Translations under genes and position numbers: made by a program | Source of the DNA: Rhodococcus sp. P1Y | Lineage (GTDB): Bacteria > Actinomycetota > Actinomycetes > Mycobacteriales > Mycobacteriaceae | Assembly (NCBI RefSeq): GCF_003641205.1 | Contig: NZ_CP032762.1 | Span: 682,001-746,000 of the forward strand | Direction of reading: 5' to 3' | DNA length: 64,000 nt | Part shown: positions 1-64,000 of the stretch, piece after piece | Layout of the letters: each line of letters opens with the position of its first letter | Position numbering within the stretch: position 1 is the first letter of the stretch | The notes under the pieces: generated by a model | Databases searched by the model: none | What the model was told of the DNA's origin: nothing | The model's input: only the letters and a program-made list of their open reading frames with translations

Positions 1-151
1 CGTTGAACCCGACTTCACAGATCAGCCGGGTACCGGGTCGAGCAGCGAGGGACGACAGGTAGTCCATCTCCGCCCGATCCGCACCGTACTCGAACGGCTC
101 CCCCGCGGTCACGGTCTCGTGCACCATCGCTTCGAGTTGTTCCAGCCCCAT
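1..151 (-). CDS. Class I SAM-dependent methyltransferase (N-terminal part only)
   Basis: The gene runs off the left edge, so only about 50 residues are visible. It begins MGLEQLEAMVHETV and ends in RLICEVGFN, which looks like strand 1 and motif I of a class I SAM-dependent methyltransferase (the E-V-G-F-N step before the glycine loop is typical of small O-methyltransferase-like enzymes). The ATG at 151 is supported by a GGAGGG ribosome-binding site just upstream on the minus strand. It is divergent from the secreted lipase, with about 150 bp of shared promoter space. The substrate cannot be told from this fragment. Confidence 0.6.
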   Translation of the reverse strand, partial: MGLEQLEAMVHETVTAGEPFEYGADRAEMDYLSSLAARPGTRLICEVGFN

Positions 152-302
152 CGGCCCTCCAGAGTAGAAATCGGTTCGCTAGGCGTTACCCCGCCGCAAA
201 CCCAGTGAACCCTTGCACTGAAATCGAGGTGATCGAAACCGTTCGTTCCTCGGTGAACCTGCATCTAGTCTGACCGGGGTGATCGAAATGTAGGGGGAAG
301 TC

Positions 303-1538
303 ATGAAACGGACAGTCATTGCCTTGGCGTTGGGAATCGTCGCGGCGGCGGTGGCCGTACCGGCGCACGCTCAGCCGGACTTCTATGCCGAACCGCCGGT
401 GGTGCCGAACATTCCGGGCACCGTCGTTGCTGCTCAACCGATTTCGTTCGTCGGACAGGTCGGTGAACTGCCTGGCACCGCTGAACGCGTCAAATACAGC
501 TCGACGCTCGGTGACGGCACACCGGTCGCCGTCACGGGCACGTACCTCGAGCCGACGGTTCCGTACTTCGGTGGCCCCACGCCCACCGTCGTCATCGGGC
601 CAGGCACCCAGGGCCAAGGTGACCAGTGCGCACCGTCGCGTCAGTTCCCCACCGGCGGCCAGCGGGATCCGTCGACGGGCAGTACCTCGATCAACTACGA
701 AGGCGCATTCGCCGTCGCATTTCTGACCCAGGGCATCCGCGTGTTCGTCACCGACTACATCGGCCTCGGAACGCCCGGCGTCCACACCTACGTCAACCGC
801 GTCGAAGAGGGACACGCGATGATCGACGGGGCCCGCGCCGCACTCGCCCGTGCGGGAGAACAGGGCCCGATCGCCTTCTGGGGGCATTCGCAAGGCGGCG
901 GTGCAGCAGCGTCGGCGGCGGAGTTGGTGGGCGACTACGCACCCGAGCTGAACGTGGCGGGAACCTACGCGAGCGCACCACCTGCAGATCTCGATGCCGT
1001 TCTGCGTCACATCGACGGCACGGGGCTGACCGCGGCGATCGGGTTCGCGATCAATGGATTTGCCGCTCGCTACCCCGAATTGAAAGCAGTGGTCGACGAG
1101 GCGTCGAACGATCGCGGCAAGGAGGTGTTGCAGCGCGTGTCCACCCAATGCCTCATCGAAGCCCGGCGCGAGTTCGGCGGCTCGTCGACGGCGCAGTGGA
1201 CCAAAGACGGCAGGCCACTGGCCGACGTGATCGGGGACAACCCCGTCGTACGAGAAGTATTCGACGACCAACGCATCGGTAATCTCACCCCGAGTGCGCC
1301 GGTGTTGGTGAACTCCGCGCGGAACGACGACTTCATACCGTTCGGACAATCCTCGCAGCTGGTCGCCGACTGGTGCGCGCGCGGCGCCGACGCCTCGCTC
1401 TACGTCAACGAACTGCCGACCGTTCCCGGCGGCTTCGGCATCAACCACCTGGCGCCAGCCGCGACCGACTTCGGCGTCGGACTGGCGTGGATCCGAGATC
1501 GGTTCGCGGGGGTTCCGACCACCTCGAATTGCGGTTAG
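303..1538 (+). CDS. Secreted lipase / alpha-beta hydrolase (secretory lipase, LIP family)
   Basis: A 411-residue protein with a Sec-type signal peptide: MKR, a hydrophobic stretch of A/V/L, then an AHA cleavage region near residue 23. The nucleophile elbow GHSQGG puts the catalytic serine at about residue 196. A late acid and a His in the INHLAP segment would complete an alpha/beta hydrolase triad. Overall length and the N-terminal FYAEPPVVPNIPGT segment fit the secretory (triacylglycerol) lipases common in Rhodococcus and Mycobacterium. The start is supported by an AGGGGGAAG ribosome-binding site. The natural substrate (triacylglycerol, wax ester or polyester) is unknown. It stands as a single gene, divergent from the methyltransferase fragment. 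Confidence 0.85.
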   Translation: MKRTVIALALGIVAAAVAVPAHAQPDFYAEPPVVPNIPGTVVAAQPISFVGQVGELPGTAERVKYSSTLGDGTPVAVTGTYLEPTVPYFGGPTPTVVIGPGTQGQGDQCAPSRQFPTGGQRDPSTGSTSINYEGAFAVAFLTQGIRVFVTDYIGLGTPGVHTYVNRVEEGHAMIDGARAALARAGEQGPIAFWGHSQGGGAAASAAELVGDYAPELNVAGTYASAPPADLDAVLRHIDGTGLTAAIGFAINGFAARYPELKAVVDEASNDRGKEVLQRVSTQCLIEARREFGGSSTAQWTKDGRPLADVIGDNPVVREVFDDQRIGNLTPSAPVLVNSARNDDFIPFGQSSQLVADWCARGADASLYVNELPTVPGGFGINHLAPAATDFGVGLAWIRDRFAGVPTTSNCG

Positions 1539-1573
1539 CTCTCGTCGACGCCATCTGTTAAGTTCCCCATGCA

Positions 1574-1590
1574 AAAGACCGACCGGTCTT
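1574..1590. promoter_or_regulatory. Inverted repeat AAGACC-N4-GGTCTT, TetR-operator-like
   Basis: The short palindrome AAGACCGACCGGTCTT lies between the lipase stop and the PLDc_N-like gene. The shape (6-bp arms, GACCGGTC core) resembles operators of TetR-family regulators in actinobacteria. It could also be a weak terminator for the lipase, but there is no T-tract. No TetR gene is adjacent, so a regulatory role is only a suggestion. Confidence 0.3.
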
Positions 1591-1609
1591 GACTTGGAGG
1601 AGTGCGTCG

Positions 1610-1951
1610 ATGCCGTATCTCGGCTTGATCATCATGGTTCTGTGGGTGTTCTGCCTGATCGACGTGATCACGGCCGAGGACGGCGCTGTCCGTCACCTGC
1701 CGAAGATGATGTGGCTGCTGCTGGTCATCTTCATCCCCCTCGCCGGATCGATCGTGTGGCTGCTGGTAGGACGTCCCGTCGACGGCGGAATCTGGGGCGG
1801 CAGCGGCAGGCAGGGCAGCAACTCGGCCTTCCCCGAGTACGACGCCAAGCCCGGACGGGCTGTTGCGACCGATGCCGAGGCCGACGCCGAGTTCTTGCGT
1901 CAGTGCCGCGCCCGGGCCGAGGAACAGCGCCGAAGGGCGAGGGGCGACTAG
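1610..1951 (+). CDS. Small two-TM membrane protein with PLD N-terminal (PLDc_N) domain
   Basis: A 113-residue protein. Two membrane segments (about residues 2-20 and 31-51) are separated by a short loop containing D-V-I-T-A-E-D and H-L-P-K-M-M-W. This is the PLDc_N pattern found alone in many small actinobacterial membrane proteins and at the N terminus of cardiolipin synthases. A charged, Arg/Glu-rich cytoplasmic tail follows. The catalytic HKD motifs of phospholipase D are absent, so no enzymatic role is implied. The ATG at 1610 has a GGAGGAG ribosome-binding site 8 bp upstream; the in-frame TTG at 1589 lies inside that region and is unlikely. It converges with the ABC ATPase gene, with 2 bp between the stops. 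Confidence 0.7.
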   Translation: MPYLGLIIMVLWVFCLIDVITAEDGAVRHLPKMMWLLLVIFIPLAGSIVWLLVGRPVDGGIWGGSGRQGSNSAFPEYDAKPGRAVATDAEADAEFLRQCRARAEEQRRRARGD

Positions 1952-1953
1952 CC

Positions 1954-2724
1954 CTATCCGCGCCTCGGCTTGTACGTCACCTGGGGATACGTACCGGTGT
2001 CGTCGAGTTCGACGACCGCATGGACGTTGTAGACATCGAGCACGAGCGCTTCGGTGATGACCTCGGTTGGCGTGCCGAGTGCGACGACGACGCCTGCTCT
2101 TAGCACCACGATCCGATCGCAGAACATCGCCGCGAGGTTCAGGTCGTGCAGCGCGATGAAGCTCGTCAGCGGTAGCTGCGACACCAAGTCGAGGATGTCC
2201 AGTTGATGCGCGATGTCGAGGTGGTTGGTCGGTTCGTCGAGTAGAAGTTCGCTCGGTTCCTGGGCCAACGCCCGCGCAATCTGAACTCGCTGCCGCTCTC
2301 CGCCGGAGAGCGTATGCCAGAGCCGCTGCGCTTTCGATGCCATCGCGGTGTCCTCGAGCGCGCGGGTGACGGCTCGGTCGTCGGCAGCGGTGTCACCCCC
2401 GAACATCCCCTGATGCGGAATTCGGCCGAGCCGCACGACATCGCGCACCGAGATGTCGACTTCGGTGTCCGAATGCTGGTCGACCATCGCCACGCGTCGC
2501 GCAATTTGCTTTCGGCGCATGTTCGACATCGCCGAGCCGTCGAGTGACACCGATCCCTCGTCCGGAGACACGATCCCTGCCAGAATTCGCAGAAGCGAGG
2601 ACTTGCCCGACCCGTTGGGGCCGATGAGTCCGATGGTCTCGCCCTTCGCGGGCTCGAAGTCGACGCCACCGAGAATTGACTGGGAGCCGCGCGACCAGTG
2701 AATTCCCTTGGCCTGGATAGTCAT
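1954..2724 (-). CDS. ABC importer ATPase of FecE/BtuD type (cluster 1, B12-riboswitch controlled)
   Basis: A 256-residue ATPase with Walker A GPNGSGKS (residues 35-42), the LSGGERQ signature, Walker B LLLDEPTNH and the switch His in ALHDLN. These features place it in the FecE/BtuD/FhuC family, which powers uptake of cobalamin, haem or ferric siderophores. It is the last gene of a three-gene unit (binding protein, permease, ATPase) on the minus strand, 22 bp after the permease. Its closest relative in the window is the ATPase at 55096-55857, encoded by a parallel cluster in the same gene order. The riboswitch upstream of the unit suggests that the cargo is cobalamin or a related corrinoid. Confidence 0.9.
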   Translation of the reverse strand: MTIQAKGIHWSRGSQSILGGVDFEPAKGETIGLIGPNGSGKSSLLRILAGIVSPDEGSVSLDGSAMSNMRRKQIARRVAMVDQHSDTEVDISVRDVVRLGRIPHQGMFGGDTAADDRAVTRALEDTAMASKAQRLWHTLSGGERQRVQIARALAQEPSELLLDEPTNHLDIAHQLDILDLVSQLPLTSFIALHDLNLAAMFCDRIVVLRAGVVVALGTPTEVITEALVLDVYNVHAVVELDDTGTYPQVTYKPRRG

Positions 2725-2746
2725 GACGTCCTGAAGATCGTGGAGA

Positions 2747-3787
2747 TCATCGTGTTCTCCGCATGCGAAAGAGGATCAGTGCGAACGCCGGAACGCCGAT
2801 CAGAGCGGTCACCACGCCCACTGGGATTTCCTGCGGTTGGAATACCGTGCGGGCGATCGCGTCGACCCACACCAAGAAGATTGCGCCGACCAGAACTGTC
2901 GTCGGAAGTAGCCTTCGGTGGCGGGAGCCGACGAGAAAGCGTGCCGCGTGGGGTAATACGAGTCCGACGAATCCGATGGCGCCTGCAGCACTGACGAGTG
3001 TTGCGGTGATCAAGGCCGTGATCAGCAGAAGCAGAATGCGAATCCACTTCACCGAGACCCCGAGTGAGGCTGCAGCGTCGTTGCCGAACGTGAACGCGTC
3101 GAGCGCCGACGAGTACAGCAGGCACACCGCAATTCCGACTGCACAGATCGATCCGCACAGCACAACGTCGCCCCAGTCGGCTCCGCCGAGCGAACCCAGC
3201 AACCAGAACAACACCCCCCGTGTCTGTTCTGCGTCGGCCGACGAAATCACAATGAACGACGTCAACGCCGAAAACAGCTGTGTTCCTGCGACTCCCGCCA
3301 GAACTACGCGATCGGTGCCTCCCCCGGCACCGGCCGCGAGCAGCATCACCAGCACGAAGGAGAAGACTGCGCCGACGAATGCACCGGTCGACAGCGAATA
3401 CATCCCGCTACCGATTCCCAACACTGCCACCGTCACAGCCCCCGTCGAGGCACCCGAGGAAATGCCGAGTACGAACGGATCCGCCAACGGATTGCGAAGA
3501 AGCGACTGCATGATCGCCCCGCACAGCGCGAGTCCCGCGCCACAGACGGCAGCGAGCAACGTACGCGGAAGCCGCAGCTCCCACACGATCCCGTCCTTGA
3601 TTGGGCTGACACCCGAGTCTCCGAATCCCATGTGTTCGGCGACGATTCGGTAGACGTCCGCAATCGACAGATCTGCTGGTCCGATCGTGATGGCCAGTGC
3701 GATGGACAGCGTGAGCACGACGCTACCGATGACGAGCAGCGGCGCAAGAAGGCTGCCCCTCGTCGGCGCGGCCGTGCCGGTGCTCAC
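2747..3787 (-). CDS. ABC importer permease, FecCD/BtuC family (cluster 1)
   Basis: A FecCD-family permease of about 346 residues, almost entirely transmembrane (9-10 helices expected). It has the family signatures LRLPRTLLAAVCGAGLALCG, the NPLADPFVLGISSGA stretch and a GFVGLVLPHAAR segment near the C terminus that contacts the ATPase. The GTG at 3787 overlaps the stop of the binding-protein gene in a GTGA junction, which implies translational coupling. An ATG at 3802 is also in frame but would lie deeper inside the upstream gene. It forms the membrane dimer of the importer. The permease at 54077-55099 is a clear paralogue sharing the same blocks. Confidence 0.9.
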   Translation of the reverse strand: MSTGTAAPTRGSLLAPLLVIGSVVLTLSIALAITIGPADLSIADVYRIVAEHMGFGDSGVSPIKDGIVWELRLPRTLLAAVCGAGLALCGAIMQSLLRNPLADPFVLGISSGASTGAVTVAVLGIGSGMYSLSTGAFVGAVFSFVLVMLLAAGAGGGTDRVVLAGVAGTQLFSALTSFIVISSADAEQTRGVLFWLLGSLGGADWGDVVLCGSICAVGIAVCLLYSSALDAFTFGNDAAASLGVSVKWIRILLLLITALITATLVSAAGAIGFVGLVLPHAARFLVGSRHRRLLPTTVLVGAIFLVWVDAIARTVFQPQEIPVGVVTALIGVPAFALILFRMRRTR

Positions 3788-4821
3788 TGCGCCAAGCCCC
3801 ATTCCTGCAGCGCCGCTGCCACTTTCTCGACTCCGTCGACGGTCCTGATCGACGGATTCAGATCCGCGCCATTGACCACGATGTACCGCTTGTCGGTCAC
3901 TGCAGGTAGGCGCTGGGTGACGGGGTTGTTCTCGAGGAACTCGATCTTCGAGTCGAGTGCGTCACCTGCCAGTGTCCGACGGCTCAGGTCGGCCAGGACG
4001 AAGGCTGTCGGATTGCGGTCCGCCACCGACTCCCAACTCACCTGCGGCCACTCGTCGGTGGTGTCGGAGTAGATGTTCTCCGCGCCCACCGAGTTCGTGA
4101 TTATCCCCGAGGACCCGCAGCAGCCGGCCATGTACGGGGTGGCGGTATCGGCGAACCAGTAGACCAGCGAGGTTCCCGACGCTGTGACCGCCTGCGATGC
4201 CGTCTCGAACCGGCCCTGAAGTTCGGCGACGAACTGCTCGCCGCGGTCACGAACGTCGAAGATCGCCGCCAGGTCGCGAATCTCCTGGTAGACCGAATCG
4301 ATCTGGAGGGGCTGGGTGCGGGCACCGTCGGAGTTGACGCTCTCGTCGGTCTTGCCGTTGCAGTCCGTCGGCGAGAGGTAGTTCGGGACGCCGAGTTGCT
4401 CGAACTGCCCGCGTTCGGCGACGCCTCCCGAGCCGAGGGTCCCGCCGAACGACGCGGACACGAAATCGGGCTCTGTATCGAGCACCACCTCGAGGGACGG
4501 TGCGTTGTCGGCCAGACGCGGCACTCTGTCGTTGTCCGACGCCAGGTTCTCGCGCACCGGATCGGTCCACGTCGCGGTCCCCACCATCCGGTCGGCCAGA
4601 CCGAGACTGAGCAGGATCTCCGTCGAACCCTGGTTGAGCGACACCGCGCGCTGCGGCGGCGCGTCGACAACGACGTCCTGGCCGCAATTACTGATGGTCA
4701 GCGGGAAATTCGAGTTGGATACAGACGCCTCGGTGGTGGGTCCGTCGGAGTTCGACGAACAGCTGGTGAGTACCAGCGCAGCTGCGAGCACAGCAAAGGG
4801 AAGAGATGAGCGGGTGACCAT
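3784..4821 (-). CDS. Substrate-binding lipoprotein of BtuF/FecB type (cluster 1)
   Basis: About 345 residues, starting MVTRSSLPF with a lipoprotein signal ending in LTSC (lipidated Cys at about residue 21), so it is anchored outside the membrane. The mature part has the periplasmic-binding-protein fold of the BtuF/FecB group: a VVVDAPPQRAVSLNQGSTE block, a DRMVGTATWTDP block, and a C-terminal VEKVAAAL. An ATG at 4905 gives a longer frame, but it would read through the riboswitch region, so the ATG at 4821 is preferred. The gene is preceded by a cobalamin aptamer, which argues for corrinoid capture. Its paralogue at 53004-54050 is near-collinear but has an iron box instead. A Cys-Cys-Gly-Ser patch (YMAGCCGSSG) is absent from the paralogue and may reflect a different ligand. 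Confidence 0.88.
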   Translation of the reverse strand: MVTRSSLPFAVLAAALVLTSCSSNSDGPTTEASVSNSNFPLTISNCGQDVVVDAPPQRAVSLNQGSTEILLSLGLADRMVGTATWTDPVRENLASDNDRVPRLADNAPSLEVVLDTEPDFVSASFGGTLGSGGVAERGQFEQLGVPNYLSPTDCNGKTDESVNSDGARTQPLQIDSVYQEIRDLAAIFDVRDRGEQFVAELQGRFETASQAVTASGTSLVYWFADTATPYMAGCCGSSGIITNSVGAENIYSDTTDEWPQVSWESVADRNPTAFVLADLSRRTLAGDALDSKIEFLENNPVTQRLPAVTDKRYIVVNGADLNPSIRTVDGVEKVAAALQEWGLAQ

Positions 4822-4879
4822 CGGGTGGCGAAAACTTCCTACTAGGGGCTCGTTTCGCGGAGCCGCGGGATGTACGCAG

Positions 4880-5003
4880 CGATGTGCGAGCGATCGGACT
4901 TCCACCCCGTGTAGGAATGGTCACCGTTGCGCGTCAGTCCCGGAGTCGCACCGGGTTCTCTCGCCCATCACTTCGGTTCGCAGGAGCGATCCGAGGGTGA
5001 GAC
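4880..5003 (-). promoter_or_regulatory. Cobalamin (B12) riboswitch
   Basis: Read on the minus strand, this leader carries the conserved cobalamin-aptamer core. GAGAACCCGGTGCGACTCC is followed by GGGACTGACGCGCAACGGTG (complement of about 4920-4956), then a GGAAGTCCGATCGC B12-box-like segment (about 4890-4904). These elements occur in the expected order and spacing. A GC-rich hairpin (GGCTC...GAGCC) follows before the ribosome-binding region of the binding-protein gene at 4821 and could serve as the expression platform. By family knowledge, adenosylcobalamin or another corrinoid binding should shut the importer off. Aptamer edges are approximate. Confidence 0.88.
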
Positions 5004-5035
5004 TATCCTGCCATCGATGTGTACAGTGACTCGAC

Positions 5036-5083
5036 ATGTACGCGAATCTTTCCGTAGCAGGATCATGGTGGTGGCGCTCGTAG
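5036..5083 (+). CDS. trpL: trp leader peptide (attenuator peptide MYANLSVAGSWWWRS)
   Basis: A 15-codon reading frame that encodes MYANLSVAGSWWWRS, with three consecutive TGG codons at 5066-5074 immediately before Arg-Ser-stop. There is no ribosome-binding site. A TACAGT -10-like hexamer at 5022-5027 would start transcription almost at the ATG, so the message is probably leaderless. Triple-Trp leader peptides are the known control device of trp genes in corynebacteria and streptomycetes. Its position in front of competing RNA hairpins and the anthranilate synthase-like gene makes the assignment strong, even though the frame is tiny. Confidence 0.85.
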   Translation: MYANLSVAGSWWWRS

Positions 5084-5138
5084 GCGCCCACGCACCAAGT
5101 AGATCCATCCGTGGCCGCCTTTCGAGGTGGCCATTTTT
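5073..5138 (+). terminator. trp attenuator: pause hairpin, antiterminator and intrinsic terminator
   Basis: Three mutually exclusive structures are visible. Strand 1:2 is GGCGC...GCGCC spanning the end of the leader peptide. Antiterminator 2:3 pairs GGCGCCCACG (5083-5092) with CGTGGCCGCC (5110-5119), 9 of 10 positions. Terminator 3:4 is TGGCCGCCT, a TTCG tetraloop, AGGTGGCCA (5112-5133), then TTTTT. A ribosome stalled on the Trp codons covers strand 1 and frees 5083-5092 to form the antiterminator, so transcription continues when charged tRNA-Trp is scarce. Confidence 0.88.
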
Positions 5139-5187
5139 CATGTCTCCGTCACCTCGGAAGTCGGTCTGAACAACCGAGAGGCTTTCG

Positions 5188-7083
5188 ATGCACGAGTTCT
5201 TGAACCGAGTGGTCGGCGGCGCCGAGCCCTTTGCCATTCTCAGCCGCGAAGACGGCGTCGACGTGCTGGTCGGCGAGGTCGTCACCGTGGACACGCTGGC
5301 TGACATCCCGCTGGAGCAGGGCGAGGTTGTGCTGGCGCTTGTTCCGTTCCGTCAGATATCCGAGCGCGGTTTCGTCTGTCACGACGACGACGCGGGACTG
5401 CACTGCCTGGTGGTGCGTGAACGCGCACATCTGAGTGTTGACGACGTGCTCGAGGTTCTGGCCGTCCGCGATCTCGCGATGACCGGCGGCCGATTCGAAC
5501 CCGAGGACGCCGCATACGCATCGATCGTGTCGCGAGTACTCGCCGACGAGATCGGGACTGGTGCAGGCGCGAACTTCGTCATTCGCCGCGACTTCCGAGC
5601 TCGACTGGACGACGCATCGGCCGATGGACTGGAGATCTTCCGTCGCCTGCTGCTCGGTGAATCCGGCTCGTATTGGACCTTTTACGTGTCGACACCATCG
5701 GTGACCCTCGTTGGCGCAACGCCCGAGCGTCACGTCGGGTTCGACGGCACCTCGGCCATCATGAACCCCATCAGCGGCACATACCGCCATCCCGTCGAGG
5801 GTCCCTCTGCGGCAGGTGTTCTCGACTTCCTGGCGGACGCCAAGGAGAATGCCGAACTGTTCATGGTCGTCGACGAAGAATTGAAGATGATGAGCCGCAT
5901 CTGCGACCGAGGCGGACGCGTCATCGGGCCACGTCTGAAACAGATGGGACACCTGACGCATACCGAGTACATCCTCGTCGGCGAATGTGCTCTCGATCCA
6001 CGGGACATCCTGCGCGAGACGATGTTCGCACCGACGGTCACAGGGTCGCCGATCGAGAACGCATCACGGGTGATCGCGCGCTACGAAGCGTCCGGGCGCG
6101 GGTACTACTCCGGTGTCCTCGCACTGTTCGACACGATCGACGGCGTGAGAACTGTCGATGCGCCGATCCTGATCAGAACTTGCGAAATCTCGCCCGACGG
6201 TGACCTGAAAATTTCTGCCGGCGCGACGTTGGTGCGCAATTCCGTTCCGGAACACGAGGTGGCAGAGACACGTTCGAAACTGGGAGGCGTGCTCGCCGCT
6301 CTAGGGGTCGAACCACCGCGTCCGCTCGCACGCGATGCCGTCCGACTGTCCACGGCGCCGGGAGTTTCCGAAGCGCTGCAGCGTAGGAACAGCATGCTCG
6401 CGTCGTTCTGGCTCGACAAGCAGGCTGTGGAACTACCGCCATGTGAGGGGCTGGACCTGCGACCTGTTGAGCTGGAAGGGAGGACGGCCACGGTGGTGGA
6501 TTTCGAGGACCAGTGGACTGCCATGCTCGCGCATCAGCTCCGCCACCTGGGGATGACGGTATCTGTGGTGCGGTGGGAGGACTTCGTCTCCTCCGACGCC
6601 GATCTTCTCGTGTGCGGACCGGGCCCTGGGGACCCGCGTGAGGTTTCCGTTGCCAGGATCGCATCAGCGGAAACCGCTGTGCGCGAACGACTGACGAGCG
6701 GACAGCCACTGCTGGCCATCTGCCTCAGTCACCAGGTGCTCGCACGCGTACTCGGCTTGAACGTCGTCGCGCTCGACCGTCCGCAGCAGGGCGTCCAGAA
6801 GGTGGCCGACGTCTTCGGGGTGCCAAGAGCCGTAGGGTTCTACAACACGTTCGTTGCGCTCGACGGTCCTGCCGACCGTGCAGTCGGTGGTGTCGGTGGT
6901 GTCGGTGATGTCGGCGGTGTCGTCGAGGTTTCCGCGGACGGTTCGGAGGTCAACGCGCTGCGCGGTCGAGGTTTCGAGTCGATCCAGTTCCACCCCGAGT
7001 CCATCCTCTCTACCGAGGGAATAGACCTGCTCTCCGACCTCGTGCGAAGGTTGTTGATTTCGGCTGTCGCCGAGCGAGTGTGA
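5188..7083 (+). CDS. PhzE-type anthranilate / aminodeoxyisochorismate synthase (fused TrpE-like and glutamine amidotransferase domains)
   Basis: A 631-residue fusion. Residues 1-~390 are a chorismate-binding domain (SGTYRHPVEGP, DEELKMMSRICDRGG, HTEYILVGE, FAPTVTGSPIENA, GRGYYSGVLAL, RTCEIS, GATLV). Residues ~430-631 are a class I glutamine amidotransferase with nucleophile C512 in LAICLSHQ and H602/E604 in FHPES. Motifs and length match PhzE-like anthranilate/ADIC synthases better than stand-alone TrpE. A Gly/Val-rich insert (VGGVGGVGDVGGV) sits inside the amidotransferase domain. The trp attenuator upstream points to tryptophan supply rather than phenazine production, and no phz genes are nearby. 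The reaction is glutamine plus chorismate to anthranilate (or ADIC). Alternative annotation: TrpEG. Confidence 0.85.
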   Translation: MHEFLNRVVGGAEPFAILSREDGVDVLVGEVVTVDTLADIPLEQGEVVLALVPFRQISERGFVCHDDDAGLHCLVVRERAHLSVDDVLEVLAVRDLAMTGGRFEPEDAAYASIVSRVLADEIGTGAGANFVIRRDFRARLDDASADGLEIFRRLLLGESGSYWTFYVSTPSVTLVGATPERHVGFDGTSAIMNPISGTYRHPVEGPSAAGVLDFLADAKENAELFMVVDEELKMMSRICDRGGRVIGPRLKQMGHLTHTEYILVGECALDPRDILRETMFAPTVTGSPIENASRVIARYEASGRGYYSGVLALFDTIDGVRTVDAPILIRTCEISPDGDLKISAGATLVRNSVPEHEVAETRSKLGGVLAALGVEPPRPLARDAVRLSTAPGVSEALQRRNSMLASFWLDKQAVELPPCEGLDLRPVELEGRTATVVDFEDQWTAMLAHQLRHLGMTVSVVRWEDFVSSDADLLVCGPGPGDPREVSVARIASAETAVRERLTSGQPLLAICLSHQVLARVLGLNVVALDRPQQGVQKVADVFGVPRAVGFYNTFVALDGPADRAVGGVGGVGDVGGVVEVSADGSEVNALRGRGFESIQFHPESILSTEGIDLLSDLVRRLLISAVAERV

Positions 7084-7115
7084 GTCGGGGCCCGCAGCGG
7101 CACAGCGGCCGCCAG

Positions 7116-7171
7116 TGCACACTATCGGCCCTGATCGGCGGGTATCCGTCGGTTCGGGCCGATAGTGTGCA
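7116..7171. terminator. Bidirectional stem-loop terminator (16-bp perfect arms)
   Basis: TGCACACTATCGGCCC (7116-7131) and its exact reverse complement (7156-7171) flank a 24-nt loop. It sits between the convergent stops of the anthranilate synthase-like gene (7083) and the MFS gene (7187). No T-tract follows on either strand, as is usual for actinobacterial stem-loop terminators. Confidence 0.75.
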
Positions 7172-7186
7172 GCCAAGACCGCCGGC

Positions 7187-8428
7187 TCAGGCGACCTCGG
7201 CCAGAGCCGTCCGACGTTGCCCAGGGAAGCTGCCGCGCGCAAGCGCCACCGTCACCAGGGCCGACGCCACCAGCAATGCGGCCACCAGTGTCACCACGGC
7301 GATACTGCTTCGATCGACGATGACGCCTCCGACCAATGCACCCGACGCGATGGCGAGCTGGAAGGCGACGACGTAGATGGCCGACGCCCGATCCGGATCG
7401 GCGCGTGGCGTCGCGAGCACCGAGGACTGCAAGCACACGGGAACCGTCGTGAAGGCGAAGCCCCACAGCGCAATGCCCAGGATTGCCAGCACTGCAAGGG
7501 ATCCCGGCGCCGACTGAACCGTCGTCCACAACAGCAGTAGAGCTGCGGTCACGGCGCTGAGTGCGCCGATTGTCGATCGGCGAGGCCACCTGTCGAACGT
7601 CTTGCCGACGACCCAGATGCCGACGACGCCGCTCAGCCCGTACAGCAGAAGCATGACCGTCAGGGTCGTCCCCATCGAACCGAGCCCGCGGTCGACGAGG
7701 AGGGAGAAGTAGGTGTACGCGATGAAGTGACCGAGTACCGCCAGGAAGGTCGCGACGCAGATCAGCACGAGCGACCGGTCGAGCGTCCCGTTCTTGGCGA
7801 CGGGCTTCTTGTCTTCGGCGACCCTCATCACCGGCAATACGAAGTACAAGGTCACTGCGATGCCCGCCGACACAAGACCGATACATGCTGCGGCCGTGCG
7901 CCATCCAAGCCATTGACCCAACGCCGCCGACAGCGGATTGCCTGCGACCAGCGCCAGCGACGTTCCCGCATAGACCGTCGCGATTGCTTTGCCTTGTTTT
8001 CCCGGCGCCGCGAGAGACGCAGCGACCGGTGCGACGACTGCCCAGAAGACTCCATGGGTTGCCGCACAGATCATTCGAGCAACCACCAACATCGGGTACC
8101 CGACGGCGACGGCGGAGATCAGCTGGGATATCGCGAGTGCAGCTACCGTCACCACGACGACCCGCCTGCGGGGCCATCGATGCACGAACGTCATGAGCGG
8201 CATCGTCATCGCGGCCACGCCGTAGGCGTAGAAGGTGAGCAGAAGCCCGACGCTGGATTCGCTGACGCTCATGTCGGCGGATATTTCCGGCAAGAGGCCG
8301 ACGGGCAGAGTCTCGGCCGTCACGTACGCGAAGGCCGCAGCAGCCAGCACGACGAGTCGGAGAGTGGTCGATCCGGGCGCTGTCGTTCCGAGCGTTGTTT
8401 GTCGCGGCACTTGTGTATCGTTACACAT
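7187..8428 (-). CDS. MFS efflux transporter (DHA1-like)
   Basis: About 413 residues with 12 predicted membrane helices and a sugar-efflux/arabinose-efflux-type MFS layout: TAETLPVGLLPEISADMSVSES in helix 1, then HRWPRRRVV in the helix 2-3 loop. The ATG at 8428 has GGAG directly next to it, which is too close for a good ribosome-binding site, so a GTG at 8410 is an alternative start. It is divergent from a LacI-type regulator. A LacI-style palindrome (8412-8427) covers its start region, so the regulator probably represses this pump. The substrate is unknown; sugars, nucleosides or small drugs are common for this branch. Confidence 0.8.
   Translation of the reverse strand: MCNDTQVPRQTTLGTTAPGSTTLRLVVLAAAAFAYVTAETLPVGLLPEISADMSVSESSVGLLLTFYAYGVAAMTMPLMTFVHRWPRRRVVVVTVAALAISQLISAVAVGYPMLVVARMICAATHGVFWAVVAPVAASLAAPGKQGKAIATVYAGTSLALVAGNPLSAALGQWLGWRTAAACIGLVSAGIAVTLYFVLPVMRVAEDKKPVAKNGTLDRSLVLICVATFLAVLGHFIAYTYFSLLVDRGLGSMGTTLTVMLLLYGLSGVVGIWVVGKTFDRWPRRSTIGALSAVTAALLLLWTTVQSAPGSLAVLAILGIALWGFAFTTVPVCLQSSVLATPRADPDRASAIYVVAFQLAIASGALVGGVIVDRSSIAVVTLVAALLVASALVTVALARGSFPGQRRTALAEVA
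8412..8427. promoter_or_regulatory. LacI-family operator palindrome
   Basis: TGTGTATCGTTACACA is a near-perfect 16-bp palindrome with the central CG typical of LacI/GalR operators. It overlaps the first codons of the MFS gene and lies 28 bp upstream of the LacI-type gene at 8456, so one bound dimer could repress both directions. Confidence 0.75.
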
Positions 8429-8455
8429 CTCCAACGGAGACGCTAGGCTGATGCG

Positions 8456-9457
8456 ATGAACAGCCGCCCGACCATGGCCGATGTCGCTGCCGCAGCGGGC
8501 GTGTCCACGATGAGCGTCTCCTATACCTACAACCGGCCTTCTCGGGTCTCGGCGGCAACGCGAACGCGCGTTCACGCCGCTGCCGCGCAACTCGGTTTCA
8601 CCGGTCCCCACCGCGCCGCACAATCGTTGCGCAGCGGAAAGACCAACAACCTGGGCGTCGTACTCACCGAGAAGTTGACGTACTCGTTCGAGAACCCTCA
8701 GGCCCGCGCGTTCCTGTCCGGCATAGCCGAAGCATGCCTCGACACCGATTCCGGTCTCGTTCTGCTACCCAATTCCCGCATCGGTGCCGACCTGAACCGA
8801 GTCAGGGACGCCCAGGTCGACGGTTTCGTGCTCTGGACGACGGTCGTCGACGACCCGATGCTCGAAGTCGCAGTCGGCACCGGAAAGCCCGTCTGCATTC
8901 AGGGTGGTCCGTCGTACCCAGGCGCTCGATTGGTCGGAATTAACGACGAAGAGGCCGCCTACGCGATCGGCACCGTAGGAGTGAAACAGTCGAAAAGGCC
9001 TGCAGTGCTGAGCTTTCCCCGCGATCGGGAGCGTGTCGTCGAGCGTGTTCTCGGGCCCGATCCCGATGACGCCACGTTCCCGGTTACTGCGGACCGACTG
9101 ACTGGATACCGACGAGCGATGGCTGACGCAGGATTCGAATGGTCCGACGTCCCGGTATCGTTCGTCGCCACGAACTCACGGGCCGAGGGCCGAGTCGCGG
9201 CCACCCAGTTGATCGAGACCGGGGTCGACGCCATTCTGTGCACCAGCGACGACCTTGCGCTCGGCGTTCTCGACGTGGCGCCGGCCATGACCGTGACGGG
9301 GTGGGACGATTCCGATGAGGCGCGAGATGCAGGCCTCACGACGGTCGCACAATCCTTGTTCGACCAAGGCCGCGACGCTGCGCGATGGGTACTCGGGACC
9401 CTCGACGAAGTCCCGGCAGCCGACTGGTCACTGAAGCTCCGGAGTTCCACTCACTGA
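8456..9457 (+). CDS. LacI/GalR-family transcriptional regulator
   Basis: A 333-residue regulator. The N-terminal helix-turn-helix MADVAAAAGVSTMSVSYTYN (about residues 7-26) and hinge region lead into a periplasmic-binding-protein-like sensor domain (LGVVLTEKLTYSFENPQ onward). The C-terminal half holds the DAILCTSDDLALGVL and VTGWDDSDEA segments of the family. The S-Y-T-Y-N end of the recognition helix is a slightly unusual variant of the usual VSR(A/V)LN. The gene is divergent from an MFS pump, with a matching operator in between, so autoregulation and pump control are likely. The effector is unknown. Confidence 0.88.
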   Translation: MNSRPTMADVAAAAGVSTMSVSYTYNRPSRVSAATRTRVHAAAAQLGFTGPHRAAQSLRSGKTNNLGVVLTEKLTYSFENPQARAFLSGIAEACLDTDSGLVLLPNSRIGADLNRVRDAQVDGFVLWTTVVDDPMLEVAVGTGKPVCIQGGPSYPGARLVGINDEEAAYAIGTVGVKQSKRPAVLSFPRDRERVVERVLGPDPDDATFPVTADRLTGYRRAMADAGFEWSDVPVSFVATNSRAEGRVAATQLIETGVDAILCTSDDLALGVLDVAPAMTVTGWDDSDEARDAGLTTVAQSLFDQGRDAARWVLGTLDEVPAADWSLKLRSSTH

Positions 9458-9488
9458 CGATCACGTGGGTCTCCAACAGCTCCCAAAA

Positions 9489-9528
9489 CAAGGTTTCTGC
9501 CCTGTTTCTAGCACTGAACCAAACCTTG
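9489..9528. other. Inverted repeat CAAGGTTT ... AAACCTTG upstream of the GGDEF-EAL gene
   Basis: Eight-bp arms (9489-9496 and 9521-9528) lie between the LacI-type stop and the GTG at 9572. It could terminate the regulator transcript or be a regulator site in the promoter of the cyclic-di-GMP gene. Nothing in the sequence decides between these. Confidence 0.3.
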
Positions 9529-9571
9529 GGGTTATTCTTTAGGACGGCCGACCGGCCGCTAGGGGGGAAGC

Positions 9572-11632
9572 GTGAGCCAAGTGCCACCGACGCGCCGCCC
9601 TGTCACGGTGGCTACCACCGGCAGTTCGCGTGCGGAACTCGACGCCATTCCGCATGCGCTCATGTTCGTCGACGACCTCTTCAACGTCACCTATGCCAAC
9701 CCCGCTGCACTCGCGCTGCTGGTACTCCCGGCCGACGACGTCATCGGCCGCTGCATGAGTACCTGGTTCACCAGCACGACCTGGTCTCAGTTCGTCGCGA
9801 CATGTGCTGGTTCCGACATCGCTGCGTTCGAGGACTTCTCCTACTCGATCCAGAAATGGCTGTCGTACAGCACCCACCGCGAGCAGGACGGTTTCGCCGT
9901 CTGGGCCACCGACATCACCGAGGAACGGCTGGGCAGCAGCCGCACCGAATGGACCGGCGAGCTCGCACAAACGATGCTGGAGGCAGTACCCGCAGGCACT
10001 GTCGTCGTCGACCTCACCGGCACGATAATGCTGGTCAACCGCGTCTGGACCACGCTCTGGGACGACGCGGCCTCCGGGGTGGACGTCAACCCGGGCAGCA
10101 ACTACTTCGATCTGTGCCGAGCAGCGGCCAAGATGGGAAATCGATCAGCAGACGCCGTGCTCGCCGGTTTGCTGTCCGTTGCCAGCGGCGACCGCCCTGT
10201 GTTCTCGGTCGACTACAAATCCGACCGATTCCGCTTTCGACTCCGTGCGACCCGGCTGGCCGACGGCGCAGGCCTCTATCTCACGCACGAGGACATCACC
10301 GAACTGCCCGTCGAACCGCGCGCCGGTCACGACCCGCTCACCGGCCTTCCGAACCGAGACGAGATCGAATCACTGCTTGCGCACGAACTCACGATCCGAT
10401 CGTCCGACAACGAGGTCAGTGTTCTCCTGGTCGATATCGACGGCTTCGGAGAGTTCAACGATGCCCTCGGACCCACCTCGGGCGACGAACTCCTGCGGTC
10501 CGTCGCCCGGCGCATCAAAGCGTCGACACGTCCCACCGACACGCTCGGCAGACTGACGGGTGACGAGTTCGTCGTCATTGCCCGAGGCTGTCAGCCCATC
10601 ACCGCCCGCGCGATGGCCGCGGGATTCGCCAGCGTCCTCGAGCCGGCTTTCGAACTCGCCGACCGCCAGCTCACCGTCACAGCCAGCGTGGGGGTAGCCA
10701 CCTCGGACCGCACTACGACGAATCCCGTCCAACTGATTCACGACGCCACCACCGCGATGCATGCCGCCAAATCGCTCGGACGCAGCAGCCACCAGGTGTT
10801 CTCGCCGGAGCTGCGCGACACCAATCGCACCCGTCTCGAACTCGTCGAACGGCTCCGCGGAGTCGCAATGGCCGAACACGAACTCGAGATGTATTACCAA
10901 CCGATCGTCGAACTGTCCTCGCGGGCCGTCGTCGGCGCCGAAGCCCTCATTCGGTGGAACCATCCCGAACTCGGACTTCTCATGCCGGACAGCTTCATCG
11001 CCCTCGCCGAGGACGCCGATCTGATCATCCCGCTCAGCAACTGGATCCTCACCCAGGTCGGTCGAACCGTTGCCGGTTGGCAGCGCAAGAACATCGACGT
11101 GCAGGTCGGGGTCAACGTCAGCCCCCTCCACTTTGCGGCAGGAACCCTCGCGACCGACGTCAACAGCATCATCGACTCACTCGGAATCGAACCCGGCCGC
11201 CTGGTGCTCGAACTGGCGGAGTCCAAATCTCTGCACGATGTCGACGCCGTCTACTACCAACTCATGGATGTCCGACGGCACGGTTCGCTTGTCGCTATCG
11301 ACGACTTCGGCTCCGGATTCTCGTCGCTGGAACGACTCGCAACGCTGCCCGTGGACATCCTGAAGATCGACAAGTCGCTGACTCAACATCTGGACAGCAA
11401 AGACCTGCAGCGTCGCCGCGCGATGACCGCCCTCTGCAAAGCCGTCGTCGACGTGACCCACGATCTCGGAAAAGACACCGTCGCCGAGGGCATCGAGACC
11501 GTCGACCAACTACAGGCATGCGTCGACATGGGCGTCACATTCGGGCAAGGTCATCTACTGGGCCGTGCCATGACTGCAGCACAACTCGAAACCGTTCTTC
11601 ACCAGAACGGCGCGCACAGCGCATCCGCTTGA
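9572..11632 (+). CDS. PAS-GGDEF-EAL cyclic-di-GMP signalling protein
   Basis: 686 residues without membrane segments. An N-terminal PAS-like sensor (LDAIPHALMFVDDLFNVTYAN) and a second PAS-like stretch (~135-240) precede a GGDEF domain that starts at GHDPLTGLPNRDE. Its active-site loop reads TGDEF (residues 329-333) instead of GGDEF. The EAL domain has E457-A-L intact, plus GVNVSP, ELAES, DDFGSG, ILKIDKSL and AEGIE, so it should be an active c-di-GMP phosphodiesterase. The cyclase domain may be weak or serve as a GTP sensor. The GTG start has a strong AGGGGGGAAG ribosome-binding site. It is followed 34 bp later by a PPOX-type gene. Confidence 0.9.
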   Translation: MSQVPPTRRPVTVATTGSSRAELDAIPHALMFVDDLFNVTYANPAALALLVLPADDVIGRCMSTWFTSTTWSQFVATCAGSDIAAFEDFSYSIQKWLSYSTHREQDGFAVWATDITEERLGSSRTEWTGELAQTMLEAVPAGTVVVDLTGTIMLVNRVWTTLWDDAASGVDVNPGSNYFDLCRAAAKMGNRSADAVLAGLLSVASGDRPVFSVDYKSDRFRFRLRATRLADGAGLYLTHEDITELPVEPRAGHDPLTGLPNRDEIESLLAHELTIRSSDNEVSVLLVDIDGFGEFNDALGPTSGDELLRSVARRIKASTRPTDTLGRLTGDEFVVIARGCQPITARAMAAGFASVLEPAFELADRQLTVTASVGVATSDRTTTNPVQLIHDATTAMHAAKSLGRSSHQVFSPELRDTNRTRLELVERLRGVAMAEHELEMYYQPIVELSSRAVVGAEALIRWNHPELGLLMPDSFIALAEDADLIIPLSNWILTQVGRTVAGWQRKNIDVQVGVNVSPLHFAAGTLATDVNSIIDSLGIEPGRLVLELAESKSLHDVDAVYYQLMDVRRHGSLVAIDDFGSGFSSLERLATLPVDILKIDKSLTQHLDSKDLQRRRAMTALCKAVVDVTHDLGKDTVAEGIETVDQLQACVDMGVTFGQGHLLGRAMTAAQLETVLHQNGAHSASA

Positions 11633-11645
11633 GCACGACGAACCA

Positions 11646-11656
11646 GTTTCACGTGA
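11646..11656. other. Partial parS-like motif GTTTCACGTGA
   Basis: GTTTCACGTGA matches 11 consecutive positions of the ParB site TGTTTCACGTGAAACA, but the remaining right arm is GGAC instead of AACA. It lies in the 34-bp gap between the GGDEF-EAL gene and the PPOX gene. Taken alone it is weak. Confidence 0.25.
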
Positions 11657-11666
11657 GGACAACGCT

Positions 11667-12080
11667 GTGAAGATCGACGACGAGATCGAGCGCTTCTCCA
11701 GCGCTCGACGCGCAATGCTGTCCACCATCAACCCCGACGGCACCCCACATCTGGTGCCCATCGTCTTCGCGCGAGTCGGCGACCACTTGGTTTCCGCAAT
11801 CGACTGGAAACCCAAGACCACACGCGCACTCCAGCGACTCGAGAACATCCGCGCCGACCCGGCCGTCGGCCTCATCGTCGACAACTACGACGACGACTGG
11901 GACAAGCTGTGGTGGGTCCGTGCCAGCGGGTCGGCCCGAGTCGTCGAAGCCGACACCGACGAGGGCACCGCAGCAATCGACGCCTTGGTCTCCAAGTACG
12001 AGCAATACTCCTCCGCCAGACCCCAAGGCCCCGTCATCGTGGTCAGCAAGCTCACCTGGCGGTCCTGGCGAGCGTCGTAG
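11667..12080 (+). CDS. PPOX-class (split beta-barrel) F420/FMN-dependent oxidoreductase, TIGR03668-like
   Basis: A 137-residue flavin/deazaflavin-binding split-barrel protein. The pattern FSSARRAMLSTINPDGTPHLVPIVFA, followed by KPKTTRALQRLENIRADPAVGLIVD and a WVRASGSARVV strand, matches the TIGR03668-type branch of the pyridoxamine-phosphate-oxidase superfamily found in F420-making actinobacteria. The GTG start follows a GAGGAC ribosome-binding site. It may be co-transcribed with the GGDEF-EAL gene (34-bp gap). Cofactor choice (F420 or FMN) and substrate are not evident. Confidence 0.8.
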   Translation: MKIDDEIERFSSARRAMLSTINPDGTPHLVPIVFARVGDHLVSAIDWKPKTTRALQRLENIRADPAVGLIVDNYDDDWDKLWWVRASGSARVVEADTDEGTAAIDALVSKYEQYSSARPQGPVIVVSKLTWRSWRAS

Positions 12081-12104
12081 GTGGGCTGGAATTTCTCTTC
12101 CAGT

Positions 12105-12137
12105 GCTTTCGGCTTTCGGGGCTTTCGGGGCTTTCGG
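12105..12137 (+). repeat. Short tandem GCTTTCGGG repeats
   Basis: Three to four copies of GCTTTCGG(GG) run directly into the 30-bp repeat array that follows. They look like slippage-derived repeats in an intergenic region. Confidence 0.6.
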
Positions 12138-12252
12138 GTGAACGAATGTCTGTTTCGGTCTCCTCAGGTGAGCGAATGACTGTTTCGGTCACTCAGAGTG
12201 TGCGACTGTCTCATTCGGTCTCCTCAGGTGAGCGAATGTCTGTTTCGGTCAC
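12138..12252. repeat. Array of four ~25-bp palindromic units at 30-bp period (array 1)
   Basis: Units start at 12138, 12168, 12198 and 12228, exactly 30 bp apart. Each has arms of the form GTGAGCGAA and TTCGGTCAC around a 7-bp centre, with a 5-bp linker. The arms are inverted repeats of each other, so each unit can form a hairpin or be a dimer-binding site. The array sits upstream of the GNAT gene (12310). Array 2 (13916-14123) carries the same unit in the opposite orientation upstream of the facing gene. Confidence 0.85.
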
Positions 12253-12309
12253 CTCCGAACCCCTGTTATTCACTCGCATAGCGAACGAATCAGTTGCACA
12301 CTGCTGGAC

Positions 12310-12858
12310 ATGCTTCCGACGCCACCCGAGAGAATCGAACTCGACCATCTCGTCATCCGACGCGAAACGACCGACGATGCGCAGGCCATCGCCGACGCAA
12401 TCAGCTCGAACATTTTCCGGCTAGCTCCGTGGATGGAATGGGCCGTCGACGACGCCGCAGACGTCGATACACAGAGGATTCGGATCGCGGACACCAACGC
12501 CCAATGGAATTCCGGCAGCGTGTACGACTACATCATCGTCGATGCACCGGGCAGCAAAGTCTTGGGAAAGATCGGGCTGCATCGGACGGCCCCAGACGTT
12601 CTGGAAATTGGATACTGGCTGACCGGAGCCGCCGAAGGCCGCGGAATAGCTACCAGAGCCAGTTCTGCCCTGACCATGGTCGCAGCCGGTATGGCCGACA
12701 TAGTTCGAGTCGAAATCCATTGCGATGCAGCTAATCTACGCAGCCAGGCGATACCCGAACGATTGGGGTATCGCCTGGACCGCATCGACGACCATCCCGT
12801 CACGACGTCACATCAGACAGGTCGGCAGATGATCTGGATCTACGACGCAGCTCGATAA
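12310..12858 (+). CDS. GNAT-family N-acetyltransferase (RimJ/RimL-like)
   Basis: 182 residues. The RimJ/RimL-type GNAT fold is recognised from LVIRRETTDDAQAIADAI at the N terminus, an LEIGYWLTGAAEGRGIATRA acetyl-CoA pyrophosphate-binding loop (about residues 97-116), and IVRVEIHCDAANLRSQAIPERLGY near the C terminus. Such enzymes acetylate protein N-termini, antibiotics or polyamines; the substrate cannot be told here. The gene follows repeat array 1 and converges with the AbiEi-like gene, overlapping it tail to tail by 19 bp. Confidence 0.85.
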   Translation: MLPTPPERIELDHLVIRRETTDDAQAIADAISSNIFRLAPWMEWAVDDAADVDTQRIRIADTNAQWNSGSVYDYIIVDAPGSKVLGKIGLHRTAPDVLEIGYWLTGAAEGRGIATRASSALTMVAAGMADIVRVEIHCDAANLRSQAIPERLGYRLDRIDDHPVTTSHQTGRQMIWIYDAAR

Positions 12859-13847
12859 CGAGTCCCTTGCAGCACGGCGACGATGTTGGGCCGCGGTCGT
12901 TCCTGCGCCCTTCGATAGGCCGTCAGCACATCCGCAGCCACTCGTTCTGGTTCTTCTGCGATCATTTTCGGCGTGTGCGACGTGACGACCACGCCATGGC
13001 CCTCGGCGTTGGCCCTCCGCTTGATTGTCTTTTCGTAATCGGCTGGGCTCGCATGATGCAGGTACGAGTCGGTCTCACACGCGCAGGCCACGTCGTCGAA
13101 CCATCTGTCCGTCGTCATGATGAACTCGCCCGACTCCGTGTACAAGTCGACGTTGGCGACGCTGGGCGGCAGACCGCTCCGTTCGAACAACTTCTCTGCA
13201 TCAACCTCAGCGACCGAATGTGCACCGCCCATAAGTTCCAAAAGGGCACGTCTAGGGACTGCACTGCCTCGACCACAGCCCTCGTTCAGTTCGACGAGCA
13301 GCGACTGGACGTCGACGGCGCCTCGCTGAACGACCTCGGCGAAAAGGGCTACGCATGCCCTCCGATCGCGCACCCGGCGAGAGGCGTCGAGCAAGGATCG
13401 ATCGAGCGGAGCCACCGGTAGACCCATCTTGGTCGTCGACTCCGGCATCCTCTCGGTCCGTTCGGTGACGACGAACGACACATCCTTGCGGTGCCGTTCC
13501 GGCGGAATCAACACCAATACGTCGGCTGACGTCTTCGCCGTACCGAACCCGTGGAGCGCGAGACCTGCCCGTCCACTGAGCATCGAACCGTCGCCGCCGT
13601 ACATGCTCGCGGCAGTGTTCCGCTGCTGTTGGGACGGCTGGCCGTTGTGTAGCAATACGAGCCCGGGCAGTATCCGTTGCCACGGTCCGCCCGATGTCCT
13701 GTCTACGATCGTCTTCGCTCCCACCCCCATCGCTTTCAGTACGGACGTTCTGATGACACCGTTCTTGGACTTCTGGCGCAGCGCGTAATCGTCGTCTGCC
13801 CATCCCCCTCGTTTCATGGCCGACATCGAATACGACGGGTCCGACAT
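12840..13847 (-). CDS. AbiEi-like / DUF559-type protein (orphan)
   Basis: About 335 residues from the chosen ATG at 13847; further ATGs at 13826 and 13817 are possible and no ribosome-binding site settles it. The N-terminal part (VLKAMGVGAKTIVDRTSGGPWQRILPGLVLLHNGQP) resembles the winged-helix N domain of AbiEi-type antitoxins. The middle (LSGRAGLALHGF, PLDRSLLDASR) is the conserved core of that actinobacterial family. The C terminus (ITPD-like EFIMTTDRWFDDVACACETDS) recalls the DUF559 endonuclease-like fold. No AbiEii nucleotidyltransferase toxin is adjacent, so it is an orphan member. Two DnaA-box-like sites and palindromic array 2 lie immediately upstream. Family assignment is by pattern only. 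Confidence 0.6.
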   Translation of the reverse strand: MSDPSYSMSAMKRGGWADDDYALRQKSKNGVIRTSVLKAMGVGAKTIVDRTSGGPWQRILPGLVLLHNGQPSQQQRNTAASMYGGDGSMLSGRAGLALHGFGTAKTSADVLVLIPPERHRKDVSFVVTERTERMPESTTKMGLPVAPLDRSLLDASRRVRDRRACVALFAEVVQRGAVDVQSLLVELNEGCGRGSAVPRRALLELMGGAHSVAEVDAEKLFERSGLPPSVANVDLYTESGEFIMTTDRWFDDVACACETDSYLHHASPADYEKTIKRRANAEGHGVVVTSHTPKMIAEEPERVAADVLTAYRRAQERPRPNIVAVLQGTRYRAAS

Positions 13848-13871
13848 TTTCGGCCGTCCGAACTGGGGGCC

Positions 13872-13899
13872 TGTGGACAACTTCGTAGACTGTGGATAA
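13872..13899 (-). other. Pair of perfect DnaA boxes
   Basis: TGTGGACAA (13872-13880) and TGTGGATAA (13891-13899) are the reverse complements of TTGTCCACA and TTATCCACA, 10 bp apart and in the same orientation. They lie 25 bp upstream of the AbiEi-like start and next to array 2. Confidence 0.6.
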
Positions 13900-13915
13900 C
13901 TTTCGGTCGATGGAG

Positions 13916-14123
13916 GTGACTGAATGAGACATTCGCTCACGTTCGAGGTGACCGAATGAGACATTCGCTGACGCTCGGGTGACCGAAAGAGTCGTTCGCA
14001 CACTCAGAGTGACCGAAAGAGTCGTTCGCTCACCCCCCGAGACCGAAAGAGTCGTTCGCTCACCTCCCGAGACCCAAACAGACATTCGCTCACCCCCCGA
14101 GACCGAAACAGTCATTCGGTCCG
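13916..14123. repeat. Array of seven ~25-bp palindromic units at 30-32 bp period (array 2)
   Basis: Units begin at 13916, 13948, 13979, 14009, 14039, 14069 and 14099. The consensus arms are GTGACCGAA and TTCGCTCAC, the reverse complement of array 1. The last three units begin GAGACC in place of GTGACC and the final one ends TTCGGTCCG, so the array decays towards the desaturase gene. The spacing keeps successive units on one face of the helix. Four of the five linkers between units 3-7 are variants of CC(C/T)CC plus one or two bases. Confidence 0.85.
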
Positions 14124-14272
14124 ACGAAGGAGGGCAAAGCCCCACCGTTCCGCCGAGAAGGGTGACGGAATCCAAACTCCTCGACGCCCGACCGCCGGGC
14201 ACGTACGGTTGGGGCGGTGACGGGGGCCACCTGGGAGACAGGTCGAGTCTCGTCGAAAATGGGAGGGGAACC

Positions 14273-15517
14273 ATGGCGATATCGGACATTCAGGAGTACA
14301 CGCACCTGACGGAGGCGGATATCGAGGCCCTCGGTAAGGAACTGGACGCTATTCGGCGCGACGTAGAGGATTCGCGCGGCGACAGAGATGCGAAGTACAT
14401 CCAGCGGAGCATTACGTTTCAACGCTCGCTCGTCGTGGCGGGACGGCTCGTTCTGTTCGCGAGCAAGAAGAGGCCGGCCTGGCTACTCGGGTCTGCGTTG
14501 CTCGGTGCAGGCAAGATCATCGAGAATATGGAGCTCGGCCACAACGTCATTCACGGGCAATGGGATTGGATGAACGATCCCGAGATCCACTCGAGCAATT
14601 GGGAGTGGGACAACACGTGCCCGTCCTCGGGGTGGAAGCAGTCGCACAACTTCACGCACCACAAGTACACCAATATCGTCGGTTTGGACAACGATGTCGG
14701 TTACGGAGTTCTTCGCATCACTCGCGACCAGGCGTGGAAGCCCGAGCACCTCGCCCAGCCGCTCGTCAACGCGCTACTGGCGACGTTCTTCGAGTGGGGC
14801 GTCGCCCTTCACCACCTCGAAATCGACAAGCTCCGCGCCGGCGAGTTGAAGTGGGAGGACAAGCGGGAGATGGCGCTGGACGTCATCCGGAAGATCGGCA
14901 AACAGGTCGGCAAGGACTACGTTCTGTTCCCACTGTTGACCGGTCCAGCGTGGAAGTCGACTTTGACCGCCAACGTGACAGCGAACTTGATACGCAACTT
15001 CTGGACCTACGGCGTCATCTTCTGCGGACACTTCCCCGACGGCGCCGAGAAGTTCACGCTCGAGGAGTACGAGACCGAGACCCAACCGGAGTGGTACCTG
15101 CGACAGATGTTGGGAAGTGCCAACTTCACCGCAGGTCCGGTTCTGGCGTTCATGAGTGGCAACCTCTGCTACCAGATCGAACACCACCTGTTCCCGGATC
15201 TGCCGAGCAACAGATATGCCGAGCTCTCTGTCAAAGTTCGTGCGCTGTGCGACAAGTACGACTTGCCCTACACGACGGGTTCGTTCGCGCATCAGTACGG
15301 ACAGACGCTCCGCACCATCCTCAAGCTCACGCTTCCCAACCGTTTTCTCTCGGCGACGTCGGACGACGCACCGGAGACGGCATCGGAACTCAAGTTCCGT
15401 ATCCGTGGTGGGATGAAGGAAGTGTTCGGAGTGGATCCCGAGACCGGTAAGCGTCGAGGACTCCGTACGGCACTTGCGTTGGCGGGCAAGCACTCCGAGG
15501 TCGGCGCTCACTCCTGA
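14273..15517 (+). CDS. Membrane fatty-acid (acyl-CoA) desaturase, DesA3-like
   Basis: A 414-residue membrane di-iron desaturase. Three histidine boxes are visible: H90-N-V-I-H94, H125-N-F-T-H129-H130, and the QIEHHLFP box with H304/H305. Hydrophobic segments around SALLGAGKIIENM and NALLATFFEWG would hold the active site at the membrane. The family (DesA3 of mycobacteria, Rv3229c type) makes oleic acid from stearoyl-CoA with a partner oxidoreductase; no such partner is adjacent. The ATG at 14273 has a GGGAGGGG ribosome-binding site. The longer upstream frame is an artefact of the repeat array. Confidence 0.9.
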   Translation: MAISDIQEYTHLTEADIEALGKELDAIRRDVEDSRGDRDAKYIQRSITFQRSLVVAGRLVLFASKKRPAWLLGSALLGAGKIIENMELGHNVIHGQWDWMNDPEIHSSNWEWDNTCPSSGWKQSHNFTHHKYTNIVGLDNDVGYGVLRITRDQAWKPEHLAQPLVNALLATFFEWGVALHHLEIDKLRAGELKWEDKREMALDVIRKIGKQVGKDYVLFPLLTGPAWKSTLTANVTANLIRNFWTYGVIFCGHFPDGAEKFTLEEYETETQPEWYLRQMLGSANFTAGPVLAFMSGNLCYQIEHHLFPDLPSNRYAELSVKVRALCDKYDLPYTTGSFAHQYGQTLRTILKLTLPNRFLSATSDDAPETASELKFRIRGGMKEVFGVDPETGKRRGLRTALALAGKHSEVGAHS

Positions 15518-15525
15518 AGGCGGGC

Positions 15526-15573
15526 GGGTGTGGTCGATGCGATCACGACCATGCCCGCCGCACGACCACACCC
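15526..15573. terminator. Stem-loop terminator (11-bp arms)
   Basis: GGGTGTGGTCG (15526-15536) pairs perfectly with CGACCACACCC (15563-15573), 8 bp after the desaturase stop. It lies between two convergent genes and could act in both directions. Confidence 0.7.
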
Positions 15574-15624
15574 CGTCTTGACTACGCCCCTCGATCCGAG
15601 GCGGCGAAGCCGAACAGACAGGCG

Positions 15625-16263
15625 TTACACGACTCCGCTGCGATAGGCCCAGATGACGATCTGGACGCGGGTGCGTACGCCGAGTCGGCGGGCGATGTTG
15701 CCGATGTGGGTTTTGACGGTGCTCGGCTCGATGTACAGTTCGGCCGCTATGTCTTCGTTGCTCTTGCCGTTCGCGAGTTTCTGCACGACGTCCATCTCAC
15801 GTGCGGTGAGGTCGTGTTCGACCGCCTTGGTGGGAGTCGTTCGGCGGCGGGCGAATTCGCGCGCCACGCGGGTGGTCACTCGGTCCGCGATGGCCGTGCC
15901 ACCTTCCGACACCGTGAGAACCGCCGCCACCAGTTCCCCCGGGTCGGCGTCTTTGAGCAGAAACCCTGCTGCGCCGAAATCCAGAGCGGCAAATACGTAT
16001 TCGTCCAGGTCGAATGTCGTCACTACGATTACCCGCGACTCAGGGAACCGCTCGACGATGTCGCGTGTGGCAGACAATCCGTCGCGCCCAGGCATCCGCA
16101 CGTCCATCAGCACCACGTCGGGACGCAATGCGGCGACCTGCTCGACAGCCGTGCTGCCGGACGCAGCATGACCGACCACTCGGATGCGCGGGTCGTCGGA
16201 GAGGAACATCTCGAATCCTTGACGCACGACCGGCTGATCATCGACGAGCAGAACAGTGATCAT
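15625..16263 (-). CDS. NarL/LuxR-family response regulator
   Basis: 212 residues. The receiver domain has the acidic pair D8/D9, phospho-acceptor D54 (VLMDVRMPG) and K104 (FLLKDADPGE). The C-terminal LuxR/GerE helix-turn-helix runs from HDLTAREMDVVQKLANGKSN to TVKTHIGNIARRLGV. The start ATG overlaps the kinase stop in an ATGA junction (16260-16263), so the two are one operon and translationally coupled. The regulated genes are unknown; the adjacent GAP-family gene is a plausible neighbour only by position. Confidence 0.93.
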   Translation of the reverse strand: MITVLLVDDQPVVRQGFEMFLSDDPRIRVVGHAASGSTAVEQVAALRPDVVLMDVRMPGRDGLSATRDIVERFPESRVIVVTTFDLDEYVFAALDFGAAGFLLKDADPGELVAAVLTVSEGGTAIADRVTTRVAREFARRRTTPTKAVEHDLTAREMDVVQKLANGKSNEDIAAELYIEPSTVKTHIGNIARRLGVRTRVQIVIWAYRSGVV

Positions 16264-17474
16264 GCGGCTACTCGTCCGTCGACGGGAAGCTTTGCGCGGA
16301 CCAGCCAACCGTCGCCGCAGGCTCCGGCGTCCAGAGTCCCGCCGAGTAGCGCGACGCGCTCCCGCATTCCGACAAGTCCCAGTCCCTGGCCCGGATCGTC
16401 TGCATCTCCCGCACCGGCATCATTGGTTACGTTCACAACGATGACCGAGTTGGTTCGATCGACGACGACGGTCGCGGTCGAACCGCGGGCGTGCCTGCTG
16501 GCGTTGGACAGAGATTCCTGCACGACGCGGTAGCACGCCAGTTGTACGCCGCTGTCCACGGCCGCCGAATTTTCGCAGACGGCTACCGACACGTCCGCGA
16601 AAAGCGGCCGAAATTCTTCGACGAGCGAAGGGATGTCGGCAATCGTCGGCTGCGGGGGAATGCGTGCGTCGTCGGCGGTTCGGAGTATTCCGACTATCTG
16701 ACGCAGCCCGTCGAGCGTTCGGTGGCCCTGGCCGATGGCACCGGACAACAACTCCCGCGCCTTCTCCGGATCGGCCGTCAGCAGGCGGTCCGCATTTTTC
16801 GCCTGGATGAGCATCCCGGTCAGATGGTGCGCGGCGACGTCGTGCAACTCCCGTGCCATGGAGGTTCGCTCGGCCTCGATGGCACGATCGATACGAGCGC
16901 GATGTTCTTCGCGTGCCGTATCGAGTTCGGTCACACCTGCCTCCACCTGGCGACGGTGGCTCGCAATCACGCTTCCGAGCAAGACGAGGGCGGTTGTGGT
17001 CAATGTGGCGTTGAACGCTCCCACCCAGAGCTGCGTGGTGAAGGTCGCATCCCCACCGTCGGGTGTCCACACACGAACCGCGGACACCACGAGTGTCTCG
17101 ACGACGATGCCGGCGACCACCACCGACACCAAGCGCACCCCCGAGACCCGAATGCCGAGCGACACCGAAGCGAACCAATACAGCGGTGTCACACCGAGGC
17201 TCGCACTCTGCAGGAACACCATCGTCGCCGCGGTCACCGCAACACTCGCCGCGTACGTGGCGACGGGGAACCGTCGACGACAACACAGCACACCCGAAAG
17301 AAGCGACAGCAACGCAATCGTGGGAACGATCAGCACCGGTTGGTCCAGCAGGCGTCGACCCGCAACGCCGGCTATATCGGCTGCCACCATCACCGCCATT
17401 ACGAAGACGGACGCGGGAAGCAACACCAGCGGCACGATCGAGACGTGCACGGGCCGCCAACTGAATCGGAGCAT
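16260..17474 (-). CDS. Sensor histidine kinase of NarL-type two-component system (HisKA_3)
   Basis: 404 residues. About five hydrophobic segments in the first 170 residues form the membrane sensor. A short coiled linker (VEAGVTELDTAREEHRARIDRAIEAE) precedes the HisKA_3 dimerisation domain with phospho-acceptor H211 in MARELHDVAAHH. The HATPase_c domain follows (VVQESLSNASRHA as N box, DDPGQGLGLVGMRERV as G box). There is no obvious extracellular ligand domain, so it probably senses membrane or envelope state. It is first of a two-gene operon with the response regulator. Confidence 0.92.
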   Translation of the reverse strand: MLRFSWRPVHVSIVPLVLLPASVFVMAVMVAADIAGVAGRRLLDQPVLIVPTIALLSLLSGVLCCRRRFPVATYAASVAVTAATMVFLQSASLGVTPLYWFASVSLGIRVSGVRLVSVVVAGIVVETLVVSAVRVWTPDGGDATFTTQLWVGAFNATLTTTALVLLGSVIASHRRQVEAGVTELDTAREEHRARIDRAIEAERTSMARELHDVAAHHLTGMLIQAKNADRLLTADPEKARELLSGAIGQGHRTLDGLRQIVGILRTADDARIPPQPTIADIPSLVEEFRPLFADVSVAVCENSAAVDSGVQLACYRVVQESLSNASRHARGSTATVVVDRTNSVIVVNVTNDAGAGDADDPGQGLGLVGMRERVALLGGTLDAGACGDGWLVRAKLPVDGRVAA

Positions 17475-17516
17475 CGCCTCACCCTTCCGGTCTCACACAC
17501 GCCGCCAGGTGCCGTT

Positions 17517-18305
17517 TCACTGTAGCGGCCGACCCTGTGCGCTGTTCGGGTCGGAGACGAGGTTCATCACCGAGTCGTACAGCTGCGTTTCGAAGAACAA
17601 CGCAAGCCCGACGATCGCGATCAACCAGGCGGTGTTCTCCTGGGCGTTCACACGAAACCATCTGTCGACTCGGTGCAGCAACCCCGCCACGTGCGCACGC
17701 GCGAGCCGCGACCCGACGGTGAGCGCAAACGCCGGAAGAACCATCACCGCGGCATATACGCCGACTGCACATACCTGCACGAACAAGCCGGGATTGGTCT
17801 CGTCGACACGGCCGAGTGCGATCGCATAGGGCACCGCCGTCGGGATTTCTACCAGCGTCGCAACGAGAGCAAGGCCGACCACCGCACGGACACTCGCATT
17901 CTCACCGACAGCACCGTCGCGCCATGCTCCGAACCGGCCTGCTTTCGATCGTCCTTCTTCGAGCCGTCCTGCTTCCGATCCCCCGCCCGGTGCTCGGACG
18001 CTTACCTTGTGCACGAGTCCGTACCAGGCCGCGAACGCCATAAGGGCAACGCCGACCAACCCTCGAATCCAGTCGCCCGCCGTGGAGTTCAGCAGATTCT
18101 CGCCGCCCTCTCGCAGGCCGGCTGGCCCGTTCACCAGCGCGAGACCGAGGGCCGCGTACGCGAGAGCGAGAACAGCGAGATAGAGGCACAGGTAGCCGTG
18201 GCGAACGCGATCGGAGATCAGAAACCACACCGGCATCGCCAGGGCACCCACGCTGACGGCGTCGAGCAACGCCAGCGGCAGTATCGACATCAGGAGGGAG
18301 GTCAT
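17517..18305 (-). CDS. GAP-family membrane protein (Sap / sulfolipid-addressing-like)
   Basis: 262 residues with six likely membrane helices in two groups of three, split by a charged loop (about residues 105-135, rich in Arg/Glu/Gly). The N-terminal motif LPLALLDAVSVGALAMPVWFL and the C-terminal PAFALTVGSRLARAHV segment fit the GAP / Sap family, which in mycobacteria helps move glycopeptidolipids or sulfolipids to the surface. Cargo here is unknown. It is co-oriented with the two-component genes 43 bp downstream and divergent from lysX. The ribosome-binding site is weak, so the exact start is uncertain. Confidence 0.75.
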   Translation of the reverse strand: MTSLLMSILPLALLDAVSVGALAMPVWFLISDRVRHGYLCLYLAVLALAYAALGLALVNGPAGLREGGENLLNSTAGDWIRGLVGVALMAFAAWYGLVHKVSVRAPGGGSEAGRLEEGRSKAGRFGAWRDGAVGENASVRAVVGLALVATLVEIPTAVPYAIALGRVDETNPGLFVQVCAVGVYAAVMVLPAFALTVGSRLARAHVAGLLHRVDRWFRVNAQENTAWLIAIVGLALFFETQLYDSVMNLVSDPNSAQGRPLQ

Positions 18306-18536
18306 GTGCCCCAGTCAAGCCGTTGTACGACGCCTCCCGCACCTAGTCAGAACGCCTCACCTGCGGTAATACCAGGGAAGATCCACCGAAGGTAGTAGTC
18401 CGCACGGCCGCTGGCTTCCGTCTCCTGATCCCCAGAGGGTGAAACCGCTGCCGGACACACCAATGAACGGTGCTGACTGCGCGGACGGCGCTACCGTAAC
18501 CGTGGGGAAGAAAGCGCTGACGGTAGGAGTTGGGCA

Positions 18537-21500
18537 GTGACGAGCACATCGGTGTCACCGGAGAACACGACATCCACATCGAAGAAGACGGAGAAGACGG
18601 CGCCGCGGGCCTTCGTTCCGCCGGAACACGGCCGTCTGACGCAGGTTCCGCACATCTCGGGCTTGATTCTCGGTGTGTTCGCGGTGCTCGTGTTCCTGTG
18701 GAGCCTCTCCCCTGCTCTTCGTGTCGTGATTCGCGTTCCGCGAGAGTACATAGACGACTACTACATCGACGCGCCGGACACCTCGCTCGCGTGGGCACTC
18801 GTGGTGGGCCTCACCGCGGCCGCGCTCGCAAGCCGCAAGCGCATCGCCTGGTGGTTTCTGACGCTCTATCTCGTCCTCGTCGCGCTCAACAACCTCGACC
18901 AGGGAATCAACGACAAGAACGTCAACGCTTGGGTGGCGATCGGCGTGGTCGTCGTCATCATCGCCATCCTGATCGCTGCCCGTAGGGAGTTCTACACCCG
19001 AGTTCGACGAGGTGCTGCGTGGAAGGCCCTCGGCGTGCTGGTGCTCGGGGCGGCTATCGGAACGGGAGTCGGGTGGGGTCTCGTTGCGCTCTTCCCCGGC
19101 ACCCTCCCCGAAAGTCAGACGTTCCTGTGGGCATTCAACCGCGTCACCGCGCTGGCAGCGGTCGACAACGAGCAATTCGACGGTCGCCCACACGGTTTCG
19201 TCAATACGCTTCTGGGTTTGTTCGGCGCACTCGCCTTGTTGGCCGCGGTGGTGACCTTGTTCCGGTCACAGCGATCGTCCAATGCTTTGACCGGCAGCGA
19301 CGAGTCGGCACTGCGAGGTCTGATCGACAAGTTCGGCGCCGAAGATTCGCTCGCCTACTTCGCTACCCGCCGCGACAAGGGTGTCGTCTTCGCTCCCAGC
19401 GGCAAAGCCGCAGTGACGTACCGCGTCGAGGTCGGGGTCTGCCTGGCCAGCGGCGACCCCATCGGAAATCCCGAGGCCTGGCCACATGCGATCGACTCGT
19501 GGCTCGAACTCGCCGAGAAGTACGGGTGGACGCCCGCGGTGATGGGCGCGAGCGAGGACGGTGCGACGGCATTCAAGCGCGCAGGTCTGAACGTTCTCGA
19601 ACTCGGCGACGAAGCGATCCTCTACACCAAGCAGTTCAATTTGAACGGTCGCGAGATGCGACCCGTCAGGCAGGCCGTCACCAGGGCTCGCAAGGCCGGC
19701 GTCACCGTCCAACTTCGCCGCCACCGCGACATCCCGGCTCAGGAGATGGCCGAGATCATCGAATGCGCCGACAACTGGCGTGACACCGAGACCGAACGCG
19801 GCTTCTCCATGGCACTCGGTCGTTTGGGCGACCCCCTCGACGGCGACTGCCTTCTGGTCCAAGCTCGTCAGGACGACAAGACCGTCGGCGTTCTTTCCCT
19901 CGTTCCCTGGGGCCGGTCGGGAGTATCGCTCGATCTGATGCGCCGAGATCCACAGTCACCAAACGGCGTCATCGAACTCCTGGTCACCGAATTGGCAACT
20001 GGCGGCGATCAATTCGGCATCAGCAAGATTTCGCTGAACTTCGCTGTGTTCCGAGCTGTGTTCGAGGAAGGCAGCCGCATCGGGGCAGGCCCGGTGCTGC
20101 GTGTCTGGCGGTCGGTGCTGGTGTTCTTCTCTCGCTGGTGGCAGCTCGAAGCGCTGTACCGCTCCAATCTGAAGTATCAACCCGACTGGGAACCGCGCTA
20201 CCTGTGCTTCGCGGACAATCGTGAGCTCCCCAAGGTCGGCATCGCCTCCGCCATCGCCGAAGGCTTCCTGACGCTTCCCAGCTTCCGTCGTGCGAGCAAG
20301 CACACAGGCAGTCACACAGCCGTGCCTGCCGCGTTGGCCGGCAGTGAGGACATTCACTCCGACGGAAGCGGACCGGGCACGATCGACGACGACGCCCCGC
20401 TGAAGGGACCCAAGCGTCCCGACCAGGTGCGTGTTCGCATCTCCAAGCTCGAACGCCTGAACAGCGAAGGGATCGAGGGCTATCCCGTCGCGCATCCGCC
20501 GACGCATTCCGTCGGCGAGGCCCTCGCTACCCCGCAGGGCACCACGGTCCGAATCGCGGGACGCATCCTGCGTATTCGCGACTACGGCGGCGTCGCATTC
20601 GCCGTAGTCCGAGACTGGACCGACGACATCCAGGTGCTCTTCGACCGCGAGCGCGTGGGCGACAAGATGGACAGCTTCGACTCCGATTTCGATCTCGGTG
20701 ACCTGATCGAGGTCAGCGGGACGATCGGCCGAAGCAAGAAGGGTGAGTTCTCGTTGCTGGCGTCGGACTGGCGCATGAACGCCAAGTGCCTGCATCCGCT
20801 GCCGGACAAGTGGAAGGGTCTCACCGATCCGGAGTCGCGTGTGCGCCAACGCTACGTCGACCTCGCCATCAACCGCAGTGCCCGCGAGCTGATGATTGCG
20901 CGCTCCAACGTCGTCAAGTCACTGCGTGACTCACTCTCGGACCGCGGCTACATGGAGGTCGAAACACCGATTCTGCAGCAGGTGCACGGCGGTGCGAACG
21001 CAGCACCGTTCATCACCCACATCAATGCCTACAACCTCGATCTGTACCTGCGCATCGCGCCCGAGCTCTACTTGAAGCGATTGTGCGTCGGCGGTATGGA
21101 CAAGGTGTTCGAGATCGGTCGGGTGTTTCGAAACGAGGGCGCCGACTTCAAGCACAACCCCGAGTTCACAATTCTCGAAGCCTACGAGGCACATTCGGAC
21201 TACGAACGCGCAATGGTGTTGTGCCGCGAACTCATTCAGAAGGCCGCCGTCGCCGCACACGGACGCGAGATAGTCCTGCGCCCCGACGGCCCGAACGGCG
21301 AAATGATCGAAATCGACATCTCCGGCGAATGGCCCGTCAAGACACTGCACGGAGCCGTAGCCGAGAAGCTCGGCGTCGACGTAGCTCCGAGCACCTCGCT
21401 CGAGGAGCTACAGCGCTTGTGCGACGAGAACGACATCCCGTACGAAAAGGACTGGGACGCAGGAGCTGTCGCCCAGGGAATGTACGAACACCTCGTCGAG

Positions 21501-21872
21501 GACTACACCGAGTTCCCAACGTTCTACAAGGACTTTCCGACGTCGATGTCGCCGCTGACCAGGCCACATCGATCGATTCCCGGCGTCGCCGAAAAGTGGG
21601 ACCTCGTCGCGTGGGGCGTCGAACTCGGGACTGCCTACAGCGAGCTGACCGACCCGGTCGACCAGCGCCAACGTCTCACCGAGCAGTCCATGCTCGCGGC
21701 AGGCGGCGACGAGGAAGCGATGAGCCTGGACGAGGACTTCCTTCAGGCATTGGAGTACGGCATGCCGCCGACCGGCGGCCTCGGCATGGGCGTCGACCGA
21801 GTCGTCATGCTCATCACGGGCGGCAGCATCCGCGAGACGCTTGCGTTCCCGCTCGCCAAGCCACGTCAGTAG
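18537..21872 (+). CDS. lysX: Bifunctional lysylphosphatidylglycerol synthetase / lysyl-tRNA synthetase
   Basis: 1111 residues in the LysX order. Membrane helices lie in residues ~40-250. An MprF-type lysyl-transferase (GNAT-like) domain follows at about 260-590. The C-terminal half is a class II lysyl-tRNA synthetase with an OB-fold ([23 protein letters not shown]), motif 1 around [13 protein letters not shown], motif 2 [15 protein letters not shown] and motif 3 [16 protein letters not shown]. It charges tRNA-Lys and transfers lysine to phosphatidylglycerol, lowering surface charge and giving resistance to cationic peptides. The GTG start follows GGAG. The downstream hydrolase starts at the next base after the stop. 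Confidence 0.95.
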
Positions 21873-22820
21873 ATGTTTCCCGTGAAACAACGGCGTTCCA
21901 TCCAACAGCGATCGCCGGGCCGTGTGCTCGACGTGAACGGGCTGAGGACCCATGTCGTCAGCAGAGGCGGCGGCCCGACGGTTGTGCTGTGCGGCGGACT
22001 CGGCGGGAATTGGTTCGATTGGGACGACTGCGCCGGCATTCTGTCGGCGTTCCACACCGTAGTGGTGTTCGACCGGCCCGGATTCGGCCTCAGTGAACCG
22101 TTCCCGCACGGGGAGACGCCCACTGTCGTCGGCGAGGCCGCACGGATCCTCGGCGTACTCGACGCGCTGACACTGACGGGGCCGGCGGTGATCGTCGGGC
22201 ATTCTCTTGCGGGTTTTTACGCCGAGGCGTTCGCGCGGCTCTATCCCGATCGCACGGCAGGCGTACTACTGCTCGACGCGAGTGCCGAGCGTGACCCATG
22301 GGCGGTGATTCCGAAACGTCTGCGTATCGAAGCGGCATACGTGCTGGCCGGGGCGCTGTCACGGACAGGTCTGCAGAGGCTCCTGGGCACCACCGTCCGG
22401 CGAATCCTGAACCAGTCGATCCCACCGGACGGCATTCCTATCGAGACCCACGACTGGATCGAACAGATCTACCGGAACCCGACGTACCTGGAAGCGTCGT
22501 TGATCGAGGACTTCGTCTACCCGGACATGGCTGCGGAGTTGAACACGATCCGGCGTCGAACATCCATGCCGACACAGGAGTGGAGCCTGCGGAATGACCA
22601 GAACAAGCAGTGTCCGGTCACCGTTGCGGCCGCCCACACCGGGAGGCCGACGCCGTGGGGACGAATGTGGCTGAACAAGCAGCAGCGACTCGCGCGGTAC
22701 CTGAACGCGAAGTTCACCGTGGTCAGAGACGCACATCACCACGCGATGATCGATCAGCCCGCCGAAGTGGCAGGACTGATCGCGGAACTGGTGTCACATC
22801 ACGGGGGCGTCGACACGTAA
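21873..22820 (+). CDS. Alpha/beta-fold hydrolase
   Basis: 315 residues. A typical alpha/beta hydrolase: VVLCGGLGGNWFDWDDCA oxyanion-hole region, VVFDRPGFGLSEP, nucleophile S111 in VGHSLAGFYAEAFA, and a C-terminal RDAHHHAMID supplying the catalytic His. No signal peptide is evident. The ATG at 21873 abuts the lysX stop, so the two are probably co-transcribed; GTG at 21882 is an alternative start. A parS-like palindrome overlaps the start codon. The substrate is unknown, and a lipid or ester linked to the LysX pathway is only a guess from position. Confidence 0.82.
   Translation: MFPVKQRRSIQQRSPGRVLDVNGLRTHVVSRGGGPTVVLCGGLGGNWFDWDDCAGILSAFHTVVVFDRPGFGLSEPFPHGETPTVVGEAARILGVLDALTLTGPAVIVGHSLAGFYAEAFARLYPDRTAGVLLLDASAERDPWAVIPKRLRIEAAYVLAGALSRTGLQRLLGTTVRRILNQSIPPDGIPIETHDWIEQIYRNPTYLEASLIEDFVYPDMAAELNTIRRRTSMPTQEWSLRNDQNKQCPVTVAAAHTGRPTPWGRMWLNKQQRLARYLNAKFTVVRDAHHHAMIDQPAEVAGLIAELVSHHGGVDT
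21874..21889. other. parS-like palindrome (one mismatch)
   Basis: TGTTTCCCGTGAAACA matches the bacterial parS consensus TGTTTCACGTGAAACA at 15 of 16 positions. The only change is in the central CACGTG (CCCGTG). It sits across the lysX stop and hydrolase start. Given the oriC-proximal gene content of the window, a true ParB site is plausible but unproven. Confidence 0.45.
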
Positions 22821-22898
22821 CGTGTCCTGTCGAGCCCGTTGCCCAAGACCCGAACCGCAGTTCGGCGATGGCACGGTAGCCACGAGAGGAAAACGAAG

Positions 22899-23903
22899 AT
22901 GGGTGCGATCAGCACAACGCAGGGACGCCAGTCGAAGCTACTCGGACTGGGTGTTCACCGCCCGGAGCGAGTAGTGACCAACGACGAGATCTGCGAGTTC
23001 ATCGACTCGAGCGACGAGTGGATTCAGACGCGGTCCGGCATCAAGAACCGGCGCTTCACCGAGCCCAAGCAGAACGTTGTGTACATGGCCATCGAGGCCG
23101 GCAAGAAGGCCCTCGAAGCAAGCGGCGTCGCCGCTGATCAGATCGACACGGTCATCGTCGCGACCTCGACTCACCTCGAGCAGACGCCACAGGCTGCCGC
23201 GAAGGTCGCATTCGCACTCGGCACCAACGGGCCGGCCGCATTCGACATCGGCGCCGGTTGCGCCGGATTCTGCTACGCACTCACCGTCGCATCCGACCTG
23301 GTCAAAGCCGGAACGTCGAAATACGTTCTCGTCATCGGCGCTGAACAGCTCAGCGAGACCACCGATCCGTACGACCGCACGACGCGCTTCATCTTCGCCG
23401 ACGGCGCAGGCGCAGTGATCGTCGGGCAGAGCGACGAAACCGAGATCGGACCCGCAGTCTGGGGCTCGGACGGCTCACAGGCCGACGCCATTTTCCAGAC
23501 GATCGACTGGTACGACTACATCATGACCGAGGGTGCCGAGCGTCCCTGGATCAAGATGAACGGCATCTCCGTGTTCCGCTGGGCTGCGTTCGAGATGGGT
23601 AAGGCTGCGCAGAAAGTCCTCGACGTCGCGGGCATCAAAGCCGACGAACTGCACGCATTCGTCCCGCACCAGGCGAACAGTCGAATCACCGAGCTGCTGG
23701 CCAAGAGCCTCAACTTGAACGAGGAGACCCCGGTCGCCAACGACATCGCCGAGACCGGAAACACCTCGGCCGCGTCCATCCCACTGGCCATGGAAGAGCT
23801 GCTCCGCACCGGTAAGGCCAAAGAGGGCGACACCGCTCTGCTCCTCGCCTTCGGTGCGGGTCTGTCCTACGCCGGTCAGATCGTCAAGCTTCCCAAGCTG
23901 TAA
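22899..23903 (+). CDS. 3-oxoacyl-ACP synthase III (FabH-like ketosynthase)
   Basis: 334 residues from the ATG at 22899, which has a GAGGAAAACG ribosome-binding site. The thiolase-fold ketosynthase III triad is complete: C121 in GAGCAGFCYA, H257 in VPHQANSRI and N288 in ETGNTSAAS. The N-terminal VLGLG-type start (LLGLGVHRPERVVTNDEI) and SDEWIQTRSGI are hallmarks of FabH. It condenses a starter acyl-CoA with malonyl-ACP. In mycolic-acid actinobacteria such enzymes link FAS-I products to FAS-II or make branched or secondary metabolites. The gene stands alone, followed by a strong stem-loop. Confidence 0.88.
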   Translation: MGAISTTQGRQSKLLGLGVHRPERVVTNDEICEFIDSSDEWIQTRSGIKNRRFTEPKQNVVYMAIEAGKKALEASGVAADQIDTVIVATSTHLEQTPQAAAKVAFALGTNGPAAFDIGAGCAGFCYALTVASDLVKAGTSKYVLVIGAEQLSETTDPYDRTTRFIFADGAGAVIVGQSDETEIGPAVWGSDGSQADAIFQTIDWYDYIMTEGAERPWIKMNGISVFRWAAFEMGKAAQKVLDVAGIKADELHAFVPHQANSRITELLAKSLNLNEETPVANDIAETGNTSAASIPLAMEELLRTGKAKEGDTALLLAFGAGLSYAGQIVKLPKL

Positions 23904-23920
23904 GTCGAGCTGTTCGCCGC

Positions 23921-23974
23921 GAGATCGAGGTTGTGCACCGTTTTCATCCGAAATTCGTGCACAACTTCGATCTC
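23921..23974. terminator. Long stem-loop terminator (18-bp arms, one mismatch)
   Basis: GAGATCGAGGTTGTGCAC (23921-23938) pairs with GTGCACAACTTCGATCTC (23957-23974), leaving an 18-nt loop. It lies 18 bp after the FabH-like stop and before a likely leaderless PPOX gene. Confidence 0.78.
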
Positions 23975-24016
23975 GGCGGGGGGCTGGGCGGGCTTGGGCT
24001 CAGTAGGCTTGACGGT

Positions 24017-24421
24017 ATGCCGAAGCCACCGCTGCCCGAAGATGCCATCGAAATCCTGAAGAAGCCGAACCCGGCCGTCATGGCCGTCGTCCGCGCCGAC
24101 GGAACGCCCATCACCGCTCCCACCTGGTACCTGTGGGAGGACGGCAAGATCGTCCTCAACTTCCAGGCTGACCGCAAGCGCCTCGAGCACATCAGGGCCA
24201 ATCCCAAGGTCTCGATCTCGGTGCTCGACGAAGCCAGTTGGTACACACACGTGACTGTCCACGGATCCATCACGCTGACCGACGATCCCGATCTGGTCGA
24301 CATCGATCGCATCTCCACCTTCTACACCGGTGTGCCCTACCCGGTGCGCGACCAGGCCCGAGTCACCGGCCACCTCGAAATCGACGCCTACGTCGGCTGG
24401 GGCAAAGTCAAGACCGACTAG
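24017..24421 (+). CDS. PPOX-class F420-dependent oxidoreductase (TIGR03618-like)
   Basis: 134 residues of the split beta-barrel fold: KPNPAVMAVVRADGTPITAPTWYLWEDGKIVLNF, a DRKRLEHIRANPKVSISVLD strand pair, and YVGWG near the C terminus. This suits the F420-dependent PPOX branch of actinobacteria. There is no ribosome-binding site before ATG 24017. A TAGGCT -10-like hexamer (24004-24009) lies the right distance upstream for transcription to start at the ATG, so the mRNA is probably leaderless. Its stop overlaps the stop of the convergent MFS gene in a CTAG. Confidence 0.8.
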   Translation: MPKPPLPEDAIEILKKPNPAVMAVVRADGTPITAPTWYLWEDGKIVLNFQADRKRLEHIRANPKVSISVLDEASWYTHVTVHGSITLTDDPDLVDIDRISTFYTGVPYPVRDQARVTGHLEIDAYVGWGKVKTD

Positions 24422-25671
24422 GGCGCAACTGAAGCCGCCTGTGAGCGCTCACTCGTCACGGCGTGGGCACTCACAGGCGCGAAGCGCATGACCACCATCG
24501 CAGCAGCGGCCAGTACGGCGACGAACAGTGCCATCACCGTCCAACCGAACTGCTGGTAGATGACGCCGCCGAGCCACCCGATCAGGCTCGATCCGCCGTA
24601 GTAGAAGAGGTTGTAGAGCGAGGTCGCCTGCGCGCGGCCTACCGTTGCCCGGTGACCGGTCCACCCCGAGGCAATGGCGTGAGCGGCAAAGAATCCGATG
24701 GTCAGGACCACGAGACCACCGAGAATAACGACCAAGTTGCCGCTGATCGTGAGCCCGACACCCGCGATCATGACGGCCGTCGATCCGGCGAGAACCGGAC
24801 CCCGACCGTGCTTGACCGCCAGCTGACCCGCCACTCGCGAAGACACCGTCCCGCTCAGGTAGGCCACGAAAATAAGGCTGATCAGTGACTGCGGCAGTCC
24901 GAACGGCGAGTCCTCCAGCCTGAAGCCGAGGAAATTGTAGATCGCGACGAACCCGCCCATCAGCAGAAAACCTTGGGCGTACAACGCAAGCATGCCCGGA
25001 TCTCTGAGGTTGGCCCTCAACCTCGTCCCCAGCGGCGGTTCGTCTGCGGACGTACCGAGGAAGCGGCGAGGCTTGGGCGCGAGGACGAGAAACAGCGCGG
25101 CCGCGACGGCGGCGATGACCGAGACCGTCAGCGTGCCGATCCGCCAGTTGGTGAGCTCGGCAACCGGTCCCGCGACAATTCGCCCCAGAAGTCCACCCAA
25201 CGTCGTGCCCGACACATACGTCGCGGCTGCGAGAGCCGTGTGTTTGCGGTGAACTTCCTCGCTCAAGTACGCGATGGCAATGGCAGGCAGACCGCCCAGC
25301 GCTGCGCCTTCGAAGAACCTCAGAGTCAGCAACATCGGGAGCGACGACGACAACGGGACGATCAGCCCCAACACCGTCGCCGCGATCACCGAGATGCTCA
25401 TCGACTTGACCCGGCCGATTCGGTCGGCGATCACCGACCACGGCAGGACCGATACCGCGACACCAACGGTCGCGAAGCCCACGGCAAGCGACGATTGCGA
25501 CGGTGTGATCTTCAGGCTCGACGCGATGAGCGGCAGAATGCCCTGCACCGAGTACAGCTGCGCGAACGTTGCGATACCCGCGAACAACAGGGCTGCGACG
25601 AGTCGTTTGTAGTCACGGGACCCGCGTGGATGGCCCTCCCACCCCAGGACATCGTCTGTCGAGAAACTCAT
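24418..25671 (-). CDS. MFS transporter (YnfM/arabinose-efflux-like)
   Basis: 417 residues with 12 predicted membrane helices. The first loop motif VIADRIGRVKSMS and PWSVIADRIGR are typical of drug:H+ antiporter-1-type MFS proteins; the layout resembles YnfM/YtbD efflux pumps. It is divergent from a LysR-type gene 82 bp away, a classic regulator-target arrangement. It converges with the PPOX gene, sharing the tetranucleotide CTAG as two stops (24418-24421). The substrate is unknown. Confidence 0.85.
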   Translation of the reverse strand: MSFSTDDVLGWEGHPRGSRDYKRLVAALLFAGIATFAQLYSVQGILPLIASSLKITPSQSSLAVGFATVGVAVSVLPWSVIADRIGRVKSMSISVIAATVLGLIVPLSSSLPMLLTLRFFEGAALGGLPAIAIAYLSEEVHRKHTALAAATYVSGTTLGGLLGRIVAGPVAELTNWRIGTLTVSVIAAVAAALFLVLAPKPRRFLGTSADEPPLGTRLRANLRDPGMLALYAQGFLLMGGFVAIYNFLGFRLEDSPFGLPQSLISLIFVAYLSGTVSSRVAGQLAVKHGRGPVLAGSTAVMIAGVGLTISGNLVVILGGLVVLTIGFFAAHAIASGWTGHRATVGRAQATSLYNLFYYGGSSLIGWLGGVIYQQFGWTVMALFVAVLAAAAMVVMRFAPVSAHAVTSERSQAASVAP

Positions 25672-25753
25672 TGCTACGACGTTAGGACGACGAACTACCT
25701 ACGTCCAATGCATGAGCAATGCCTGATTCATTCACCGAACGTATGATTCGAGA

Positions 25754-26656
25754 ATGCGCGACGAGGCCCGACACCTGCTCCCCCTCATACCGACACTGTT
25801 GGCCGTCGCTGATACCGAACACATCACCGAGGCAGCCGACCTTCTCGACGTGCCGCAGCCGACCGTCAGTCGCCAGATCGCCCGGGCGTCGAACATCCTC
25901 GGAGTCGACGTCGTCGAGAGGCGGGGGCGCGGTATCGCTCTGACTGCCGCCGGTCGCATTCTCGTGCCCTACCTGCACCGCGTCGCCGTCGACCTCGAAG
26001 CCGGACTGGACGCGATGAGCGAGCACGACGCCAGAGCCCGCGGCCGTATCTCCATCAGCTTCCAGAACACGCTCGGTGAGGACATCGTCCCCGCACTCAT
26101 CAAGAAATTTCGTGAGGAGCATCCGAAGGTCACCTTCGAGCTCGACCAGGGTGCACGCGCCCGATGCCTCGACCGTCTCGACGACGGCGCGGCCGATCTC
26201 GCCTTCGTTGCGCTCAGCGCCGAGCACACCGATGCGAACTCGTTTCAGCTCTACGACGAGCGGCTGGTTCTCGTCGTACCCGCAGGCCACCGACTCGCGG
26301 GCGCACGTTCGGTCGACCTGACCGACACCGGCGACGAGAACTACATCGCCATGGGACACGGGTTCGGCATGCGGTCCATCTGCGACGAACTGTGGGCCGA
26401 GGCAGGCATCACACCCACGATTGCGTTCGAGGGCCAGGACATTCACACACTCCGCGGGCTCGTCGGGGCCGGCCTGGGTATTTCCATCCTGCCTCGGTTG
26501 CGCGGACACGGCCCCGAGACGGTAGAAGTACGCATCGACGACACCACTGCCCGACGCCGGATCGGGATGGTCTGGTCTCCTCGGACTCCCGCGAGCCAGG
26601 TCGAGGCGTTTCGCACTCTCGTCGTCCGCAGCGGTCGCGGGCTGGTGGTTAGGTAG
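25754..26656 (+). CDS. LysR-family transcriptional regulator
   Basis: 300 residues. The N-terminal winged helix (LLAVADTEHITEAADLLDVPQPTVSRQIARASNILGVDVVER) and the periplasmic-binding-protein-like effector domain (RGRISISFQNTLGEDIVPAL onward) are typical LysR. The gene is divergent from an MFS pump, and the intergenic stretch has a GCAT-N5-ATGC dyad (about 25710-25722) that could be part of a LysR site. A phosphatase gene follows after 5 bp, suggesting an operon. The inducer is unknown. Confidence 0.9.
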   Translation: MRDEARHLLPLIPTLLAVADTEHITEAADLLDVPQPTVSRQIARASNILGVDVVERRGRGIALTAAGRILVPYLHRVAVDLEAGLDAMSEHDARARGRISISFQNTLGEDIVPALIKKFREEHPKVTFELDQGARARCLDRLDDGAADLAFVALSAEHTDANSFQLYDERLVLVVPAGHRLAGARSVDLTDTGDENYIAMGHGFGMRSICDELWAEAGITPTIAFEGQDIHTLRGLVGAGLGISILPRLRGHGPETVEVRIDDTTARRRIGMVWSPRTPASQVEAFRTLVVRSGRGLVVR

Positions 26657-26661
26657 ACCCC

Positions 26662-27258
26662 GTGCAGCTGATCCTGGTACGCCACGCATTGCCCGTCCGT
26701 TCGGAGGACTCGGCTGATCCACCTCTCGCCGAGCTCGGGGTGGATCAGGCTGCACGACTTCCCGGCGCTTTGGCCCGCTTCGCGATTGCCCGTACCGTCG
26801 CGAGCAGCCAGTTGCGGGCGTTGCAGACGGGAACCGGAGTGGCAGCAGAACTCGGTCTGACGTTGGAATCCGACGAACGCCTCACCGAATACGACCGTGA
26901 CTTCGGCGGCTACATCCCCATCGAGGACGCTCGGGAAGAGTTCGCCGACGCGTTTGCCCGTATCAAGGCAGGCCATTTGCCCGAGCAGGTCGACGAAGGC
27001 GCGTTTCGCGACCGTGTGCTCGGTGGAATGGCCGAGGCTGTGTCCGGCGTCGAACACACCGACACCGTGGTGGTCTTCGCGCACGGCGGCGTGATCAACA
27101 TCCTTCTGCAGGATGTTCTCGGAACGCCCACGGTGCTCGGATTCCCGATCGACTACTGTTCGATCACTCGAATTCTTTACTCACGCAACGGTAGCCGCTC
27201 GGTGGCCTCGGTCAACGAGACTCAGCACGTGTGGGATTTGCTGCCCCGCAATCGCTAA
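26662..27258 (+). CDS. Histidine phosphatase family protein
   Basis: 198 residues of the phosphoglycerate-mutase-like superfamily. The phospho-accepting His lies in LVRHALP (residues 5-11; most members have RHG, this one has RHA). The second catalytic His is in VVVFAHGGVINILL. It could act on phosphoserine/threonine, sugar phosphates or nucleotides. The GTG start follows only 5 bp after the LysR gene, so it is likely in that operon. Confidence 0.82.
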   Translation: MQLILVRHALPVRSEDSADPPLAELGVDQAARLPGALARFAIARTVASSQLRALQTGTGVAAELGLTLESDERLTEYDRDFGGYIPIEDAREEFADAFARIKAGHLPEQVDEGAFRDRVLGGMAEAVSGVEHTDTVVVFAHGGVINILLQDVLGTPTVLGFPIDYCSITRILYSRNGSRSVASVNETQHVWDLLPRNR

Positions 27259-27263
27259 CCTCT

Positions 27264-27307
27264 AGTGGCACGGTTAAGCGCCCGCTGGGGCACTTGACCG
27301 TGCCACT
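27264..27307. terminator. Stem-loop terminator (15-bp arms, one mismatch)
   Basis: AGTGGCACGGTTAAG (27264-27278) pairs with CTTGACCGTGCCACT (27293-27307), with a 14-nt loop, just after the phosphatase stop. Confidence 0.75.
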
Positions 27308-27431
27308 GGGGCGGAGCATCTCTGGATCCTCAGAGACCTCTTAAAGTCCCTGCTCAGGCCCGGTTTACGGACCTCACGGCACCTGCGGTTGGTGAATGCA
27401 CAGTGCAAGTGCAGTTAGCCTCGAAACCATT

Positions 27432-28886
27432 ATGGGTAAATTGCGCTTTCTTCGTCGGCCGTCTGCTGCTCTCGTAGCCCTTGCGTTTCCGCTGGTAGCG
27501 GCGGGCGCGTTCGCGCTCGGCGCCGGCTACGACCTGAGTCCCGACAGTGAGCAGACCCTCGCGTCCGAATCTGCGACCCAGGCAGGTGCCGAGGAGGGCG
27601 CATCGGGCGACCCGCTCGCAGCGTCCAGGCGAAGTCTTCAGCAAGCCAACCTGCCCATCAGCTTCCTCTCCGGCGGAGTGTCGCAGCTGACCGACGGCGG
27701 CAAACAGCTGAACGACGGTGTCGTCCAACTCGCCGACGGCATCACCCAGGCGCACGACGGCACCATCCAGCTCGCCGACGGTTTCGTTCAGTACCAGGAC
27801 GGAATAGGCCAGCTTGGCGACGGTGCGTCGCAGATCAGCGGCGGTGTCGATCAGCTCGTGGACCGGCTGTCTGCGTTCGGTGCGCAGCAGTCGGAGTTCA
27901 CGGCCAAGCTCGAAGCCACAGCCGTGCAGGTCGACAGCTTTCCGCATCCCGGTTCCGACGCCATCTCGGGTCAGATTCGCAGCGTCATCGACACGTTGAA
28001 CACGCAAGGTTTCGGCCCGTCGACCCTCGACCAGCTGCAGACCCTCAAGAACGGGGCCCAGCAGCTGTCGGGCGAGTTGAACAATCCGTCCGGCCAGTTC
28101 CTGACGGCCACCGGTCAGATCGGCGACGCCACCGTGCAATTGCGCGACGGACTGGGACAGCTCGACGACGGCGGTGGCCAACTTCGAGCCGGAACCGATC
28201 AGCTCGTCACTGCCGTCGGGCCTGTGTCAGGCATTGTCAGCGGAATTCAGACCAACGTCCAGGAGGCGTCGGCGTCATTGCCGAAGGCATCCGAGCTGAA
28301 CGCCGACGACTCCGGGGCCACCGTCGTCGCGGTCGCCCCTACCTCCGCCAGCACACCGGTTGCGCCGTACCTCATCGCCGCTCTCGTGGCTGTCGGCGCG
28401 ATCGGAGCAGTCAGCCTGGTCCGCGTGCTGAGTCGCGACTCTCGTCTTCGGTGGGTTGCTGCCGCCGTCGCGATACTCGCAGTCGGAATCTGCGCTGCCT
28501 TGGCGTTCGCTTTCACCGCCCCGGAAGCCGGAATTGGAGCACTCCTGGGGGCCGGGCTCTTCCTGGTCGTCTCCGCTGCCGCGTACCTCGCCGCCGCCGG
28601 CGCGATACAACGCTTGCTCGGACCGACCGTCGGGCAGGCCGTGAACGTCGCACTGTTGTTGATCCAGGTCGTCGTCTGCGGCGCAGCCTATGCCAGCAGT
28701 GCGGCCATCTGGGGTCACCTCTCGGCGTTCATGCCGATGGCGTACACAGCGGCCGGTGCTCGCGAGATCGGCTACTCCGCGATGACGTCGACGGGGTGGC
28801 TGGCGATTGCCCTGACGGCAGTACTGCTGGTCGTCTCGGGCCTCGTCATGAGGCGATCAGAAGCGGATCTACCGAACCACGCGTAG
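27432..28886 (+). CDS. YhgE/Pip-like membrane protein with DG repeats
   Basis: 484 residues from ATG 27432. An N-terminal membrane segment (ALVALAFPLVAAGAFALGAGY) leads into an extracellular region (about 75-165 and 210-280) with repeated short motifs, V/I-Q-L-x-D-G, seen at least six times (QLTDGGKQLNDGVVQLADG). This is the repeat style of YhgE/Pip proteins, which form long helical surface rods. The C-terminal part has five to six helices. In Lactococcus, Pip is a phage infection protein; in actinobacteria, relatives are often next to MmpL or MFS lipid transporters. Function here is not established. The first ATG (27396) lacks a ribosome-binding site and lies in a low-complexity start. Confidence 0.72.
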   Translation: MGKLRFLRRPSAALVALAFPLVAAGAFALGAGYDLSPDSEQTLASESATQAGAEEGASGDPLAASRRSLQQANLPISFLSGGVSQLTDGGKQLNDGVVQLADGITQAHDGTIQLADGFVQYQDGIGQLGDGASQISGGVDQLVDRLSAFGAQQSEFTAKLEATAVQVDSFPHPGSDAISGQIRSVIDTLNTQGFGPSTLDQLQTLKNGAQQLSGELNNPSGQFLTATGQIGDATVQLRDGLGQLDDGGGQLRAGTDQLVTAVGPVSGIVSGIQTNVQEASASLPKASELNADDSGATVVAVAPTSASTPVAPYLIAALVAVGAIGAVSLVRVLSRDSRLRWVAAAVAILAVGICAALAFAFTAPEAGIGALLGAGLFLVVSAAAYLAAAGAIQRLLGPTVGQAVNVALLLIQVVVCGAAYASSAAIWGHLSAFMPMAYTAAGAREIGYSAMTSTGWLAIALTAVLLVVSGLVMRRSEADLPNHA

Positions 28887-29165
28887 TGGATGGATGGCCG
28901 GCGGGGCGGCCAGATGCTCACCGAATTCGCTGAGCGCCTTCTGCAGGTGCGGAGTGCGCATGTGAGCGTTGAGGTCGTCCTCTGACCGCCACACCTCGAT
29001 CGTGACGAACGTCGCGGGCTCCGAACCGGACTCGAACAACTCGTAGGACACGTTGCCGTCCTCGTGAAGCGACTCTGCTGCGAGTTCCGCCAAACCAGCT
29101 CGGACGATGTCCACCGAGTCCGGTTTCGCGGTGATCGTTGCGACGACCTTCAGATCACTGAGCAC
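28869..29165 (-). CDS. Antibiotic biosynthesis monooxygenase-domain (ABM/YgiN-like) protein
   Basis: 98 residues from GTG 29165 (AAAGGA ribosome-binding site). A single ferredoxin-like ABM domain: VVATITAKPDSVDIVRAGLAELAAESLHEDGNVSYELFES, then TFVTIEVWRSEDDLNAHMRTPHLQKAL. Stand-alone members act as quinol or small aromatic monooxygenases or simply bind them. It is divergent from the DHA2 pump and overlaps the YhgE-like gene tail to tail by 18 bp. Confidence 0.85.
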   Translation of the reverse strand: MLSDLKVVATITAKPDSVDIVRAGLAELAAESLHEDGNVSYELFESGSEPATFVTIEVWRSEDDLNAHMRTPHLQKALSEFGEHLAAPPAIHPLRVVR

Positions 29166-29224
29166 AAGAATCCTTTCGACGTCGGTCACATCTGACAGCA
29201 ACCTCTACCGGCGACGGTACCGTC

Positions 29225-30784
29225 ATGGGCGCGTCGACACCGAAAGAAACCCGTCAGGCAAACAAAGGGGCCACCGTGCACGAGAAGGCAACACGCAAGG
29301 ACTGGCTCGGGCTCAGTGTTCTCGTCATACCGATTCTTCTGGTGTCCATGGACATCTCGGTGCTCTACCTGGCATTACCTGCCGTCACTGCCGATCTTCA
29401 GCCGAGTAGCAATCAGACGCTGTGGATCCTCGACCTGTACGGCTTCTTCCTCGCCGGCCTTCTGATCACCATGGGATCAGTGGGCGACCGAATCGGCAGA
29501 CGTCGCCTGCTGATGATCGGTGCCATGGTCTTCGGCGCGGCCTCGGTGCTCGCTGCATTCTCGACATCCCCCGAGATGTTGCTCGTTGCGCGCGCCCTGC
29601 TCGGCGTCGGCGGAGCGACCATCGCGCCGAGCACACTGTCTCTGATCCGCAACATGTTTCACGACCCCGGTCAACGCAAGGAAGCCATCGGCGTGTGGAC
29701 CGCCGGGTTCGCAGGCGGCGGCGCGATCGGTCCCGTCATCGGCGGATTCCTGCTCGAGCACTTCTGGTGGGGCTCGGTGTTCCTCGTCAACATTCCGGTG
29801 ATGGTTCTCCTGCTCGTCAGTGCCCCACTGCTTGTCCCCGAGTTCAAGGATCCCAACCCCGGCAAGTTCGACCCGATCAGCGTTGGCCTGTCGATCGCGG
29901 CCATGCTCGGTATCGTCTACGCGATCAAGCACGGCGCTCAGGACGGTCTCGACGCCACCACCGTCTCCACCGCTGTCGGCGGACTGATACTGGCCACCCT
30001 CTTCGTCCTTCGCCAACGGCGAGCCCGCGACCCGCTGATCGACATCACCCTGTTCGCCGAACGTGCCTTCAGTGCAGCCGTTCTGGTTCAGTTCCTGGTG
30101 ATCTTCGCACTCACCGGTTTCAGTTTGTTCGCCTCGCAGTATCTGCAGCTACTCGTCGGACTCGGGCCACTCGCCGCGGGGCTCTGGCTGCTGATACCGG
30201 CAGCAGCTGCAGCACTCGGAGCCGTCCTCTCGCCCACCCTGAGCAAATACGTCCCGACGGGTGCCATCATCGCCGGTGGACTGCTGCTGATTGCCTTCGG
30301 CTCGCTGACCATGCACTTCGTTGGCGCGAACTCGGGCATACCGTTGCTGATCACCGGGATGTCGCTCATCACCCTCGGTGTCGGCGCAGCGTCGACGCTC
30401 AACTCCGATATCGTCCTCACGGCCGCCGCGCCCGAAAAGGCAGGTGCCGCATCGGCGTTGTCCGAGACGGGAGCGGAACTGGGCGGCGCGGTCGGCATTG
30501 CAATTCTGGGCACCATCGGAACAACGGTCTATCGCAACGGCATAGAGAACTCACTGCCGCCGGAGACGCCCCCCGAGATCGCCGGACCCGCAGCCGAAAC
30601 CGTCGGTGGGGGCATGGCCGTCGCCGATTACCTTCCTGCCCCGCTCGCCGACGCCCTGCGCGAACTCGCCGCGTCGAGCTTCATCGACGGGCTGAACCTC
30701 GCCGGTGCGTGGAGCGCAGGCTTGATGGCCGTCTCCACTGTGGTGGTCTTCCTGCTTCTGCGGGGGAAGGCGACGTCGTCCTAG
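29225..30784 (+). CDS. DHA2-family MFS multidrug efflux pump (14 TM)
   Basis: 519 residues from ATG 29225. GTG 29276 with an AAAGGGG ribosome-binding site is a strong alternative and would remove 17 residues. The EmrB/QacA-type features are MDISVLYLALPAV (helix 1), GSVGDRIGRRRLL (motif A), GVGGATIAPSTL and the antiporter motif C region GGAIGPVIGGFLLEHF. Fourteen helices are predicted. These pumps export lipophilic cations, antibiotics or dyes. It is divergent from the ABM-domain gene. Its stop and that of the cutinase-like gene share the tetranucleotide CTAG. Confidence 0.88.
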   Translation: MGASTPKETRQANKGATVHEKATRKDWLGLSVLVIPILLVSMDISVLYLALPAVTADLQPSSNQTLWILDLYGFFLAGLLITMGSVGDRIGRRRLLMIGAMVFGAASVLAAFSTSPEMLLVARALLGVGGATIAPSTLSLIRNMFHDPGQRKEAIGVWTAGFAGGGAIGPVIGGFLLEHFWWGSVFLVNIPVMVLLLVSAPLLVPEFKDPNPGKFDPISVGLSIAAMLGIVYAIKHGAQDGLDATTVSTAVGGLILATLFVLRQRRARDPLIDITLFAERAFSAAVLVQFLVIFALTGFSLFASQYLQLLVGLGPLAAGLWLLIPAAAAALGAVLSPTLSKYVPTGAIIAGGLLLIAFGSLTMHFVGANSGIPLLITGMSLITLGVGAASTLNSDIVLTAAAPEKAGAASALSETGAELGGAVGIAILGTIGTTVYRNGIENSLPPETPPEIAGPAAETVGGGMAVADYLPAPLADALRELAASSFIDGLNLAGAWSAGLMAVSTVVVFLLLRGKATSS

Positions 30785-31692
30785 ATGCTGTCCCGTAGGT
30801 AGTTCGCCAACCAGGTCGTTGCGCTCGTACCGTTGGAATCCACTGCGTACGAACCGTATTCCTGGTGAATTCCGGACCGGTAGAACGCCTCGATCTCACG
30901 TCGGCGTTGCTCGTTGGCTTGATCGGACAGCTGGCCCTGCAGTACCGGTAGTCCGCCGGCAGCCGCGATGTCGCCGAGGAGAACCTCGGCGTCCTTCTGA
31001 GCCTGTGCGGCGACGCTGGGGCTCGGATCGGACGAGACCGCGAGGAACCCGGCGAGCCTGGCGACGTAATCGTCCTTCGGCGTCGAGCAGTACAGATCGC
31101 CGACGGCGCAGAACGTGCGGACGACCGGACTGACGTATCCGAAGCCGCCGACGCGGGGGCCGCCGACTCCGGTGCCGACGACCTCGGGACCGACAAGTGC
31201 GTCGACGTCGGACCGTTTCGGATCGGAGATCAGTCCGACGGCAACCACCCGATCGGCAGGTACGACGCCCAGGCCCGTCCCGATGCTTGCCGCGAGGTCA
31301 CCTGCGGCATCGGCACCCTGGCTGTAGCCGATGATGCCGAACTTCGTCGTACCGCACTGATCGGCCATTGCCTTGATCATGCCGCCCGCGTTGGCCGTTG
31401 CGACTGCACGGGATTCGCCGTATACACCGCCCTCCCACGGAAACGCGGTGGCGGGATAGGACACATAGTCGGTCCTGATGCTCGAACTGGCGATCCGGTC
31501 CGTGACAGCGGTCAACATGCCGGGCTTCGGCGCAGCACCCGAGCTGGTCTCCCAGGTTCCGGGAACAGCGACGACGTAGAGGCTCGGGCACGAACCTGGA
31601 TCGGCCGAAGCAGTGGCCGTCGGCAGTACTCCGACTCCGGCAATCACGGCCATCGCGGAACCGACGGTGGCGACGAGCTTCTTCACGCGCAT
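30781..31692 (-). CDS. Secreted cutinase-family esterase
   Basis: 303 residues. A Sec signal (MRVKKLVATVGSAMAVIAGV... ATASA, cleavage near residue 30) is followed by the cutinase-like alpha/beta core with nucleophile S124 in GYSQGADAAG. Asp and His candidates lie in the later CSTPKDDYV and GIHQEYGSY segments. It is longer than a minimal cutinase because of an extra C-terminal helical stretch. The mycobacterial Culp relatives hydrolyse medium-chain lipids at the cell surface. The start at 31692 has a GAGGTCACC ribosome-binding site. Confidence 0.85.
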   Translation of the reverse strand: MRVKKLVATVGSAMAVIAGVGVLPTATASADPGSCPSLYVVAVPGTWETSSGAAPKPGMLTAVTDRIASSSIRTDYVSYPATAFPWEGGVYGESRAVATANAGGMIKAMADQCGTTKFGIIGYSQGADAAGDLAASIGTGLGVVPADRVVAVGLISDPKRSDVDALVGPEVVGTGVGGPRVGGFGYVSPVVRTFCAVGDLYCSTPKDDYVARLAGFLAVSSDPSPSVAAQAQKDAEVLLGDIAAAGGLPVLQGQLSDQANEQRRREIEAFYRSGIHQEYGSYAVDSNGTSATTWLANYLRDSI

Positions 31693-31861
31693 GGTGACCT
31701 CACTGCTATAGCGGACTTCGACTTCGCAGGCGAGAATTCCACGCCTCGATGTCGAATTGATGCCCAATCGGTAAACGGAGGTTACCTAAAGTTGTGAAGT
31801 CTCACATGCTGGAACGAGAACGAGGTTTTTGCGCGGGGAAACGTGCGTGTGGCCCGGTGAT

Positions 31862-31995
31862 CGCTTGAATGGTCCATTCATACGATCGGATAGCTACCGA
31901 GGACCATTCAAGCGGGCAGAATGCGGACGACCCACCGCTCGAATGGTCCATCCATACGATCAGATGACTACGAAAGACCATTCAAGCGGTGGGTC
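31862..31995. repeat. Double-hairpin repeat, copy 1 (downstream of gltD)
   Basis: Two tandem stem-loops. The first has 14-bp perfect arms CGCTTGAATGGTCC (31862-31875) and GGACCATTCAAGCG (31901-31914). The second has 20-bp arms (31929-31948 and 31976-31995, one mismatch). They are joined by a GGGCAGAATGCGGACGA linker. The gltD stop lies 15 bp away, so the hairpins may also end the gltBD transcript. A copy in the same orientation lies upstream of gltB. Confidence 0.85.
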
Positions 31996-32009
31996 GGCGT
32001 ACGAGAAAA

Positions 32010-33453
<1,444 letters not shown>

Positions 33454-33461
<8 letters not shown>

Positions 33462-36400
33462 GAGCTGCCTCCATGATCGCTTCGTCCACGTCCGCGCCGT
33501 TCTTCTCGGCTTCGGAGATGGCCAGCAGTACCTTCTTGTAGTCACGCGGCATGACCTTCACGAAATGGTTCACCTGCTGTGACCAGTCGCTGAGGATTCG
33601 CTCTGCAACGTCGGATCCCGTTTCGTCGTGATGACGAGTGACGATCTCCTTGAGCCAGGTGAACTCGTCACCCTCGATGCTCTCGATGTCGACGAGCTCG
33701 GTGTTCAGGTTGGCCTCGAACGTCTTGTTCGGGTCGAAGATGAACGCCACACCACCGGACATGCCGGCACCGAAGTTGCGGCCCGTCTCACCGATGATGA
33801 CGACCTTGCCACCCGTCATGTACTCGCAGCCGTGGTCACCGACACCTTCGACAACGGCCACCGCACCCGAGTTACGAACGGCGAAACGCTCGCCGACGAC
33901 TCCGCGGATGAGAGCCTCACCCTGCGTTGCACCGAACAGGAAGACGTTGCCACCGATGATGTTGTCCTCGGCGACGAAGCCGGCGGGAGCGTTCAACGAC
34001 GGACGCACGATGATGCGTCCACCCGAGAGGCCCTTGCCGACGAAGTCGTTGGCGTCACCGTGAAGGCGAAGCGTCATACCCGCGGGAACGAAGGCTCCGA
34101 AGCTGTTGCCCGCGGACCCGGTGAAGGTGATGTCGATGGTGTTGTCGGGCAAGCCGACTCCGCCGTACGCCTTGGTCAGCTCGTGGCCGAGCATGGTGCC
34201 GACCGTGCGGTTGACGTTGGTGATCTTGGACTCGAACTTGACCTTCTCACCCTTGTCGAGTGCGTTGCGGCTCTGCGCGATGAGCTGCTGATCGAGGGCC
34301 TTGTCGAGTCCGTGATCCTGGACGCCCGTGTTGTAGAGGTCCTGGTTCATGAACGCCGACTCGACCTCGTCGAGGATCGGCGACAAATCGAGCTTCGACG
34401 CCTTCCACGCTTCCTTCGCCGCGGTCGTGTCCAGCAGGGCGACCTGGCCGACGGCTTCGTTGAGCGTGCGGAAGCCGAGCTCGGCCATGAGCTCGCGGAC
34501 CTCTTCGGCGATGAAGTTGAAGAAGTTCTCGACGAACTCGGGCTTGCCTGCGAACCGCTTGCGCAACAACGGGTTCTGCGTCGCGACACCGACGGGGCAG
34601 GTATCGAGGTGGCAGACACGCATCATGATGCAGCCCGACACGACGAGCGGAGCGGTCGCGAAACCGAACTCTTCACCGCCGAGGAGAGCAGCGACCATGA
34701 CGTCGCGGCCGGTCTTGAGCTGGCCGTCGACCTGGACGACGATGCGGTCGCGAAGTCCGTTGAGCAGCAAGGTCTGCTGAGTCTCGGCCAGGCCGAGTTC
34801 CCATGGTCCACCTGCGTGCTTGACCGATGTCAGCGGGGTTGCCCCTGTTCCACCGTCGTGGCCCGAGATGAGCACCACGTCGGCGTGCGCCTTCGAGACG
34901 CCTGCTGCGACCGTTCCCACGCCGACCTCGGAGACCAGCTTCACGTGGATGCGAGCCTGCGGGTTGGCGTTCTTGAGGTCGTGGATCAGCTGAGCGAGAT
35001 CCTCGATGGAGTAGATGTCGTGGTGCGGCGGCGGCGAGATGAGGCCGACACCCGGCGTCGAGTGCCGGACCTCGGCAACCCAGGGGTACACCTTGTGGGC
35101 CGGAAGCTGGCCGCCCTCACCGGGCTTGGCTCCCTGTGCCATCTTGATCTGGATGTCGGTGCAGTTGGTCAGGTAGTGCGAGGTGACACCGAAACGTCCC
35201 GACGCGACCTGCTTGATGGCACTGCGACGCCAATCGCCGTTCTCGTCCGGTTCGAAGCGGTCGACGCTCTCGCCGCCCTCACCGGAGTTGGATCGGCCGC
35301 CGAGACGGTTCATCGCGATGGCGAGGGTCTCGTGGGCTTCGGCCGAGATCGAGCCGTAACTCATGGCACCCGTCGAGAAGCGCTTGACGATTTCCGACGC
35401 AGGCTCGACCTCGTCGATCGAGATCGGCTCGCGCTCTTCGGTCTTGAACCGGAACAGACCACGGAGCGACGCAAGCCGCTCGGACTGATCGTCGACCATC
35501 TTCGTGTATTCCTTGAAGATGTCGTACTGACCGGTGCGGGTCGAGTGCTGCAGCTTGAACACGGTGTCGGGATTGAAGAGGTGGTACTCCCCCTCGCGAC
35601 GCCACTGGTACTCGCCGCCCGTCTCGAGCTCGCGATGTGCGCGCTCCTGACGGTTCTCGAGGTACGCGACGCCGTGGCGGGTCGCGACGTCCTGGGCGAC
35701 CTGCTCGAGGTCGATACCGCCGAGGTGGCTGTTCAGTCCGGTGAAGTACTCGTCGACGAGCTCCTGCGACAGACCGATGACCTGGAACAGCTGGGCACCG
35801 GTGTACGAGGCCAGCGTCGAGATGCCCATCTTGGACATCACCTTCAGCACACCCTTGCCTGCGGCCTTGATGTAGTTGGAGACAGCCTTGTCGAACTCGA
35901 TGCCGGTGAGAGCACCGCGCTCGATCATGTCCTCGATGGACTCGAATGCCATGTACGGGTTGACCGCGGCCGCACCGAATCCGATGAGCAGCGCCATGTG
36001 GTGGACCTCGCGGGCGTCGCCGGCCTCGACGATGAGACCGACCTTGGTGCGGGTCTTCTCGCGTACGAGGTGGTGATGCACGGCCGAGGTCAGGAGCAGC
36101 GACGGAATCGGGGCGAGCTTCTCGCTCGACTCACGATCCGAGAGCACGATGATGCGCGCGCCACCGGAGATGGCAGCCGATACCTGAGCCCGTATGGCTT
36201 CCAGCGACTTTCGGAGTCCTTCGCCCCCCTCGGCCACTGGGTAGAGACCGCGAACGACGACCGAACGCAGGCCTTCCTGGGTGCCGTCGTCGTTGATGTG
36301 AACGAGCTTGGACAGGTCGTCGTTGTGCAGGATCGGCTGCGGAAGAACGATCTGCTTGCACGCGTCAGGCCCCGGGTTGAGCAAATCGCCCTCGGGTCCG

Positions 36401-38040
36401 ATCGTGCCGCCGATACTCGTGACGATCTCCTCGCGGATCGCGTCGAGCGGCGGGTTGGTGACCTGCGCGAACAGCTGCGAGAAGTAGTCGAACAGCATCC
36501 GCGGTCGCGTCGACAGAATAGCGATGGGCGTGTCGGTACCCATCGAGCCGATTGCCTCTGCCCCGGACTTCGCCATCGGCGAGACCAGCACGTTCAGCTC
36601 CTCGGTGGTGTAGCCGAAGATCTGCTGGCGGATGAGAACTCGGTCGTGCGGCATGTGCACGTGCGGGCGATCGGGCAGATCGTCGATCGAGGTGAGACCC
36701 TCGTCGAGCCACTGCTGATACGGGTGCTCGGCGGCGAGTTCGTCCTTGATCTCGTCGTCGGAGACGATGCGGCCCTGCGCCGTGTCCACGAGGAACATAC
36801 GGCCGGGCTGCAGACGAACCTTGCGGACGACCTTCGATGGGTCGATATCGAGCACACCGACCTCGGACGCCATGACGACGAGCCCGTCGTCGGTGACCCA
36901 GAGACGGCTGGGGCGAAGTCCGTTGCGGTCCAGCACAGCTCCGATGAGGGTGCCGTCGGTGAAGCACACCGATGCAGGTCCGTCCCACGGCTCCATCAGC
37001 GAGGAGTGGTACTTGTAGAACGCCCGGCGAGCGGGGTCCATCGACTCGTGACGCTCCCATGCCTCGGGAATCATCATGAGGACGGCGTGCGGCAAGCTAC
37101 GTCCACCGAGGTGCAGGAGTTCGAGCACCTCGTCGAAACGTGCTGTGTCGCTTGCACCATGGGTGACGACCGGGAAGATCTTCTCGAGGGCGTCGGACCC
37201 GAAGACATCGGAGGAGATGAGTGCCTCGCGGGCACGCATCCAGTTCTCGTTGCCAGTCGCTGTGTTGATTTCGCCGTTGTGCGCAACGCGGCGGAACGGA
37301 TGCGCCAGCGGCCACGACGGGAACGTGTTCGTGGAGAATCGGGAATGCACAAGGCCGAGAGCGCTTTCGACGCGCTCGTCCTGGAGATCGTTGTAGAAAC
37401 CCTTGAGCTGAGGCGTGGTCAGCATGCCCTTGTAGACGAAGGTCTGCGAGGACAGCGACGGGAAGTACACGGTCTCGCGGCCGGGGCCGTCCTTGCCTGC
37501 GCCTTCTTCGCCCAGCTCGTGTTCGACGCGCTTGCGGATGACGAATGCCCGACGCTCGAGTTCGAGATCGGTAACGGACAGATCCTCGGCGGCGAAGAAC
37601 AACTGTCGGAACGTCGGCATCGCGTCGCGCGCGAGCGCCCCGAGAGAGGAATCGTCGGTGGGAACTTCACGCCATCCGAGGACCTTCATGCCCTCGGCCT
37701 CGACGATCCGTTCGACCCCCTCGCACGCGCGCGCTGCATCGCTGCGCCCCTGCGGAAGGAATGCAATTCCGGTTGCGTACGAACCCGCGGGAGGCAGGTC
37801 GAAATCCGTGACAGCGCGGAAGAAAGCGTCGGGAACCTGGATCAGGATTCCGGCGCCGTCACCGGTGTTCGGTTCGGAGCCGGCGGCGCCCCGATGTTCG
37901 AGATTGACCAGCGCAGTGATCGCCTTCTCGACGATGTCTCGACTACGACGACCATGCATGTCCACGACGAACGCGACACCACAGGAGTCGTGCTCGTTAC
38001 GGGGGTCGTAGAGGCCTTGCGGGCCCGGAGTGTGCTTCAT
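33454..38040 (-). CDS. gltB: Glutamate synthase large (alpha) subunit
   Basis: About 1528 residues from ATG 38040. The class II amidotransferase domain has its nucleophile at C20 ([10 protein letters not shown]) and presumably loses its first 19 residues. The central and FMN-binding synthase domains follow ([25 protein letters not shown]), with the 3Fe-4S motif [15 protein letters not shown]. The C-terminal GXGXG beta-helix domain ends the protein. It converts glutamine to glutamate and channels ammonia onto 2-oxoglutarate. The start at 38076 is less likely because it would include MYLKAG upstream of the conserved N terminus. Confidence 0.97.
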
Positions 38041-38075
38041 ACCTAGCCTTCGGATAAGTCCAGCCTTCAAGTACA

Positions 38076-38113
38076 TCCGCGACGGCGCGGCACTGATCGC
38101 CGACCGTCGCGGA
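38076..38113 (-). promoter_or_regulatory. Hairpin in the gltB upstream region
   Basis: TCCGCGACGG (38076-38085) and CCGTCGCGGA (38104-38113) are perfect inverted repeats around an 18-nt loop, 36 bp upstream of the gltB start. It may be a leader RNA structure or a protein-binding site; no T-tract supports a terminator. Confidence 0.5.
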
Positions 38114-38437
38114 CGGCTATCTTGGGTGCCGTTCGCCGTTGAAGCAGCACCCCCGAAAACGATCTTCGGCTAACGTCGAGCGGGTGGGCTCGTTCGCAGC
38201 GCTCAAGCGTCTAGCGGGCGGATTCGGCATCGGGTACGCCGGTCCAACCACAAACGATAAATCAGCACCATGCCCACCACGCAACTAAGGTATCCCTATC
38301 TAGCCTTCTGACCAGGGCATTCGTGTTTGTCCGTCGATCCATAGACACGTCTCCGACGCGTGCAACGCGAGCGCCTCGAACCCCGATCACGCGTGGATAC
38401 CCCTCACCGTCATCCCTGGGTACGCCGCTCCGACGAT

Positions 38438-38564
38438 CGCTTGAATGGTCCATTCATATGATCTGACAGCTGGCACGTCCCATTCAAGCGGGCAAAATGC
38501 GGACGACCCATCGCTTGAATGGTCCATTCATACGATCAGATAGCTACGGAAGACCATTCAAGCG
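38438..38564. repeat. Double-hairpin repeat, copy 2 (upstream of gltB)
   Basis: The same two-hairpin plan as 31862-31995 and in the same orientation. Arms are CGCTTGAATGG (38438-38448) with CCATTCAAGCG (38480-38490), and CGCTTGAATGGTC (38512-38524) with its complement (38552-38564). The linker GGGCAAAATGCGGACGA differs from copy 1 by one base. Copies 1 and 2 enclose gltBD. Confidence 0.85.
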
Positions 38565-38716
38565 GCGGGCCTTGGCGCGAATCTGGCTCCAATACAACTG
38601 CGGCTGAGAGCAATTGACGGCACGCAATATCGCCTGGGTTGGAACCCGGCACAGGGTGATCAAGGGGCGCGACCGCTGACCGCATCATGCTGCCAGAACG
38701 GCACAACTCCAGCCCA

Positions 38717-38775
38717 AAGAAAAAAGTCGCAAACGACGGCCAATCCTGTGTTGAGGAAGAGCGTCGTTTGCGACT
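38717..38775 (-). terminator. Intrinsic terminator of tRNA-Leu
   Basis: On the minus strand, AGTCGCAAACGACG and CGTCGTTTGCGACT form a perfect 14-bp stem (38762-38775 with 38725-38738), followed by TTTTTT. It lies 15 bp after the tRNA 3' end. It is the only terminator in the window, other than the trp attenuator, with a classic T-tract. Confidence 0.92.
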
Positions 38776-38789
38776 GGAAAGAACTGCTG

Positions 38790-38872
38790 TGGGCGGAGGG
38801 GGACTTGAACCCCCACGTCCCGAAGGACACTGGCACCTGAAGCCAGCGCGTCTGCCATTCCGCCACCCGCCC
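38790..38872 (-). tRNA. tRNA-Leu (anticodon CAG)
   Basis: An 83-nt tRNA on the minus strand. The acceptor stem GGGCGGG pairs with TCCGCCC, with discriminator A. The anticodon arm CTGGC-TTCAGGT-GCCAG gives anticodon CAG. A long variable arm (TGTCCTTCGGGACG) marks it as class II leucine. The T arm reads GGGGGTTCAAGTCCCCC. CCA is not encoded. It is followed by a strong terminator and lies upstream of fhaA on the opposite strand, as a tRNA-Leu does near fhaA in mycobacteria. Confidence 0.96.
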
Positions 38873-39081
38873 AGGTGACCGGTGAACATTAACATGCACT
38901 TCCGGCGTGGATGAAATCGCCTTCCGTGGGGACAATCGGGTCCGTCGGCAACCGCCTACGAACTGCGTCGTGGGGCGCACAGTAGGCGCAGCGGTGACGC
39001 GGCAACGTATATCATGCTGTGACGACGACCTCGAGGCGACACGCGCTCGTGGCACCCAATGATCAGGGAGGAGAGGTCACC

Positions 39082-40581
39082 ATGGGAATTGTCCAGCGCT
39101 TCGAACGAAAGCTGCAGGGCGCGGTCGGTGACGTGTTCGCCCGGGTATTCGGTGGCGGCGTCGTTCCTCAGGAGGTCGAAGCTGCACTGCAGCAGGAGGC
39201 AGCCGACCGGGTTCGACCGCTGGAAGGCGGACATCAGCTCGCCCCGAACAGCTATGTGATCACCATCAACACGTCCGATCACGACGAACTGGCAGCAGAT
39301 CGGGACCTGACCGTCAAAGCGTTCTCGCGCCACCTGGGTGACTACATCAGGGATCAGGGTTGGCAGACGTACGGCGATGTCGTGGTTCGGTTCGAGCCGT
39401 CCCCTACTTTGCACACGGGCCAGTTCCGGGCCAGTGGTTCGGTGGACCCCGATGTGGGACGATCACCGACTGCGGCCGGGAATGCCCCATCCAAGAATCA
39501 AGCTTCTGCATTCGCCGGAGCTTCAGGACCCACGGTGGGTGCGGTACCCGGTCCGCGACCTTCGCGCCCGTCAGCCACACCTATGTCGACATCAGGAGCC
39601 GGCCACATGACGCAGAACCCAGGCTACGACCCGCAACGCGATCCGGCCGACGGCTCTCGCCCCGACCCTCGTGCGCGCAACGGCTATCCGTCCCAGGATC
39701 CGCGTTACTCGCAGCAGAACGGTCACGACCGGAACGCATACGGCCAGGACCCCGGCTATCGCAACGGCGCACCCCAGGGTGGCGGTTACGGAGCACCGGC
39801 ACCCGCTGCCGAGGGACAGTACGACCCCCAGGCGTACAGCCAAGGCTCGGATGAGCGCGGCTACGAAGAGCAGGGCTACGGCGACCAGGCGTACGTCGAT
39901 CCGGCGAACGGTCAGCCGGCATACGTCCACCCCTCGCCCGGCCAGCAGGGTTACGACCCGCAGGCGTACGGCCAGCCGGCATACGGGCAGCAGGGTTACG
40001 ACGATCAGGCGTACGGCCAGCAGGCGTACTCGAACCCAGCGAACGACCAGGGTTACGACCAGGGCGGGCAGGCCTACTCCGATCCGGCGTACGGCCAACA
40101 GGGTTACGACCAGCAACCACCCAGCCAGCAGGGGTACGGCCAGCAGGCCTACGCCGAGCCGGCCGGATACGGACAGCCTGCCTACGACTACCCAGCGCAG
40201 CAGAACGGCTACCAGCAGGCCCAGTACCCGACCGCGGGGTACCAGCAGGCGCCGGCGTACGGCTACGACGAGCCCGCGTACAACGACAGCCAAGCCTTGA
40301 CGGCCACTCTGCAGTTGGAGGACGGCAGCGGACGGTACTTCCAGCTCCGCGACGGCCAGAACATCATCGGACGCGGTCAGGACGCTCAGTTCCGCCTTCC
40401 TGACACCGGCGTCTCTCGTCGCCACGTCGAGATTCGTTGGGACGGGCGGGTGGCGATGCTGTCCGACCTCGGTTCCACCAACGGAACGACGGTCAACGGG
40501 TCGCCTGTGCAGGACTGGCAGCTGGCCGACGGTGACGTGGTCCGAGCAGGACACTCCGAGATCCTCGTCCGCATCGTTTAA
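39082..40581 (+). CDS. fhaA: FHA-domain protein FhaA (DUF3662 + FHA) with long Gln/Tyr/Gly-rich linker
   Basis: 499 residues. The N-terminal DUF3662 domain ([23 protein letters not shown]... about 1-130) precedes a disordered low-complexity region (about 175-400) made of repeated GYDQQ/AYGQQ-type units. The C-terminal FHA domain (about 405-499) has the phospho-Thr-binding loop residues GRG, SRRHVEI and GSTNGT. In mycobacteria FhaA binds phosphorylated MviN and slows peptidoglycan precursor export. It heads the fhaA-fhaB-pstP-rodA-pbpA-pknA-pknB operon. ATG 39082 has a GGAGGAGAGG ribosome-binding site; the longer frame from 39019 is unlikely. Confidence 0.94.
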
Positions 40582-40608
40582 TCGACCTCACCAGTATGGT
40601 GATCGACA

Positions 40609-40637
40609 CACGCAGCTTCACTCTAGGATGCTGCGTG
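40609..40637. other. Stem-loop in the fhaA-fhaB gap
   Basis: CACGCAGC (40609-40616) pairs with GCTGCGTG (40630-40637). It lies in a 169-bp gap between fhaA and fhaB. It could attenuate or process the transcript, or mark a separate fhaB promoter region. Confidence 0.4.
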
Positions 40638-40750
40638 AGAAGTCGTGTCGGCTCGTCTCGCACGTGTTCGGGGAATTCGAAAAGAAGCTACGGCATGCGT
40701 GTGTGTGCGACTACGACGACCGATGACGGTTCCGAAGGAGGTGGACGGCT

Positions 40751-41215
40751 GTGCAGGGCTTGATACTGCAGTTGACCCGTGCGGGCTTTTTGTTGCTGCT
40801 GTGGTTTTTCGTCTGGGCCGTTCTTCGGACTTTGCGAAGCGACATCTATGCGGCGTCGGGGATGCGTGTGCCCGCGCGATACTCCAGGGGATCGAAAGTT
40901 CTTCCGTCGTTCAACAAGCAGAAGGTTGCCAAGAATCTAGTGGTGACACAGGGCGGTCTCGCCGGAACCAGAATTTCGCTCGGCACGCAGCCGGTGCTGA
41001 TCGGTCGCGCCGACGATTCGACGTTGGTCCTCACCGACGATTACGCGTCCACACGTCATGCGCGCATCTCACCTCGCGGCGGTGACTGGTACGTCGAGGA
41101 CCTCGGTTCGACTAACGGAACGTATCTCGATCGTGCCAAGGTGACGACTGCCGTTCGTGTGCCCTTGGGCACTCCGGTTCGAGTCGGCAAGACCGTTATC
41201 GAGCTCCGCCCGTGA
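40751..41215 (+). CDS. fhaB: FHA-domain membrane-anchored protein FhaB (FipA)
   Basis: 154 residues. An N-terminal membrane anchor (LILQLTRAGFLLLLWFFVWAVL) is followed by a short linker with KVLPSFNK and a C-terminal FHA domain: VLIGRADDSTLVLTDDYASTRHARIS and [11 protein letters not shown]. In mycobacteria FhaB/FipA is phosphorylated by PknA and supports FtsZ-FtsQ-dependent division under stress. A GAAGGAGGTGG ribosome-binding site precedes the GTG. It overlaps pstP by 4 bp (GTGA). Confidence 0.93.
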   Translation: MQGLILQLTRAGFLLLLWFFVWAVLRTLRSDIYAASGMRVPARYSRGSKVLPSFNKQKVAKNLVVTQGGLAGTRISLGTQPVLIGRADDSTLVLTDDYASTRHARISPRGGDWYVEDLGSTNGTYLDRAKVTTAVRVPLGTPVRVGKTVIELRP

Positions 41216-42672
41216 CCCTCGTACTCCGCTATGCGGCGCGCAGCGACCGAGGATTGGTGCGCTCGAACAACGAGGATTCGGTCTACGCGGGTGCGCGGCT
41301 TCTCGCGCTCGCCGACGGTATGGGTGGCCATGCCGCGGGCGAGGTGGCCTCGCAGTTGATGATCGCCGCCCTCGCTCACCTCGACGACGACGAACCGGGT
41401 GACGACCTCCTCGGCAAGCTCGAAGCCGCGACGCGAGAAGGCAACGCGTCCATCGCCGACCAGGTCGAAGAAGAACCCGAGCTCGACGGTATGGGAACCA
41501 CCCTGACCGCAATTCTGTTCGCGGGCAGGAAGATCGGTCTCGTTCATATCGGTGACTCGCGCGCGTACATGCTGCGTGAACACGCACTGACGCAGATCAC
41601 CCGCGACGACACCTTCGTGCAATCTCTCGTCGACGAAGGCCGGATCACCGCCGAACAGGCACACACTCATCCGCAGCGATCGTTGATCATGCGTGCGCTC
41701 ACCGGCAACGAGATCGAGCCGACGCTGACCGTGCGTGAAGCGCGAGCAGGCGATCGGTACCTGCTGTGCTCCGACGGTCTGTCCGACGTCGTCAGCGACG
41801 AGACCATCGAAAACACCCTCAACGAGGGTGATTGCGCCTCCAGCGCCGACCGACTCATCGAACTCGCTCTGCGCAGCGGTGGCCCCGACAACGTCACCGT
41901 GGTCGTCGCCGACGTCGTCGACATCGACTACGGACAGAGCTCACCGATACTCGGTGGCGCCGCGAGCACCGAGGACGAAGAGGACTCACCGCCACCGAAC
42001 ACAGCGGCCGGCCGTGCAGCCGCGATGCGCCCACCGCGCTCGACCCCCAAGCGCGTCACGACAGCTCCCCCAGTGCCGGAGAAGAAGTCGCACAAGCTTC
42101 GGTGGTCGTTGCTGGCGGTCGGACTGATCGCATTGCTGGTCGGCGGTGCGTTCGTCGCGAACGCCGCGATCAGAAACAACTACTACGTCGGTGAGGATTC
42201 GAGCCGCGTCGCGGTCATGCGGGGCGTGCCCGGCTCCGTCCTCGGATACTCGTTGCAGTCCGTGCACTCCATCGGGTGTCTCGCAGACGACGGGGCACTC
42301 ACCTTGACCGCTCCGGACACGGCACCTGCTGGATGCGACCAGTTCGAGGTGGACGATTTGGCTCCAGCGGCCCGCGAGCAAGTACGCGCCGGGCTCCCCT
42401 CCGGAACGCTCGACGACGCGAACGGCCAGATGAACCGCCTTGCGTCGGGAGATCTGTTGCCGCCGTGCACCGTCGCCGAGGCGACCACGACCACATCCGC
42501 GCCGCCCCAGCCGACGACGCCCGCCCCGGCTCCCACCGTTGCGGCACCGCCCGCTGATCCTGCGGCACCGCCGGCCGACCCCGCCGCACCGCCGGTCGAG
42601 GCGGCACCGACCACAACGCCTGCGCCCACCGTGACTCAGCTACCGGGTCAGAACTGCAGAGCTGGTACTTGA
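41212..42672 (+). CDS. pstP: PP2C-family Ser/Thr protein phosphatase PstP
   Basis: 486 residues. The N-terminal PP2C phosphatase domain has the metal-binding motifs RSNNEDS, ADGMGGHAAG, GDSRAY, SDGLSD and GGPDNVTVVVAD (to about 240). A linker, a membrane helix (LRWSLLAVGLIALLVGGAFVANA, about 298-320) and an extracellular part follow, ending in a Pro/Ala/Thr-rich tail with repeated DPAAPPA units. PstP reverses PknA/PknB phosphorylation. It overlaps fhaB by 4 bp and rodA by 1 bp (TGATG). Confidence 0.95.
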   Translation: MTLVLRYAARSDRGLVRSNNEDSVYAGARLLALADGMGGHAAGEVASQLMIAALAHLDDDEPGDDLLGKLEAATREGNASIADQVEEEPELDGMGTTLTAILFAGRKIGLVHIGDSRAYMLREHALTQITRDDTFVQSLVDEGRITAEQAHTHPQRSLIMRALTGNEIEPTLTVREARAGDRYLLCSDGLSDVVSDETIENTLNEGDCASSADRLIELALRSGGPDNVTVVVADVVDIDYGQSSPILGGAASTEDEEDSPPPNTAAGRAAAMRPPRSTPKRVTTAPPVPEKKSHKLRWSLLAVGLIALLVGGAFVANAAIRNNYYVGEDSSRVAVMRGVPGSVLGYSLQSVHSIGCLADDGALTLTAPDTAPAGCDQFEVDDLAPAAREQVRAGLPSGTLDDANGQMNRLASGDLLPPCTVAEATTTTSAPPQPTTPAPAPTVAAPPADPAAPPADPAAPPVEAAPTTTPAPTVTQLPGQNCRAGT

Positions 42673-44129
42673 TGAGTTCCAATCCATCTGTGGGGGCGTC
42701 CTTTCCGAGCCCACCGGGCGGATTCGCGCCTGCTCCCGTCCAATCCAACCGACGCAACGTCGAGTTGCTACTGCTGGGCATCGCAGTAGTGATCACCACG
42801 CTGTCTCTCGTATTGGTCGAGGCAAGCCAGGAACAGGCCGTCACCTGGGATCTGGCGAAGTACGGGCTCGCCTATCTCGCCCTCGTCACCGTCGCTCACC
42901 TGGCCGTGCGCAGGTTCGCGCCGTACGCGGACCCCCTTCTGCTGCCGATCGTCGCACTGCTCAACGGACTCGGTCTGGTGTTGATACACCGACTCGACCT
43001 GGCCGACCAGCAGGCCGCTGCGTATCTGGGGCAGGAGATTCCGTCTCCCGACGCGACCCAGCAGGTGCTGTGGACGACGCTGGCCATCGCCGGCTTCATC
43101 GCTCTTCTCGTCCTGCTGCGCGACTACCGCACACTGGCGCGGTACAGCTACACCGTCGGGCTGTGCGGGCTTGTACTCCTGGCCATTCCGGCCATTCTGC
43201 CGTCGGCGTTCTCCGAGGTGAACGGCTCGAAGATCTGGATCAGGCTGCCGGGGTTCAGCATTCAACCCGGTGAGTTCGCGAAGATCCTGCTGCTGATCTT
43301 CTTCGCGTCGCTGCTGGTTGCCAAGCGTGAGCTGTTCACCACGGCGGGCAAGCATTTCCTCGGCATGGACTTTCCCCGAGCTCGCGATCTCGGCCCGATC
43401 CTGCTGGTGTGGATTGTTTCGGTCGGCGTGCTGGTCTTCGAGAAGGACCTCGGATCGTCGTTGCTGATCTTCGGCACCGTCCTGGTGATGATCTACATCG
43501 CCACCGAACGAGTCGGCTGGCTCATCATCGGATTCGGTCTGCTACTCGTCGGATTTCTGTTCGCCTATCAGGTGTTCGGTCACGTGAAGATCCGTACCGA
43601 TACCTGGCTGCACCCGTTCGACGATTACAACGACACCGGTTATCAGATCGTGCAGTCGATGTTCAGTTTCGCGACCGGTGGCCTGGCCGGAACAGGACTC
43701 GGCAGCGGACGGCCGTCACAGGTTCCATTCGCGAAAACCGACTTCATCATCGCCGCTATCGGTGAGGAACTCGGTCTCATCGGCCTCGCCGCAGTCCTTC
43801 TCCTGTACCTCGTCTTCATCATTCGTGGGTTGCGCACTGCCCTTGCGGTTCGCGACAGCTTCGGCAAGCTGCTCGCGGCCGGCCTGTCCTTCACCGTCGC
43901 CATTCAGCTGTTCGTCGTCGTCGGCGGGGTGAGCAAGCTGATCCCGCTCACCGGTCTGACCACGCCCTATCTGTCCTACGGAGGATCTTCGCTTCTCGCC
44001 AACTATCTCTTGGTCGCCTTGTTGATCAAGATCTCCGACGCAGCCCGTGAACCTGCGACACCAAAGAAGAAGCCGACCCCGGCAGCGCCCATCGCGGAAG
44101 CGAAGACCGAGATGGTGAAGCGCCCATGA
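42672..44129 (+). CDS. rodA: SEDS peptidoglycan polymerase RodA
   Basis: 485 residues with ten or more membrane helices. SEDS-family blocks are present: SKIWIRLPGFSIQPGEFAKI, FEKDLGSSLLIFG, TDFIIAAIGEELGLIG and LTGLTTPYLSYGGSSLLANY. The C terminus is a Pro/Lys/Ala-rich cytoplasmic tail, a likely kinase target. RodA polymerises lipid II for cell elongation, partnering the class B PBP encoded next (ATGA overlap at 44126-44129). Confidence 0.95.
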   Translation: MSSNPSVGASFPSPPGGFAPAPVQSNRRNVELLLLGIAVVITTLSLVLVEASQEQAVTWDLAKYGLAYLALVTVAHLAVRRFAPYADPLLLPIVALLNGLGLVLIHRLDLADQQAAAYLGQEIPSPDATQQVLWTTLAIAGFIALLVLLRDYRTLARYSYTVGLCGLVLLAIPAILPSAFSEVNGSKIWIRLPGFSIQPGEFAKILLLIFFASLLVAKRELFTTAGKHFLGMDFPRARDLGPILLVWIVSVGVLVFEKDLGSSLLIFGTVLVMIYIATERVGWLIIGFGLLLVGFLFAYQVFGHVKIRTDTWLHPFDDYNDTGYQIVQSMFSFATGGLAGTGLGSGRPSQVPFAKTDFIIAAIGEELGLIGLAAVLLLYLVFIIRGLRTALAVRDSFGKLLAAGLSFTVAIQLFVVVGGVSKLIPLTGLTTPYLSYGGSSLLANYLLVALLIKISDAAREPATPKKKPTPAAPIAEAKTEMVKRP

Positions 44130-45613
44130 ACACACCCCTGCGCCGCGTCTCCATCGCGGTGATGGTCATGGTCGTCGCGCTGCTGGCCAACGTCACCTAC
44201 CTGCAGGTCATCAAGGCCGACGACCTGCGTTCCGATCCGCGCAATTCACGCGTGCTGCTCGACGAGTACTCACGTCAGCGCGGTCAGATATCTGCGGGCG
44301 GACAAGTGCTCGCCGCGTCGGTGTCCACCGACGATCGATACAAGTACCTGCGTACGTATCCGCCGAATCAGTTGGCGCCCAACAGCCCTCTCGCGAACGC
44401 GCCGGTCACCGGCTTCTACTCGATGCTCTACTCGAGCACCGGTCTCGAACGCACCGAGGACGAAGTGCTCAACGGTTCCGATGATCGACTCTTCGGGCGT
44501 CGGCTGTTCGACCTCATCTCCGGTCGTGACCCGCGCGGCGGAAACGTGGTCACGACAATCGATCCCGTCGTCCAGCAGGTCGCCTACGATCAGCTGTTCT
44601 CGCGTGGGTACACCGGATCGGTCGTCGCAATCGAACCGTCGACCGGCAACATTCTCGCCATGGCCAGCTCGCCGAGTTACGACCCGAACCTGCTGGCGAG
44701 CCACGACGGGGCTCAGACCTCCGATGCGTGGGATGCGCTCAATGCCGATCCAGCAAAGCCGCTGCTCAATCGCGCTATCTCGGCGACGTATCCGCCCGGA
44801 TCGACCTTCAAGGTCCTCGTGACCGCCGCTGCCCTCGAGAACGGCGCGACCCCCGACGATCAGCTCACCGCTGCCCCGACGATCACGTTGCCCGACACCG
44901 AGACTTCGCTCGAGAACTACAACGGAAGCACGTGCGGCGGAGGTGCCACCGCCTCGCTCCGTGAAGCGTTCGCGAGGTCGTGCAACACCGCATTCGTCGA
45001 ACTCGGCATCAAGACCGGAGCCGACGCTCTGCGCGACACCGCAAGCGCGTTCGGCATCGGCGACGAGACCACATCGCTACCGCTGCCGGTGGCCGACAGC
45101 ACCATCGGGTCGATTCCCGACGACGCCGCCCTCGGACAGAGCAGCATCGGCCAGCGCGACGTCGCCCTGACGCCTCTTCAGGATGCGGTCATCGCAGCAA
45201 CCGTCGCCAACAGCGGTGTACGGATGGCGCCACACATGGTCAGTCAGCTGCAGTCTCCCGACCTGTCCAACTTGTCCACCACGACACCGGACTCGAAGGG
45301 GCAGGCGATCAGCCCGGAAACCGCTGCGACGCTCACCAGCCTGATGATCGGCTCGGAGAACAACACCGGCGGTGACGGCAAGATCGCAGGCGTACAGATC
45401 GCGTCGAAGACCGGGACCGCCGAACACGGAACAGATCCGAGGAACACGCCGCCGCACGCCTGGTACATCGGTTTCGCACCGGCGGAGAATCCGAAGATCG
45501 CCATTGCCGTCATCGTCGAGGACGGTGGAGACCGCGCGCTCGCAGCGACGGGCGGATCGGTTGCCGCCCCCGTCGGTCGCGCAGTCATCGCTGCCGGATT
45601 GCAGGGGAGGTGA
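44126..45613 (+). CDS. pbpA: Class B penicillin-binding protein PbpA
   Basis: 495 residues. A single N-terminal membrane anchor ([20 protein letters not shown]) precedes the transpeptidase domain with S226 in PPGSTFKVL (SxxK), SCN at S285 and KTG in ASKTGTAEH. It crosslinks peptidoglycan with RodA and is phosphorylated by PknB in mycobacteria. It starts inside rodA by an ATGA overlap. Confidence 0.95.
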
Positions 45614-45620
45614 ACATCTC

Positions 45621-47105
45621 GTGCCACTGAAGAACGGTGCAGTCATTGCACAGCGCTACCGCCTTCTGCGTCTGATCGCGACGGGCGGAATGGGCCAGGT
45701 GTGGGAGGCGATGGACAACCGCCTCGATCGCAAGGTCGCGGTGAAGGTTCTCAAAGCTGAGTTCTCGGAGGACCCGGAGTTCTTGCAGCGCTTCAGGTTC
45801 GAGGCGCGCACCACAGCGCAGCTCAATCACCCGGGTATCGCAGGCGTCTACGACTACGGCGAGACTCGCGACGAGGCAGGCGAATCGCTCGCGTACCTGG
45901 TGATGGAACTGGTCAACGGAGAGCCGCTCAACGCTGTCCTGGGTCGTATCGGTCGTCTGCCCCTCGGACACGCACTCGACATGCTCGAGCAGACCGGACG
46001 CTCGCTTCAGATCGCGCACACCGCAGGCGTCGTGCACCGGGACGTCAAGCCGGGCAACATCCTGATCACGCCAGCGGGTCAGGTGAAGATCACCGACTTC
46101 GGCATCGCCAAGGCCGTCGACGCGTCGCCGGTGACCAGGACCGGCATGGTGATGGGGACCGCCCAGTACATCGCTCCGGAGCAAGCACTCGGCGAAGAGG
46201 CGACCTCGGCCAGCGACGTGTACTCGCTCGGTGTCGTCGGCTACGAGGCGCTCTCGGGCACGAGGCCCTTCGTCGGCGACGGTGCCCTCACCGTCGCGAT
46301 GAAGCACGTCAGGGAGATGCCTGCGCCGCTCCCCGCAGACCTCCCCGCAGGCGTCAGAGAGCTCATCGAGATCACGATGGCCAAGGATCCGGCCGCGCGC
46401 TACTCGAACGGCGGCGAGTTCGCCGACGCCGTTGCCGCTGTCCGCGCCGGACGCAGGCCACCTGCTCCAGGTAGCGGCAGGGGCCCCGGCACCGGCCGCG
46501 TAATGATGCCCGGCGTCGTTGCGGCGCCGAGCAGTACACAAATGATGCCGACATCGCAGAACCGGTACACCGGCCCGGCCACCGGCACGGCGCAGCCCGC
46601 TGCCCCGGCACCGACCGGCATGTCGTCTGCGCAGAAGGCGCTCGCCTGGGGCGGCGGTGGCTTGTTGCTGCTCGCGATCGTCATCGGTGGGTTCGTGCTG
46701 CTGAATCGAGAGGGCGAAACGCCCGCTCCGTTCAACCCGGTTACGACAACCCAGCGGCCGACGACGACCACCACGACGACGACCACAACCACCACCGAGC
46801 CGACCACCACCACGGAACCAACGACCACCACGACCCAACCCACCACCACGACCACAACACCACCGGCGACCACGACGACGCCGCCGACAACCACACCCCA
46901 GCAGACCACCACGACGTCCAATGGTGGATTCACGTTCACGTTGCCGCCCATCCCGGGGATCGGTGGCAACGGCGGTGACGAGGAAGAACCTCAGGCGTCG
47001 GGAAATCCTCTCGGTGAGAATCCCGTCGCGGCGGGCAACGGCCGATCCAGCTCTGTTCTTCCTGGCACCGACTCTTCCGGCTCTGATCGACAAGGACAGC
47101 GATGA
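45621..47105 (+). CDS. pknA: Ser/Thr protein kinase PknA
   Basis: 494 residues from GTG 45621, which has a GGGGAGG ribosome-binding site. Kinase domain about 12-270: Gly loop [11 protein letters not shown]42 in VAVKVL, catalytic D141 in HRDVKPGN, D159 in DFGIAK, and an activation loop with [18 protein letters not shown] proline-rich juxtamembrane linker, one membrane helix ([16 protein letters not shown]) and an extracellular tail with an extreme Thr run (about 375-435) complete it. It lacks PASTA domains, as PknA does. It phosphorylates division proteins including FhaB. Confidence 0.94.
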
Positions 47106-49030
47106 CGACTCCCCGCAACCTCTCGTCCCGCTACGAGCTGGGAGAGATTCTCGGATTCGGTGGTATGTCGGAGGTGCACCTGGCACGTGACAACCGCCTC
47201 GACCGCGATGTCGCGATCAAGGTGCTGCGTGCTGATCTGGCGCGCGACCCGACGTTCTACCTGCGATTCCGGCGAGAGGCGCAAAACGCGGCTGCTCTGA
47301 ATCATCCGGCGATCGTTGCTGTCTACGACACGGGCGAAGCCGAGACCGAGGCAGGTCCGCTGCCGTTCATCGTCATGGAGTACGTCGAGGGCAGCACCTT
47401 GCGCGACATCGTTCGCGGCGAGGGGCCCATGGCGCCGCGACGTGCGATGGAAGTGATCGCCGACGTGTGTGCGGCCTTGGACTTCTCGCATCGCAACGGC
47501 ATCGTGCATCGGGACGTCAAACCGGCCAACGTGATGATCAACAACGCGGGTGCGGTCAAGGTGATGGACTTCGGCATCGCCCGGGCCATCGCGGACAGCT
47601 CGAGCCCGATGACGCAGACCGCTGCCGTCATCGGCACGGCTCAGTACCTGTCGCCGGAGCAGGCTCGCGGCGAGCAGGTCGACGCGCGCTCGGACGTCTA
47701 CTCACTCGGATGCGTTCTGTTCGAGATCCTCACCGGCGAACCTCCCTTCAAGGGCGATTCTCCCGTCGCAGTGGCGTACCAGCATGTGCGCGAGGATCCC
47801 GAGCTCCCCTCGCGGGTCAACGGGGATGTGCCACGCGAACTCGACTCGATCATCCTCAAGGCAATGGCCAAGAACCCGGCCAACCGGTACCAGTCCGCCG
47901 CCGAAATGCGCACCGACCTCGTCCGCGTTCTCGGAGGTCAACGCCCGAGCGCGCCGACGGTGATGAACGACGAGGACCGCACGACCATTCTGGGGTCGAT
48001 GGACGCCCGCGCTCCGCTTCCACGTCAGACCGGGACGCCCCAGCCCGACAGCACAGGCGGACGCCATGCAGGAGACGACGAGGCGGCACCGCGTCATCGC
48101 GGGGTTCGTATCGCTCTGCTGTCGATCGCTGCGATCGTCGTCGTCGGCATAGTCGGAGCCTTCCTGTGGTCACTCGGCCCCGGGTCGTCACCTGCTCGCG
48201 TCGCGATCCCCGATGTCACCGGTCTTTCTTCTTCCGACGCAGAATCGCGGCTTCAGGAGGCCGATCTTCGAGTCGCCATCCAGGAGAAGCCGGACGCGAC
48301 CGTGCCGTCGGGCGCCGTGATCAACACTCGGCCCGGATCCGGAGCCGAAGTCGACACCAAGAGCACCGTCAATCTGGAAGTGTCCACCGGCCCGGAGCAG
48401 GTTCAGGTACCTCAGCTGACCGGCAAGAATCAACAGCAGGCAGCACAGGCGCTGTCGGCACTCGGACTGGAACTCGACGCATCGGTGGCACGGGTTCCGT
48501 CGACGCCGGAGAACCTCGACAAAGTCGTCGAGCAGAATCCGTCGTCTGGAGTCGGCATCACGGTCGGTTCATCGGTGAAGGTCACGCTCGGTAGCGGACC
48601 CGCCCAGGTACGAGTGCCGAATGTGGTCGGCCAGCAGGTCGAGGTGGCGCAGCCCAACGTCGAGGGCGCAGGCTTCAAGGTTCAGATCGAGAACATCGAC
48701 TCGAGCCAGCCCATGGGCGAGGTGGTCTCGACCGCTCCGGCCGGTGGTTCCAACGCCGTCGAAGGCGACACAGTCACGTTGCGGGTATCGAACGGCGACA
48801 AGATTCCGATGCCCGATCTGCTCGGATTGACACCGAGCCAGGCCCTGACTGCGTTGCAGGCTGCGGGCTGGACCGGATCGGCGTCGAGCATCTCCTCAAC
48901 GCAGGAGGGCACCCTCGACCCGACGATGGTCGGTCGTATCGTGAACCAGGCCGAACCCGCAGGCTCGGAAATCACCAAGACTCAGTCGGTCAATGTGAAC
49001 GTGGGTGTCCTGGGGATCCCAGGACGGTAG
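47102..49030 (+). CDS. pknB: Ser/Thr protein kinase PknB with four PASTA domains
   Basis: 642 residues. The kinase domain has K40, catalytic D138 (HRDVKPANV), DFG D156 and activation-loop T171/T173 ([12 protein letters not shown]), the positions known as autophosphorylation sites in the M. tuberculosis enzyme. A membrane helix ([22 protein letters not shown], about 338-360) precedes four PASTA repeats that bind muropeptides or lipid II. It starts in pknA by an ATGA overlap and ends the operon. The neighbouring gene order of mycobacteria (pknB next to the Rv0013 amidotransferase) is broken here by an insert of about 6.8 kb. Confidence 0.95.
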
Positions 49031-49047
49031 TGCGGGTCGTCGCCGGA

Positions 49048-49668
49048 TCATAAAGTTCTGAGGTGTTCGACAACTGTGTCGGCGGCCCAGGCTTCGTATT
49101 CAACCGATGACCAACCGCACGCTCTCACGAAGTGGTCGTAAGCCCCATGCGACAGTGTGTAAGCCAACGCGTCCGCTACCTTCAGCTTAGCTTCGGTAGT
49201 GGATGTCTTGCCGAATTGTCGGTCGATCAGACCGTAGATCTGTTGTCGCTGAGCGTCTCGCAGATCGTCGACCAGTCGCCGCGCGGCAGCGTCGATGTCG
49301 GCAGCAGCGCCCAGCGCACGATGCATTCCCGCCGATCGCTCGAACTGGCGAATCAACGGGCCCAGAACTTGACGGACGGAAGCGGAGTCGGACACGTCGA
49401 CTTCTGGCACTGACCCCGCCGTCATCCGTCCATCCGGGCTCGACGGCAAGAATCTGCGCTCGAACGCAGAACGAAGAAGCTGAACTTTCGGTCCCAACGC
49501 GTTCACTGTCTCGACACTGACACCGGCGCGCTTGGCAATGGACCGCATGGTCGTGCCTCCGTACCCCTGTGTCTCGAACAGCTCGGCGGCTGCGTCGACA
49601 ACGGCGTGTCGCGTGAGCAAGGCTGCGCCTTCCCGGGCGGGCGAGTGGTAACTCCGCTTGTCTGCCAT
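49048..49668 (-). CDS. TetR-family transcriptional regulator
   Basis: 206 residues. The N-terminal helix-turn-helix reads VVDAAAELFETQGYGGTTMRSIAKRAGVSVETVNALG (about 22-58), followed by an all-helical ligand domain. It is divergent from the frameshifted glycosyltransferase, 63 bp apart, and may control it. It converges tail-on with pknB. The effector is unknown. Confidence 0.88.
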   Translation of the reverse strand: MADKRSYHSPAREGAALLTRHAVVDAAAELFETQGYGGTTMRSIAKRAGVSVETVNALGPKVQLLRSAFERRFLPSSPDGRMTAGSVPEVDVSDSASVRQVLGPLIRQFERSAGMHRALGAAADIDAAARRLVDDLRDAQRQQIYGLIDRQFGKTSTTEAKLKVADALAYTLSHGAYDHFVRACGWSSVEYEAWAADTVVEHLRTL

Positions 49669-49731
49669 TCGACCATCCTAATTCGGTACAGTGTCGATGT
49701 GATCAAATGAGTCCTAGAACCGGGAGTGTGC

Positions 49732-51005
49732 ATGGCTTCGATCTTGTTCTGTTCAGGTCCGTTTACCGGCCACGTCGCGCCCACGCTGCCTATCGCAACC
49801 GAACTCGTACGCCTCGGCCACCGAGTTCATGTGACTACCGGACGAGCGTTCGAATCCAAGGTCGCCTCCACCGGGGCGTCGTGGCATCCCCTTCCGGCAT
49901 CGGCTGATTTCGACGAACACGACCTCGACGCCGAATTCCCCTCCGGTCGCTGCGCGGCGCTAGGAAGGCCCAGTACGACCTCGAGCACATCTTCGTCGAA
50001 CCGATTGCGGACCAATCGATCAGCGTCGATCAGATTGTCGAGAAGGAGTCGATCGACGTCATTGTGGTCGAGACAATGTTCTTCGGGGCCATTCCCCTTG
50101 TGCTGCGTCCGAGCGCATCCAGACCTCGCGTCGTAGCATTGGGAAGCAATCCTCTCTCCCTTCCCACACGCGATCGACCGCCGACTGGGTTGGGGTGGCT
50201 GCCCGCCCAGTCTTGGCTCGGTCGAGTGAGAAACGCGGCGTCGAACGCCGCAGTCCGGTCTGTGGTGCTGCGATCGCTGCAACAGACCGCTGAGCGTCGG
50301 GTTCGTTCCAGAGGCTCTGAGCTACCGATATCTTTCTTGGACTGGGTGACCTTGGTGGACGATATTGTCCAGCTGACAGTTCCAGGGTTCGAGTACCCCC
50401 TGCCGGAGCGGTACGACCAGAAGGTGCATTTCGTGGGTCCATTGTCCGTGAGTTCTGTCGACTCTCACCCTCTGCCTTCATGGTGGAACGACCTGGATAC
50501 CCGGAAACCCACCGTCTTGGTGACGCAGGGATCAGCCGAGCTGGACCTTGATCAGCTCGTGCTGCCCACTATCAGCGCCCTGGCAGATCGGGACATGAAC
50601 GTGCTGGTCGCCGTCGGCGACGGCGACATTGGACGGAACCACCCGCTGCCGGACAACGTGTACATTGCCCGGCACCTTCCGTACGACAATGTGTTTCCAT
50701 CGCTGTCGTGTTTCGTGACGAACGGTGGCTACGGAGGCGTCAATTTTGCTCTTCGCCACGGCATTCCCGTCGTCGCTGCAGGTCGCTCACAGGACAAGGC
50801 AGACGTCGTGGCCCGAGTTCGATGGAGCGGCATCGGTATTGGTATTGCACGCCAGTCGGTCGCACCTGCTCTGATACGAAAAGCTGTCGACCGAGTCTGC
50901 AACGACAGCGGATTCGTTTCTCGGGCTGCGCAATTGCGACGCCAGGCATCGGCGTCGCCTGGCATGGCTGGTGCTGTCGAAATAATCGTGTCCGGAATCC
51001 AATAG
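49732..51005 (+). pseudogene. UGT/MGT-type glycosyltransferase broken by a one-base frameshift
   Basis: The 5' frame (ATG 49732) starts MASILFCSGPFTGHVAPTLPIA, the classic N-terminal donor-family motif of macrolide/flavonoid-type glycosyltransferases. It loses homology after DLDAEFP near 49938. The next frame continues it exactly as LRSLRGARKAQYDLEHIFVEP and runs to the stop at 51005 with VLVTQGSAELD, NVYIARHLPYDNVFPSL and FVTNGGYGGVNFALRHGIPVV. Adding one C to the CCCC run at 49938-49941 would restore a single ~425-residue frame. Either a recent pseudogene, a phase-variable homopolymer, or a sequencing slip. Confidence 0.85.
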
Positions 51006-51016
51006 TCGTTACCGCA

Positions 51017-51508
51017 TCACCGGTCGATCGACTTGCGTAGAACGATCGCCCCGGCGATATGCCCGTCGGGGACGAGATCATCTTCGACTATTCGGTATCC
51101 GGCCCGCTCATACAGTCGGATGTTGCGGGTGCTGCGTGCACCGGTGAACAACTCGAATGTCCGCGTATGCGAGGGCGCGAGTTGCTCGACTCGATCGAGT
51201 AGGTGTCGGCCCAATCCCTGTCCGGCCAGATCCGGCGCCACCATCAGCCGACCGATCTCCCAGGTGTCGTCAATTGGTCGGCCCCGAACAGCGCCAACCA
51301 GCCGGTGTCCGTCGCGAACGGTCAAAACCGACCACTGAGTGACCCATGTTCTGACCTCATCCAAGGTCTCGAGCAGGGGCGGGATGTCAAGGGTGTCGTT
51401 GACCAACGCTTCCTCAACCCAGCAACACCGCTGTAGAACGAGCAATTCGGCGGCGGCGGTTGCATCGGCTCTACGAACCGGAAGCACAGTGGCGGAATCC
51501 ATCATCAC
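51017..51508 (-). CDS. GNAT-family N-acetyltransferase
   Basis: 163 residues: VRRADATAAAELLVLQRCCWVEEA at the N terminus, acetyl-CoA loop GRLMVAPDLAGQGLGRHLL (about 95-113), and TRNIRLYERAGYRIVEDD. Stand-alone GNAT fold, substrate unknown. It converges with the glycosyltransferase remnant with 11 bp between them. Confidence 0.86.
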   Translation of the reverse strand: MMMDSATVLPVRRADATAAAELLVLQRCCWVEEALVNDTLDIPPLLETLDEVRTWVTQWSVLTVRDGHRLVGAVRGRPIDDTWEIGRLMVAPDLAGQGLGRHLLDRVEQLAPSHTRTFELFTGARSTRNIRLYERAGYRIVEDDLVPDGHIAGAIVLRKSIDR

Positions 51509-51562
51509 ATCCCATCACACCGGCTCTCCTCCGCAGGCGACGCAAACGCACGCGCGAACCGG

Positions 51563-52828
51563 TTACGGCAATCTTGCCGACACGATTCTGAGCCCGACGA
51601 TGCCGGCGATGGGGAACGCCGCTGCCACACACCAGGGCACCGACGCTCCCCATCCGGTCTCGGGAGCTGCATCGATCACTGCGCCGATGATCACCGAGCC
51701 AACCAGCACTCCGATACCGCCGACCGACGCCATGAATCCGTAGTACGACCCGAGGCGCCGCTCGGCCGCGAGCAGCGGCACGAGATCACGCGCCTGCGGC
51801 AAGGCGATCATCTGACCGAGGGCCAGCAGAAGCACGAACACGCCGGCCGGGACCAAACCGATCAGCCCGCTCATCCCGAGTGGCGTCGACACGGCCACCA
51901 CTACGAACGACACCGCCACCACGACGAACCCGACGGGCAGCACCACCCGCGGCGAGAACCGCGCCGCCACACGGGTAACGGACATCTGCGCAGTGACGAC
52001 GAAGACGGCCGATATCGCAAAGAACCATCCCAACACCGTTTGCGATCCCCACGCCCTTTCCACTTCGAGCGGAAGCAGAAGATACAGCTGGTTGTACGCG
52101 ACCAGTTGCGCGCTCATCGCCAACGCGAACAGCACGAACACTCTGTTGCGCACCACGTCCCTCCACCCGGCCAGCCAGGACTCGCCGCGATGCGGTCCCG
52201 GTCCACCAGGCAGCCAAACAGCATGTGCAGCAATGACAACGACGAAGATTGCTGCCGCGACGAGACACGCGAGACGGAAGTCTGCCAGCAGCAACAGCGA
52301 GCCGAGAAGGGGACCGAAGAACGAACCGATCTGGTTGCACACCGAAAGCAATGCAAAGGTCTGCACCCGGGTCGGGCCACCGGCGCTCTCGCCCTTGCCT
52401 GCCTCGATGGCAATTGCAGACTCGACTGCCGGAGAGAACAACGCGGCAGCGAATCCGACTGCGACCGTCGCCGCCGCCACAGCGATCAGGGAGTCGGCGA
52501 ACGCGAGCCCGATGAAGCCGAGCACGCGAATCGCACATCCGGTGAGAACGACGGGCTTGATGCCGAACCGGTCGGCGAGGGTGCCGCCGACGAAGAACAA
52601 CCCTTGTTGCGAGAACGTTCGGATGCCCAGCACAACACCGACCATCGCTGCACCGAGTCCGAGGTCGCCCGTCAGGTGGACCGACAGATAGGGCAGGACC
52701 ATGAAGAAACCGAGGTTGAACGTCAGCTGAGTCAGGACGAGCAACCGGATCGTGGGGGTCGCACGCGACATCTCGTTGATGAACGACCAGCGCCATCCGC
52801 GCTGCCGTTCGTCGGCGCCCGCCGTCAC
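51563..52828 (-). CDS. MFS exporter, probable iron-regulated (candidate siderophore exporter)
   Basis: About 421 residues from GTG 52828 (AGGAGTG ribosome-binding site); a longer frame to 52954 would run through the iron box and is rejected. Twelve helices, MdtH/DHA1-like: TQLTFNLGFFMVLPYLSVHL, GTLADRFGIKPVVL motif A, and PQARDLVPLLAAERRLG late. Its promoter region, shared with the second ABC importer, holds an IdeR/DmdR-like box at 52898-52916. That arrangement would suit export of the siderophore whose ferric form the importer takes back. Drug efflux is the alternative. Confidence 0.78.
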   Translation of the reverse strand: MTAGADERQRGWRWSFINEMSRATPTIRLLVLTQLTFNLGFFMVLPYLSVHLTGDLGLGAAMVGVVLGIRTFSQQGLFFVGGTLADRFGIKPVVLTGCAIRVLGFIGLAFADSLIAVAAATVAVGFAAALFSPAVESAIAIEAGKGESAGGPTRVQTFALLSVCNQIGSFFGPLLGSLLLLADFRLACLVAAAIFVVVIAAHAVWLPGGPGPHRGESWLAGWRDVVRNRVFVLFALAMSAQLVAYNQLYLLLPLEVERAWGSQTVLGWFFAISAVFVVTAQMSVTRVAARFSPRVVLPVGFVVVAVSFVVVAVSTPLGMSGLIGLVPAGVFVLLLALGQMIALPQARDLVPLLAAERRLGSYYGFMASVGGIGVLVGSVIIGAVIDAAPETGWGASVPWCVAAAFPIAGIVGLRIVSARLP

Positions 52829-52897
52829 GCCACACTCCTGTCGTCGTTTTCTCTTGCGGCGACGGTACCGCGCTTCGATGTGACTCCGGGCCGCGCA

Positions 52898-52916
52898 ATA
52901 GGTTAGCCTATCCGAG
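52898..52916. promoter_or_regulatory. IdeR/DmdR1-type iron box
   Basis: ATAGGTTAGCCTATCCGAG agrees with the 19-bp consensus TTAGGTTAGSCTAACCTAA at about 15 positions, including the full AGGTTAG-C-CT core. It lies 70 bp from the MFS start and 88 bp from the binding-protein start, placed to regulate both directions. Iron-loaded IdeR would repress. Confidence 0.75.
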
Positions 52917-53003
52917 TTCGTCGCCATCTCCGTCTGCGCGGGTGTAACGCGCACCTTTTCGCGTGAACACTCACGTCTGGTTCACCCGAAAGAGTTGTCA
53001 ACT

Positions 53004-54050
53004 GTGAGTGCGATTCTCAGGCGCATCGGCGCCATGACGACGCTGGCCCTCGCGGCCGGCATGATCGCCGCCTGCGGCGAGTCCGAAGCCGTATCCGAGG
53101 TCGAGACCATCGGCGGCAACGGCGAAACCAGCTACCCCCTCGTTCTCGACAACTGCGGGCAGTCGATCACGATCGACGCACCCCCGCAGCGCGTCGTCTC
53201 GCTGGACCAGAACTCGACCGAGATTCTGCTGTCGCTGGGGTTGCAGGACCGCATGGTCGGAACTGCGTCGTGGACCGACCCGGTGCGGGAGAACCTCGCG
53301 GCCGCCAACGCGGACGTTCCGAGACTCGCGGACAACGCACCGACCTACGAGGTCGTGCTCGATGCGGACCCGGATTTCGTCACGGCGTCGTTCGGCCGTC
53401 ACTTCAAGGACGGCGGCGTCGCCGACCGAGCGCGATTCGCCGAGACCGGCACCGGAACCTATCTGTCTCCAACCGACTGCGACAATGGAGTCAGTATCAA
53501 CGGCGGCGGAACCAGAACCAACGCTCTGACGATCGATTCGCTCTACCAGGAGATCACCGAGGTCGCCGAGGTCTTCGACGTCCAGGACCGGGGCGAAGCA
53601 CTCGTGACGGACCTCCAGGAACGTCTGGCCGCCGCTACCGACGGAATGTCCGCGTCGGGAGATTCGATGGCGTTCTGGTTCGCCGACACCAAGAGCCCCT
53701 ACGTCGCGGGTGGCCTCGGATCGGCAAACCTCATCGCGACGACGGTCGGTGCCACCAACGCCTACTCCGACATCGACGACGACTGGCCCGCCGTCGGCTG
53801 GGAGACGATGGTCGACCGGGACCCGTCCGTGCTCGTCCTCGGCGATCTACTGCGCGCCCGGTTCCCCGGTGACCTCTTGGCGGACAAGATTGCCTTCCTC
53901 GAATCGGACCCGGTCACCAGCACGATGACAGCGGTGCGGAACAAGCGGTACATCTCGCTGCACGGCGCCGAGATGAACCCGTCGATCAGGCTCGTCGACG
54001 GTGTCGAGAAGGTCGCCGCGGGGCTCCGCGAGATGGGCCCGCAGTCCTGA
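53004..54050 (+). CDS. Ferric-siderophore-type substrate-binding lipoprotein (cluster 2)
   Basis: 348 residues from GTG 53004 (AAAGAG ribosome-binding site, 9 bp); TTG 52995 is too close to it. Lipoprotein signal ends in MIAAC with lipidated C24. The mature protein is collinear with 3784-4821: DAPPQRVVSLDQNSTE, QDRMVGTASWTDPVRENLA, VPRLADNAP, and VEKVAAGL at the end. The Cys-Cys patch of the paralogue is absent. An iron box upstream indicates iron-chelate uptake rather than corrinoids, although ligand specificity is not visible in sequence. Confidence 0.86.
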   Translation: MSAILRRIGAMTTLALAAGMIAACGESEAVSEVETIGGNGETSYPLVLDNCGQSITIDAPPQRVVSLDQNSTEILLSLGLQDRMVGTASWTDPVRENLAAANADVPRLADNAPTYEVVLDADPDFVTASFGRHFKDGGVADRARFAETGTGTYLSPTDCDNGVSINGGGTRTNALTIDSLYQEITEVAEVFDVQDRGEALVTDLQERLAAATDGMSASGDSMAFWFADTKSPYVAGGLGSANLIATTVGATNAYSDIDDDWPAVGWETMVDRDPSVLVLGDLLRARFPGDLLADKIAFLESDPVTSTMTAVRNKRYISLHGAEMNPSIRLVDGVEKVAAGLREMGPQS

Positions 54051-54076
54051 ACACGACAACACCCACCCAGGCGCCG

Positions 54077-55099
54077 GTGGCACGACGGCAGATAGGGCTG
54101 CCTGTCGTCATGGCATCGGGCATGGTGTTACTTCTCGTCTCGGTCGCGGTTGCGATGACGCTTGGACCGGCCGATGTCTCCCTGGTCAACGTCCGAGACG
54201 TGGTCACGAACCATCTGGGGTTGACCGATATCCCAGTTCGGATGTCCAAGAACGCAATCGTCTGGGAAGAACGTCTACCCAGAAGCCTCGTCGCCGCGGC
54301 GTGCGGCAGCGGTCTTGGCATCTGCGGCGTGATCATGCAGTCCCTGCTGCGCAATCCATTGGCCGATCCGTTCGTCCTCGGCATCAGTTCGGGTGCATCC
54401 ACGGGCGCCGTCGTCGTCGGTGTCCTCGGAATCGGCGGCGCCGCATTGGGATTGTCGGGCGGCGCATTCATCGGCGCCCTCGTCGCGTTCGGGCTCGTGC
54501 TCCTGCTCGCTCAGCTCTCGGGCGGCAACAACGACAGGGTCATTCTCGCGGGAGTTGCGAGCACGCAGCTGTTCTCGGCCCTCACCTCGCTGGTCATCTT
54601 TGCCTTCGCGGACTCCGACGAGACCCGCGGCGTCATGTTCTGGCTCCTCGGTTCGCTCGAAGGAGTGCGTTGGAACGACGTCGTCCTATGCATGACCGTG
54701 GTGGCATTCGGCGTCGCGATCTGTTTCTACTACGCCTACGTTCTCGACGCGTTCAGCTTCGGCAACGAGGTGGCGTCATCCCTCGGAATCCCCGTGCGCA
54801 CCGCACGAACAGCGCTGCTCGTGGTCACCGCGCTCATCACCGCGACCCTCGTCAGCGTGGCCGGCGCCATCGGGTTCGTCGGGCTCGTACTTCCCCATGC
54901 CGCACGGTTTCTCATCGGATCTCGCCACGTCAGACTGATTCCTGTGACCGCGCTGATGGGCGCGGTTTTCATGGTGTGGGTCGACGCCGTTTCCCGTGTC
55001 GCTTTCGCACCGACGCCGCTCCCCGTAGGCGTCGGCACCGCGCTCGTGGGTGTTCCTGCATTCATCGCCATCCTGTCCAGGCGAAAGAAGTCGGCATGA
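54077..55099 (+). CDS. FecCD-family ABC permease (cluster 2)
   Basis: 340 residues, all-helical: ERLPRSLVAAACGSGLGICGV, the NPLADPFVLGISSGA stretch, and GFVGLVLPHAARFL. Highly similar to the permease of cluster 1 in motif order. The GTG at 54077 lies 26 bp after the binding-protein stop. A CTG at 54047 overlaps that stop as CTGA, mirroring the GTGA junction of cluster 1, and might be the true coupled start. It overlaps the ATPase by ATGA. Confidence 0.88.
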   Translation: MARRQIGLPVVMASGMVLLLVSVAVAMTLGPADVSLVNVRDVVTNHLGLTDIPVRMSKNAIVWEERLPRSLVAAACGSGLGICGVIMQSLLRNPLADPFVLGISSGASTGAVVVGVLGIGGAALGLSGGAFIGALVAFGLVLLLAQLSGGNNDRVILAGVASTQLFSALTSLVIFAFADSDETRGVMFWLLGSLEGVRWNDVVLCMTVVAFGVAICFYYAYVLDAFSFGNEVASSLGIPVRTARTALLVVTALITATLVSVAGAIGFVGLVLPHAARFLIGSRHVRLIPVTALMGAVFMVWVDAVSRVAFAPTPLPVGVGTALVGVPAFIAILSRRKKSA

Positions 55100-55857
55100 C
55101 GCTCGCTGCGGACAAGGTGAGTTGGCAGCGCGGGCGCGCCCTCGTCGTCGACGGCGTCTCGTTGCTCCCCGAACCGGGTGACACCGTCGGCCTTCTCGGA
55201 CCCAACGGCTCCGGCAAGTCGTCTCTACTGCAGTTGATGAACGGTGCGGTGCGGCCCACGTCGGGAGTTGTCACGCTCGACGGCGCCGAGTTGGGTGGTA
55301 TGCGTCGGCGCGAGATCGCGAAAGCCGTTGCGTGGGTGAGCCAGCACGCGGATACGGACTTCGACATCACCGTTGCCGACGTCGTCCGCCTGGGCCGGAT
55401 TCCGCACCGCGGTGCTTTCGGAGGAAACGCTACGGCAGACGCCGCGGCTGTCGACTCGGCGCTGGCTCATACGGGGTTGACCGACAAGGCGCACCGTCTG
55501 TGGCACGAACTCTCAGGTGGCGAACGCCAGCGAGCCCAGATCGCTCGGGCGCTCGCCCAGGAACCGCGCGAGTTGTTGTTGGACGAACCAACCAATCATC
55601 TCGACATTCATCATCAGCTCGAGTTGTTGTCTCTCGTTGCGCGACTACCTATTACGAGCATCATCGCCCTACACGACCTCAATCTGGCCGCGATGTTCTG
55701 CACACAGCTCATCGTTCTGTCCGAGGGACGCGTTGTCGCAGCGGGCTCACCGGCGGACGTGTTGACCGAGGAGCTGATCGCCGAGGTCTACCACGTGCGA
55801 GCCAAGGTCAGCACGGATGGGCCGGACGACCGCCTGTTCATCAGATTCGAGCTTTAG
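55096..55857 (+). CDS. FecE/FhuC-type ABC ATPase (cluster 2)
   Basis: 253 residues from ATG 55096 (ATGA overlap with the permease). Walker A GPNGSGKS, signature LSGGERQRAQIARAL, Walker B ELLLDEPTNHLDIH, and the H-loop ALHDLNLAAM. The longer open frame from 54001 is read-through of the permease region. It pairs with the upstream permease to power iron-chelate uptake, and its stop is 9 bp from the convergent amidotransferase gene. Confidence 0.92.
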   Translation: MTLAADKVSWQRGRALVVDGVSLLPEPGDTVGLLGPNGSGKSSLLQLMNGAVRPTSGVVTLDGAELGGMRRREIAKAVAWVSQHADTDFDITVADVVRLGRIPHRGAFGGNATADAAAVDSALAHTGLTDKAHRLWHELSGGERQRAQIARALAQEPRELLLDEPTNHLDIHHQLELLSLVARLPITSIIALHDLNLAAMFCTQLIVLSEGRVVAAGSPADVLTEELIAEVYHVRAKVSTDGPDDRLFIRFEL

Positions 55858-55866
55858 GAACACCCT

Positions 55867-56508
55867 CTAGCGAAACGCCAACGCGACCTGGTCCTCGAGC
55901 TCGGCGATGAGGGCGTCGTCGGACTGCGCCCCGCAGATCTGGAGCCAGTTGGCGAGCATCCGGTGCCCACCCTGGGTGAGAATCGACTCCGGGTGGAATT
56001 GAACGCCGTGAATCGGGAGCTCGCGGTGCCGCATGGCCATGACCAGACCCGAGGCAGTGCGGCCGGTGACTTCCAGCTCGTCGGGAATCGTGTTCTCCTC
56101 GACAGTCAACGAGTGGTATCGCGTGGCCGTGAAGGGCTGCGGTAGACCCGCGAGGACTCCGACGCCGACGTGCTCGATCGAACTGGTCTTGCCGTGCAAC
56201 AGCTCGGGCGCGCGGTCGACCGTGGCACCGAAGGCCGCGCCGATCGCCTGATGACCGAGACACACCCCGAGAAGAGGGGTCTTCTCCTTCGCAGCCGCGG
56301 TGACGAGGTCCATCGTCGCGCCCGCGCGTTGCGGCGTTCCTGGTCCTGGGCTCAGCAGAATGCCGTCGAAGTCTCGTGCGACCGCTGCCCTGTCGTCGAG
56401 CCGAGGGTCGTCGTTGCGCCAGACGTCTGCGTTCACTCCGAGCTGACCCAGGTACTGGACGAGGTTGAAGACGAAGCTGTCGTAGTTGTCGACGACCAGA
56501 ATGCGCAT
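55867..56508 (-). CDS. Glutamine amidotransferase, aminodeoxychorismate/anthranilate synthase component II
   Basis: 213 residues. Class I amidotransferase with nucleophile C83 in GVCLGHQAIG, oxyanion GPGTP, and the catalytic His/Glu in GVQFHPESILT. It is the counterpart of mycobacterial Rv0013 (trpG/pabA) by position and sequence pattern. It supplies ammonia from glutamine for PABA (folate) and possibly anthranilate synthesis; a separate TrpE/PabB partner is not in this window. ATG 56508 is the conserved start (MRILVVDNYDSF). Confidence 0.9.
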   Translation of the reverse strand: MRILVVDNYDSFVFNLVQYLGQLGVNADVWRNDDPRLDDRAAVARDFDGILLSPGPGTPQRAGATMDLVTAAAKEKTPLLGVCLGHQAIGAAFGATVDRAPELLHGKTSSIEHVGVGVLAGLPQPFTATRYHSLTVEENTIPDELEVTGRTASGLVMAMRHRELPIHGVQFHPESILTQGGHRMLANWLQICGAQSDDALIAELEDQVALAFR

Positions 56509-56546
56509 GGGGCCAGAATAGGCCCACCGTCTTGTGTCTCTCCGGT

Positions 56547-57302
56547 TCACCCTGGCTGGGCGTACCGCAGACGAATCGACCCGTCGTATGCCGGTACCTC
56601 CACGTTGCCCTGCACGTCGGCGCTGTAGCCGAGTCCGTATCGCACTGCGTACTGCCGATACACCGTGACCCCTGGCTCATCGGCCAATGCAGCGGACAAC
56701 ATGGCCGGATCACCGATCGCAGCCATCACGTACGGCGGGCTGTAGGTACGGCCGCCGAGAAGCAGCGTATTGCCGATGCAGCGCGGCGCGACCTGACCGG
56801 TGATGCGCTGATCCTGCATCGCCACCGCGCGCGCTCCCCCCGACCACAGCGCGTTGAGCACGCTTTGCACGTCCTGCTGATGCACGACGAGGTCGTCCGG
56901 CGAGGCGTCGGCGACATACCGTCCGTCCTGGCCCCGCGCCGCGTCGGTCAGGGTGACGACGACGCCGGGGCCGGACTCGGCGCGCAGGCCTGCCGGCTCC
57001 TCGAGTGGTGTTGCCTGGGCCAGCGCGTCGGCGACGTTCGAGTCGAGGGCACCTGCGGTGTTCCGGAGTTCGGTGAGCCGTGCAGCCAACTCGTCACGTG
57101 TGCGCTCGGTGGCGTCGGCGCTTGTTTGCGCGCCGCGGACGAGGCTCGACAGCCTCGTGGTGTCGCTGCGACGGATCTCGTCGCCGTGCGAGAACTGCCT
57201 CGTGGTGGACAGCAAGACGCCTGCAACCAGACACACCACCACCACGAGCACCTGCCATACGTACGACGCGGCAGAGCGGGCGTGCGGGTTGTCCCTCGCC
57301 AT
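56547..57302 (-). CDS. DUF881-family membrane-anchored protein (Rv0012-like)
   Basis: 251 residues from ATG 57302 (GGAGGAG ribosome-binding site). A single membrane helix (VWQVLVVVVCLVAGVLLST) is followed by a coiled stretch (TRLSSLVRGAQTSADATERTRDELAARL) and the DUF881 core with GPGVVVTLTDAA, VHQQDVQSVLNALWSGGARAVAMQDQRI and PPYVMAAIGDPAML. It lies between the amidotransferase and crgA, as in mycobacteria. Its role in the divisome neighbourhood is unknown. Confidence 0.85.
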   Translation of the reverse strand: MARDNPHARSAASYVWQVLVVVVCLVAGVLLSTTRQFSHGDEIRRSDTTRLSSLVRGAQTSADATERTRDELAARLTELRNTAGALDSNVADALAQATPLEEPAGLRAESGPGVVVTLTDAARGQDGRYVADASPDDLVVHQQDVQSVLNALWSGGARAVAMQDQRITGQVAPRCIGNTLLLGGRTYSPPYVMAAIGDPAMLSAALADEPGVTVYRQYAVRYGLGYSADVQGNVEVPAYDGSIRLRYAQPG

Positions 57303-57490
57303 CACTCCTCCGATGTTCCCTGATGTATGTGCCGATGTGTATGGGTCGATGCGTGGGTGTGCACCGACGTGGGTGCGCTGAGCTAGCGTGTACAGGGCAT
57401 GTGCGCAAAATTGGGCACGTGACAGCACCGAACGCTACCTGCTCCTGTGCCTCGTCGATGTGAGGGTTTGGGGCCGCGTCCGAGCCAGTT

Positions 57491-58148
57491 TCATCCACAG
57501 GCTCCACAGCGGTTGTCCACAACCTTGCATCCTCGCCGCACCGAGGCCGAGTGAGCGCGTCGGTGCAGGCGAACGACAGCGAAGGGGAAACTATGCCGAA
57601 GTCCAAGGTCCGGAAGAAGAAGGACTATGTCATCGCACCGGGAACACGTACGCCCGGTTCGGTCAAAGCGGGCCCGTCGAGTCCGTTCTACGTTGCGGTC
57701 ATGCTCGGATTCATGCTGGTCGGGCTCCTGTGGCTCCTGGTCTACTACTTGGCTGCCGAGGACATCTCGTGGATGAACAATCTCGGCGCCTGGAACTTCC
57801 TCATCGGTTTCGGATTCATGGTTGTCGGTCTGGTCATGACCATGCGGTGGCGATGATCGAGTCCGCAGACGGCAGCGTCGGCGTTCGAGTTACACGCGTG
57901 TTATTCATCCCCAATGTGGATAAAGCCTGTGGATAAAGGATCTTCCCATCCACAGGGTGTGGATAGACGGGCATGGGCAACACCGTTGCCCGCCGTGATC
58001 GCACTGTTCGTCGGTGGATTTTCCCTGGTCGGAGCGTCGCTGCTGACATCGACCGATACGGCCGGCCGATTTCTGATCTCGATTGCCGCGTTGGGGCTGT
58101 GGATAATCGGCGCTCTCGCGGCCTACCAGCGTCCTCGTCTGTGGATAA
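57491..58148. other. Cluster of DnaA boxes around crgA and the PH-domain gene
   Basis: Perfect TTGTCCACA/TTATCCACA-type boxes lie at 57513-57521 (+), 57915-57923, 57928-57936, 58098-58106 and 58140-58148 (all four as TGTGGATAA on +). Near matches lie at 57491-57499, 57946-57954 and 57958-57966. Four identical same-strand boxes within 234 bp is far above what GC-rich sequence would give by chance. dnaA and dnaN are not here, so this is not a conventional oriC. Confidence 0.7.
57593..57856 (+). CDS. crgA: Cell division protein CrgA
   Basis: 87 residues. A basic N terminus ([21 protein letters not shown]) and two membrane helices ([22 protein letters not shown] and [20 protein letters not shown]) joined by a short extracellular loop match CrgA. 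It recruits peptidoglycan synthases and links FtsZ, FtsQ and FtsI at the septum. It is divergent from the DUF881 gene and precedes the PH-domain gene. DnaA boxes flank it on both sides. Confidence 0.95.
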
Positions 58149-58396
58149 ACGACGAGACGTTGTCGATGAAGCGACTGACGGGCGTCCGTTCCTACCGACG
58201 CGATGAAATCGCGCGGATCAAGATCTCGAAGTATCCGAGGCTGGGGCGACGCGTGCCGATGTTGGAGATCGACGTCCGGCGTGCAGGTGAGGACGACGAC
58301 CGACTGGTCATCTTCGGTAGATGGGACCTGGGAACCGATCCACAGGACGTGTTCGACGCCCTGGATCAATACGGGTTCGTACCGCGCGAGCGCTGA
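57914..58396 (+). CDS. PH-domain (bPH) two-TM membrane protein, Rv0010c-like
   Basis: 160 residues from ATG 57914. Two helices (VIALFVGGFSLVGASLL, ISIAALGLWIIGALAAY) are followed by a bacterial PH domain (RLWINDETLSMKRLTGVRSYRRDEIARI to DVFDALDQYGFV). The ATG has no ribosome-binding site and its first codons are written by DnaA-box sequence. GTG 57959 (giving about 145 residues) is a credible alternative that would leave the boxes in the promoter. It matches the position of Rv0010c. Confidence 0.78.
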   Translation: MWIKPVDKGSSHPQGVDRRAWATPLPAVIALFVGGFSLVGASLLTSTDTAGRFLISIAALGLWIIGALAAYQRPRLWINDETLSMKRLTGVRSYRRDEIARIKISKYPRLGRRVPMLEIDVRRAGEDDDRLVIFGRWDLGTDPQDVFDALDQYGFVPRER

Positions 58397-58423
58397 CGCC
58401 GGTCGGCCGAGATTCGACCGCTC

Positions 58424-59341
58424 TTACAGACCCATCTGCGAACGCAGGTCGAGAATCCGGAACGCGATGACGGCGAGCGCGAGCACAGCGACACCCGCCA
58501 CTGCACACCAGCCGACCATCGATGCGCGGCGTCGATCATTGCCGCCGACCACGTTCGGGAGGAACAGGATCCCCGCGGTCGCGAGAGCACCCGCGACGAG
58601 ACCACCCATGTGGCCCCACAGCGAAATCCCGGGAATCGAGATGCTGATGACCACATTGAGGCCGATCACCACCAAAACGGGCGTCGGACTTCGCCTGAGT
58701 TTGAGCAGGATGACCGCTTGGGCGCCGAGAAGCCCGAAAATCGCGCCCGACGCGCCAGCCGTCAGGCTGATGGGCGCCTCGAGGATCATCACCGACGCGC
58801 TGCCTCCGAGCAGCGACACCGCGTACACAGCCACGTAGCGTGCTCGGCCGAGGATGGCCTCCACATCACGCCCGATGATGTACAGCGCGAACATGTTGAC
58901 GAGCAAATGGATCGGGCCGAAGTGTAAGAAGCCGCTCCCGATGAGACGTTCGACGTCTCCGGTTGCCACGGCGGGTGGGAACAATGCCCACGAGTCGAAC
59001 AGAGACGAGTCCGCGCTGTTGTCGAGCAGGCTGCGGGATTGCAGTGCCGTCGCCGCGAAGGCGAGCACGTTCAGACCCATCAGGATGTACGTGACGAGCC
59101 CGAACGTGCCGCTGGCGGGCGCCCCGGCAACCGTCCGCGCCTGGCGGACGTTCGCGTTGCCGGCACGGACACAGTCAACGCAGTGCTGCCCGACGGCGGC
59201 GGCCTGCAGGCACTGAGGGCATGCAGGCCGGCCGCACCTAGAGCACGCCAGCGATGTAGGACGATCGGGGTGCCGAACACACGTCGACCGAGATGGGGTC
59301 GGCTCGTTACCGTACGGGCCACCCCAGCCGGGGTTCGTCAT
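58424..59341 (-). CDS. Rhomboid-family intramembrane serine protease with N-terminal zinc-finger-like domain
   Basis: 305 residues. The N-terminal domain has CVRHP, CSRCGRPACPQC and HCVDCV, a B-box-like zinc site (about 21-57). Six membrane helices follow, with H145 and N149 in HLLVNMFALY, catalytic S198 in AGASGAIFG and H244 in SLWGHMGG, giving the rhomboid Ser-His dyad. Such proteases cleave membrane proteins within the bilayer; targets here are unknown. It converges with the PH-domain gene and is co-oriented with ppiA. Confidence 0.9.
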   Translation of the reverse strand: MTNPGWGGPYGNEPTPSRSTCVRHPDRPTSLACSRCGRPACPQCLQAAAVGQHCVDCVRAGNANVRQARTVAGAPASGTFGLVTYILMGLNVLAFAATALQSRSLLDNSADSSLFDSWALFPPAVATGDVERLIGSGFLHFGPIHLLVNMFALYIIGRDVEAILGRARYVAVYAVSLLGGSASVMILEAPISLTAGASGAIFGLLGAQAVILLKLRRSPTPVLVVIGLNVVISISIPGISLWGHMGGLVAGALATAGILFLPNVVGGNDRRRASMVGWCAVAGVAVLALAVIAFRILDLRSQMGL

Positions 59342-59402
59342 CGAAAATCGTCCTCAGTGTCTGTGCGAATATGCCGGAACGGGGCGTGTCAGGCCGGGTG
59401 TG

Positions 59403-59930
59403 TCAGGCCAGCGTGATGCTGTTGATGACAACCTCGTCGACCGGACGGTCGCCGCGGCCGACCGGGGTACCGGAGATGGCGTCGACGACCTTCTTCGACG
59501 CCTCGTCGGTGACCTCACCGAAGATGGTGTGCTTGCGGTTGAGGTGAGGGGTCTTGCCGGTGGTGATGAAGAACTGCGATCCGTTGGTTCCCGGTCCGGC
59601 GTTGGCCATGGCGAGCAGGTACGGACGGTCGAACGAGAGCTCGGGGTGGAACTCGTCGGCGAACTTGTAACCCGGTCCACCTGCGCCGGTGCCGGTCGGG
59701 TCACCGCCCTGAATCATGAAGCCGTCGATCACGCGGTGGAACACGGCGCCGTCGTAGAACGGTCCCGAGTTGCCACCGGATGCGTTGGCAGTGGTGTAGT
59801 CCTTCGATCCGTCCGCGAGACCGGTGAAGTTCTCTACGGTTTTCGGCGCGTGGTTGCCGAACAGTTCGATGACGATGTCGCCGCGGTTGGTGTGCAGCGT
59901 GGCCGTGGATGTCTTGTTTGGTGAAGTCAC
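59403..59930 (-). CDS. ppiA: Peptidyl-prolyl cis-trans isomerase A (cyclophilin)
   Basis: 175 residues from GTG 59930, with only a weak ribosome-binding site. The cyclophilin core is intact: PKTVENFTGLADG, FHRVIDGFMIQGGDPTGTGAGGPG, the FADEFHPELSFDRPYLLAMANAG stretch, and SQFFITTGKTPHLNRKHTIFGEV. It is cytosolic and speeds proline isomerisation in protein folding. It is divergent from cwsA. Its place next to cwsA mirrors Rv0009-Rv0008c. Confidence 0.95.
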   Translation of the reverse strand: MTSPNKTSTATLHTNRGDIVIELFGNHAPKTVENFTGLADGSKDYTTANASGGNSGPFYDGAVFHRVIDGFMIQGGDPTGTGAGGPGYKFADEFHPELSFDRPYLLAMANAGPGTNGSQFFITTGKTPHLNRKHTIFGEVTDEASKKVVDAISGTPVGRGDRPVDEVVINSITLA

Positions 59931-60007
59931 CCCACCATCGTGCCATTGACCCGCTCTCGACCGATCGGTGACGGTCTTTCCTCGCGTCGATATGAAACAG
60001 TGGACCC

Positions 60008-60415
60008 ATGACGACCACATCGAAGTCCTCGCGGTTTCGCACTGTCGCTGTGAGTTCCGGGGGCACTCTGGCCAAGGCTGCAAAGGTGTTCGGAACGGGG
60101 TCGGCAGGCCTGGGTCTGCAGGTGGCGCAGCGCGGTTACACACTCGCCCGCCGCAGTGCAGAACGACGCAGCGCCCAGCGGTCGCTCGCTGCGCTGACCG
60201 GCCCGAAGCCGAAGTCGGCTTCTACCAGCACGAAAACGAGGAAATTCGTCGTCCTCGGATCGATAGTCGGCGTCGCCGTCGCTGCGGCGGTACTGGTCAC
60301 ACGACGCCGCAACACGTTTGTTCCGCCCGCCGACGCTCCCCCGAGCCTCGACGATTACGCCGACACTCCTCCGGGCCCGGATGGCGCTCGACTACCGCGC
60401 CACTCTGTTCAGTAA
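60008..60415 (+). CDS. cwsA: Cell wall synthesis protein CwsA
   Basis: 135 residues. A basic helical N-terminal half (TLAKAAKVFGTGSAGLGLQVAQRGYTLARRSAERRSAQRSL) is followed by one membrane helix (FVVLGSIVGVAVAAAVLVTRRR) and a Pro/Asp-rich tail. The assignment rests mainly on position beside ppiA and crgA and on this architecture, which fits the mycobacterial CwsA that binds Wag31 and CrgA and influences polar growth. Its stop overlaps the convergent DUF1023 gene by 7 bp. Confidence 0.8.
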   Translation: MTTTSKSSRFRTVAVSSGGTLAKAAKVFGTGSAGLGLQVAQRGYTLARRSAERRSAQRSLAALTGPKPKSASTSTKTRKFVVLGSIVGVAVAAAVLVTRRRNTFVPPADAPPSLDDYADTPPGPDGARLPRHSVQ

Positions 60416-61998
60416 ACCGCTTCGGTACGCCCTGAGACCACGAGTGCCACGTTCTGCTGAGTCACCGTTCCTTCCGACAGGTACTCGCTGTGACCGTGAC
60501 TGTCCGCGTGATCACCGCCGGACCGGGTGGCCAACGGCCTCACTCCATCGATCTCGCTGGGGTCGGCGCCGAACAGACCGGTGTCGGCCACCAGGTCGTC
60601 GCGAGTTTCGGCTACGAACAGATGTCCAGGCGGGACCGACAACCGCTCGACGTTGTCGAAGCCGAGGCCGGGTGAACCGAGCGCGACCATGTCGTCGACG
60701 CCGGTGGTGTCCGCCCCCCGAAGCGCCAGCGCCGCTGTCAACGAGCCGTAGGAATGGCCGAGCAGTGTCAGATGGGGGTCTTGTGATCGGGCGGCGTCCA
60801 GTCCGTCGAGGAACGACCTCAGACGCGGCGCTCCCGTTGCCGCAGCCAACGGCGACATGACCGTCCGGCGTGGATCGAACAAACTCCACCCCAACTGCGG
60901 AGCCTGGTAATCCATCCACGTCACGCACGCGACCGTCTCTGTAGGCGGAACCAGTTGCTGCACAGTACTTCTCAAGGAATCCATATCACCGTCGTAGCGA
61001 CGGACATCCGCACCGACCTCCGAATCCAGGCCGGGAACGAACACCGCAACATGTGAGGCCGTGTGTACATTTCCCACAGCGATCGCGGCCAACGTATCCG
61101 TAGCGCTCGAGTTGTCGAGCACCAGGAGCTGACGATGTCCCTCGTCGAGGACGTCGGCAATCTCGTCGAGCGCGGCAATACGCTTCAGTGTCTGCTCCAA
61201 CCCGGCATCTGCGTTGTCGAACAGACCGCCGAATACGTTGGCCTGCAGAGTGCTCTCGAGGTCCTCGGCAACCTGCTCCAGGCGATCGCGTTCGCTCACC
61301 AACATTCGTCTGTTGGCCGCGTCCCTGACGTCGGCGGGAATGCCGTCGAGGTTCCCGATAGACCCTGGGTCGTCGACCAGGATCGACGTTCGCTCGGACC
61401 GAGTGAGTAGGTCCCACCACGTTGCGTTGGCCGCGGCGAGACCTGGCGACGTCGACGACGCCGTGGCGACGGGCGCGCTGGGCGTGAACGGCTCCGGGGC
61501 CACAGCCGAACGGAGTCGGGATGCGGCTTCGGTGTCGATCTCCGAGGCACGACGAATCACCTCGGCGACGGATGCCTCCAGTTCACGGAGCATGCGCATC
61601 CTCGATCTGGCTGCGTCCCAGGCATCTTCGGCGCCCGTCGCATACGACGTTAGGCCGTCGGTGACAGCGCCATCCTGATCGATGGGCATCGTGTTGTCGG
61701 TGCTGGTCGACTCACATTCCCGAACGACTGCCCGGATTGGATACATGCGATCGGTGGTGTCGGCTACACACTGCCCGACGTACTCCAATTGCCGCGCGGA
61801 CGCCTGGTTCTCGGCGATCGCGCGCCGCAGGTCTGCTTTCGCCGCGCCGCCGGCGTCTCCCGACCAGTCGAGCCGCTGAAGTTCCCATTCCAGATTCTCG
61901 ATGCCCACGGTGAGTGAGTGCGCAGCCTCGGTGAACCGTCGCGCTACCAGTGCGATCTCCGACGGGTCCCAGCGGCAGATATCAGTCCACGACACCAT
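60409..61998 (-). CDS. DUF1023-family alpha/beta hydrolase
   Basis: 529 residues from ATG 61998 (AGGGGGG ribosome-binding site). The N-terminal half is largely helical with WSGDAGGAAKADLRRA, resembling a WXG100-like helical pair. The C-terminal half is the DUF1023 hydrolase with VAVFVPGLDSEVGADVRRYD, nucleophile in LLGHSYGSLTAALAL and a late Asp/His (HADSHGHSEYL). Members are often secreted or phage/toxin-associated; no signal peptide is seen. Export by a type VII route is possible but unproven. Confidence 0.8.
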   Translation of the reverse strand: MVSWTDICRWDPSEIALVARRFTEAAHSLTVGIENLEWELQRLDWSGDAGGAAKADLRRAIAENQASARQLEYVGQCVADTTDRMYPIRAVVRECESTSTDNTMPIDQDGAVTDGLTSYATGAEDAWDAARSRMRMLRELEASVAEVIRRASEIDTEAASRLRSAVAPEPFTPSAPVATASSTSPGLAAANATWWDLLTRSERTSILVDDPGSIGNLDGIPADVRDAANRRMLVSERDRLEQVAEDLESTLQANVFGGLFDNADAGLEQTLKRIAALDEIADVLDEGHRQLLVLDNSSATDTLAAIAVGNVHTASHVAVFVPGLDSEVGADVRRYDGDMDSLRSTVQQLVPPTETVACVTWMDYQAPQLGWSLFDPRRTVMSPLAAATGAPRLRSFLDGLDAARSQDPHLTLLGHSYGSLTAALALRGADTTGVDDMVALGSPGLGFDNVERLSVPPGHLFVAETRDDLVADTGLFGADPSEIDGVRPLATRSGGDHADSHGHSEYLSEGTVTQQNVALVVSGRTEAVY

Positions 61999-62082
61999 GT
62001 TCGAAACCCCCCTGGGATCAAATCGGGCGGCGGTTGCCGTCGATCCAAGGGAAGTAAACAACAGCGCAGGACGGCGCCGAGA

Positions 62083-62109
62083 AATCTATCCCCAGACTGT
62101 GGATAGATT
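62083..62109. terminator. Stem-loop AATCTATCC / GGATAGATT
   Basis: Nine-bp perfect arms (62083-62091 and 62101-62109) lie 15 bp past the stop of the minus-strand diguanylate cyclase gene. The loop contains a near DnaA box (TGTGGATAG, 62098-62106). Likely a terminator of the GGDEF gene. Confidence 0.55.
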
Positions 62110-62123
62110 CTGTGGAGTACTTC

Positions 62124-63143
62124 TCAACGCGCTATTCTCCACTCCGATTCGTCGGGCCCGGAGTCCTCGGTCCGACTGACTTTCGACGGACGACTGCGCT
62201 TGGCGCGGTACAGATCCGCGTCGGCAGCTCGGTAGATCTCGGCCCATCGGCGTGCGGCAGGCATGGTCACGAGACCGACGCTCCACTCCGCACGATGCGC
62301 ACGGCGGAGACGGTCGACGATCTGCCACGCCTCGGCTTCCAGAACCCCTGGCATGAACAGGACGAACTCGTCGCCGCCGAGCCTGCCCAAAACGTCTCGA
62401 CGGCTCAACTCCGCCTTCCATGCCTTCGACACCCGGGCGAGGAGTACGTCGCCCGCGATATGACCGTATTCGTCGTTGATCTGTTTGAAATGGTCGAGGT
62501 CGAGCACCGCCATGCTGACCGACAGACCCCGGGCTGCACACGCGGGCAACATCTTCTCGACTTTCGATTCGAAACCGAATCTGTTGAGAAGCCCAGTGAG
62601 CGCGTCGTGGGTGGCCGAGTACCGCATACGTCGGGCGAAGGCTCCGAAGACCTCGGTCGCTCCGACTACACCGAGTGCGATGAGAACGAAGGAAATGAAC
62701 GACGATTCGTACGGCCCGATCGATGCTCCGAGGACTGCCGACAGCGCGAGCGTGGCAACCCAGAACCCCGCGTTGCGCTCCGACCAGAAGGCCCCGATGT
62801 GCATACCGAGAAACATCGTCGACAGAACGCAGACCAAGAAGGCCGACATCGTGTAGCTCGCCGAGAAGGACAGGGCCACAGCAAGGATCCCCATGAACGT
62901 GACGACACCGATCGTCCGTTTCGGACTGGGCGCCCGCGACCGCATCAGTGTCACGGCCGACGCAATTCCGAGCGCCAACACGACCACGATCGCCAGCCGT
63001 CGCCACGGACCAGCGACGCTCCACGACGCACTGCCGCTCGCGACGTACAGCAGAGTGGTGGCGACGATGTACACGAACAGGGTGATTCCGGATTCGTCGA
63101 GTTTCGCTGTCTTGGACAGCATCCGGTCGATCATCCGACGCAC
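62124..63143 (-). CDS. Membrane diguanylate cyclase (GGDEF)
   Basis: 339 residues. Five or six helices in the first 165 residues form a membrane sensor. The GGDEF domain starts at HDALTGLLNRFGFE and has the full catalytic loop GGDEF at 256-260. A canonical RxxD inhibitory site is not obvious. It should make cyclic-di-GMP. Together with the EAL protein at 9572, the window encodes both synthesis and breakdown. Confidence 0.9.
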   Translation of the reverse strand: MRRMIDRMLSKTAKLDESGITLFVYIVATTLLYVASGSASWSVAGPWRRLAIVVVLALGIASAVTLMRSRAPSPKRTIGVVTFMGILAVALSFSASYTMSAFLVCVLSTMFLGMHIGAFWSERNAGFWVATLALSAVLGASIGPYESSFISFVLIALGVVGATEVFGAFARRMRYSATHDALTGLLNRFGFESKVEKMLPACAARGLSVSMAVLDLDHFKQINDEYGHIAGDVLLARVSKAWKAELSRRDVLGRLGGDEFVLFMPGVLEAEAWQIVDRLRRAHRAEWSVGLVTMPAARRWAEIYRAADADLYRAKRSRPSKVSRTEDSGPDESEWRIAR

Positions 63144-63297
63144 GCCCCGCTACGGCAACAAACAAGGGTCGGGGTGGAGCCTCCACGGATAAGAATCCGC
63201 ACTCTGCCACCTCCCCAGGACATCGCGTTCAGCGTCTACGGCGACGTCTGTCGTGCGGGACTTTAACACCTTCCGCATGCTTTGGAGCTGTTACCAG

Positions 63298-63350
63298 GCG
63301 AGAGCGCAGCGGTGCGGAGTGACCCAGGCAGCGAGAGCGCGGCGGTGCGG
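63298..63350. repeat. Direct repeat of 20 bp (one mismatch)
   Basis: GCGAGAGCGCAGCGGTGCGG (63298-63317) recurs at 63331-63350 with one change, 33 bp apart, between the diguanylate cyclase promoter and the desaturase stop. No palindrome or T-tract is evident. Confidence 0.5.
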
Positions 63351-63360
63351 TTTGGCGGTG

Positions 63361-64000
63361 TCAGGAGGCGAGTTCGGCGCGGGCGGCTTCGCGGGCGAGG
63401 AGACGATCGCGTGATTCTTCGAACTTCGACGCCTTGGCGGACAGCTCTTCGACGAACACTGCGAGTCGGTCGCGGTCTTTTTCTCCCGCTGTTGAGAAGT
63501 CGTCGCGGTCGAAAATTCGCCAGTGGCGAAGGACCGGGAGCAGAACTTCGTCCAGGTGCTGACGGAGATCGTAGATGCCGTGTTTGGCCAGCGCCATCGC
63601 GTTCTTGCGGAAGTTCGGCATGTTGAGTCCGGGCATCGCGAAGTCGGTGGCCACGTCGGCGATCGCCCTGACCATCTGGTCGGGCGTGAGGTCCAGCGCC
63701 GCCGAGCCGAGGTTGCGGTAGAAGATCATGTGCAGGTTCTCGTCCGCGGCGATCCGCGCGAGCATGCGGTCGGCGATCTCGTCACCACACGCAAGTCCGG
63801 TGTTGCGGTGTGACACTCTCGTGGCCAGTTCCTGCAGCGTCACGTATGCAACAGAGTGCAGGAAGTTCGCGCCGTCCATAGGGGCGTCGACACCGGTGGT
63901 CATGTGCTGCATGCGGGCGCGTTCGAGCTCTACGGGATCGACAGCACGCGTGACGACGAGATAGTCCCTCATCACGATTCCGTGGCGGTTTTCCTCGGCC
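63361..64000 (-). CDS. Acyl-ACP desaturase, DesA-type di-iron enzyme (N-terminal part missing)
   Basis: About 212 residues are visible; the gene continues off the right edge. It enters with AEENRHG, the first EENRHG di-iron box, then has the second iron-binding segment DEIADRMLARIAADENLHMIFY (E..DENLH). The soluble stearoyl-ACP-desaturase family of mycobacteria (DesA1/DesA2) matches. DesA2-like enzymes can lack full activity, and the missing N terminus prevents judging all ligands. The C-terminal helix is rich in Ala/Arg/Glu. Confidence 0.85.
   Translation of the reverse strand, partial: AEENRHGIVMRDYLVVTRAVDPVELERARMQHMTTGVDAPMDGANFLHSVAYVTLQELATRVSHRNTGLACGDEIADRMLARIAADENLHMIFYRNLGSAALDLTPDQMVRAIADVATDFAMPGLNMPNFRKNAMALAKHGIYDLRQHLDEVLLPVLRHWRIFDRDDFSTAGEKDRDRLAVFVEELSAKASKFEESRDRLLAREAARAELAS

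Follow-up and report, generated by a model that had tools for sequence, protein, structure and literature searches.

In REPtron systems, according to parts of PMC2817692 and PMC6006769, inverted copies of a palindrome flank the gene to which they belong, every gene having a separate palindrome family, and further copies are dispersed between genes in clusters and mosaics; in the same parts of these papers, the REP/RAYT gene unit itself does not appear to transpose. For the Actinobacteridae sampled there, the portion of PMC6006769 concerned records no subclass other than 1.1, which is the IS-type Y1 class. Two further systems are relevant to the locus described here. The EDxHD homing endonuclease I-Bth0305I forms a dimer on its target, which spans nearly 60 bp (PMC3943268, in part), and AbiEi and Rv2827c, which belong to type IV toxin-antitoxin systems, bind to inverted repeats located in the promoters of their own genes (PMC7319586, in part). 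We have analysed a Rhodococcus locus in which an AbiEi-like gene lies between two inverted palindromic arrays. A first-pass annotation had named no known system with such a layout; REP/RAYT has it.

Results

The analysed DNA, referred to as the window, is a stretch of 64,000 nucleotides (682001-746000 of NZ_CP032762.1, assembly GCF_003641205.1) from the 5.87-Mb single-contig genome of Rhodococcus sp. P1Y. Its relevant features are collected in Table 1. A PNPOx gene is followed by array 1, a GNAT gene, the AbiEi-like gene (ABI), array 2 and a desaturase gene, with array 1 upstream of GNAT and array 2 upstream of both ABI and the desaturase gene. The start codon of ABI was picked by conservation of MKRG.

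Table 1. Features of the locus, numbered from the first base of the window
Feature	Position	Strand	Details
Array 1	12138..12252	+	Four 25-bp palindromes in the PNPOx-GNAT gap, 30-bp period; units start at 12138, 12168, 12198 and 12228 (steps 30, 30, 30)
GNAT acetyltransferase gene	12310..12858	+	182 aa, PF13302; convergent neighbour of ABI
ABI gene, modelled AbiEi-EDxHD fusion	12840..13817	-	325 aa; start ATG at 13817
Predicted homing-endonuclease/Vsr-like domain	12900..13217	-	ABI residues 201-306; predicted model and fold match
Predicted AbiEi-like fold	13230..13805	-	ABI residues 5-196; predicted model and fold match
TTGTCCACA box	13872..13880	-	63 bp upstream of ABI start codon
TTATCCACA box	13891..13899	-	82 bp upstream of ABI start codon
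Array 2	13916..14123	-	Seven palindromes, inverted relative to array 1, between ABI start and desaturase gene; units start at 13916, 13948, 13979, 14009, 14039, 14069 and 14099 (steps 32, 31, 30, 30, 30, 30)

Both arrays are built from one 25-bp unit, GTGASCGAA-N7-TTCGSTCAC (type A), and are reverse complements of each other, with stretches of 135, 118 and 87 nt complementary at 74, 77 and 82%. Coordinates, complementarity and genome hit counts all confirm the first-pass description of four- and seven-unit arrays of a ~25-bp palindrome, mutually reverse-complementary. The helical phasing that it had proposed, with a 30-bp period of about three turns, stands as regards the 30-bp steps, but these amount to 2.9 turns of B-DNA, short of exactly 3, and array 2 is stepped at 30-32 bp. 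Some of the junctions from one unit to the next are palindromic as well, for example TTTCGGTCACTCAGAGTGAGCGAA in cluster L034. No Rfam family was found in the arrays at gathering scores; the two matches in the window are a tRNA and ASdes, the latter (listed as a TB sRNA) at 63926-63993. Directly ahead of array 1, GGCTTTCGG is repeated three times (12111-12138).

Pfam and NCBIfam scans of the window ABI protein gave no match, and a sequence-profile search found no solved structure for it. PADLOC AbiEi models match residues 17-175, and the predicted model resembles two known folds, that of AbiEi and Rv2827c over the N-terminal part and that of I-Bth0305I and Vsr over the C-terminal part. ABI is modelled as an AbiEi fold joined to an EDxHD/Vsr homing-endonuclease-like fold. 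The earlier label of AbiEi-like protein agrees with the fold match and the PADLOC result, and had overlooked the second domain. Residues E204, D237, E248 and H255 are near-invariant among 50 homologs; in a more distant homolog set E204 and D250 are invariant and D237 nearly so, but E248 and H255 are not kept. ABI differs from I-Bth0305I and Vsr by its fused AbiEi-like part and its multi-copy bracketing palindromes. It differs from AbiE type IV systems by the extra nuclease-like domain and by the absence of an AbiEii nucleotidyltransferase among the neighbours scanned (GNAT, PNPOx, desaturase), and from AbiEi and Rv2827c in that its palindromes lie on both sides of the gene and are dispersed. 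Both predicted domains would suit a defence or toxin-antitoxin-like module, in line with the self-regulating or defence-like module that the first-pass annotation had put forward. ABI would then target phage or other foreign DNA, and the palindromes would do no more than regulate ABI or mark self DNA. We nevertheless judge this improbable, given the lack of an AbiEii partner among the neighbours scanned, the same chromosomal context of the GNAT-ABI pair in two clades and the incomplete GNAT of one genome (see below).

Upstream of ABI lie two TTRTCCACA boxes, which we take to be the DnaA-box consensus. Such a box occurs within 110 bp upstream, at no more than one mismatch, at 51 of 53 ABI loci versus 6 of 321 control genes. 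Two boxes are present at 33 of the 53, mostly 18-20 bp apart and ~60-90 bp upstream, and a later set of loci gave 20/22 with a box in a wider window.

To score the bracketing of homologous loci, we took the 600 bp flanking the gene, or the GNAT-ABI pair, on either side and looked for their best inverted match. From 52 strong matches in the genus, 34 were drawn first, and all of them reach E ≤ 7e-7; the remaining 18, tested later together with four loci of other genera, gave 21/22 at 1e-3 and 19/22 at 1e-6, the only miss being a gene fragment in G034. Within the genus, 51 of 52 homologous loci are thus bracketed by inverted palindrome copies at E ≤ 1e-3. The first-pass annotation had suggested looking for the unit across Rhodococcus genomes and for arrays beside AbiEi-like genes, and had held that genome-wide scatter with no link to these genes would speak against its proposal; the unit is indeed scattered, but the link is there. 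Among the 20 best loci of other genera, 18 reach 1e-3 and 15 reach 1e-6 (L181 and L182 fail), so that 22 of the 24 loci tested outside the genus, themselves 24 of 64 other-genus rows, are bracketed at 1e-3. Control genes from 400 kb of G010 reach 1e-3 in 7/320 single genes and 10/237 adjacent pairs, and 1e-6 in 1/320 and 0/237; the lone gene at 1e-6 looks like a methyltransferase, and the copies on its two flanks resemble the palindrome of a paralog (L210, see below). Taken together, the ABI loci tested score 73/76 at 1e-3 against 17/557 controls, the bracketed loci being related by descent and hence not independent events. The bracketing sequence differs among clades and paralogs, and its core type tracks the ABI tree, with 7 changes versus 17.5 in shuffles (core labels were assigned after the motifs had been seen, and 10 of 53 rows carry neither motif). 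The layout and the link between gene and palindrome are well supported.

The type A unit is dispersed over its own chromosome, so the finding extends far beyond positions 12138-14123. A degenerate 25-mer at up to three mismatches matched the 5.87-Mb genome 151 times on the forward and 148 times on the reverse strand, with palindromes in part counted on both, and the pattern read backwards gave 0+0. A covariance model from 65 units gave 180 matches at E ≤ 0.5, some scored on both strands. At least 44 clusters lie between genes and, with positions from a crude gene caller, 0 of 43 lie inside genes. Convergent gaps hold 17 of the 43 clusters by this caller versus 24 of 114 sampled gaps, and divergent gaps 3 of 43 versus 38 of 114; array 2 is wrongly placed as convergent by the caller and is truly divergent, which corrects the two counts to 16 and 4. 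These orientation counts come from two crude callers that are partly discordant (convergent 20/36 versus 17/43) and from hand-picked baseline gaps. Since the dispersed arrays lie mostly away from divergent promoters, they do not look like an ordinary regulon. Dispersal, intergenic placing and the excess between convergent genes would all be expected of ordinary REP-like repeats or bidirectional terminators that stand beside ABI by chance. The bracketing of ABI loci far above controls, the different palindromes of different paralogs and the co-occurrence of palindrome with cognate gene make this account very improbable.

At seven loci (L013, L014, L019, L023, L034, L036 and L038) type A palindromes 107-130 bp apart flank a B motif (GTTGCAAC..CTGGAAC). 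This motif resembles the bracket palindrome of another paralog (L148/L212) and occurs at five places in loci of the same genome beyond its parent locus. The A/B mixtures thus seem, on sequence grounds, to be a mosaic of palindromes belonging to two different genes, and look like the BIMEs of REP systems. Two other patterns were considered and set aside: an apparent depletion of arrays near mid-chromosome weakened after the covariance search added clusters at 2.80 and 2.87 Mb, and insertion into terminator loops or pre-existing inverted repeats found no support in the 14-bp outer flanks of 45 clusters (complementarity 4.82 versus 4.89 shuffled, p 0.62).

Across the genus, 16 of 37 genomes match type A at up to two mismatches, 11 with at least nine matches on one strand and five with one. 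ABI at 59% identity or more is present in nine of the 11 rich genomes and absent from the other genomes; of the remaining two, G034 has only a fragment and G031 has none, the latter carrying dispersed A copies without the cognate gene and no unit at the ABI locus position. In all nine genomes with such an ABI, type A units (up to four mismatches) lie on both sides of the GNAT-ABI pair. The eight other than the P1Y genome have at least one unit at this threshold upstream of GNAT (in G007 a single one, with four mismatches). The cores of the flanking units are species-specific, and those of G004 and G026 also have altered arms. Because GNAT is incomplete in G007 while ABI and the repeats persist there, GNAT is probably not essential to the system.

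Fourteen other genomes form a sister clade whose GNAT-ABI pair encodes an ABI of 47-49% identity; PNPOx adjoins the pair in the 13 with long enough loci, and no type A repeat occurs in those loci. Here the pair is flanked on both sides by a different palindrome, A', again inverted, which is dispersed in exactly those fourteen genomes (16-30 hits, at most one elsewhere, reversed control 0-2). As both clades keep the pair beside PNPOx with different brackets, GNAT-ABI stayed in place while the palindrome changed. This tells against the first-pass suggestion that a pair of repeats had captured the two genes, and with it against a composite mobile element whose terminal repeats are the palindromes. 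The layout is like that of terminal inverted repeats, but ABI is bracketed alone where no GNAT was found beside it, no empty or moved site was seen, and we consider such an element very improbable. The brackets of a paralog, ABI-2 (at 533959 of the P1Y genome), consist of a third repeat, C. Ten genomes have dispersed copies of C (16-44 hits, no more than three elsewhere, control 0), and all ten carry an ABI-2-like gene that is itself bracketed. A, A' and C are each dispersed in the genus genomes that carry the cognate gene, with few exceptions. The window itself contains two pairs of C repeats (31860-31988 and 38436-38564, ~75 bp apart within a pair), with ABI-2 ~180 kb away.

A profile from ten diverse ABI members, run on the P1Y genome, gave 15 substantial matches including ABI and ABI-2 (two with an internal stop, one partial) and two weak ones. 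Brackets at 1e-3 within 640 bp were found for ten of the 15, again including ABI and ABI-2; the misses are L209, bracketed over a longer span, L215, L216, the partial gene L220 and L221. L215 and L216 (G000:2234015-2236095) are adjacent AbiEi-like genes, unbracketed by this test. Distant family members match Pfam AbiEi_4 and DUF559. Six such distant genes, intended as negative controls, gave a best E of 1.4e-4 with crude ORF ends, one of them clearly wrong; without fixed ends, a rule changed after the data had been seen, each of the six has related palindromes on its two sides, in inverted orientation for five and in direct orientation for L151. In a hand-picked 382-kb sample of the P1Y genome the L209-type palindrome occurs at 8-9 places, C at 3 and the L210 type at 2, and reversed queries at none. 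The brackets of L211-L214 and L217-L219 gave no copy in this sample; neither did type A, so the sample can miss dispersed families. An L210-type palindrome also lies at 27264-27307 of the window; the AbiEi/DUF559-like gene that this type brackets is found 190 kb into the genome. Dispersal extends to another genus, where the palindrome belonging to the ABI of that genus is scattered in 11/11 genomes asked (8-52 hits, control 0); one of the eleven, G044, has no ABI match at 1e-15.

Comparison between species suggests that array places are old. Of 12 P1Y clusters examined against G010, eight were comparable and seven have units at the same place. In G006, 13 of 26 clusters, both ABI flanks among them, share their pair of neighbouring genes with a P1Y array and 13 are unshared, a count that leaves out one unshared cluster at the edge of L101 and about ten further listed cluster loci; the G006 cores differ from those of P1Y. 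Unit differences between the two are 7.16 at the same place and 7.06 at different places, against 5.04 within species, and for 142 of 152 units the nearest unit from outside belongs to the same species. Because same-place units are no closer than different-place units, while those within a species are closer, units change in concert across a genome. Multi-unit block copying between arrays was not above its null: the longest common block is 56 bp, with null maxima of 41-60 in five rounds. Either copying or selection on binding sites may therefore be behind the concerted change. Of 16 A' places examined in G015 (one listed place was left out), three coincide with P1Y arrays, two of these being the ABI flanks, and the A' places listed for G014 and G015 correspond by eye. 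G010 keeps 72+61 type A hits although both its ABI genes are broken: ABI-1 (L095) is frameshifted near residue 213, and ABI-2 (L133, G010:4554811-4557455) is interrupted at about residue 218 by an insertion that we read as carrying IstA/IstB-like frames. On these comparisons the repeats look old, not mobile.

Such conserved places are what the main rival explanation predicts, namely that the palindromes are a fixed network of selected binding sites. ABI would then regulate itself and serve as a DNA-binding protein with a role linked to the chromosome or to transcription, its nuclease-like domain being either active on cruciforms or left over as a structural remnant. Promoter binding by AbiEi and Rv2827c points the same way, as does the clustering of sister-clade places near ABI (12 of the 17 A' places listed in G015 lie within 150 kb, two being its brackets), and selection on fixed sites could also make units species-specific. 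However, the brackets extend beyond the promoter side to both sides of the gene, few clusters lie at divergent promoters, the predicted endonuclease-like fold has conserved acidic residues, and concerted change would be required of well over 100 units. We therefore regard a network of fixed sites as rather unlikely.

Discussion

The REP/RAYT features are found here with another enzyme. An inverted palindrome on both sides of the gene sets ABI loci apart from control genes, the bracket palindrome is dispersed for A, A', C and one other-genus type, and intergenic placing is seen for A. The REP/RAYT enzyme, in contrast, is a Y1 HUH transposase, and ABI is predicted to be an AbiEi-EDxHD fusion of another fold. 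As a search with PF01797 gave no match in the P1Y genome (control genomes gave matches) and the ABI fold differs, the locus is not a member of REP/RAYT, although it shares the REP/RAYT logic. In searches of open-licence PMC literature, none of the papers listed connects AbiEi/DUF559 proteins to dispersed palindromes or reports the present repeat, to judge by title or abstract, and this association of an enzyme with a repeat family seems not to have been described before.

Our preferred reading, which we hold to be somewhat more probable than not, is that a fusion of AbiEi with a homing endonuclease operates a system resembling a REPtron. From the computed bracketing, dispersal, co-occurrence, predicted fold, conserved residues, boxes and shared places with species-specific units, we infer a scheme of binding, cutting, copying and DnaA control. 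ABI, composed of the AbiEi-type DNA-binding part and the EDxHD/Vsr-like part, would recognise its own palindrome, copies of which bracket its gene in inverted orientation and, elsewhere, occupy intergenic sites mostly away from divergent promoters. It may then nick or cut at palindromes, over ~50-60 bp of paired units; the target length reported for I-Bth0305I suits the ~51-60 bp palindrome elements found here. Repair from another copy could spread palindromes over long times and keep the copies alike within a genome, and with copies kept alike by cutting and repair, enzyme and palindrome would, we propose, change together. The bracketing copies may also autoregulate the ABI gene, and the TTRTCCACA boxes may tie its expression to DnaA. 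Against the REPtron-like reading count the old-looking repeats, the copies in G010, G031 and G044 that stand without an intact or cognate ABI, the null results on block copying and on insertion into pre-existing inverted repeats, and the lack of conservation of H255 and E248 in the distant homolog set.

ABI-group proteins are currently annotated as hypothetical or match only AbiEi_4/DUF559, and the present findings give a function to look for in them. REP elements have so far been tied to RAYT (Y1) transposases; here the same gene-palindrome logic appears with an unrelated enzyme, which offers a second, independent system for testing how families of short palindromes come to be acquired and maintained by chromosomes, and which might explain the intergenic hairpin families of Rhodococcus genomes. 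More tentatively, and with somewhat less than even confidence, it is tempting to speculate that a superfamily of AbiEi-homing-endonuclease proteins, each the dedicated caretaker of its own palindrome, is present in Rhodococcus and its relatives among the genera, and perhaps throughout the Actinobacteria. Cutting timed to replication by the DnaA-type boxes, followed by repair, would then renew every copy of a palindrome jointly, in a REP-type system of an origin independent of HUH transposases.
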